DNA from: Bacteroidaceae bacterium
GTDB taxonomy: Bacteria > Bacteroidota > Bacteroidia > Bacteroidales > Bacteroidaceae
Length of the DNA stretch: 33,290 nucleotides
NCBI GenBank assembly: GCA_017556045.1
Contig: JAFZFF010000024.1
Coordinates: forward strand, 1 to 33,290
Reading direction: 5' to 3'
Both the position numbers and the translations under genes were made by a program. Of this stretch, positions 1 through 33,290 are shown one piece after another. The notes under the pieces were generated by a model. That model made no database searches. It was not told the origin of the DNA and saw nothing but the letters and a program-made list of their open reading frames with translations. Position 1 is the first letter of the stretch; each line of letters starts with the position of its first letter.

Positions 1-81
1 CTTGTCCTCTCGGCCCGAATCCGAACATACTGTTGTGGTGTGTATATACGGAGTCGTCGCGTAAGGACGCAATTCAGTCTG

Positions 82-112
82 CAAAGTAATGAAGAATTTT
101 CTCATACACCAA
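82..112 (-). promoter_or_regulatory. possible leftward promoter
   Basis: On the minus strand a -33-like TTGG (112-109) is followed after 19 nt by TTACTTTG (89-82). This is one mismatch from the Bacteroidota -7 box TAnnTTTG. Transcription would leave the window at the left edge. Confidence 0.4.
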
Positions 113-121
113 GAAAATTCT
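93..121. repeat. 10-bp perfect inverted repeat
   Basis: AGAATTTTCT (93-102) and its exact complement AGAAAATTCT (112-121) are separated by 9 nt. It overlaps the -33 region of the leftward promoter at 82-112, so it could be an operator. It could also be a weak hairpin ending the transcript from the 330-362 promoter, although no T tract follows. Confidence 0.5.
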
Positions 122-329
122 CTATTTTCTGCAAATTTGCGATAAAAAATCTTAAAAACTCGTTGTTTGACGTGCTTTTGACTCCAATATTGCTCTGATT
201 TTGTAATTTCAGCTTTTCACAATCAGTCATAATTCGTTGTTCTCTTTGTCCGTTTTTTGTAATACTTTTTTGTTAGGGTTATATATATGTTGTTATATTT
301 ATAGGAAAAGGAATCAACACAAATTCGTT

Positions 330-362
330 GCAAAGGTATGCTAAATGCTGGGAATGAGCAAA
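330..362 (-). promoter_or_regulatory. strong leftward Bacteroidota-type promoter
   Basis: On the minus strand TTTG (362-359), a 20-nt spacer and TACCTTTGC (338-330) match the Bacteroidota sigma consensus (-33 TTTG, -7 TAnnTTTG) exactly. The predicted start is near 323. No convincing gene follows immediately. Confidence 0.6.
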
Positions 363-485
363 TTTTGTATTGGTTTTTTTGTTTATAGGTGTCAAAGTAG
401 GCCAATTTTAACATAAACTGGTGGATAAATGTAAAGTTTGTAGTATCTTTACGGCATAAATGGAATGAATAATATAGAATAGACT

Positions 486-1718
486 ATGGTACTCAACTAT
501 ATCTGGATAGCTTTCTTTCTCGTGGCCTTTGCTGTAGCGCTGGTGCGACTCATCGTTTTTGGCGATACGGAGGTGTTCCCTGCTATCATGAACTCTACGT
601 TCTCATCGGCAAAGTCGGCTTTTGAGATATCGCTTGGCCTCACGGGTGTGCTCTCACTGTGGCTCGGCATCATGCGTATCGGTGAGAAGGGTGGAGTGGT
701 GAATGTCGTGGCGAGATGGCTAGCTCCTGTATTCTCGAAGATCTTTCCCGAGATCCCCAAGGGGCATCCTGTGACGGGTACCATATTTATGAACTTTGCA
801 GCTAATATGCTGGGACTTGATAATGCGGCTACACCTATGGGTCTCAAAGCTATGGAGCAGTTGCAAGAGCTGAACACGGAGAAGGATACTGCGACGAATC
901 CCATGATTATGTTTCTGGTGCTCAATACCTCGGGGCTCACACTGGTGCCCATCAGTGTTATGGTATATCGTGCTCAGATGGGGGCTGCGCAGCCTACTGA
1001 TGTGTTTGTACCGATACTCTTGGCAACCTTCTTCTCTACTGTGGTGGGTCTTATCGTAACTTGTCTGTATCAGCGTATCAATCTCTTTAATCGTACGCTG
1101 CTGCTCTTCATCGGTGCTTTGAGTACGTTGGTGGCGCTTATCATCTGGGGATTCAGCGCTATGCCACGCGAGCAGATGGATGTGGTGTCTTCGACCTTTG
1201 CCAATGTCTTCCTCTGCGGTATCATCGCTTGCTTCATCATAGCTGGCATGCGTAAGAAGATTAATGTGTATGATACCTTCATCGAAGGAGCTAAAGAGGG
1301 TTTTCAGACGGCAGTGCGTATCATCCCCTACTTGGTAGCGATACTCGTAGCTATCGGTGTGTTCCGTGCTTCGGGGGCGATGGACTTCCTTATCGACGGC
1401 ATTGCATGGTGTGTGGCTCTCGTAGGTGGCGACACTGAGTTTGTAGGTGCCCTGCCTACAGCACTGATGAAGCCACTCAGCGGCAGTGGTGCTCGCGGAC
1501 TCATGGTAGATGCTATGACGACCTATGGCGCCGACTCTTTCGTAGGCCGATTGGCTTGCCTCTTCCAGGGCGCCACGGATACCACCTTTTATATCCTTGC
1601 CGTGTATTTCGGCAGTGTGGGAATCCGTAAGACTCGCCATGCTGTCACATGTGGTCTCTTGGCAGACTTGGCGGGCATCGTCTCTGCTATATTTATTGGT
1701 TATCTTTTCTTCGGGTAA
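486..1718 (+). CDS. nucleoside-recognition (Gate) domain membrane protein, SpmA/SpmB-like fusion
   Basis: A polytopic inner-membrane protein of 410 residues. It resembles the Bacteroidota proteins in which the SpmA and SpmB halves (nucleoside recognition or Gate domain) are fused in one chain. Visible signs are many hydrophobic segments, the N-terminal Gate motif around residues 100-120 (NFAANMLGLDNAATPMGLKA), and a second copy in the C-terminal half with PTALMKPLSGSGARG near residues 325-340. The substrate is unknown; spore-maturation naming is historical, because this lineage does not sporulate. The start at 486 gives a normal N-terminus that opens straight into a membrane helix. The gene is monocistronic: it is followed by a strong hairpin built from a tandem-repeat array, and ybeY has its own promoter. 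Confidence 0.82.
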   Translation: MVLNYIWIAFFLVAFAVALVRLIVFGDTEVFPAIMNSTFSSAKSAFEISLGLTGVLSLWLGIMRIGEKGGVVNVVARWLAPVFSKIFPEIPKGHPVTGTIFMNFAANMLGLDNAATPMGLKAMEQLQELNTEKDTATNPMIMFLVLNTSGLTLVPISVMVYRAQMGAAQPTDVFVPILLATFFSTVVGLIVTCLYQRINLFNRTLLLFIGALSTLVALIIWGFSAMPREQMDVVSSTFANVFLCGIIACFIIAGMRKKINVYDTFIEGAKEGFQTAVRIIPYLVAILVAIGVFRASGAMDFLIDGIAWCVALVGGDTEFVGALPTALMKPLSGSGARGLMVDAMTTYGADSFVGRLACLFQGATDTTFYILAVYFGSVGIRKTRHAVTCGLLADLAGIVSAIFIGYLFFG

Positions 1719-1740
1719 ATTTAGTAGCCTTACAAAGGAG

Positions 1741-1828
1741 TTTATCACAGGTTTGATAAAAGTTTATCACACCTGTGATATTTTTTTATCGTAGTAGTGA
1801 TAATTATTTGTCAAGCCTATGAAAAAGT
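1741..1828. repeat. 22-bp tandem repeat array A (4 units)
   Basis: Four head-to-tail units start at 1741, 1763, 1785 and 1807. Each is 6+8+6 bp plus a 2-bp spacer: TTTATC-ACAGGTTT-GATAAA, TTTATC-ACACCTGT-GATATT, TTTATC-GTAGTAGT-GATAAT, TTTGTC-AAGCCTAT-GAAAAA. The outer 6-mers are complementary within a unit, so every unit is a dyad. A degenerate unit may precede at 1719. Arrays with the same period and pattern occur at 19341 and 32145. Confidence 0.85.
1744..1787 (+). terminator. terminator-like hairpin made by repeat units 1 and 2
   Basis: ATCACAGGT (1744-1752) pairs with ACCTGTGAT (1771-1779). TGATAAA (1754-1760) pairs with TTTATCA (1763-1769), giving a 16-bp stem with one mismatch. A run of T (1781-1787) follows. 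It sits 26 bp after the stop of the upstream gene and fits a Rho-independent terminator. Confidence 0.7.
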
Positions 1829-1867
1829 CTGACAGAACGGAGATTTGTGAGATTCCCGCTTAATAGC

Positions 1868-1898
1868 TTGCATATATCTAAAAACTTGGCGAACTTTG
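1868..1898 (+). promoter_or_regulatory. ybeY promoter
   Basis: TTG (1868-1870), a 20-nt spacer and GAACTTTG (1891-1898) fit the Bacteroidota promoter with one change (G for T) in the -7 box. The predicted start is near 1904, leaving a leader of about 30 nt. Confidence 0.5.
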
Positions 1899-1933
1899 CT
1901 GCATATCTCACAAACCATAACTCATAAATAGAT

Positions 1934-2350
1934 ATGATAACCTATCAGACAGACGGCACACGTATGCCAGGCATAAAGAAGCGCCCCACTACTGCATGGA
2001 TACGCTCTGTGGCTGCTACCTATGGCAAGAAGGTGGGCGATGTGAACTATATATTCTGCAATGATGAACGTATACTCGAGGTAAATCGCGAGTACTTGCA
2101 GCATGATTACTACACGGATATTATCACCTTCGACTATACTGAGGGCGATACCATCAGTGGGGACCTCTTCATTAGTCTCGATACTGTGAAGACTAATAGC
2201 GAACAGTTTGCCACCGAGTATGACGAGGAGTTGCACCGCACCATTATACATGGTATACTGCATCTCTGTGGTATCAACGATAAGGGCCCCGGTGAGCGTG
2301 AAATCATGGAGGCTGCTGAGAATCGTGCTCTGGCGATGCGGGTGGGATAG
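1934..2350 (+). CDS. ybeY: endoribonuclease/rRNA maturation factor YbeY
   Basis: A 138-residue single-domain metalloprotein of the UPF0054/YbeY family, which acts in 16S rRNA 3'-end maturation and 70S ribosome quality control in the cytoplasm. The family signature appears as HGILHLCGINDKGPGE near residues 109-124. Two of the three usual histidine ligands are present. The third position, His in the E. coli HGxLHLxGYDH motif, is Asp here. As I recall, a DK at this place is common in Bacteroidota members, so this is probably a lineage variant and not a dead enzyme. Upstream strand-order residues (YTDIITFDY, GDLFISLD) also match the family. It has its own promoter and converges with the S41 peptidase gene. 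Confidence 0.9.
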   Translation: MITYQTDGTRMPGIKKRPTTAWIRSVAATYGKKVGDVNYIFCNDERILEVNREYLQHDYYTDIITFDYTEGDTISGDLFISLDTVKTNSEQFATEYDEELHRTIIHGILHLCGINDKGPGEREIMEAAENRALAMRVG

Positions 2351-2356
2351 TTTTTC

Positions 2357-2434
2357 TTAGGAGTTGAAGGTACTTAAAGGGAGATATCACTCCGCTTAGC
2401 TCCGTTTAGGAGTTGAATGCCAATAGTTAAGTAC
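2357..2434. repeat. direct and inverted repeats between convergent genes
   Basis: TTAGGAGTTGAA occurs at 2357-2368 and again at 2406-2417. GTACTTAA (2370-2377) is complementary to TTAAGTAC (2427-2434). This 166-bp gap separates the convergent ends of ybeY and the S41 protease gene, and may serve to end both transcripts. No T-tract hairpin is clear. Confidence 0.45.
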
Positions 2435-2516
2435 ACCGCGTACACATCATTTGGCCTTTATCTCCATTTATCTTCATTTAACTACCTGCTTTTGCACCCA
2501 GCGAAAGTTGAGGAGA

Positions 2517-4100
2517 CTATTTCTTCTCTATGGCAAAGTTCTTGCTCTGAATAACCTCAAGTCCCTTCATTACGGTCTCGTCGGTGGGGTTGAAGATCTC
2601 GTAGAATTGGCTCATATCCCACAGGTCTCGGGCAATGAGGGCTTTGAGTTGTGTCTTGATGAGCGGCAAAGAGGCTTGGAATTGCTCTTCATCGTACTTG
2701 ACGCCAGCCTTCTCGGCTTCGGTCAAGAGGATAGAGAGGACGGTGTCATCTACCTTGTATTTCTTGACGTAGCTCTTGAAGTCTGGGTAGAGAGCGGTGT
2801 ACTCCTTGCGGTAGCGGTCGATGACTGTAAGGTTGGTGTTTACGATCACACCCTTCGCAGTAAGTTCGCGATGATATTTCGTGTAACTTGTGGTGTCGAG
2901 CGGTACGAAATAGTCGGGCATGACACCTCCTCCGCCATATACGGTACGTGCCAACTGCTTGGTTTGGAACTTCAGCGAGTCGGGGAAGTGTATGCTGTCG
3001 GCATGCATCAGTTCGCCATTGTTGTAGCGGTCCAGTATGTCTTTGCGATAGTCGATATCCTCACCATAGGGCTTCTGGATGCAGCGTCCTGAGGGGGTAT
3101 GGTAGCGTGCTACGGTAAGACGTATCATTGAGCCGTCGGGCATGGGGATGGGACGTTGTACTAAACCTTTACCAAAGGAGCGGCGACCTACTACGATGCC
3201 GCGATCCCAGTCCTGCACTGCGCCAGTGACAATCTCCGATGCTGAGGCTGAGTACTCATCAATGAGTATTACCAAGCGGCCCTCCTGGAATTGGCCTTTG
3301 CCCTCGGCAAGAAATTCTGAACGGGGAGAGTTCTTACCCTCGGTATAAACGATTTGCTGCCCCTCTCTCAAAAAGTCATTGGCCATGTCTACAGCTGCTT
3401 TTAGGTAGCCACCGCCATTACCTTGAAGGTCAAGGATGAGGTGCTGCATCTTCTCTTTTTTGAGTTGTTGCAATGCATCGCTAAACTCCTGGTGCGTGGT
3501 GGCGCCAAAACTGCTGATCTTGATGTAACCCACCTTAGGAGCTATCATGTAGGCTGCATCGAGTGTGTTGACGGGGATCTTGTCTCGAGTGACATTGAAT
3601 GTCAAAGGCTCGGCATAGCCACGGCGAACGACGCCAAGGCACACCACGGTGCCTTTCGGGCCACGCAGACGCTTCATGATTTCGTCACGCGCCATCTTGA
3701 CACCTGCTATTGCGGTGTCATTGACAGTAACGATACGGTCTCCTGGCAAGATGCCTACTTTCTCAGAGGGGCCCTTGCTTACAGTCTGTATGACAAAGAG
3801 TGTATCATCGGCCATATTGAACTGTACACCAATGCCTTCGAAGTTGCCTTGAAGAGGCTCGTTCATCTTCTCTACCTCTTTGGCTGTGAGGTAAGTAGAG
3901 TGGGGGTCCAGCTCCTTGAGCATAGCCTTGATGCTGGTCTCTATCATTTTCTGTTCGTCGACCCCATCTACGTAGAGGTTTACGATGGCACTGTGTGATA
4001 GTACAAGTTTGCGTACTTGAGCCATATCGGCTTTGTCGCCTTGGGCCATGCAGGCAAAGGCATAGATTGCTATAACTATGGTAAGAGCAATGCGTCTCAT
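2517..4100 (-). CDS. S41 family C-terminal processing peptidase
   Basis: A 527-residue envelope serine protease of the tail-specific/C-terminal processing family (CtpA/Prc-like). An N-terminal signal sequence (residues 1-19, possibly lipidated at Cys17) is followed by a helical region with the family motif ELDPHSTY (63-70). A PDZ domain lies around 85-165 (SEKVGILPGDRI), then the S41 catalytic domain. The nucleophile lies in SASASE (284-289) and the general base is Lys311 in SFGKGLVQ. A C-terminal extension of about 150 residues is usual in Bacteroidota. It cuts partners near their C-termini in the periplasm; the substrate is unknown. A TACCTTTGC promoter lies at 4130-4138. The gene stands alone downstream of the TPR gene. 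Confidence 0.92.
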   Translation of the reverse strand: MRRIALTIVIAIYAFACMAQGDKADMAQVRKLVLSHSAIVNLYVDGVDEQKMIETSIKAMLKELDPHSTYLTAKEVEKMNEPLQGNFEGIGVQFNMADDTLFVIQTVSKGPSEKVGILPGDRIVTVNDTAIAGVKMARDEIMKRLRGPKGTVVCLGVVRRGYAEPLTFNVTRDKIPVNTLDAAYMIAPKVGYIKISSFGATTHQEFSDALQQLKKEKMQHLILDLQGNGGGYLKAAVDMANDFLREGQQIVYTEGKNSPRSEFLAEGKGQFQEGRLVILIDEYSASASEIVTGAVQDWDRGIVVGRRSFGKGLVQRPIPMPDGSMIRLTVARYHTPSGRCIQKPYGEDIDYRKDILDRYNNGELMHADSIHFPDSLKFQTKQLARTVYGGGGVMPDYFVPLDTTSYTKYHRELTAKGVIVNTNLTVIDRYRKEYTALYPDFKSYVKKYKVDDTVLSILLTEAEKAGVKYDEEQFQASLPLIKTQLKALIARDLWDMSQFYEIFNPTDETVMKGLEVIQSKNFAIEKK

Positions 4101-4129
4101 TTAATATCTGCTTTTAGAATGTTTGAGCT

Positions 4130-4138
4130 GCAAAGGTA
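4130..4138 (-). promoter_or_regulatory. -7 box of the S41 peptidase gene
   Basis: The minus strand reads TACCTTTGC (4138-4130), a perfect TAnnTTTG box. The start would lie near 4124, 24 nt before the ATG. No clear TTTG is seen at -33. Confidence 0.55.
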
Positions 4139-4330
4139 CAAAATCATTTTCGAGATTTGTAGAATCAGTTTTGGATTTTATCGCTAATGAGTTCAATGTT
4201 ATGCTTTTCTGTTTATTTGAGACCCTTTTTGGCATCTTTACCCTCTTTGCTTTTGCAAATAGACCACTATTTGCTGCAACCAAACAGGGCAAATCTGCTC
4301 AAAAATGCCTCCCAACTAAACTTGAAATAA

Positions 4331-4344
4331 AATCCAAACGGATT
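4331..4344 (-). terminator. weak hairpin after the TPR gene
   Basis: On the minus strand AATCC-GTTT-GGATT is followed by TTATTT. It lies 48 bp past the TPR stop and is a plausible but weak terminator. The rest of 4139-4391 shows no gene. Confidence 0.35.
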
Positions 4345-4391
4345 CTAATACTACAATGCTTTTCCGCTAAAAAGGTTTTCTGTATGTCTTA

Positions 4392-5213
4392 TTAGTCACA
4401 CTGTTTGTAGAGCTCAGTGAGTGTTGCTCGTGGCATTCCTAATCCTACGGCTTTGTCCAAATCGTGCTTGGCAGCAGCGCGGCGCTTCATCTTCAGATAT
4501 AGTTCGGCACGAGCTACATACAGGTGTGCATCAAGGGGCTGTAGGGCAATAGCTCCTTCGAGGTCGAGTAGGGCAAGATCATAATACTGTTGCTCCGTGA
4601 GGATATTGGCTCGGGCTTGCAGGTAAGTGATGTTGTCGGGGTGGCGCTCGATGAGTGATGTGAGCTGTAACTCTGCGGCTTGTAGACGTCCTTCGCGCTG
4701 GTCGAGTAGGGCTAATCCGAGTAGTGCATTCTCGTGGTCGGGCTGTAGAGATAGCAGGCGCTTGTAGTCGGTGCGGGCCGCAGCATAGTTGCGACGATTG
4801 GTGTAGATAAATGCTCGATAATAGAGAGCTTCAGTATGGTTGGGGCTCTTGTCGAGCACGTTGCAGAGATCTGTGTAAGCCTTATCATCATTGCCCAAGG
4901 TGAGATAAGCCTCGGCACGGTTCATGAGGATGAGGACTTCTAATGGTGCACGCTCCAGAGCGGTGGTGTAGGTCTCTATGGCTTCGCGTACCTTGCCTCG
5001 CTGGCGCTGTATGGTACCGAGATTGGCAAGTAATTTCGCACTTTGCTTACTCTGGGGAGCCGCTTCGATAGCTTTCTTGAAACATTCCTCGGCTTGCTTT
5101 AAGCTGTCTTGCTCCATATAAGTATATGCTCTGTCGGCCCATACGCTTTGCGTCTGAGCTATAGAGAATATGGTCAAAGATGCCATCAAGGCCATAAGGA
5201 GCGTACGTTTCAT
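4392..5213 (-). CDS. periplasmic tetratricopeptide repeat protein
   Basis: A 273-residue protein with a signal peptide (about residues 1-20, cut near SIAQ) followed by roughly seven TPR units that fill the chain. Examples are the ALYYRAFIYTNRRNYAAART and AHLYVARAELYLKMKRRAAA stretches with the expected small/aromatic spacing. TPR arrays bind protein partners; no enzyme domain is present and the partner is unknown. The ATG at 5213 (MKRTLL) is preferred over an upstream frame extension because it begins a clean signal peptide and the -7 box lies just upstream. That box (5225-5218) puts the transcript start at or next to the ATG, so the mRNA may be leaderless. A terminator separates it from leuB. 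Confidence 0.82.
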   Translation of the reverse strand: MKRTLLMALMASLTIFSIAQTQSVWADRAYTYMEQDSLKQAEECFKKAIEAAPQSKQSAKLLANLGTIQRQRGKVREAIETYTTALERAPLEVLILMNRAEAYLTLGNDDKAYTDLCNVLDKSPNHTEALYYRAFIYTNRRNYAAARTDYKRLLSLQPDHENALLGLALLDQREGRLQAAELQLTSLIERHPDNITYLQARANILTEQQYYDLALLDLEGAIALQPLDAHLYVARAELYLKMKRRAAAKHDLDKAVGLGMPRATLTELYKQCD

Positions 5214-5217
5214 GGCG

Positions 5218-5225
5218 CGAAGGTA
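5218..5225 (-). promoter_or_regulatory. -7 box of the TPR gene, leaderless start likely
   Basis: The minus strand reads TACCTTCG, a one-base variant of TAnnTTTG, ending 4 nt before the ATG at 5213. The predicted transcript start therefore coincides with the start codon. Confidence 0.45.
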
Positions 5226-5241
5226 CGAAAAACGTGTGAAT

Positions 5242-5277
5242 AAAAAAAGCACATCCTACCGCGTGACAAGATGTGCT
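5242..5277 (-). terminator. Rho-independent terminator of leuB
   Basis: On the minus strand AGCACATC (5277-5270) and GATGTGCT (5255-5248) form an 8-bp stem, followed by a run of seven T (5248-5242). It starts 28 bp after the leuB stop. Confidence 0.8.
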
Positions 5278-5304
5278 ATACAATATTAAGATTTATTTAG
5301 ACTT

Positions 5305-6366
5305 TTATGCCTTGGCGATATAGTCTACCAACCACTCTCCAATCTCTTTGGTACCATACTTGGCGCCACCCTCGACTTGAATCTCGGGAGTACGTACATT
5401 GGCGTCGAGCGAAGCATCTACTGCTTGGCGGATAAGTGCACCCTCAGCCTTAAGGTCAAAGTACTCGAAGAGCATTGCTACAGAGAGTACCTGTGCCAAG
5501 GGGTTAGCGATGTTGAGGCCCTTTGCCTGAGGCCATGAGCCGTGGATGGGCTCAAAGACGGGTGTGCTCTCGCCTGTAGAGGCTGAGGGGAGCAAGCCCA
5601 TAGAACCACTGATCACTGAACCCTCATCGGTAAGGATGTCTCCGAAAGTATTTTCAGTCACCATTACATCGAAGAATGTGGGCTCTTGAATCATGCGCAT
5701 AGCTGCATTGTCTACGTACATATAGTCAGTGTTTACCTCGGGATATTGAGGTGCCATCTCTTGGGCAATCTGACGCCACAGACGTGATGAAGCGAGCACG
5801 TTTGCTTTGTCTACTACGGTGAGGTGCTTGTTGCGCTTCATGGCATATTCGAATGCTACCTTGAGGATGCGCTCAATCTCAGGACGGGTGTAGTAGTTGG
5901 TGTCGTAAGCCTTCTCGTTGTCCTGGTACTTCTCGCCGAAGTACATACCGCCAGTGAGCTCACGGATGCAGATGAAGTCTGCATTCTCTACCAATTCTGC
6001 ACGCAAAGGAGACTTGTGTACCAAACACTTGAAGGTCTGTACGGGACGTATGTTGGCAAAGAGACCTAATTTCTTACGCATAGCCAGCAAGCCTTGCTCG
6101 GGGCGAACCTTTGCTGTGGGGTCATTGTCAAACTTAGGGTCACCTACAGCTGAGAAGAGTACTGCATCAGCTTCTTTACAGATTTGATAGGTCTCTTCGG
6201 GAAAGGGATCGCCTACCTCATCAATAGCATGTGCACCACAGATGGCATGCTTGTAGCTCACGCTGTGGCCAAACTTCTCACATACGGCGGTCATTACATC
6301 TACACCTACGGCAGATATTTCGGGGCCGATACCGTCACCGGCCAATACTGCAATCTTAAAATCCAT
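5305..6366 (-). CDS. leuB: 3-isopropylmalate dehydrogenase
   Basis: A 353-residue enzyme of the isocitrate/isopropylmalate dehydrogenase family, close to the usual LeuB length. It oxidises and decarboxylates 3-isopropylmalate with NAD+ in leucine synthesis, in the cytoplasm. Signs are AGDGIGPEI at residues 9-17, [11 protein letters not shown] in the middle, and the metal/nucleotide segment [20 protein letters not shown] near 244-263. EPIHGS follows, as in LeuB, and not the tartrate or isocitrate forms. The other leu genes are absent here and the gene is flanked by its own -7 box (6410-6403) and a terminator, so it appears to be a single-gene unit. Confidence 0.95.
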
Positions 6367-6402
6367 ACCTATTATATAATTGTCGTTATCTGTTTAGTGC
6401 GG

Positions 6403-6410
6403 CAAAAATA
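6403..6410 (-). promoter_or_regulatory. -7 box of leuB
   Basis: The minus strand reads TATTTTTG, matching TAnnTTTG. The start would be near 6397, with a 31-nt leader. A small hairpin (CAGAAAT/ATTTCTG, 6423-6444) lies just upstream, after the gldN end. Confidence 0.45.
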
Positions 6411-6470
6411 CATTATTTTCCGCAGAAATGCGACAATATTTCTGAATTTATGTAAAAATATCGAATACTC

Positions 6471-7583
6471 TTATCTACGCTGGCGGCGTACAGAGAGAGT
6501 TTCGCTACTGCTCGCAGGTTTGCTTGGCGCAGCAGGTTTTTGGCGGGTTGTGCGCACTGAGGCCTTCTTTTCTGCTGTATTGGTGGAAGATTTCTCGGAA
6601 GGTTTTGCCTCTACTTTCTTTGTCTCTTCCTTGGTAGATTCCTTAGGGGTGCGTGCTGTAGCGGTGCGTACAGCAACTCTCTTTTCGCTTTTTGACGCTG
6701 TCGCTGTAGCAGTATCAGGTTCTTCGATGCCCCACAGCTTGTTTTCGAAGGTGACTAGTTCCTTCTCAATGCGCTGCTGCTCGGCCTTCATGGCAGTGTC
6801 ATTAGGGCAATACTGTGCCAGGAGTTTGTTTTGCAGGTTGGCAGTCTTGTAGATATCTCCCTCGTAGAGGCTGCGCACGAAGTAATCGTCGATGCTCATG
6901 TTTGACACATTGTTGTAGCTGCTGGTCATGAGTGGTGTCATGCCAAAGTAGGGACTTACCTCGTCGTAGTTGAGCCAGAACATGGGGTATTTGGTGACAT
7001 CGCTGCCGAAGTCTCCGCTACGATGTAGCACGGGGCAGATAGCGGTCACACGTGTGGCATAGGTAGCTGTACGTTGGTCATAGAAAGAGCTCTCCTTAAT
7101 GAAGTAGCTGAGTACTTCGCCTGCGGGGATGTCGCTATCGCTGATGGTGAAGGTCGTGCTATCTTTAGTCTCGTAATAGATATAAAACTTGTCGAGCATA
7201 TCGTATACCTTATACTTATTGTCTTCGGTGAAAAGCTCGTTTCCATCGGAGCGGTATTCATAGGCGGGTACCTTGCCATCAGCCACGAGGCGGATGATGA
7301 GGGTGAAGAGGTTGACGCGGTCACCTAATGGCTCTACGGGGTAGTAGAGGGCGGCGTTCTTCTCCTTAGTGAGGTCCAATGTGCGGTAGATGTCGCGCTT
7401 CCATACTACATCAGTGGGAGCAGGCATCTGCGCGGTATACTGTGCCTTAGCGCGTTCGCTGAGTGAGGTCTCGGCCTTCTTCTCTGCTTCGGCTTGAGCT
7501 TGGATACGAGATTTGGGCTGTGCTATTGCACCTTGAGCGAAGAGCATCAAGGCTGCTACTGCTATGAGAGATTTGAGTTTCAT
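6471..7583 (-). CDS. gldN: type IX secretion system protein GldN/PorN
   Basis: A 370-residue periplasmic T9SS component that forms the outer ring with the lipoprotein GldK/PorK and contacts GldM/PorM. It has a signal peptide (residues 1-21, ending GAIAQ). The conserved GldN core follows at about 50-280, with PTDVVWKRDIYRTLDL near 56-71 and KVYDMLDKFYIYYE near 128-141. After residue 283 comes a tail of about 85 residues rich in Lys, Ala, Thr, Ser and Arg, ending SVRRQRR, which looks disordered. It is the last gene of porP-gldK-gldL-gldM-gldN, but is separated from gldM by 148 bp that hold a long palindromic element ending 15 bp before the ATG. Confidence 0.92.
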   Translation of the reverse strand: MKLKSLIAVAALMLFAQGAIAQPKSRIQAQAEAEKKAETSLSERAKAQYTAQMPAPTDVVWKRDIYRTLDLTKEKNAALYYPVEPLGDRVNLFTLIIRLVADGKVPAYEYRSDGNELFTEDNKYKVYDMLDKFYIYYETKDSTTFTISDSDIPAGEVLSYFIKESSFYDQRTATYATRVTAICPVLHRSGDFGSDVTKYPMFWLNYDEVSPYFGMTPLMTSSYNNVSNMSIDDYFVRSLYEGDIYKTANLQNKLLAQYCPNDTAMKAEQQRIEKELVTFENKLWGIEEPDTATATASKSEKRVAVRTATARTPKESTKEETKKVEAKPSEKSSTNTAEKKASVRTTRQKPAAPSKPASSSETLSVRRQRR

Positions 7584-7598
7584 ATTTATTTTATTTGG

Positions 7599-7725
7599 GG
7601 CCTTCCCCTGCCCCTCCCAAGGAGGGGTGACTCGGAAATCGCGGAGAGGATTTGTTATTATATTCTTACTATATTTCTTTTAGAGGACTCTGCTGTTCCC
7701 CTCCTTGGGAGGGGTTAGGGAGGCC
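7599..7725. repeat. GC-rich palindromic element between gldM and gldN
   Basis: Two copies of one sequence face each other. On plus, 7599-7627 begins GGCCTTCCCCTG and ends CCCAAGGAGGGG. On minus, 7725-7698 begins GGCCTCCCTAAC and ends the same way. The last 17 bases are identical in both. Each copy can also fold by itself (CCCCTCC-TTG-GGAGGGG). The 70 bp between are AT-rich. In the gldM-gldN transcript it would form one long imperfect stem. It resembles a short dispersed palindromic intergenic repeat, and I have not matched it to a family. Confidence 0.75.
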
Positions 7726-7731
7726 TTTTTC

Positions 7732-9306
7732 TTAATTAATGATTACTTCGAGGGTTGAGGGCAACTGGCGTTCAATGCCATCAGGACCTACGGCCTTTAC
7801 GCTTGAGATGTAGAAGCGTTTGCCACGGGTGAGGCGGCGGAAGGTATTCTTCTGACGCTCAGAGAACTTTGCTCCATTGGAAATCTCGGGCATGGCATTA
7901 CCCATATTGTCGAAGGTTACAGTCTCGAAACTGATGACACGGAAGCCGATATTGAGCAATCCGTCATCGATAGCAGCGATGATGCCATCGGCGCTCATCA
8001 GTGCTTGCTTGCTCAGCTTGGTTCCGCCACCACGGTAGCGCTGTGTTACGCCCTTATCATCTGTATATTCGATGAAAGGTGTGGGGTCGGGGAGTTGGCG
8101 TACGCGGAAAGTGTACTCGCCCATACTCATTTGGCGGCCACTCTGCTCGGCGCTAACGGCAATCACTACATCGGTGCCAACCTTGGTGGGGTGGGCGATG
8201 AAGCCTCCTGCTGCGGGGCGCAATGTGCCATTGCCATTGGCAATGCGAGCCGATACCTTGTTATTAGGAACTCCGGGTACGGAAATTGCGATAGGATTGT
8301 CATAACCTGCGTAGAGCACATTCATCATCGAAGCCGATACGGTGGCTATGGGGTCTACGACGGTGTATTTCTGCGAGAAGTTGCGGCGTACGGTCTCTCC
8401 TGAACCATCATTGAGCTCAAGGTAGCCATTCAGTGTGAAGTCGCCAGTGCTATTGCAAGGTACTTCGTACCAACCATTATCGGTCTCTACGAGTTTGTCA
8501 TTGATGTAGATGTTGGGGCGCTGGGTGGTATCCACTGCGGCCATGATAATACGAGCACCGAAGCGGTTGCCACGCACTACGTTCTGCGAGGTGGGGATAA
8601 CGTAGGCACTCAACTCATTTACACGTACGTCGGTAGCGTCAATATTTACGATGAGGTCGTGTAGGATTTCACCCTCGGCATAGCGCACGTCGTTTTGGAA
8701 CTTGGTGAGCAAGGTCACGGCAGCTGCTACGGGCATATTCTCGAAGTTGTATTGCTGCCAGTTTTTGCCAGATACCAATTCGCTTTGGGGTACCGAAGTA
8801 TCGAAGTTGTCACTGATGATACGCTGCTGTACGGTGTCAGAAATCATTGATACTACCTGGTCGCGGTAGTTGTTGATGAGGTCGTAAAGCTTTTGTCCCT
8901 CTCCGATGACGGGTGAGAGCATGATGTAGTTGGCGGCCTCGAGGTTCTCCTTGTTCTTGATGTTGCGGACATCGGCATTTTTGCCATCCGCCTCGCGTAC
9001 CATGCGTACCTTCAACTCTTCGGCATAGATGCATGCTGAGTCAGAGAGCTCCTTTACGCGTTTGGCTTTGATGTACCATTCGCCCACCTTTTCGGGGTTC
9101 TTAAGCATCTGTGCCTCAAAATCTTGGAAGATTTCTTGGTTTTGCTTAGTGGCATTGTCGGTACTGCGTGTGAGGCCCGAGTCTACGATGGTGAAGCCAT
9201 TGAGTACATCGGACGAAACGTTGAGGGCGAGCATTGCCATCAGTACGATGTACATCAAGTTGATCATTCGCTGACGGGGAGTCAGCTTCTTCTTTCCTGC
9301 GCTCAT
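7732..9306 (-). CDS. gldM: type IX secretion system motor protein GldM/PorM
   Basis: A 524-residue inner-membrane protein of the T9SS motor. Its single N-terminal helix (about residues 15-34, NLMYIVLMAMLALNVSSDVL) packs with GldL, and its long periplasmic part spans to the GldK/GldN ring and passes on proton-driven motion. The opening MSAGKKKLTPRQRMINLMY is the family hallmark. The periplasmic part (36-524) shows the expected helical domain and then beta-rich domains, with FRVISFETVTFDNMGN near the C-terminus. Length is typical. It starts 12 bp after gldL, in a tight operon. Confidence 0.95.
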   Translation of the reverse strand: MSAGKKKLTPRQRMINLMYIVLMAMLALNVSSDVLNGFTIVDSGLTRSTDNATKQNQEIFQDFEAQMLKNPEKVGEWYIKAKRVKELSDSACIYAEELKVRMVREADGKNADVRNIKNKENLEAANYIMLSPVIGEGQKLYDLINNYRDQVVSMISDTVQQRIISDNFDTSVPQSELVSGKNWQQYNFENMPVAAAVTLLTKFQNDVRYAEGEILHDLIVNIDATDVRVNELSAYVIPTSQNVVRGNRFGARIIMAAVDTTQRPNIYINDKLVETDNGWYEVPCNSTGDFTLNGYLELNDGSGETVRRNFSQKYTVVDPIATVSASMMNVLYAGYDNPIAISVPGVPNNKVSARIANGNGTLRPAAGGFIAHPTKVGTDVVIAVSAEQSGRQMSMGEYTFRVRQLPDPTPFIEYTDDKGVTQRYRGGGTKLSKQALMSADGIIAAIDDGLLNIGFRVISFETVTFDNMGNAMPEISNGAKFSERQKNTFRRLTRGKRFYISSVKAVGPDGIERQLPSTLEVIIN

Positions 9307-9318
9307 AGTGCGTATGTG

Positions 9319-10116
9319 TTAGGCTTCCTTACTCTGTTCGTTTGCAGTGCTGCGACCCACGTTCATGTTAACGGTCATAGATTGTAGCATGCGGTCGTAT
9401 ACGCGGTTGAGCTCCTCTATCTGCTCTGCCATGCGGCGTGTCTGGTCGTTCACTTGGTCGATGTTGCCAATCTGCGAGCCAAGGCTCTTGAGATGCATTT
9501 CATAGATGGTGTTGATAGAGGTGAGGTTGCGACTGAGGCGTTCCACTTCGTCAGCGCTTGCTTCAAGCTGTGCGGACTGCTCTGCAATATGCTGGAATGA
9601 CTCGGTAATCGCACGTAATTGATCGATATAGTTTTGTGTAACTTGCTGCATTTCGGGCATATCCACCTTGCCTTCGATGGCGGGAGCTGAAGTGGCGGTT
9701 GATATAGAAGCTGCATTGGTGCTTGCAGCAGCTACCGCGGCATTTGCGGCGGCAATATTTGCCATAGCTGCCAATGCTTCGGTGTCGAGCTGAGGAACCT
9801 CCGTGGAAATATTATTGCAGGTGCTTGCCGATGCTGGTGCACCTCCGATAATTACGGGACTACCCACCGATACGGGAGCCTCAGACTCTTTCGCGCTTGA
9901 TTGGCGTTCGAAACCATTGACAATGAAGGTGAGTACCTCGGTGCCCATACCAAGGAAGAGCATAATATCGGCTCCATTGATGTGGGTGAGCTTGAAGAGC
10001 GCACCTAAGATAACGATAGCAGCACCCCAGCTATAGAGGTAGTTCAATATGGTTTGTCCCTTTTCAGTTTCCAAAAAGTCCTGAAAGCGGCTGATTGCAC
10101 TTGTGTTCTTTTTCAT
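9319..10116 (-). CDS. gldL: type IX secretion system motor protein GldL/PorL
   Basis: A 265-residue inner-membrane partner of GldM. Two helices lie at about residues 22-41 and 50-67. The second carries a buried glutamate, Glu60 in GMGTEVLTF, at the place of the proton-carrying glutamate of the GldL family. Lys42 lies at the end of the first. Behind the helices is a cytoplasmic tail. An Ala/Ser/Thr-rich low-complexity run (about 118-150) is followed by a coiled coil (about 155-260). The proton motive force turns the GldLM motor, which powers secretion. It lies 12 bp upstream of gldM and 59 bp after gldK. Confidence 0.94.
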   Translation of the reverse strand: MKKNTSAISRFQDFLETEKGQTILNYLYSWGAAIVILGALFKLTHINGADIMLFLGMGTEVLTFIVNGFERQSSAKESEAPVSVGSPVIIGGAPASASTCNNISTEVPQLDTEALAAMANIAAANAAVAAASTNAASISTATSAPAIEGKVDMPEMQQVTQNYIDQLRAITESFQHIAEQSAQLEASADEVERLSRNLTSINTIYEMHLKSLGSQIGNIDQVNDQTRRMAEQIEELNRVYDRMLQSMTVNMNVGRSTANEQSKEA

Positions 10117-10175
10117 TGTTCTTTCTATATTATATATGGGTTAGCGTGTCCTAACTCCTAATTGCTAAATTCTGA

Positions 10176-11597
10176 TTATCTCTTTGCTGTTCCTACATAT
10201 GAGCGCACACAGCGGAAGCCGATGTACGAACGGGTCTCGTTTTGGTACTCATAGGTACGTGATACTGATTGGATGAACTTTTCCGGATCTTTCCATGAAC
10301 CTCCACGCACGGTTTTCTTCTTCATATAATAGGGGTCTTCCTTTGCGGCGTTGTACGAAAGCTCGGGGTTCATGTCGCTCATTTGCAGTACGCCTGCTTC
10401 GGTGTAGACCGTTGAGGTCCACTCTGCTACATTACCCGCCATATCAAACAAACCGTGGCTATTGGCAGAGTAAGAGCCTACCTTTGTGGTGATGAGGCTT
10501 CCGTCTTTAGTGTAGTTACCACGCTCGGGTTTGAAGTTGGCATAGAAACATCCTTCGTCGCTCTTGGTGCCATCTTGCATCCAGGGGAAGAGTGTGCCCT
10601 CTTTGCCACGAGCGGCATATTCCCACTCAGCCTCTGTGGGCAGGCGGTAGCGCTGTACATACTTGGCTTGGGGTCCGAGACCACGCAAGAGGAAGTCGGT
10701 ACGCCAAGCACAGAAGGCATTGGCTTGCTCCCAGCTAACTCCTACTACAGGATAATCGTTGTAGTTTGGGTGGTTGAAGTAGAGCTGCATGTACATCTCA
10801 TTATTGGCGTTGGGGAAGTCGTTTACCCAACAAGTTGTGTCGGGGAAGATGTTGACAATGTATGTGTTGACAAAGTCGTACGGTCCTGAGAGAGGACGGT
10901 TGATGGTTTCGCGTACAATCAGTCCGTCTTCGTTAATATATGCTGTATCCTTAGATATCATGATGACTTCGTTAGGATTGACCTTTACGTCAGTGTTGCG
11001 TACGCGCATGGCTGCATCGAGTTGATTCTTGCGGAGAGCAGCCTGTGTGTAGTCTACTACTTCGTAGCGGTAGTTCATCTGATTGGGATCAAGTTCCATG
11101 GCTCCAGTGTAGGGGTTGCGCTTGTATACGCTCTGTATGGCAATCTGTTGGTCCTCAGTAGCTTTGCGCCAAGGAATGGGCTTCTTCCAGTTGAGATACG
11201 GAGTTACGGGCTCACCATACTCGTCTTCCTCAATCTTGAAGGTCTCGTCGCCGCCATAAGCAGGGTCTGCCAAGCGTTCGCGAATGATAGAGTCGCGTAC
11301 CCAGTTGACAAACTGACGATACTCGGCATTGGTAATCTCTGTGTCGTCCATCCAAAATGACTCAACAGAAATCTCCTTATGTGGTGCATTGGAGCCCCAA
11401 AGACTATCGGTTTCCTCTTCGCCTAACTTGAGCGAGCCACGTGGCACGAGTACCATGCCAAACGGAGCAGGTTCATTGAATGCCGCAGAGCGAGAACCTG
11501 TAAGTTCGCCACCTACTGCCATAGCAACATTGCTTGACCCCATGCATGAGGTCAAAAGTGCTGCAGCAGCCAGGCCTATAATTATGTTCTTCTTCAT
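10176..11597 (-). CDS. gldK: type IX secretion system lipoprotein GldK/PorK
   Basis: A 473-residue outer-membrane lipoprotein that builds the periplasmic ring with GldN. The signal peptide ends in the lipobox LLTSC, with Cys18 as lipid site. The rest is a formylglycine-generating-enzyme/sulfatase-modifying fold, shown by GMVLVPRGSLKLG near 47-59, ITNAEYRQFVNWV, YRLPTEAEWEYAARG, DMAGNVAEW and a final IGFRCVRSY. As in other GldK proteins the fold is structural, not catalytic (family knowledge). It starts 6 bp after the porP stop, so the two are co-transcribed. Confidence 0.95.
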   Translation of the reverse strand: MKKNIIIGLAAAALLTSCMGSSNVAMAVGGELTGSRSAAFNEPAPFGMVLVPRGSLKLGEEETDSLWGSNAPHKEISVESFWMDDTEITNAEYRQFVNWVRDSIIRERLADPAYGGDETFKIEEDEYGEPVTPYLNWKKPIPWRKATEDQQIAIQSVYKRNPYTGAMELDPNQMNYRYEVVDYTQAALRKNQLDAAMRVRNTDVKVNPNEVIMISKDTAYINEDGLIVRETINRPLSGPYDFVNTYIVNIFPDTTCWVNDFPNANNEMYMQLYFNHPNYNDYPVVGVSWEQANAFCAWRTDFLLRGLGPQAKYVQRYRLPTEAEWEYAARGKEGTLFPWMQDGTKSDEGCFYANFKPERGNYTKDGSLITTKVGSYSANSHGLFDMAGNVAEWTSTVYTEAGVLQMSDMNPELSYNAAKEDPYYMKKKTVRGGSWKDPEKFIQSVSRTYEYQNETRSYIGFRCVRSYVGTAKR

Positions 11598-11603
11598 ACG
11601 AGT

Positions 11604-12542
11604 TTATAAAATACGTATACTTTTATGTTTGTTTCTTCCTTTTTTAAATAGGTCTACATCCATCACGTAACCCACATAGAGATCATGACTGCCGTAGATG
11701 AGTCCTACACCTGAGGTGAAAATTTCGTAGGCATAACCAAACGAAACACTATTAATCTCTCCGCCAAGGAGAATTGCTACTGAAGTCATGGGGCTGTAAG
11801 TTAGGCCTGCGTAGTAGCGCTTCTCGTCATAGGTGTAGGTGCCCCGTATGGTGAAATCTGCTCGCCAGGCTTGCAAATCGGTCATCAACTGCAATGAGGG
11901 CTGTATGGATAGTAACGGATTCCTTAGCTGAATATTGCTTCCTCCACTGAAATAATATGTGCGATCGATTTCAATCTCGTTTGTTTCGCCCAATTCGATG
12001 GTGGGGGCAGTAAGATGCATTACCGATACGCCAGCGTAGAACAACTGATGTGTATAGTGTATACCTGCAGTAAGGTCAAGTCCCATTCCGTCGACTTCAG
12101 ATGTGGGGAATGCAGCATCGTTTGATTCTTCTGCTTCGACTTTAGAACCATCAAACTTTTGTTCTAATGAGCCTGCGCTGATACCCATTCCCATGCGTCC
12201 TCCCCATAAGTCAAGGTGGTAGGCATAGCCTGCGAACAAGCGTTGGTTGGTAAATAAACCGATAGATTCATTATATATATTGGCACTTACAGCCTGGTTC
12301 TTCTTCTCTGTGGGTAGAGCCATATCAGCCCCTACAAGCATAGTGGTAGGTGCATTGGTGTAGCCTGCCATTTGCATGGCATAGGTGCCATACATATTGA
12401 GGCGACCGCTTAATCCTGCAACTGCAGGGTTGTAATATCCCTGTAGCGCCCAATAGTGAGTGAAATGCGTGTCGAACTGTGCTCGTGCTGTCACAGCAGC
12501 GAACATAGCGAGAAGTGATAATATGATTTTTTTGATGTCCAT
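11604..12542 (-). CDS. porP: PorP/SprF family type IX secretion outer-membrane protein
   Basis: A 312-residue beta-barrel protein of the PorP/SprF family. The signal peptide ends TARAQ (residue 22). The family opening is FDTHFTHYWALQGYYNPAVA, followed by alternating amphipathic strands with aromatic ends. The C-terminus includes SFGYAYEIFTSGVGLIYG and LYVGYVMD. PorP is required for secretion by T9SS in Porphyromonas and lies upstream of porK there as well. It is first in the porP-gldK-gldL-gldM-gldN operon and diverges from pyrE. I could not find a convincing TAnnTTTG box for it in the 207-bp gap. Confidence 0.9.
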   Translation of the reverse strand: MDIKKIILSLLAMFAAVTARAQFDTHFTHYWALQGYYNPAVAGLSGRLNMYGTYAMQMAGYTNAPTTMLVGADMALPTEKKNQAVSANIYNESIGLFTNQRLFAGYAYHLDLWGGRMGMGISAGSLEQKFDGSKVEAEESNDAAFPTSEVDGMGLDLTAGIHYTHQLFYAGVSVMHLTAPTIELGETNEIEIDRTYYFSGGSNIQLRNPLLSIQPSLQLMTDLQAWRADFTIRGTYTYDEKRYYAGLTYSPMTSVAILLGGEINSVSFGYAYEIFTSGVGLIYGSHDLYVGYVMDVDLFKKGRNKHKSIRIL

Positions 12543-12711
12543 CGTCTATTGTTAACGTTTTGTTTTGTGATTTAGTATATTTGCAATCTGCTCTTGCTGT
12601 TTCTTTTCAAAGAAATGGGCATAAATCCATGACGAATGATAAATTGGGATGAAACTGAAATATTTTTTTGAGAAAAACATGTATTATGTGGGTAGTTTTC
12701 ATTCTTTGTGT

Positions 12712-12720
12712 TATCTTTGC
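12712..12720 (+). promoter_or_regulatory. -7 box of pyrE
   Basis: TATCTTTGC matches the Bacteroidota box perfectly. The start would be near 12726, giving a leader of about 24 nt. No clear -33 TTTG is seen. A second plus-strand box, TATATTTG, lies at 12576-12583. Confidence 0.5.
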
Positions 12721-12749
12721 GTTTGTTTAATTTAGAAAAAGAATGCGGT

Positions 12750-13382
12750 ATGAAAACCCTCGAAAAAATTTATGCAGATAAACTGCTGAAGATTAAAGCA
12801 ATCAAGTTGCAGCCCTCTAACCCCTTTACATGGGCATCTGGCTGGAAGTCTCCTTTCTATTGCGACAACCGTAAGACACTCTCTTATCCTGGATTGCGCG
12901 ATTTTATTAAGATCGAGTTCGCTCGTGTTATTCAGGAGCGTTTTGGACAAGTTGATGCTATTGCAGGCGTGGCTACTGGTGCTATCGCTATGGGTGCTTT
13001 GGTGGCTGATTTGTTGAACCTGCCATTTGTGTATGTTCGTTCGGCTCCCAAAGATCATGGTTTGGAGAACTTGATAGAGGGTGATCTTCGTCCCGGAATG
13101 AAGGTTGTTGTGGTAGAGGACCTTATCTCTACAGGTGGTAGCAGTTTGAAGGCTGTGCAGGCAGTTCGTAACAATGGCTGCGAGGTAATTGGTATGGTGG
13201 CCTCTTATACTTACGGCTTCGACGTGGCTGAAAAGGCTTTCAAGGATGCCGATGTACAGTTGATTACACTTACCAATTACGAGGCAGTATTGGAAGTTGC
13301 TCAGGAGACTGGCTACATCACTGCGGATGAGCTTCCTCTCCTTAATGAGTGGCGCAGAGATCCCTCTCATTGGAACGTATAA
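12750..13382 (+). CDS. pyrE: orotate phosphoribosyltransferase
   Basis: A 210-residue enzyme that joins orotate to PRPP to give OMP in pyrimidine synthesis. The start MKTLEKIYADKLL at 12750 fits the family length and lies after the -7 box, so a 14-codon longer frame is rejected. The PRPP-binding motif is VVVVEDLISTGGSS (119-132). Orotate and Mg site residues lie in FTWASGWKSPFYCDNR (26-41). A terminator-like hairpin follows at 13402-13424, before the SRPBCC gene. Confidence 0.96.
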   Translation: MKTLEKIYADKLLKIKAIKLQPSNPFTWASGWKSPFYCDNRKTLSYPGLRDFIKIEFARVIQERFGQVDAIAGVATGAIAMGALVADLLNLPFVYVRSAPKDHGLENLIEGDLRPGMKVVVVEDLISTGGSSLKAVQAVRNNGCEVIGMVASYTYGFDVAEKAFKDADVQLITLTNYEAVLEVAQETGYITADELPLLNEWRRDPSHWNV

Positions 13383-13401
13383 TACCATATGTAAATATTG
13401 G

Positions 13402-13430
13402 AGGGATGTCTGTTTGGCATCCCTTCGTTT
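13402..13430 (+). terminator. hairpin after pyrE
   Basis: AGGGATG (13402-13408) pairs with CATCCCT (13418-13424), followed by TCGTTTT. It is a modest terminator or attenuator between pyrE and the next gene. Confidence 0.55.
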
Positions 13431-13448
13431 TAATGTATTGATATTACT

Positions 13449-13859
13449 ATGACAAAATTTGAGAGCAAAGTTGTAGCTATCCCTTATAGTCAACAGCGAG
13501 TATTTGATACGTTGTCGGACCTCTCTAACTTGGAGAAGGTGCGAAGTATGTTGCCCGAAGATAAGGTGCGCGATTTGAAGGTGAGTACTGATGCGGTGAG
13601 TCTCAGTGTTCCTCCTGTTGGAGATATTGCCTTTCATATAGTAGAGCGTGAAGCCCCCAAGTGCGTAAAGTTTCAGGCTTCTACCTCGCCTATACCTCTG
13701 ACGCTATGGGTACAGATTCTGCCTACTGCAGAGGAGGCAAGTAAAGCAAAACTCACTTTGCACGCAGAGCTTAATCCATTTATTAAAGGTATGGTGCAGA
13801 AGCCTATTCAAGACGCCTTGGAGAAGTTGGCGGATTTGTTGGCAGGCATCGCTTATTAG
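13449..13859 (+). CDS. SRPBCC-fold (polyketide cyclase/START-like) small protein
   Basis: A 136-residue cytoplasmic protein of the SRPBCC superfamily. It opens with FESKVVAIPYSQQRVFDTLSDLSNLEKV, split between strand and helix as in this fold. The middle is strand-rich, and a long C-terminal helix (KPIQDALEKLADLLAGIAY) closes the ligand pocket. Function and ligand are unknown. A gene of this type follows pyrE in several Bacteroidota that I recall, which suggests a conserved neighbourhood but does not give a role. A strong terminator follows. Confidence 0.75.
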   Translation: MTKFESKVVAIPYSQQRVFDTLSDLSNLEKVRSMLPEDKVRDLKVSTDAVSLSVPPVGDIAFHIVEREAPKCVKFQASTSPIPLTLWVQILPTAEEASKAKLTLHAELNPFIKGMVQKPIQDALEKLADLLAGIAY

Positions 13860-13903
13860 GCTTTGTGGAATATTTATAGAAAACACATTTGGGAGGATAT
13901 ATT

Positions 13904-13935
13904 AGTCCTTGTTCGTATGAACAGGGACTTTTTTT
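13904..13935 (+). terminator. Rho-independent terminator
   Basis: AGTCCTTGTTC (13904-13914), loop GTAT, and GAACAGGGACT (13919-13929) pair over 11 bp with one T-G wobble. A seven-T run follows. It closes the pyrE-SRPBCC unit. Confidence 0.88.
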
Positions 13936-13975
13936 ATGGTTTTTGCAATGTCGATAGAAAAAAAAGCTCTAAAAG

Positions 13976-14006
13976 TTGTAAAAGATGATTATAATGGTTA
14001 CTTTTG
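13976..14006 (+). promoter_or_regulatory. promoter of the large secreted protein
   Basis: TTG (13976-13978), a 20-nt spacer and TACTTTTG (13999-14006) match the Bacteroidota consensus. The start is near 14012, leaving a 54-nt leader that is almost only A, T and C. Such leaders are frequent in front of strongly expressed genes in this phylum. Confidence 0.7.
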
Positions 14007-14066
14007 CCCATTAATTTACCCAAAAACTATAAAAACTATAATAATTATTAACTAAAAAATCAGTTT

Positions 14067-17000
14067 ATGAAAAAGAATTTCACATTTCTTTTTGCTCTGT
14101 TCCTGATGTTTGTCGGAACAGCGAACGCGTTTGCTAATGCATACCCGTTCAAGATTACCACTGATGCTGAGAACCCCGAGCTCTATGCAATCAAGAGCGG
14201 TCGTGATGGTTCGCTTTGGTGGACTTTTGATGTAACTGACAATTTGATTTCTTTGACCAGTTACAAGTATGCAGACAATCAGTCTTGGTACTTCATGGAG
14301 GTTACTGAAGGTGAGACTACTTATTTGCAGCTCTACCCCTATCTCGGTGAGGGTAAGGCAATGGGTTACAAGGATACAGGTGCTGGTGCAGCCAAGGTTT
14401 GGGCTGTAGCTCCTGGCTCTGAGGGCTACGATTGTCGTTGGATTTTCGACAACAATGGTGGCAATGCTCCTTATGGTTTGAAGACATCTGATGGTAAGAT
14501 CTACTTGAGCCACTATGGTGGTGGAGCCAACAAGATGGGTATGTGGACAACAGGTCCTGCCGGTGACGGTGGTACCGCTATGTACATCGAACCCGTAAGT
14601 AAGAATGCTGCATCTCTTGCTAAGGCTGTGGGTCTCGTAGATTTGTTCTACTTGCAGGCTAATTTTGGTTTGGTACAGGACGCTTCTAAGTTCTCAAGTA
14701 ATGCAGTTGAGCCTAAGGAAGGTTCACTTGCAAACATGTTGGACAACGAGTACAGCACATATTTCCACTCATCATGGAGCCAGGCTATAAGCGAGAAGCA
14801 CTATCTCCAGGCAGAGGTAAGCGAGCCCGTTGAGAGCTTTGTGTTCTACTTCAAGAAGCGTCACAATAATAACAACAACCGTCCTACTGATTTGACAATC
14901 TTTGGTAGTAACGATGGTGCGAATTTCGAAGAAATCACCACTATCAATAGTGGCTTCCCCACTACAGAGGACAAGATTGACTATATGTCTAATGTTGTTA
15001 CTGCTTCAAAGGCTTATAAGTTCTTCCGTTTTGTTATCAATGTAACCAATAATAACGGTTTGAACAATGGCTTCCCCTTCTTTACATTCTCAGAGTTCTA
15101 CATGCTTCCTGGTACTGGTGTAGTGGAAAACTTCTGCGTAGCCCAGGATTGTGTACAGGACATCTTTGCTGCAGAGAAAGAGGGTAAGGCTTCTGATGCT
15201 CTTATGGCAGATCTCGATGCATTTGTTGATGTATATACCGCAAATGCAGATAATCAGTTTACTGGTGCTTTGGTTTCAGCATTCAGAACTCTTGTCAATG
15301 CTCACCTTGCAGATAGAGGAATTGAAGCAGCAAAGGCTAGTTTCGACCTTATGGCAGAGTTGATTGCTTCTAACGACTTGTTTACAGCTGTAACTGATGA
15401 GGCAAGTCTTGCAGCTAATAAGCGCTATATCTTGGTTGCTAAGGGTGAAGAGGGCACTGTAGCTATGTCTGCTCAGTACAATGGTTCTACTCCCTATCGT
15501 CTCCAGACAAAGGTGGATGAGGCTGAAGGCTTTGTTATGGCTAAGTGTGCTGTAGAGGCTAGTGAAGAGTTGTCATATGCTATCGCTCTTGAGTCTGCAG
15601 GCGAAGGCCTTTGGAAACTGAAGGATGTTGTTAACGATGCATACTTGCATTGGACATCAAAGCGTTCTTTGGAACTCGACGAGATTGGTTCTACATGGGA
15701 AATCTCTATCAAGGATAACGGCGAGGCTGTGATTAAGCTCGCAGGTAAGGATCGTACCCTCCGTTATGGTGATGAGGATGATCGTTTCGCATGTTATACT
15801 ATCGGTCAGAATCCCGTAATGCTTTATGAGGATGCTGCTGCAAATAACTTCTTGACTGCTTATCCTAAGTTGGGCGCTCTCACTGAGACCTGCTCTAGCA
15901 TGTGGATGATTCCTGCTGTAAGCGAGAAGTTCATGGTTGTTGCAGACAAGGTTATGGCTATGGAGCCCGTTGCATTTAGCCTTTCAAATGAAGAATTGAA
16001 TAGTGCTATTGCTGCAATTGAGGAGGTTATCGCTTATGCTTGGGCTATGGACGCTAAGTATAACGAGTTCAAGGAACAGCTCTATGTATGTTTCGATCTT
16101 CAGGACAACTCTACAGCTACAGAGAAGGTTGCTGCTCCTTTTGCAGCAGTAGTTGATAAGTATATTGCTTATCAGTGGAGTGTTCCCGCTACTACTACTC
16201 AGGATTTTGATGCATACATTGCTGAGATGAAGGCTGCTGCTGCAGTTTATGCAATGGGTGCTACTGCTGCTGATGGCTTCTCATTCGATAGCCTTCTCCT
16301 CGGCATTGAGTCTGAGTGGGCTGGTGCTGTTCTCGGTAAGTCAATCACTGGTTACTTGTATAATCCTGCATCTAAGATGTACTTGGCTTCAGCTAACAGC
16401 TGGGGTACTCAGGCTTCATTCTTGAAGGATGGTTACAAGTGGACTGTTGTAGCAGAGGCTATGTACGATATGGAGTGGTTGTTTGACAATGCTGCTGATA
16501 TCTACGCTCCTGCTGTAGGTGATGTTAAGTTGGTTCCCCACAAGTGGGTTGGTAACAAGCAGGCTCCCGTTGCCTTCGAAGAGGGTGAGGAGACTGGCGT
16601 AGAGTCTACCGCTGATGGTATCTTCTTGCCTAAGACAACATCTCTCTTTATGCAGCTCAACGAGGCAGAGAACTTGAAGACTTATTCATTCGTATTTGAT
16701 GTAAAGCTTGCTGACGTTCAGAACTACACATCATTGTACCAGACAAACCTCACTAATAACGATAATGATGGCGAACTCTTCATTGCTAAGGGTATGCTCG
16801 GTATCAATGGTGGTGGTCTTGGTTATGGTGGCACAGTTGTTGCTGACCAGTGGCACAAGATTGTTGTAGTTGTAAAGGATGGTATCATCTCTACATACCT
16901 CGATGGCTTGCATGTACGTACAGCTACAAACGTAAATAATGGTTCTTGGACTTTGGATAAGAACGGTGTATTCTTCTTCTTGGATAACGATGGTGAGTCT

Positions 17001-19286
17001 ACTGACGTAGAGGTAGCTGGTCTCCAGTTCTGGAAGAAGGCTCTTACAGAGGTTGAGGTTGCTCAGATGAGTGGTGTTAAGACTCTCAAGGGTGAGCCCG
17101 TTCCTGCTCGTACTGCTGCTTGGACATTTGATAATGCAGAGAACCTCTTTGCAAATTCTGTAGGTAACATTGCATTGACTCCTTGCAAGGTAGGTGAGAA
17201 CAATACTGTTCCTGTAGCATTCGAGGCTGGTGAGGATACTGGTGTAGCTAAGACTGATGATGGTATCGCTATGGCTAAGACTACATGTCTCTTCATGGAT
17301 CTCAATGAGGAAGCCGACTTGGCTAACTATACTCTCATCTATGACTTGAAGGTTGCTGACGTTAATCCTTACATCTCTATGTTCCAGACAAACCTCGAAA
17401 ATACAGAGGATGGTGAGATCTTCATCAACAAGGGTACTATCGGTGTAAGACGTGGTGGTCTTGACTATTCTGGAAGCCTTGCTGCTAACAAGTGGTATAG
17501 AATCGCATTTGTTGTGAAGGATGGTATCATCTCTCTTTACCTCGATGGCCAGTTCTTGAAGTCGTCTGCAAATGCTGATAATAACAGCTGGTGCATCAAT
17601 AAGGATGGCGTATTCCTCTTCTTGGATAACGATGGCGAACATACTGCAGTTGAGGTTGGTGGCATCCAGTTCTGGAAGGAGTCGCTTACTGCTGCTCAGA
17701 TTAAGGCTGTTGGTGCTGCATTCGCACAGGACGCTCCTACAGAGGTTGAGGTTCCTGCAGCTACTGCTCCTACTTACATCTTGAGAGGTCCTCTCTGTCA
17801 TCCCTCTAATGCACAGCAATGCCACATGGGCGCTAATGGTTATGTAGACCAGTTGCCCGTAGGTCACGTGATAACTCGCGTAGGTCAGAGTCTCTACACC
17901 ATCCAGTACGGCGGACAGTATTATGCATACAAGGCTGGTACTACAGTACTTCAGAAGGTTAATCAGCTCAATGAGTATTGCTATTGGCAGTTTGTAACTG
18001 CAGAGGAGTTCCGTGCTGAGTATGCTACTGCTACAGCTCTTGAGCCCGCTAATGCTACATTCGAGATTCCTGGTCATAACTTTGGTTACAACAATACAGA
18101 GGTTAAGGAATGGACAGGTTCACCCACATTCGGTGGTGAATGGGCTAACTTCATAGCATACAAGGAGAATACTTTGACCTGTGAGATGTCAACTGTACTC
18201 AGCAATATGCCTAATGGTGTATACCGCATGAAGGTTCAGGGATTCTATCGTCAGGGTACAACTCCTATCAATTCAAACGTTAGCGAAGAAGAGCGCGCTG
18301 CAGCTGTTACCGCACGTGAGAATGGTACAGAAATTGTAGCTGCTAAGTTCTTTGCAAATGATGCTACAGTGCCTGTAATGAATATCCTCGACTGCGCTGG
18401 TATGAATACAACATCTACTCATGGTGTTGTCTATGGCCAATATGGTAAGGCTCCTCATGGTGCAAATGACGCTTCAGTATACTTCAACCTCGGTTTGTAT
18501 GAGCACACACTCGTATTCGAGGTGAAGGAAGGTGATAACAACACTATTAAGATGGGTCTTATCAAGACAGACGGTGTTGCTAACGACTGGATCGTAATGG
18601 ATAACTATCGTCTTGAGTACCTCGGTGCTAAGGATGAGGTTAACTACATGGCTGGTGGTATGATTGCTTCTATGACTGAGGGTGACAAGTATGTATACTA
18701 CACCGACGCTGAGGGCAAGCACCACTTCCTCTATGCTGCTGGTGATGCAGATTGGGTAGTAGTAGATGAGCCTACAGCTATCAAGTTTACTAATGGTAAT
18801 ACTACTGGCTTCGCTAAGGCTGCAAGCTTCATGGAGAGCAATGGTCGCTACATGTCAAATGCACAGAATGGTGACGGTACAGGTCGAATCAATACTCAGG
18901 CTGTTGATGGCCAGCTCGGTCTCCAGCAGCGTACATGGGAGAGCCAGGTATTCTATAAGAATGCTGAGGGCAAGTATGCTATCCGTTTGACCAACTCTAC
19001 TGGTACAAGCTGGGGCTGCCACTGCTTCGTAGACATCGATCCTTCTACATTGGAGGTTAAGTCTGGTAATCCTTCATTGGGCGATGCTCTCTACTTGTGG
19101 ACCATCTCTGAGAAGGCTCCTGTTATCGATACTGCTATCGAAGAGGTAGAGGTATCAGAGGTTGCTACTCGCGCTTACTACACTCTTGGTGGTGTTCCTG
19201 TTGATGCTCCTGTTAAGGGTGTTAACATCGTGAAGACAACTTACACCAATGGTAAGGTAGACATCCAGAAGGTTTACGTAAAGTAA
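14067..19286 (+). CDS. large secreted multidomain carbohydrate-binding-like protein with T9SS sorting tail
   Basis: A 1739-residue secreted protein. A signal peptide (1-23, ending ANAFA) is followed by a trefoil-like region (about 25-180), then a discoidin/F5-8 type C-like domain (about 224-348: DNEYSTYFHSSW, FGSNDGANFEEI). A second trefoil-like region (about 452-588) and a helical stretch come next. Two tandem concanavalin/LamG-like domains (about 811-1010 and 1017-1213) share VKDGIIS-YLDG and FLDNDGE motifs. A galactose-binding-like domain (about 1325-1520) leads to a short C-terminal module with YYTLGGVPVD and a basic end, KVDIQKVYVK, like type A T9SS sorting domains. No catalytic motif is seen; adhesion or glycan binding is inferred. 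Codon use is strongly biased (AAG, GGT, GCT), like the ribosomal genes here, suggesting high expression. It has its own promoter and terminator. Confidence 0.75.
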   Translation: MKKNFTFLFALFLMFVGTANAFANAYPFKITTDAENPELYAIKSGRDGSLWWTFDVTDNLISLTSYKYADNQSWYFMEVTEGETTYLQLYPYLGEGKAMGYKDTGAGAAKVWAVAPGSEGYDCRWIFDNNGGNAPYGLKTSDGKIYLSHYGGGANKMGMWTTGPAGDGGTAMYIEPVSKNAASLAKAVGLVDLFYLQANFGLVQDASKFSSNAVEPKEGSLANMLDNEYSTYFHSSWSQAISEKHYLQAEVSEPVESFVFYFKKRHNNNNNRPTDLTIFGSNDGANFEEITTINSGFPTTEDKIDYMSNVVTASKAYKFFRFVINVTNNNGLNNGFPFFTFSEFYMLPGTGVVENFCVAQDCVQDIFAAEKEGKASDALMADLDAFVDVYTANADNQFTGALVSAFRTLVNAHLADRGIEAAKASFDLMAELIASNDLFTAVTDEASLAANKRYILVAKGEEGTVAMSAQYNGSTPYRLQTKVDEAEGFVMAKCAVEASEELSYAIALESAGEGLWKLKDVVNDAYLHWTSKRSLELDEIGSTWEISIKDNGEAVIKLAGKDRTLRYGDEDDRFACYTIGQNPVMLYEDAAANNFLTAYPKLGALTETCSSMWMIPAVSEKFMVVADKVMAMEPVAFSLSNEELNSAIAAIEEVIAYAWAMDAKYNEFKEQLYVCFDLQDNSTATEKVAAPFAAVVDKYIAYQWSVPATTTQDFDAYIAEMKAAAAVYAMGATAADGFSFDSLLLGIESEWAGAVLGKSITGYLYNPASKMYLASANSWGTQASFLKDGYKWTVVAEAMYDMEWLFDNAADIYAPAVGDVKLVPHKWVGNKQAPVAFEEGEETGVESTADGIFLPKTTSLFMQLNEAENLKTYSFVFDVKLADVQNYTSLYQTNLTNNDNDGELFIAKGMLGINGGGLGYGGTVVADQWHKIVVVVKDGIISTYLDGLHVRTATNVNNGSWTLDKNGVFFFLDNDGESTDVEVAGLQFWKKALTEVEVAQMSGVKTLKGEPVPARTAAWTFDNAENLFANSVGNIALTPCKVGENNTVPVAFEAGEDTGVAKTDDGIAMAKTTCLFMDLNEEADLANYTLIYDLKVADVNPYISMFQTNLENTEDGEIFINKGTIGVRRGGLDYSGSLAANKWYRIAFVVKDGIISLYLDGQFLKSSANADNNSWCINKDGVFLFLDNDGEHTAVEVGGIQFWKESLTAAQIKAVGAAFAQDAPTEVEVPAATAPTYILRGPLCHPSNAQQCHMGANGYVDQLPVGHVITRVGQSLYTIQYGGQYYAYKAGTTVLQKVNQLNEYCYWQFVTAEEFRAEYATATALEPANATFEIPGHNFGYNNTEVKEWTGSPTFGGEWANFIAYKENTLTCEMSTVLSNMPNGVYRMKVQGFYRQGTTPINSNVSEEERAAAVTARENGTEIVAAKFFANDATVPVMNILDCAGMNTTSTHGVVYGQYGKAPHGANDASVYFNLGLYEHTLVFEVKEGDNNTIKMGLIKTDGVANDWIVMDNYRLEYLGAKDEVNYMAGGMIASMTEGDKYVYYTDAEGKHHFLYAAGDADWVVVDEPTAIKFTNGNTTGFAKAASFMESNGRYMSNAQNGDGTGRINTQAVDGQLGLQQRTWESQVFYKNAEGKYAIRLTNSTGTSWGCHCFVDIDPSTLEVKSGNPSLGDALYLWTISEKAPVIDTAIEEVEVSEVATRAYYTLGGVPVDAPVKGVNIVKTTYTNGKVDIQKVYVK

Positions 19287-19308
19287 TTCCCTACTGAATG
19301 ATATATTT

Positions 19309-19346
19309 AAGCAGGCTTGCCGTAAGGCAGGCCTGCTTTGTTTTTC
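19309..19346 (+). terminator. strong terminator of the large protein
   Basis: AAGCAGGCTTGCC (19309-19321), loop GTAA, and GGCAGGCCTGCTT (19326-19338) pair over 13 bp with one wobble, then TGTTTTT. The T run is the left arm of the first unit of repeat array B. Confidence 0.9.
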
Positions 19347-19428
19347 GCACCTATGAAAAGATTTTATCAAACTTGCGATAATTTTTTTTATTCAGTACGA
19401 AAAAGTTTTTTCGCACCTATGAAAAACT
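19341..19428. repeat. 22-bp tandem repeat array B (4 units)
   Basis: Units start at 19341, 19363, 19385 and 19407: TTTTTC-GCACCTAT-GAAAAG, TTTATC-AAACTTGC-GATAAT, TTTTTA-TTCAGTAC-GAAAAA, TTTTTC-GCACCTAT-GAAAAA, each followed by 2 bp. Units 1 and 4 are nearly identical. Left and right arms change together (TTTATC with GATAA, TTTTTC with GAAAA). It lies between the terminator and the lplA promoter. Confidence 0.88.
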
Positions 19429-19443
19429 TTGATAAAATAGTGC

Positions 19444-19451
19444 TAACTTCG
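19444..19451 (+). promoter_or_regulatory. -7-like box of lplA
   Basis: TAACTTCG is a one-base variant of TAnnTTTG and matches the WbqC gene box exactly. The start would be near 19457, giving a leader of about 23 nt. The last repeat unit of array B occupies the -33 area, so a protein bound there could govern lplA. Confidence 0.45.
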
Positions 19452-19479
19452 CGGTGCTAGTATAAATTTGTATGCTCCC

Positions 19480-20502
19480 ATGCGCTATCTTCGAAACGAC
19501 AATACAGACCCCTATTTTAATATGGCTTTCGATGAGTATGCCCTACAGCAACTCTCACTCGAAGAACCGCTTTTTTATCTATGGCAAAATCGGCCAGCTG
19601 TAATTATTGGCCTTAATCAAAATCCATATGCAGAGGTTAATCTCGATTATCTACGAGATAATAATATTGCTTTGGCGCGTCGAGTTACAGGTGGTGGTGC
19701 AGTATATCATGATTTAGGTAACCTAAACTATACAATTGTTGGGCGAGCTAAAGACTTAGATAGAGACTACCCTGAATATACGCGTCATATGCTTCAAGCT
19801 TTACAAGCATTAGGCGTTAATGCTGAGCTTTCAGGACGTAATGATATATTGGTGTCAGGCCGTAAAGTGTCTGGATATGCCAAGCGAGTATATAAGGATC
19901 GTCTCATGGTTCATGGAACCTTGATGTACGATGTAGACCTTGAGGTCCTAGAGCAGGCTTTAAATGCCCCTACAAGTAAATTAGCTGGCAAAGGCGTAGC
20001 TTCTGTACGTAGTAGGGTGATGAACCTCTGTGAGTGTCTTCCTAATGTGACTGATATTACAGATTTTCGCATGCAATTGGAGCTGCACTTATCTTGTAAT
20101 TATCGTGATACGGAAGTTCACTTATCTCATGAAGATTTGAAGAAGATAGAACTTTCAGCCCGTAATAAGTTTGCCACTTCAGAGTGGATTTTCGGAACAG
20201 CAAGTATCGCTTTCACAAATGTGTCTTGCAACTCTCAAAAGGTGAATTATAAAAAACGTCTTCCGTGTGGTACGGTAGAGGTGTCTCTTGATATTCAAGG
20301 TGGCTATATAGCAGCATGCCTCTTTGGAGGAGATTTTATAGGGAACTTGCCTGTGTCGTATATTTCAGAAGCGCTTATCGGTGTACGCTATGAGGCAAGA
20401 GCTTTGCGTCAACGTCTGATCCCAATGGATGTTGCCTCTTATTTCGATAAGGTAGGAGTTGATGCTCTATTGGAACTTTTATTGCCCTCTAATCCTCAAT
20501 AA
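19480..20502 (+). CDS. lplA: lipoate-protein ligase A
   Basis: A 340-residue cytoplasmic enzyme that activates lipoate with ATP and attaches it to lysines of 2-oxoacid dehydrogenase E2 and glycine cleavage H proteins. The lipoate-binding motif RRVTGGGAVYHDLGNLNYT spans 67-85. GRNDILVSGRKVSGYAKR and HGTLMYDVD follow as in LplA, and a C-terminal accessory domain is present (about 250-340). The ATG at 19480 (MRYLRND) is chosen over a TTG four codons earlier. Its 3' end overlaps the convergent pdxB by 14 bp. Codon use is plain and AT-richer than the upstream gene. Confidence 0.93.
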   Translation: MRYLRNDNTDPYFNMAFDEYALQQLSLEEPLFYLWQNRPAVIIGLNQNPYAEVNLDYLRDNNIALARRVTGGGAVYHDLGNLNYTIVGRAKDLDRDYPEYTRHMLQALQALGVNAELSGRNDILVSGRKVSGYAKRVYKDRLMVHGTLMYDVDLEVLEQALNAPTSKLAGKGVASVRSRVMNLCECLPNVTDITDFRMQLELHLSCNYRDTEVHLSHEDLKKIELSARNKFATSEWIFGTASIAFTNVSCNSQKVNYKKRLPCGTVEVSLDIQGGYIAACLFGGDFIGNLPVSYISEALIGVRYEARALRQRLIPMDVASYFDKVGVDALLELLLPSNPQ

Positions 20503-21532
20503 TTAGTTTGTAAGCTTGTTCTTCGCGGCGAAAGGGGTAATCACCACGCAATTGTTCGAAACGCTCAGGATGAGCCTTAAGTGCATTACTGTCTGTATGT
20601 GGATTATAGATCTGTAGTATTGCACATTCTCGACTCTTGGCATATATTATAGGCTCTGAAGGATGGGGTGGCTCTATGGGAGGAACCTGCCCTAAAGCGA
20701 AGTGCTTAGAAAGTGCTGTGAGGACCATGCGGGTAGCATTAGCTTTACCATCTGCTGAATATCCTGCAATGTGTGGGGTGCCTATGTAGCAGCGAGCGAG
20801 TAGGCTGAGGTCTATCTCGGGCTCGTTTTCCCATACGTCAATGATGCATTGTGCTATGTACCCTTCGTCAAGAGCCTTTAGCAGGGCTTGAGTATCTGTA
20901 GTTTCACCGCGAGATGTATTAATAAAGTAGGGCTTGCGCTGTAGGCTCCTGAAGAAATTTTCATCAGCCAAGTGGAAGGTTGGATAAGCTCCCTCGCGTG
21001 TAAGTGGAGTATGTAGCGTAATAATATCTGCTTCGCGAGCAATCGTCTCTAAAGATACAAAGCCCTCTTCTCCTCGGTCAACTCGGGGAGGATCACATAA
21101 TAATACACGCATTCCCCATGTACGAGCCATCTCTGCTACGAGCGTTCCTACATGGCCTACACCTACTATGCCAATCGTAGCCTCGTTTAAGTGTATGTCT
21201 TTCTCAAACCGTAACAATAGTAATACCGATTGGATATATTGGCACACTGAAGCCGCATTACATCCTGGAGCATTGGTCCACTGTATGCCTTTTGCAGCAC
21301 AATAAACCGTGTCTATATGATCATATCCGATGGTCGCTGTAGCTATGAACTGCACACGACTACCTTCAAGCAATTCGGCGTTGCAGTGGGTGCGGGTGCG
21401 TACGATGAGGGCATCTGCATCGCTTACTGAGGCTTGGTCTATTTTGCTTCCTGGGAGGTATACCGCCTCTACGCCCATTGTTGTCAGGGCTTCGCGGATG
21501 TAGGGGATCTTATCGTCTACTATTACTTTCAT
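20489..21532 (-). CDS. pdxB: 4-phosphoerythronate dehydrogenase
   Basis: A 347-residue member of the D-2-hydroxyacid dehydrogenase family that oxidises 4-phosphoerythronate in the DXP-independent route to pyridoxal phosphate. PdxB-type signs are the opening MKVIVDDKIPYIREAL, TIGYDHIDTVYC, NAPGCNAASVCQY and a C-terminal PdxB-like end. The NAD site is GIVGVGHVGTLVA. Catalytic Arg, Glu and His lie in NTSRGE, DVWENEPEID and TPHIAGYS. It is slightly shorter than the E. coli protein (378). Its start overlaps the WbqC-like gene by 23 bp (translational coupling likely) and its end overlaps lplA on the other strand. Confidence 0.92.
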   Translation of the reverse strand: MKVIVDDKIPYIREALTTMGVEAVYLPGSKIDQASVSDADALIVRTRTHCNAELLEGSRVQFIATATIGYDHIDTVYCAAKGIQWTNAPGCNAASVCQYIQSVLLLLRFEKDIHLNEATIGIVGVGHVGTLVAEMARTWGMRVLLCDPPRVDRGEEGFVSLETIAREADIITLHTPLTREGAYPTFHLADENFFRSLQRKPYFINTSRGETTDTQALLKALDEGYIAQCIIDVWENEPEIDLSLLARCYIGTPHIAGYSADGKANATRMVLTALSKHFALGQVPPIEPPHPSEPIIYAKSRECAILQIYNPHTDSNALKAHPERFEQLRGDYPFRREEQAYKLIIED

Positions 21533-22151
21533 GTAGTGTAAGTATGCTTTCGGGACCCATGTTGAACAGCAGATCTGCTATGCTCATGTTAGGGATAAAC
21601 CCATGTTTCTCTTTGAATACCTGGTAATACTCTTTTGGGGTGAATGACGTATCTGTTTGCCACGCCTGTTTAGGGTGTATGCTCTCGCGCAGATCTTCCA
21701 TATTAGTCTCCCCTAACATTGTGTACTCAGTAGTGGGCGTCAACGTCACATCAATACCTATCAAATCGCAGATAAGTCGGGTGAGCCCCAGATTGAAGTC
21801 ATACAGCGACTCTATCTTCTGCTCATAGAAGGGGCGAAAATCGTCTTCATAGTAGAGGAAGAAGGGGGTATGTCTGTACGCAGCTTCCAAGGCATTCCAA
21901 TGACGGTGGCGCCAATTGCCATGTTCGCTGATGCGTATGTCTCTCATGAGGCAATGTCCCTCCTCGCTCTTCTCTGTGGGTATGGTGAGAGCCAATGGAC
22001 CATTAGCATCTACAATCATACAGCGATTGCGATAGGTCTGCTTAGTGTAGCTATCGCAGGCCTCGATGTAGGCTGTACCTCCTGCGCATTGCAGTAGTTT
22101 GGTGTAATATTGTACTGGCGCCAAGTAGGCCGATGAGAGCAATACGTCCAT
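21510..22151 (-). CDS. WbqC family protein
   Basis: A 213-residue protein of the WbqC-like family (PF08889), found in Bacteroidota and in O-antigen gene sets. Its biochemical role is not settled. The family opening is MDVLLSSAYLAPVQYYTKLL, followed by CDSYTKQTYRNRC, HWNALEAAYRHTPFFLYYED and a C-terminal PKEYYQVFKEKHGFIPNMS. The start at 22151 agrees with the promoter: -33 TTTG at 22218-22215 and -7 TAACTTCG at 22194-22187, 20 nt apart. A longer frame would begin inside that promoter. It overlaps pdxB by 23 bp, and shares no obvious pathway with it. Confidence 0.85.
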   Translation of the reverse strand: MDVLLSSAYLAPVQYYTKLLQCAGGTAYIEACDSYTKQTYRNRCMIVDANGPLALTIPTEKSEEGHCLMRDIRISEHGNWRHRHWNALEAAYRHTPFFLYYEDDFRPFYEQKIESLYDFNLGLTRLICDLIGIDVTLTPTTEYTMLGETNMEDLRESIHPKQAWQTDTSFTPKEYYQVFKEKHGFIPNMSIADLLFNMGPESILTLHESNSRR

Positions 22152-22186
22152 AGTTCTTGCGGTCTGTGAATTCTTGTTTTGTAGTG

Positions 22187-22218
22187 CGAAGTTACAATTT
22201 CTTTGGCGGAGTACCAAA
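22187..22218 (-). promoter_or_regulatory. promoter of WbqC gene and pdxB
   Basis: The minus strand has TTTG (22218-22215), 20 nt, then TAACTTCG (22194-22187). The -33 box touches the end of queG, so the pair has a separate promoter in addition to any readthrough. Confidence 0.6.
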
Positions 22219-22219
22219 T

Positions 22220-23152
22220 TTATTCTTTGCTACCCGAGTGAACTGCCTCGATATTACGCATCAACCCATCATACCCTGCTCGTTCTATAGCGCTATGCTT
22301 GAATAGTTCGCGGTAGCGCTCGGGAGTTAGGGAATGCCAATCATCGCGAGTGAACGCGGCTATTGGGGCAGGTAAGTCGAAGGCTGCTTCACTAGTAGGC
22401 TCCGCATTTCGATTGTGTGGGCATGCTTGCTGACAGGTGTCACATCCGTAGATTCTGTTTCCTAATTTACCGATGAAATCGGGAGAAATGGTGGCACGAT
22501 GCTCTATTGTTAAGTATGACAGGCAGCGCCTACAATCAATGCCGTCCACCGTCAGTGCACCCGTAGGGCAAGCCATAAGACATCGTTTGCAGTTACCACA
22601 CGAAGTGGGCATATCGTGATGCTCCTCTTGTAAATCCATGTCTACCGCCAAAACTCCCAAGAAGCAATAACTTCCTTTGCCAGGGATGATGAGTGTGCGG
22701 TTTTGCCCGATGAAGCCCAAGCCCGCCTTTACTGCCCAGTAGCGTTCGAGCAATGGGGCTGTGTCGCAGAAGGCACGTCCCTGTACACCAGGAACAAGGT
22801 CTTTGATGTAGGTGAGTAATTGGTAGAGTTTGTCTTTCACCACACGGTGATAGTCTGCCCCGTAAGCATAGTAGGCAATTTGATAACTCTCTTTGGGGAG
22901 GGTTTGCTTGGGGTAATAGTTTAGTGCAGTGACGATAAGTGTACGACACCCTGGTACAAGCTGCGTAGGATCAAGGCGCAGGTGTCTATTACGCTCCATA
23001 TAGCTCATGTCTGCGTGGTTGCCCTGCTCTACCCAGTGGTCAATAGTTTGCGCCACTTCATTGCTTACAGGCTCAGCCTTAGCAAAGCCGCAAGCAGAGA
23101 ATCCAAGTCGCAATGCCTCTGCTCGAATAGCTTGTTCTATACTTCTTTCCAT
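22220..23152 (-). CDS. queG: epoxyqueuosine reductase
   Basis: A 310-residue cobalamin- and Fe4S4-dependent enzyme that reduces epoxyqueuosine to queuosine at tRNA position 34. Cluster motifs are CGNCKRCLMACP (Cys185, 188, 191, 195) and CDTCQQACPHN (Cys237, 240, 244). The catalytic Asp130 lies in FCDTAPLLER, and AVKAGLGFIGQN (140-151) is the family B12-binding signature. Length is shorter than the E. coli protein because the C-terminal HEAT-like part is reduced, as in many Bacteroidota. The start at 23152 follows a full promoter by about 5 nt. Confidence 0.94.
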   Translation of the reverse strand: MERSIEQAIRAEALRLGFSACGFAKAEPVSNEVAQTIDHWVEQGNHADMSYMERNRHLRLDPTQLVPGCRTLIVTALNYYPKQTLPKESYQIAYYAYGADYHRVVKDKLYQLLTYIKDLVPGVQGRAFCDTAPLLERYWAVKAGLGFIGQNRTLIIPGKGSYCFLGVLAVDMDLQEEHHDMPTSCGNCKRCLMACPTGALTVDGIDCRRCLSYLTIEHRATISPDFIGKLGNRIYGCDTCQQACPHNRNAEPTSEAAFDLPAPIAAFTRDDWHSLTPERYRELFKHSAIERAGYDGLMRNIEAVHSGSKE

Positions 23153-23162
23153 ATATTGGGCA

Positions 23163-23193
23163 TAAAGGTACGAATTTATGAGCGAAACGCAAA
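23163..23193 (-). promoter_or_regulatory. queG promoter, very short leader
   Basis: The minus strand has TTTG (23193-23190), 19 nt and TACCTTTA (23170-23163). The predicted transcript start is near 23157, about 5 nt before the queG ATG, so the mRNA has almost no leader. Confidence 0.6.
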
Positions 23194-23208
23194 GTTTAGA
23201 ATGAATGT

Positions 23209-23686
23209 TAGGTGGCAAAAGTTTATTTTCGGGGTGGCATGGCAGGCGAGCAGAGCTCGCTAATTAAAAATTGGAAACCAAAAATTAAAACGAACGAAAA
23301 ATACTCCCTTATACTTTTTCTCGGCCACATACTATTCGGTTTCTTCTTTTCTGTTGTTTTCTCATATTTGGCAAAGGATATATGTATAAAGGCGGCGACC
23401 ATACGCGCGAATGGACATGTACACACGCGCAAATGTAGCCGAGCATCCGCTCGAATGGTCGCCATAAATAATACGCAAACATTGCCAGAATTAGAGAATT
23501 ATTGAGCTATGAACTGAGAACAGTGGGCTATGGATTAATAGAGAATTGAAAATGGGAAATTGATAATTAGCCGTTCGAATGGTTAGCTGTCGACTCATAC
23601 CTCATGGATGCATCTCTTTACTTATAGCTCAGAACTTAAGCCCTTCGCTCTGCCATGCCACCCCATAAATGAACTTTTTTCACCTA
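23209..23686. mobile_element. MITE-like element with 37-bp terminal inverted repeats
   Basis: The ends 23209-23245 and 23650-23686 are inverted copies agreeing at 32 of 37 positions. The core GGGGTGGCATGGCAG is identical in both. The 478-bp element has no transposase. Short frames on both strands inside it look like noise. It contains a second inverted repeat (23394-23463). No clear target duplication is visible. It could be a non-autonomous transposon remnant or another dispersed repeat. A copy search in the genome would settle this. Confidence 0.6.
23394..23463. repeat. 70-bp imperfect palindrome inside the element
   Basis: GGCGACCATACGCGCGAATG (23394-23413) faces the inverted complement of 23444-23463, with 3 mismatches in 20. 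The stretch is GC-rich in an AT-rich surround and could fold as a cruciform or RNA hairpin. Confidence 0.6.
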
Positions 23687-23812
23687 GGGAATGGGGATTA
23701 TTAGCGTGTCAAGATGCAAAAAATGCCCATTTCATCGGGGATTTGTGACTTAGTACTTTGCAGGTGGAAAGCATAACTAAAAATACCTTTTTTATCATTC
23801 GCTCACCGGGAC

Positions 23813-23843
23813 TTGTTTTTTTGAATTACTTATACTACCTTTG
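23813..23843 (+). promoter_or_regulatory. promoter of the candidate small RNA
   Basis: TTG (23813-23815), a spacer of exactly 20 nt and TACCTTTG (23836-23843) form one of the best promoters in the window. The start would be near 23849. No ORF begins downstream within a normal leader distance. Confidence 0.65.
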
Positions 23844-23848
23844 CATCG

Positions 23849-23988
23849 ATGAGTCGAAAGATTTGTCAAGACATTTTGGTAAAACGTAACTCAATGCAGT
23901 CTGAATCACCACCTCGGAACCGATACGAGTTATGAACAAATTCAGTTGAAAGCGTGCCTAATCTTAGGTGCGAGCTTTATGGTTTTTT
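23849..23988 (+). ncRNA. candidate small RNA gene of about 140 nt
   Basis: A strong promoter is followed by about 100 nt without a sensible ORF and then a terminator. Predicted helices are TGAGT (23850-23854) with ACTCA (23889-23893), and CTGAAT (23901-23906) with ATTCAG (23940-23945). The second encloses CTCG/CGAG (23913-23916, 23926-23929). The terminator stem AAAGC-CCTAA/TTAGG-GCTTT (23949-23978) is followed by ATGG and six T. I do not recognise the family; a 6S-like or other regulatory RNA is possible. It sits between the MITE-like element and the TraX-family gene. Confidence 0.55.
23949..23988 (+). terminator. terminator of the candidate small RNA
   Basis: AAAGC (23949-23953) pairs with GCTTT (23974-23978), and CCTAA (23957-23961) with TTAGG (23964-23968) around a TC loop. 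G-C and wobble pairs can form between the two helices. TTTTTT follows at 23983-23988. Confidence 0.65.
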
Positions 23989-24117
23989 GTAACAGATACC
24001 TTTATATTTCGAAAAATAATAACTGAAATGGTAATAATTCACAGCATGTGAGCTAAGTCGGAAAGATTTTATATATTTGTTCAGACTGAAAACTATAACA
24101 GATATACGTGTATTAGT
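23989..24117. other. AT-rich spacer before the TraX-family gene
   Basis: I see no gene, hairpin or repeat here beyond a generally high A+T content. Confidence 0.5.
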
Positions 24118-24125
24118 TATCTTTG
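24118..24125 (+). promoter_or_regulatory. -7 box of the TraX-family gene, leaderless start likely
   Basis: TATCTTTG matches TAnnTTTG and ends 6 nt before the ATG at 24132. The transcript start is therefore predicted at, or one base before, the start codon. No clear -33 TTTG is seen. Confidence 0.5.
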
Positions 24126-24131
24126 GAACGT

Positions 24132-24818
24132 ATGAGTGGATCTTTGTTGAAATTAATAGCCTGTGTGGCAATGCTTTTAGATCACGTAGGAGCATTTGTT
24201 CCTAGTGATACACTTCGGATAGATGAAGTCTTGTTCTGTTTAGGAGAAAAAAATATAACTATTCAATATCTAATGAGAGCCATTGGTAGAAGTGCTTTCC
24301 CCATTTTTGCATTTCTCATCACAGAAGGATTTGTCCATACAAGTAATAAAAAAAGGTATGCCTTAAATTTGCTTACATTTGCATTGATTTCTGAAATTCC
24401 TTTTAATCTTGCTTGTAGCGATGATTTTTTTTGTGCTAAACAAAATGTGTATTTTACTTTGTTGTTTGGCTTTTTAGGAATATGCTTGTTAGAAGCATAC
24501 AAACAAACTCGGGATAAACGATATCTATGTTTTATTATAAGCCTTTTTTTGTTTACAATTGTCTTTAGGGCTGATTATGGTTGTTTTGGATATGGATTCA
24601 TTATTTTGCTGTATGTCCTGCGTGAGAATAGGATAATTATGGCAATAATAGGATCTTGTGTGTTGCCAAGCAGATGGATTGGAGGAGTATCTTTTATTCC
24701 AATATGTATGTATAATGGAAAAAGAGGATTTGCTTCTGGAAAGATTGCTAAGTACGGTTTTTATTTGTTTTATCCCGCACATTTATTGTTATTGTATCTG
24801 ATACGTTGTTTTGTGTGA
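24132..24818 (+). CDS. TraX family membrane protein
   Basis: A 228-residue inner-membrane protein of the TraX family (PF05857), named for the F-plasmid pilin acetylase. Chromosomal members are common and mostly uncharacterised. Family signs are LKLIACVAMLLDHVGAF at the N-terminus, RAIGRSAFPIFAFLITEGF, TSNKKRYALNLLTFALISEIPFNL split over two segments, and the C-terminal YPAHLLLLYLIR. About seven membrane helices are seen. The ATG at 24132 is chosen over a TTG at 24123, which lies inside the -7 box. No conjugation gene is nearby. The gene is visibly more AT-rich than its neighbours, which may mark transfer. Confidence 0.85.
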   Translation: MSGSLLKLIACVAMLLDHVGAFVPSDTLRIDEVLFCLGEKNITIQYLMRAIGRSAFPIFAFLITEGFVHTSNKKRYALNLLTFALISEIPFNLACSDDFFCAKQNVYFTLLFGFLGICLLEAYKQTRDKRYLCFIISLFLFTIVFRADYGCFGYGFIILLYVLRENRIIMAIIGSCVLPSRWIGGVSFIPICMYNGKRGFASGKIAKYGFYLFYPAHLLLLYLIRCFV

Positions 24819-24876
24819 TTAATTCATTACTGTTCACTAGAAAGTGGATGCAAAAATAAATATAGATAGTTAAGGT

Positions 24877-24921
24877 ATGCAATCAATAACGGCAGGTTTA
24901 GCCTGCCGTTATTGATTGCAT
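24877..24921. repeat. perfect 20-bp inverted repeat over the kinase stop codon
   Basis: ATGCAATCAATAACGGCAGG (24877-24896) and its exact complement (24902-24921) enclose a 5-nt loop. The TAA of the sugar kinase (24900-24898) lies in the loop and its last seven codons form one arm. It lies between convergent genes. No T tract follows directly on either strand. Confidence 0.85.
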
Positions 24922-25830
24922 CTTTGCGGCGAACTCGCGGCTTATATAGTTATCGGCCTGTCTGCAAGTTTCGGCCGCAAACTCAAGACCACAACGGATG
25001 ACGTCATCCCAGTCGCGCTCACTGAGGTTATCAAGATCATCACGGCGTATACGGTACTTGATGAGTCCGTATATGATGCCGGCATTGAGGTTGTCTCCGG
25101 CACCGATAGTGCTCACAGGAGCTATGGGCTCAATGGGGTAGTGTTTTGTGAGTGTGCGACTATAGAGGTTCACACCTTGTGCTCCACGACTGTAAATGAG
25201 GCGGGGGCAGTAAAAGTCAACTTTTTCTTTGAACACCTTAGCGCCCTCGGCAATACGGTATAGCACCTGGAAGTCTTCGTCAGAACCTTTTACTATGTCT
25301 GCGTATTCGAGGTTCTCAATGACAGTGCCCATGAGTTTGATGGCCTCGCCGGCATGATTACGACGGAAGTTCACATCGTAAAAGATGATGGCACCTGCGC
25401 GGTGTGCTTGTTCGAGCAGGGCGGTTACTTTATAGCGCATGTCAGGGTTGAGGGCATAGTAGGAACCAAAGAGTACGATGTCATCACGCTCTATTGTGGG
25501 GCATTCCCAATCACGTTTGCCGAAAGGTTCCTTGTAGAAGGAGTAGGTGGCATTGTTGTCCTCATCGAGGAAAGCCAATGAAATGGGAGACTTATGCTCT
25601 GGATACTCGGTGAGGTAATTGTCGTCAACACCATTGTCTTTGAGGAAAGAGCGTACAATACCACCGGCCTTATCGTCGCCTATCTCACTGAGGAAGCATG
25701 AAGAGACTCCAACTCGCCCCAGTGAAATCATGGAGTTGAAAGTGGAACCTCCTGGAACTGAAGTTGCCGCTTGGTTATTCCTGAAGAGAATGTCGAGAAT
25801 GGTTTCTCCTATGCCAATGACTTTACGCAT
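24898..25830 (-). CDS. PfkB family carbohydrate kinase
   Basis: A 310-residue cytoplasmic sugar kinase of the ribokinase/PfkB family, close to fructokinases. The N-terminal substrate motif is GGSTFNSMISLGRVG (27-41). The ATP/anion-hole motif STIGAGDNLNAG (240-251) has the catalytic base Asp246. The residue after it is Asn where Ser or Ala is usual. The sugar cannot be told from sequence alone; fructose is the likeliest. It is last in the DUF2723-deacetylase-kinase operon, 30 bp after the deacetylase. Its 3' end forms a perfect hairpin. Confidence 0.88.
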   Translation of the reverse strand: MRKVIGIGETILDILFRNNQAATSVPGGSTFNSMISLGRVGVSSCFLSEIGDDKAGGIVRSFLKDNGVDDNYLTEYPEHKSPISLAFLDEDNNATYSFYKEPFGKRDWECPTIERDDIVLFGSYYALNPDMRYKVTALLEQAHRAGAIIFYDVNFRRNHAGEAIKLMGTVIENLEYADIVKGSDEDFQVLYRIAEGAKVFKEKVDFYCPRLIYSRGAQGVNLYSRTLTKHYPIEPIAPVSTIGAGDNLNAGIIYGLIKYRIRRDDLDNLSERDWDDVIRCGLEFAAETCRQADNYISREFAAKMQSITAG

Positions 25831-25860
25831 AACTTGATAATTCGCAGATGATATGTTGAA

Positions 25861-26472
25861 TTAATCAAAGACTTTGAACTCATATCCCTCCTTCTGCAGC
25901 CATTCGATAGCACGAGGTAGTGCATAGCGTAGATTCTCAGCAGCACGGAGTGAGTCATGGAAGGTAATGATAGAGCCGTTGCGGGCGTATTTCTTTACCC
26001 TCTGTACTACCTGTTCTCCACTACACTTGGGGCTATAGTCGCGAGTCACAAGATCCCACATGATGATGCGGTAGCGCTCGCTCAGCATTTGATACTGCTT
26101 GGGGCGCATGATGCCATGAGGGGGGCGAAACAGATTGGTGGTGAGGTAGCAATCTGCCTTATCGGTATTAGCAACGTAGCGGTCAGTGCGCTCTTCGTGG
26201 CCCTTGAGGTGATTGTAGGTGTGATTGCCTATGCGATGTCCACGCTCTACTACCATCTTATATTCGTCGGTGTGTTTGCGTACATTTTCGCCCACCATGA
26301 AGAAGGTCGCTTTGATGTGGTATTTATCCAATACATCGAGAACCCAAGGGGTAATCTCGGGGATCGGGCCATCATCAAAGGTCAGGTATACGGCTTTTTC
26401 TGATGTATTCATCCGCCAACATGCATTGGGATACAGTCGGCGGATGAGGTTAGGGTGTTGTTCGAAAAACAT
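25861..26472 (-). CDS. polysaccharide deacetylase (NodB domain)
   Basis: A 203-residue NodB-fold carbohydrate esterase (family CE4). The metal and catalytic motif TFDDGP spans 31-36 (Asp33, Asp34). The zinc histidines are His84 and His88 in HRIGNHTYNH. The third motif, FRPPHG, follows. It has no clear signal peptide, which is common in short Bacteroidota members, so its compartment is uncertain. The substrate is an N-acetylated glycan or peptidoglycan. It starts 22 bp after the DUF2723 gene, suggesting a shared envelope-glycan role. Confidence 0.9.
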   Translation of the reverse strand: MFFEQHPNLIRRLYPNACWRMNTSEKAVYLTFDDGPIPEITPWVLDVLDKYHIKATFFMVGENVRKHTDEYKMVVERGHRIGNHTYNHLKGHEERTDRYVANTDKADCYLTTNLFRPPHGIMRPKQYQMLSERYRIIMWDLVTRDYSPKCSGEQVVQRVKKYARNGSIITFHDSLRAAENLRYALPRAIEWLQKEGYEFKVFD

Positions 26473-26494
26473 CTATAATCTTCTTAGGGGAGTT

Positions 26495-29400
26495 TTATTT
26501 TACTCTCGCTTCTAACTCTCGGTACAACTCGTTGAAGATAGCTGAGTAGTGCTCTAAGGTCTCCTTGTCAGTAGAACGCTCCATAATCTGAAGTGTTTTG
26601 ACAAATGTGCCTAAACAGCTCTGAACTTCGCTAAATGAAGCAGCAAAGCGCTCTTCGCCGAGGCTGAGGTACCATGTGATATACTCGATGTCATTGTCTG
26701 CTACTTGTGTGAGAATCTCCATACCCTTCTCTGTCTGGCCAAGTGTGAGGTATGCCTGGCCAATCAAGTGAGACTGGCTCTGCCAGTAGTTGTGGGGTAG
26801 GATAGAAGCGGGGAACTCTTCATCGCACTTGTTGAGTACAGCCAAAGCTTTCTCCTTCTTGCCCTCGCGGATGAGCTGGTTTGCCAACATTGTGTAGAGA
26901 CGACGATGGGTATAGCCCATACGAGTGATAGTCTCATCAATGTAGATGCCAGAATTCTTCATGCCGCCAGACTTGAAGCGATTCATCAAGTTGTTGTACA
27001 TGGTCTCGCTATCTACTGCAAAGCCTCCCTGAGGCGCTATGCCCAACTTGCGGAAGTTGAACGGAGTGATGCGGTAGGCCAATCCCTCTTGGAGGAAGTA
27101 AGCCTCAAGGCCCACATAATTCTCTGAGCCTACAGTGGTAGACATGTAGAGTGGGCGCTCCCAATTGGTGTTTGCCAACATCTCGAGCAGCATGATGTGG
27201 TTCTTGGTCAAGCCGCTACGTCCCTTCAGTGAGATGATCATGCGATCGGGCATCTTAGACATAGTTTCTTCGTCTGTAGCTCCGCGATATTGCTCGGGGA
27301 TATACATTCCTGAACGCAAGATAGCAGCTTTATCAAGTGTGATATATACAGTATCAGTGGGGATAGCGTGGAGCTTGTCGTCCTTGCTCTTTACCCAGTA
27401 GTCAAGTACGTTGCGTAGCTCAAATGGCTCATCGCCAAACTGACGACGAGCAGCAGTAGGCTGCTTCTTGTAGAGGTCGAGCACCGCTTGCTTCATCTCG
27501 GGGCGGATGTATACGATGTCGTTTGTACCTTCTACATAGTCGAGACGCTCCCACTGGATGGGTACTGAGGGAGAGTCATATGCAGGGCGGCGCATCTGGT
27601 CGATGTACCAGTCGGTCTGCAAGTAGCTGAGGTTACATACACGAGAATCGGTACGTACGCCCTCTACCTCTTGATTGTACCAAAGGGGGAATGTGTCGTT
27701 ATCACCATTAGTAAAGATGATGGGATATCCCTTCTCGGGCAATGTGTTGAGGTAGTTCTGACCAAAGTCGCGTGCCATATAGCGGTCGCTACGGTCGTGA
27801 TCATCCCATGTCTGACTTGCCATTTGCAAGGGGATGAGTACGCATACCAATGTAGCTACAATGGCTGCTACGGTTTGATTCTTAGTGAGCTTCTGCAATC
27901 CCTGTGCGATACCTGCAACACCCATACCAATCCAAATGGCAAAGGCATAGAATGATGCAGCATATGCATAGTCACGCTCACGGGGCTGCATGGGCGTCTG
28001 GTTGAGGTAGAGCACGATAGCCAAGCCAGTCATGAAGAAGAGCATGAATACTACCCAGAATTGGCGTGCACCGCGCTTGCCGCGACCTGCTTGCCAGAAG
28101 AGACCTACGAGACCAAGTATCAAGGGGAGGCCGTAGAATACGTTGCGTCCCTTGTTGTCGCGCAGCTCTGAGGGTAGCAGTGTCTGGTCACCCACGAGCA
28201 TCTTATCAATGAAGTCGATGCCGGTAATCCAGTTTCCATGTTCGATCTCTCCATGTCCCTGGATGTCGTTTTGGCGTCCTACGAAGTTCCACATAAAGTA
28301 ACGCCAGTACATGAAGTTTACCTGGTAGTTGATGAAGAACTTGATGTTGTCTAACTGAGTGGGGACTTTTACCTTCTGCTTCTGTCCATTTACGTTGACA
28401 ATGGCTTCGCGACCTTGGATGCCGCCTACCCAGTTGTCATAGAGGTTAATGGTGTTACCGCCTCCTGCAGGCCAATTGGCGTGGTCAGCACTGTGCATGC
28501 GGGGGAAGAGCATAGCGGGCTCCATCACTAGCTTGTCTTTGGTGCGAATTACGATATATTTGTCCTTCTCATCAGCCGATGCCTTTTCCTTCGGGATGTA
28601 TACCTTCGGGCCTTTCTTCAGTACGGGTACCCAATATTGGCCCTCTACCTTGCGGGCAACCTTTGATGCGTATGTTCCGCCGTAGAAGAGCGGTGTATCG
28701 CCATACTGCTCACGATTGAGGTAGCTGCCGAGTGTGAAGATATCCTCCGGAGAGTTTTGGTCCATCGGAGTGTTCGCAGAAGAGCGTACTACGATGACTG
28801 CATACGAAGAGTAGCCTACTACGATCATTAAGATTGATACCAATGCAGTACTCATCACACGGGCACTAATGCGCCACTGCTCTTTTATCTTATCGAGGTT
28901 GAAGAGGTAAGCGGCTAATGCTCCGAGTACGATAAGGCCGAGTATTACACACTTTGCACCATGTCCGTAGAAGGGCAATCCGGTAAGTGCAATCACCGAA
29001 ATGAAGGCGATATTAGTGCGAACGGCAGAACGACCTGCATAGGTCTCCCAAATGCTCCACACGAGAGCTCCTACCAATACTAATATATATATGATAAGGC
29101 CAGTGTTGAACGGCATAGACAAACCATTCACGAAGAGCAGCTCGAACCATCCGCCTACCTTTACAATACCGGGGACGATACCATATAGGATAGCTGCTAC
29201 GAGCACGCCAGATACGATGAGCGCAATGAGTGATCCTTTCCATCCAGCATTGGGGCGCTTCTTATAATAATATATAAGTACGATGGCGGGGATACACAGC
29301 AAGTTTAGCAAGTGTACACCTACAGAGAGTCCCATCATATAGGCGATGAGGATAAGCCAGCGGTCGCTATGCACGCTGCCTGCCTCCTCCTCCCACTTGA

Positions 29401-29884
29401 GGATAAACCAGAAAACTACTGCAGTAAAGAATGAGCTATAAGCATATACCTCACCCTCTACGGCACTATACCAGAAGGTGTCGCTAAATGTATAGGCCAA
29501 TGCTCCTACCAGTCCGGCACCTATGATCGTAATCATCTGCCCAGTCTTGATAGTGGTGTTGTTCCCACAGATAAGGCGGCGAGTCAAGTGGGTGATACTC
29601 CAGAATAGGAAAAGTATACATCCCGCACTGAGCAGTGCTGACATGACATTCACCATGTATGCCACCTGCGAAGGATCGCTGGCAAACTGTGAGAACAAAT
29701 TGGCGGTGAGCATGAAGAAAGGTGCGCCAGGTGGGTGACCTACTTCGAGCTTATAGCCCGTGGTGATAAACTCGGGACAATCCCAAAAGCTTGCCGATGA
29801 CTCAATGGTCAAGCAGTAGACCACGGCAGCCACAGCAAATACCAACCAACCCATGAGGTTGTTTACGAACTTATACTGTTTCAT
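26495..29884 (-). CDS. DUF2723 (TMEM260-like) membrane glycosyltransferase with C-terminal TPR region
   Basis: A 1129-residue membrane protein of the DUF2723 family. Its eukaryotic relative TMEM260 is a protein O-mannosyltransferase (established knowledge). Bacterial members are thought to be lipid-sugar-dependent transferases. The motif after the first helix carries Asp35, Glu38 and HPPG (50-53), as expected for a GT-C active site. About a dozen helices fill the N-terminal half to about residue 700. The rest is soluble and ends in TPR-like repeats. The start at 29884 lies downstream of the promoter at 29928; the longer frame would start before transcription. A 9-codon ORF overlaps its start codon. 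It leads an operon with the deacetylase and the kinase. Confidence 0.85.
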   Translation of the reverse strand: MKQYKFVNNLMGWLVFAVAAVVYCLTIESSASFWDCPEFITTGYKLEVGHPPGAPFFMLTANLFSQFASDPSQVAYMVNVMSALLSAGCILFLFWSITHLTRRLICGNNTTIKTGQMITIIGAGLVGALAYTFSDTFWYSAVEGEVYAYSSFFTAVVFWFILKWEEEAGSVHSDRWLILIAYMMGLSVGVHLLNLLCIPAIVLIYYYKKRPNAGWKGSLIALIVSGVLVAAILYGIVPGIVKVGGWFELLFVNGLSMPFNTGLIIYILVLVGALVWSIWETYAGRSAVRTNIAFISVIALTGLPFYGHGAKCVILGLIVLGALAAYLFNLDKIKEQWRISARVMSTALVSILMIVVGYSSYAVIVVRSSANTPMDQNSPEDIFTLGSYLNREQYGDTPLFYGGTYASKVARKVEGQYWVPVLKKGPKVYIPKEKASADEKDKYIVIRTKDKLVMEPAMLFPRMHSADHANWPAGGGNTINLYDNWVGGIQGREAIVNVNGQKQKVKVPTQLDNIKFFINYQVNFMYWRYFMWNFVGRQNDIQGHGEIEHGNWITGIDFIDKMLVGDQTLLPSELRDNKGRNVFYGLPLILGLVGLFWQAGRGKRGARQFWVVFMLFFMTGLAIVLYLNQTPMQPRERDYAYAASFYAFAIWIGMGVAGIAQGLQKLTKNQTVAAIVATLVCVLIPLQMASQTWDDHDRSDRYMARDFGQNYLNTLPEKGYPIIFTNGDNDTFPLWYNQEVEGVRTDSRVCNLSYLQTDWYIDQMRRPAYDSPSVPIQWERLDYVEGTNDIVYIRPEMKQAVLDLYKKQPTAARRQFGDEPFELRNVLDYWVKSKDDKLHAIPTDTVYITLDKAAILRSGMYIPEQYRGATDEETMSKMPDRMIISLKGRSGLTKNHIMLLEMLANTNWERPLYMSTTVGSENYVGLEAYFLQEGLAYRITPFNFRKLGIAPQGGFAVDSETMYNNLMNRFKSGGMKNSGIYIDETITRMGYTHRRLYTMLANQLIREGKKEKALAVLNKCDEEFPASILPHNYWQSQSHLIGQAYLTLGQTEKGMEILTQVADNDIEYITWYLSLGEERFAASFSEVQSCLGTFVKTLQIMERSTDKETLEHYSAIFNELYRELEARVK

Positions 29885-29910
29885 TGCAATGAATTTTGTT
29901 TTTCTTTCAT
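29881..29910 (-). CDS. possible 9-codon upstream ORF
   Basis: In the leader of the DUF2723 gene an ATG at 29910 opens a frame of nine codons (MKENQNSLQ). Its TGA overlaps the main ATG as ATGA. No ribosome binding site is visible. It could couple translation to the main gene or be a chance product of an AT-rich leader. Confidence 0.3.
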   Translation of the reverse strand: MKEKQNSLQ

Positions 29911-29920
29911 TTCGAAGCTG

Positions 29921-29928
29921 CAAAGGTA
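29921..29928 (-). promoter_or_regulatory. promoter of the DUF2723 operon
   Basis: The minus strand reads TACCTTTG followed by C, a perfect -7 box, with TTGG about 22 nt upstream. The transcript start is near 29915. Confidence 0.55.
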
Positions 29929-30096
29929 CTGCAAAAAAATGAATATTTCACCAATTCGTCAACCAATTAGTGTTTATTCACGTTTCAATCCTAAGAATCG
30001 GTGATATTTACTGCTCCTAAGCGTGTTAGATACCGCCAAATGCTAAAATATTATAAAAATAGGGCAAAGAATCTGTTAATATTCAGATAAAAAGCG

Positions 30097-30104
30097 TAAA
30101 TTTG
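30097..30104 (+). promoter_or_regulatory. -7 box of the FKBP gene pair
   Basis: TAAATTTG matches TAnnTTTG. The start is near 30110, giving a leader of about 24 nt. No other box lies before the second FKBP gene, so the two are probably co-transcribed. Confidence 0.45.
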
Positions 30105-30133
30105 CCCGTTTTTTGAAAAAAGATACTAAGAAA

Positions 30134-30715
30134 ATGGACAAATTTAGCTATGGACTCGGACTTGGCATTGCTCAGCAGTTGCTCTCTATGGGCGCTGAGG
30201 TAAGCGTTGACGACTTTGCTCAAGCTATCCGAGATGTATTGGAAGGTAAAGAGACTGCCGTAAGCTTTGCTGAGGCACAACAGATTGTAAATGCTCACTT
30301 TGTAGAGATGGAGAAGAAAGCCCATGCTGCAGCAATTGAGCAGGGTGAGATGTTCTTGAAGATGAACAAGGAGCGTCCCGGTGTAGTAACTCTTGAGAGC
30401 GGTTTGCAGTACGAGGTGTTGCAGGCAGGTACAGGTCGTAAGCCTAAGGCTACAGACAGAGTGCGTTGCCACTATGAGGGCCGTCTTGTTGATGGTACTC
30501 TCTTTGATAGCTCAGTAGAGCGTGGTGAGCCCGCGGTGTTTGGCGTTAATCAGGTGATTGCTGGTTGGGTAGAGGCATTGCAGCTCATGAGCGAGGGTGA
30601 TAAGTGGAAGCTCTATATCCCCTATAACCTTGGTTACGGCGAGCAGGGTGCAGGTGGCGCTATCCCTCCCTACAGCACATTGGTGTTTGAGGTGGAGTTG
30701 CTCGAGGTATTGTAA
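30134..30715 (+). CDS. FKBP-type peptidyl-prolyl isomerase
   Basis: A 193-residue cis-trans prolyl isomerase with a short FKBP_N dimerisation region (about 1-75, opening FSYGLGLGIAQQLLSMG). The FKBP catalytic domain (about 85-193) has VRCHYEGRLVDGTLFDSS, GVNQVIAGWVEALQLM and IPYNLGYGEQG. The active-site Tyr, Phe and Trp positions are kept. No signal peptide is visible from the ATG at 30134, so a cytoplasmic site is likely. A TTG seven codons earlier is rejected. The next gene, 44 bp downstream, is a related lipoprotein. Confidence 0.92.
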   Translation: MDKFSYGLGLGIAQQLLSMGAEVSVDDFAQAIRDVLEGKETAVSFAEAQQIVNAHFVEMEKKAHAAAIEQGEMFLKMNKERPGVVTLESGLQYEVLQAGTGRKPKATDRVRCHYEGRLVDGTLFDSSVERGEPAVFGVNQVIAGWVEALQLMSEGDKWKLYIPYNLGYGEQGAGGAIPPYSTLVFEVELLEVL

Positions 30716-30759
30716 GCCAATCGGAGAAATAAGAAATAATTAATAAATATAAAGACAAT

Positions 30760-32028
30760 ATGAAAAAGACAATTTATTCAGTTGCATTGACCCTCGCAGC
30801 GGGTGTTTTCGCAAGCTGCGGCACATCGGTTCCCAAGGCTAACCTTAAGGAGGCTTCTAAGGCCGATACTCTCTCTTATGTTATTGGTGTATCACAGTCT
30901 CAGGGCTTGAAGGATTACCTCGTGGCTCGTATGGATATGGATACCACCTATATGGATCAGTTTGTTAATGGTGTACTTGAGGGCGTAAATGCTGATGCTA
31001 AGAAGTCTGCATACTACTGCGGTCTTCAGATTGGTCAGCAAGAGGCAAATCAGGTTCTCCCCAATATCTCAGGTGATCTTTTGGCTGGTAAGAACGGTGA
31101 GCTCAATAAGAAGGAGTACATCGCAGGTTTTGTTGCTGGTGCTACAGAGGCATATCAGAAGATGGAGCCCGCAGTTGCTCAGGAGACTGCTATGAGATTA
31201 ATGGAGGCTATCAAGGAGAACAATGACTCTACTGCAAATCTTACAGCAGAGCTCGATACCTTCTCATATGCTATGGGTATGGCTCGCACACAGGGCTTGA
31301 AGGACTATGTATTGTACCGCATGGGTGTTGATTCAGCTTACTATGCAAGCGAGTTTATCAAGGGCGTGAAGGAAGGTGCTAAGGCTAAGGAAAATGCAAA
31401 GAAGGGCGCGTTCCTCACAGGTATTCAGATTGGTCAGCAGGTAGAGAATCAGATTATCCCCGGTGTATCTCGCGATGTATTCGGCGAGAATGCTGATAAG
31501 TTCAATAAGAATAACTTCTTGGCAGGCTTCATTGCAGGTACTACAGGTAAGGGCTTGATTATGCACCCCATGATGGCTCAGCAGGATGCTATGCGTCTGA
31601 TCGAGGAGCTCAAGAATGAGCGCTTCGAGAGCGAGTTTGGTGATAATAAGGCTCAGGGCGTTGCTTTCCTCGATTCTATTGCTAAGACAGAGGGCGTGGT
31701 AAAGCTCGAGAGCGGTCTCTGCTACAAGGTGATCACCGAGGGTAAGGGTGCTGTTCCTGCTAATACTGACAAGGTGAAGGTACACTACCGTGGTACACTT
31801 ATCGATGGTACAGAGTTTGATAGCTCATACAGCCGTAACGAGCCCACAACTTTTGGTGCAAACCAGGTTATCGCAGGTTGGACTGAGGCTCTCACTCTCA
31901 TGCCTGTAGGTTCTAAGTGGATGCTTTACATTCCTCAGGAGTTGGCTTATGGTAGCCGCGACTTGGGTCAGATCAAGCCCTTCTCTACACTCGTGTTCGA
32001 GGTTGAGTTGTTGGAGATTGTGAAGTAA
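30760..32028 (+). CDS. FKBP-type peptidyl-prolyl isomerase lipoprotein with duplicated FKBP_N region
   Basis: A 422-residue envelope chaperone/isomerase. The signal peptide ends in VFASC, with Cys20 as lipid site. Two tandem FKBP_N-like domains follow (about 36-135 and 165-270). Both contain SQGLKDY or TQGLKDY and QIGQQ, and each ends in AGF.AG(A/T)T, so an internal duplication is clear. The C-terminal FKBP domain (about 315-422) has VKVHYRGTLIDGTEFDSS, GANQVIAGWTEALTLM and IPQELAYGSRD. It probably aids folding of outer-membrane or secreted proteins. Codon bias is strong, as in highly expressed genes. A good terminator follows. Confidence 0.92.
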   Translation: MKKTIYSVALTLAAGVFASCGTSVPKANLKEASKADTLSYVIGVSQSQGLKDYLVARMDMDTTYMDQFVNGVLEGVNADAKKSAYYCGLQIGQQEANQVLPNISGDLLAGKNGELNKKEYIAGFVAGATEAYQKMEPAVAQETAMRLMEAIKENNDSTANLTAELDTFSYAMGMARTQGLKDYVLYRMGVDSAYYASEFIKGVKEGAKAKENAKKGAFLTGIQIGQQVENQIIPGVSRDVFGENADKFNKNNFLAGFIAGTTGKGLIMHPMMAQQDAMRLIEELKNERFESEFGDNKAQGVAFLDSIAKTEGVVKLESGLCYKVITEGKGAVPANTDKVKVHYRGTLIDGTEFDSSYSRNEPTTFGANQVIAGWTEALTLMPVGSKWMLYIPQELAYGSRDLGQIKPFSTLVFEVELLEIVK

Positions 32029-32076
32029 TAGCTCCCTATATTATATAGGAATAGGTAATTGTTGTTCCTATCGAAG

Positions 32077-32110
32077 CTCCCCTTGCTGTTTTGGCAAGGG
32101 GAGTGTTTTT
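32077..32110 (+). terminator. terminator of the FKBP pair
   Basis: CTCCCCTTGC (32077-32086) pairs perfectly with GCAAGGGGAG (32094-32103), followed by TGTTTTT. A weaker A/T-rich hairpin (AGGAA...TTCCT) precedes it. Confidence 0.9.
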
Positions 32111-32144
32111 TATGTGAGATTTTAGTAGTGTAGTGCATCTGAAT

Positions 32145-32210
32145 TTTCTTGCACCTGCGGAAAATATTTGCCTCTTTGGTGATAAATTTTTCTCGAACTT
32201 GCGAAAAATA
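32145..32210. repeat. 22-bp tandem repeat array C (3 units)
   Basis: Units start at 32145, 32167 and 32189: TTTCTT-GCACCTGC-GGAAAA, TTTGCC-TCTTTGGT-GATAAA, TTTCTC-GAACTTGC-GAAAAA, each plus 2 bp. The period matches arrays A and B exactly. It lies between the FKBP terminator and the rpsL promoter. The rest of the 406-bp gap is AT-rich spacer. Confidence 0.8.
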
Positions 32211-32322
32211 GCTGTTTGCTATTAGTTGTGGTAATTTTGCAAATTGCCATGTTTTTTTCCTATAGTATCGCAAAAAAAAATGTTATATAACACATTTTCT
32301 TTTAAAAAAATAGCAAGATTTG

Positions 32323-32353
32323 TTGGCTAATCGAAATAAAGTAGCTAACTTTG
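32323..32353 (+). promoter_or_regulatory. str operon promoter
   Basis: TTG (32323-32325), 20 nt and TAACTTTG (32346-32353) match the Bacteroidota consensus. The start is near 32359, leaving a 76-nt leader that ends in an A/T-only stretch before rpsL. Confidence 0.7.
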
Positions 32354-32434
32354 CACCCCGAATATGAGGTGGACTGTGTCTGCCTATGAAGTTAGACTAC
32401 AATTTTAAACTATAAATAATTAAAAATTAACAAA

Positions 32435-32815
32435 ATGCCAACAATTCAACAATTAGTTAGAAAAGGCAGACAGGTACTTGTAGACAAGAGCAAGTCACCC
32501 GCGTTGGACAGCTGTCCTCAGCGTCGTGGTGTATGTGTTCGTGTGTACACTACAACCCCTAAGAAGCCTAACTCAGCGATGAGAAAAGTAGCGCGTGTGC
32601 GCTTGACCAACCAGAAGGAAGTTAACTCATACATTCCCGGAGAAGGTCACAACTTGCAGGAGCACTCAATCGTATTGGTACGCGGTGGTCGTGTAAAAGA
32701 CCTCCCTGGTGTACGTTATCACATCGTTCGTGGTACTTTGGATACCGCAGGTGTAGCTAACCGTCTCCAGCGTCGTTCTAAGTACGGTGCTAAGCGCCCC
32801 AAAGCTAAGAAGTAA
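32435..32815 (+). CDS. rpsL: 30S ribosomal protein S12
   Basis: A 126-residue ribosomal protein of the decoding centre. The conserved loops [11 protein letters not shown] and [15 protein letters not shown] are intact. The lysines whose mutation gives streptomycin resistance are both wild type. The C-terminus [13 protein letters not shown] is typical of Bacteroidota. It opens the str operon, followed by rpsG after a 207-nt gap. The start MPTIQQLV matches the family exactly. Confidence 0.98.
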
Positions 32816-32952
32816 GCCATAAGCTTACCCCAAACAACGCGGCCGCACAGAGTGTGAGGTCTGAGGTAAATAGATAAGCCCTCAAAAACATAAATTATAA
32901 GTATAAAATTTACGTTTTGGTTTGTTGGATAAGCTATAAAGGTTGAGTAAAT

Positions 32953-32966
32953 GCCCAAGAGTGGGC
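32953..32966 (+). promoter_or_regulatory. hairpin in the rpsL-rpsG spacer
   Basis: GCCCA-AGAG-TGGGC forms a small GC stem 56 nt before the rpsG start. In E. coli the same spacer holds the S7 feedback site. Whether this hairpin has that role here is inference. Confidence 0.3.
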
Positions 32967-33022
32967 GTTGAAGAAGACAAAAATGCAGCCCCAAACGAAA
33001 ACAAAAACTTTTCAAGAAAGAA

Positions 33023-33290
33023 ATGAGAAAAGCAAAACCAAAAAAACGTATGGTCCTTCCGGATCCCGTATTTAACGATACTAAGGTATCAAAGTTCGTT
33101 AACCATCTTATGTTCGATGGTAAGAAGAACATCTCTTACGAAATCTTCTATGCTTCACTTGATAAGGTGAAGGCTAAGATGTCTGATTCTGAGCTCTCTG
33201 CTCTCGAAATCTGGAAGAAAGCCCTTGATAACATTACTCCCCAGGTAGAGGTTAAGTCACGCCGTATCGGTGGTGCTACTTACCAGGTAC
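33023..33290 (+). CDS. rpsG: 30S ribosomal protein S7 (cut by the window end)
   Basis: The first 89 codons of S7, which binds the 3' major domain of 16S rRNA and starts head assembly. It opens MRKAKPKKR; the region after it, [17 protein letters not shown], and the later [20 protein letters not shown] match the family. The frame is open to the window edge. It lies directly after rpsL, as in the usual str operon. Confidence 0.97.

Follow-up and report, generated by a model that had tools for sequence, protein, structure and literature searches.

Positions 19341–19428 carry a tandem array of dyads, referred to here as array B, which is a diverged member of a dispersed family of non-coding repeats located between genes. 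The window, meaning the whole stretch of 33,290 nucleotides of Bacteroidaceae DNA that was analysed, carries two further arrays of the same kind and a fourth of unrelated sequence. In the reading that we prefer, with a probability of about 0.5, these are dispersed intergenic repeats, sometimes carried in a MITE-like element, whose dyads face one side of the DNA and probably bind a dimeric protein.

Arrays in the window

The features at array B are as follows.

19310..19345, forward strand: terminator-like hairpin with a T run, seen in the sequence
19341..19428, unstranded: array B, four 22-bp units, each a 20-bp imperfect dyad plus 2 bp
19429..19438, unstranded: tail-like sequence TTGATAAAAT, after the last unit of array B

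The units start at 19341, 19363, 19385 and 19407, which bears out the exact 22-bp step described in the first-pass annotation, and units 1 and 4 have the common core GCACCTAT, as that annotation had stated. The centre signs of the units run +, p, m, +, and a repeat search found a 31-nt direct repeat inside the array, with copies 66 bp apart. The pattern given earlier for all four units, TTTWTC-N8-GAWAAA, holds literally for unit 4 and fails for units 1, 2 and 3: unit 1 ends in GAAAAG, unit 2 ends in GATAAT and unit 3 starts with TTTTTA. This pattern matched 4 times in the window against 0.04 expected, and a scan of the genome returned 14 places, compared with 7 for the pattern read backwards. 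The family is multi-copy, and the matches are not just the few expected by chance that would have spoken against it. CRISPR was rightly excluded, as the units of array B are separated by linkers of only 2 bp, without unique spacers. The first unit starts within the T run of the terminator-like hairpin, at which the repeat search found a palindrome (19324–19339). Beyond the last unit, 8 of 12 letters, at the best of four offsets, agree with TCTTGACAAAAC, the tail motif that adjoins some arrays in relatives and with which TTGATAAAAT was compared.

Three arrays that the first-pass annotation did not contain were found elsewhere in the window, one of them inside a larger element.

1741..1828, unstranded: array A, four 22-bp units in the order - + ? 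+, then tail-like sequence
23209..23686, unstranded: MITE-like element, 37-nt terminal inverted repeats enclosing the array at 23396–23461
23396..23461, unstranded: GC-rich dyad array, three dyads with a 22-bp step, found by a motif-free scan
32145..32210, unstranded: array C, three weaker 22-bp units

Array A lies between the gene of a nucleoside-recognition protein and ybeY, and array C between the gene of an FKBP-type isomerase and rpsL (Pfam names). A unit model gave array A the highest score in the window (63.4), followed by array B (48.2 for its best three units, top place 19363) and array C (20.5). The next-best place scored -34.3, and none of 200 local dinucleotide shuffles exceeded -14.8, so that the arrays at 1741, 19363 and 32145 all score above every one of the shuffles. 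This model was trained on 169 units solely from genomes G001, G013, G015 and G011, whose arrays had originally been located with R1, a model trained on the present genome, which qualifies its independence. The 88 bases of array B are thus a genuine array, far beyond chance.

The GC-rich array is unrelated in sequence to array B and includes an inverted repeat (23394–23413/23444–23463). The terminal inverted repeats of the element around it (23209–23245 and 23650–23686) are 86% complementary, and the whole element sits in a non-coding gap.

Dispersal in this genome and its relatives

R1, a sequence-only model built from five arrays, was searched against the draft genome, which comprises 2.54 Mb and is 78% complete. 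Of 1033 candidates, 150 were scored, which gave at least 87 rows at E<=1, both strands counted, and at least 19 places at E<=0.001 after overlapping rows were merged. Five of these 19 places had trained R1 and 14 were outside the training. The 16 arrays of this genome recognized by the unit model occupy nine tandem, three divergent and two convergent gaps; one of the other two is at a contig edge and one is in a 101-codon ORF. Tandem, divergent and convergent gaps are all represented in G001 (15 arrays) and G013 (12 arrays), and tandem and divergent gaps only in G015 (12 arrays). Counted over all four genomes, a called ORF of at least 100 codons contains 5 of 55 arrays, and 3 of 55 are at contig edges. 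In its multi-copy intergenic dispersal, combined with internal tandem repeats, the family resembles MITEs that carry a minisatellite, such as BrickBuilt.

At E<=0.001, R1 matched every one of the 19 same-genus genomes (own included), 2 of the 18 others in the family and none of the 24 others in the order. The family of array B is present in 12 of the 19 same-genus genomes, with at least one locus of each inspected. Units of the TTTTCATYGCRRTGAAAA type occur at 22 bp instead in G003, G009, G012 and G017, other dyads at 22 bp in G005 and G016, and a looser array with a step of about 21–22 bp in G018. G028 carries TTTATCACGTGTGATAAA units at 22 bp and G022, by our reading, dyads at about 21 bp. 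R2, a model with three hairpins for which 25 candidates were scored in each genome, matched at E<=1e-4 in at least 34 of the family's 201 genomes, belonging to at least 11 of 30 genera. The 22-bp step is part of both models, R1 and R2, so neither can prove it.

Apart from orthologous loci, no neighbouring gene recurs among 14 loci of several lineages (L141–L149, L201, L203 and others). Inspection of the ORFs of these 14 loci by eye gave no sign of a common neighbour gene or of an autoregulated binding protein encoded beside the arrays. A viral origin was rejected as well: a viral scan with the pattern of one unit gave two matches, both single units in one coding sequence and hence chance. A plasmid search with array B and a phage search with array A gave no match.

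Several observations were made beside these searches. In three same-genus genomes (L161, L179, L187), the array takes up nearly the entire gap between co-directed genes, starting about 3 bases past the stop and ending about 9 bases ahead of the ATG, distances that depend on start codons that vary between ORF calls. Loci L050, L054 and L059 are three copies of another dispersed element in the present genome, and their flanks, compared by eye, are common around a weak three-unit array. A GAAATATCCGCGGATATTTAAT dyad array with a 22-bp step is found at two G001 loci (L277 3795 and L293 16956) with an identical downstream flank, and a resembling dyad adjoins an alpha array in G007 (L131).

A search for end motifs around the arrays, restricted to one motif with up to 5 errors, found terminal inverted repeats of this kind flanking the array at L172, L188 and L190 (3 of 40 fetched relative loci) and, in the window, flanking the GC-rich array; it did not find them around array B. 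At L190 the repeat is about 38 bp long, as read from the sequence. The counterpart of L190 in G007 is without the element and has 26 other bases in its place; no target duplication was seen there.

Step length and unit anatomy

The step was examined with a motif-free scan, which looks for three similar dyads at any step of 12–60 bp and uses no sequence of the family. In 1,625,290 bases from ten genomes of the family and the window, 53 tandem dyad arrays were found: 27 at 22 bp, 9 at 21, 1 at 23 and 16 at other steps, so that 36 of 53 have a step of 21 or 22 bp. Their density in these 1.63 Mb is biased upwards because most stretches come from contigs with array matches. Three shuffles of all 1,625,290 bases gave 13 matches, none at 21 or 22 bp. 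The sequences of the 22-bp units are unrelated to one another, for instance AACGCCAAGTGCTTAGCGTGC in G217, TTTTTCCCCAGTTGGAGAAAAA in G183 and GTGACCCAACGCGTTGGTACAC in G009, and 32 of the 36 arrays at 21–22 bp lie outside ORFs of at least 100 codons, which make up 90% of the stretches. No array at 21–22 bp was present in 100 kb each of G023 and G027, of the same family. A set of TTCTCA..TGAGAA dyads in G183 (L326 12906) has a step of 23, one base from the usual 22.

The 475,523 unselected bases of lplA-relative loci in Bacteroidota contained six arrays at 22 bp, six at 12 bp and seven more at seven other steps. Of the six 22-bp arrays, those at L079 and L095 are new, and the other four belong to the alpha and beta families. 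The outgroups, taken from the same order, from other phyla and from E. coli, amounted to 531,088 bases, in which eight arrays had other steps and none had 21 or 22. The pooled rate would predict 10.6 (P 2.4e-5) and the rate in the unselected loci 6.7 (P 0.0012); one shuffled stretch of G038 gave a match at 21.

These counts depend on thresholds that were lowered after a first, strict scan had given nothing at 22 bp; the final values were chosen with data in view, since strict and looser runs preceded them, and the shuffles were also run at the final values. Without the demand that units be alike, G203 gave 76 arrays against 30–50 in shuffles, with 21 bp on top, and G001 gave 84 against 36–63, with 22 bp not outstanding; with the demand, 21–22 bp is outstanding in both. 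The spacing of two helical turns proposed from array B is thus recovered, as a preference for 21–22 bp, across unrelated sequences and by a scan that does not presuppose it.

The anatomy of the units was described from a recall set of 56 arrays (219 units) from 61 loci. The step is exactly 22 in 161 of 163 cases, with a finder that allowed 21–23 with a penalty, and 51 of the 56 arrays have 3–5 units. By our reading, the 20-bp consensus is approximately WTTDTCRNRCCTRYGAHAAW. Of 219 units, 167 have CC or GG at the centre; a complementary centre is seen in 5 of 91 against 31 expected, so most units have a direction. Most are therefore not true palindromes, a point against the preferred reading, since a symmetric homodimer does not need a non-palindromic centre. 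The unit order -++?+ occurs in 5 of 56 rows and -+?+, the order of array A, in 4 of 56, representing about seven different loci by our count; the other 47 rows have other orders. The tail TCTTGACAAAAC agrees in at least 9 of 12 letters in 24 of 56 rows, in the orientation picked by that score. Near 14 of the 56 arrays, no more than 130 bp away, there is a second array of dyads, AGTTT-N10-AAACT, against a chance expectation of 0.003 per array (from G001 stretches). It is within one base of an identical 22-bp register in 12 of these 14, the exceptions being L170 and L197; some of the 14 are mutual orthologues.

Conservation was summed by us over 8 of 19 apparently orthologous locus pairs, one per locus, and gave 739 of 775 identical positions in arrays against 1342 of 1500 at other non-coding positions. 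Identity was higher in the array in six pairs, equal in one (3 comparison bases) and lower in one. Coding identity is low in L162/L191 (0.67) and L165/L177 (0.79), which makes these two alignments doubtful. In several pairs the array is about as conserved as coding sequence, and overall the excess over other non-coding sequence is modest.

Dyads spaced by whole helical turns are to be expected in a cooperative protein-binding array, and the two-turn step of array B is, as first suggested, compatible with dimers bound on one face of the DNA. In the preferred reading, the functional unit is probably the dyad itself, whose length of about 20 bp would suit a homodimer. A 22-bp step would place successive dimers on nearly the same face and so permit side-by-side binding. 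Blocks of mostly 3–5 units, some with the tail and the second dyad array, would have spread by copying to other places in the chromosome, occasionally as part of an element bounded by terminal inverted repeats of about 38 bp. From the geometry we infer that a dimeric protein binds, that it does so cooperatively and that chromosome organisation or the expression of neighbouring genes may be affected.

A rather unlikely alternative, which nonetheless accounts for part of the data, is that the arrays are purely selfish MITE-like or minisatellite repeats of the BrickBuilt or BOX kind, in which a transposase acts on the ends and slippage expands the units, without a host protein or helical constraint. 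Dispersed copies, some with a common internal order, agree with it, as do the terminal inverted repeats of three loci and of the window element, the absence of the element from the G007 counterpart and the differing numbers of beta units in the apparent orthologues L160 and L176. It leaves unexplained why unrelated sequences have 21–22 bp in common, why the step is 22 almost throughout the recall set and why two different arrays keep a common register, and a search limited to PF01797 found no autonomous partner.

Binding of dimers on one face, the preferred reading, has to accommodate the fact that many unit sequences have the step, even within one genome, so that one protein cannot be reading one sequence. 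We tentatively consider it possible that the arrays form a class defined by geometry across the family: intergenic imperfect palindromes every 21–22 bp, with several unrelated units per genome. Unit sequences would then vary from lineage to lineage. They would be read by a set of diversifying dimeric DNA-binding proteins, or by one protein that recognizes shape or cruciforms, building patches on one side of the helix in intergenic regions throughout the chromosome. Repeats dispersed between genes are nothing unusual, but a two-turn step across unrelated sequences would suggest a physical constraint, for which the simplest source is a protein assembled along one face of the DNA. This would, if true, represent an undescribed layer of chromosome organisation or regulation in gut Bacteroidaceae.

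The first-pass annotation also held that the two arms change in compensation, T in one matched by A in the other. This agreement is present in units 1, 2 and 4 of array B and is no rule across the family. Covariation was counted on 91 units of 24 non-redundant arrays, after a harsh removal of near-duplicates (56 to 24). Complementarity within units totals 551 against 562 expected (z -1.05); the variable arm position is complementary in 40 of 91 units against 30.5 (z 2.3). Neighbouring left arms agree in 34 of 65 cases where 21.0 would be expected (z 3.5), so the units of one array resemble each other. For position 7, z is 2.3 within units, 2.8 across junctions and 1.4 between left arms. In a mixed alignment of 13 three-unit rows, 78.2% of the cells pair compared with 77.7% when shuffled, 195 of 500 shuffles being as high, and the covariation score was equalled by 88 of 500. 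Compensating change is thus not upheld.

These counts also bear on an improbable reading in which the units act in transcripts as tandem RNA hairpins, in stability, termination or attenuation. Short hairpins could in principle form from the units, and the start of array B in a terminator-like T run suits this idea. Against it, covariation is no greater than in shuffles, and in 25 arrays between co-directed genes sense-strand mismatches are G-U and A-C equally (62 and 62). Array polarity is indifferent to the genes: of the 25 arrays in tandem context, some of them orthologues, 13 run in the direction of the genes and 12 against it. Rfam gave no match in the window at gathering scores, and arrays are found in divergent gaps too. 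RNA-strand signals are absent, which favours a DNA rather than an RNA element.

Array B had further been placed in a role in front of lplA.

19480..20502, forward strand: lplA, lipoate-protein ligase, likely start ATG 19480

The product carries PF21948 (E 6e-63) and PF10437 (E 6e-17) in Pfam. Array B ends about 50 bp before the likely start codon, as an operator array of a local lplA regulator might; we consider such an operator highly unlikely, because the family occupies many unrelated gaps, convergent ones included, and R1, searched against 51 relatives, placed no array in the gap immediately preceding lplA. In lplA loci L065, L066 and L073, the R1 arrays stand at least 3 kb from lplA, and the large gene upstream of lplA had no match in the ten nearest loci. 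The association appears to be local to this genome, as far as the analysis reaches, and the position of array B beside lplA is incidental.

Comparison with known repeat systems

BOX elements of Streptococcus pneumoniae are mosaic intergenic repeats of modules of about 45–59 bp, one of them repeated variably. They differ from the present arrays in these module lengths, which are not two-turn dyads, and in belonging to another phylum. Tandem operators and iterons, such as the sites of ParR or Rep, likewise keep their repeats on one DNA face through spacings of whole helical turns; they are bound cooperatively and lie at one or few loci adjoining the gene of their binding protein. The present arrays, unlike these, are dispersed, without a recurring neighbour in 14 loci. 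In the open-licence part of the literature, no description of such two-turn arrays was found, which is not proof of absence.

Spread of REP/BIME-type palindromes by a RAYT (Y1 transposase) is very improbable: the arrays do consist of short intergenic palindromes of mixed polarity, and one PF01797 (Y1_Tnp) match each was found in G014, which bears arrays, and in G022, but 17 of 19 same-genus genomes (own, G001, G010, G013 and G015 included) and G028 have no match, with many genomes incomplete and the own one 78% complete. On this absence from the 17 genomes we rejected identity with RAYT/REP. Within the part of PMC3733652 available, REP/BIME resemble the arrays as short grouped intergenic palindromes and differ in that the arrays here have a strict 22-bp step and are mostly without a RAYT match.

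Two further systems come from Porphyromonas gingivalis. The available part of PMC4596501 mentions the 464/PgRS MITE and the 22-nt tandem repeats of strain W83; the likeness is in the unit length of 22 of one class and in their occurrence in a Bacteroidales genome. According to the same part of that source, the BrickBuilt MITE is a dispersed intergenic element with 23-nt tandem repeats without spacers, leader and tail flanks, a variable repeat number and 19 copies in ATCC 33277 (PMC4596501). Like the present family, it is a dispersed intergenic element of Bacteroidales with internal tandem repeats. As far as that source is available, it differs in the unit (23 nt, against a 22-bp imperfect dyad here), in the repeat number (1 to 22.8, against the 3–5 units usual here) and in its ends, GAGACC...GGTCTC, which by eye are unlike those of L190 or of the window element (PMC4596501). 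On this partial description, the array family is closest in kind, by descent, to BrickBuilt; it is not filed as a member because its end sequence is unlike and only a minority of copies have terminal repeats. In action, judging by its geometry, it would most resemble a series of binding sites for a dimeric protein arranged on one face of the DNA.
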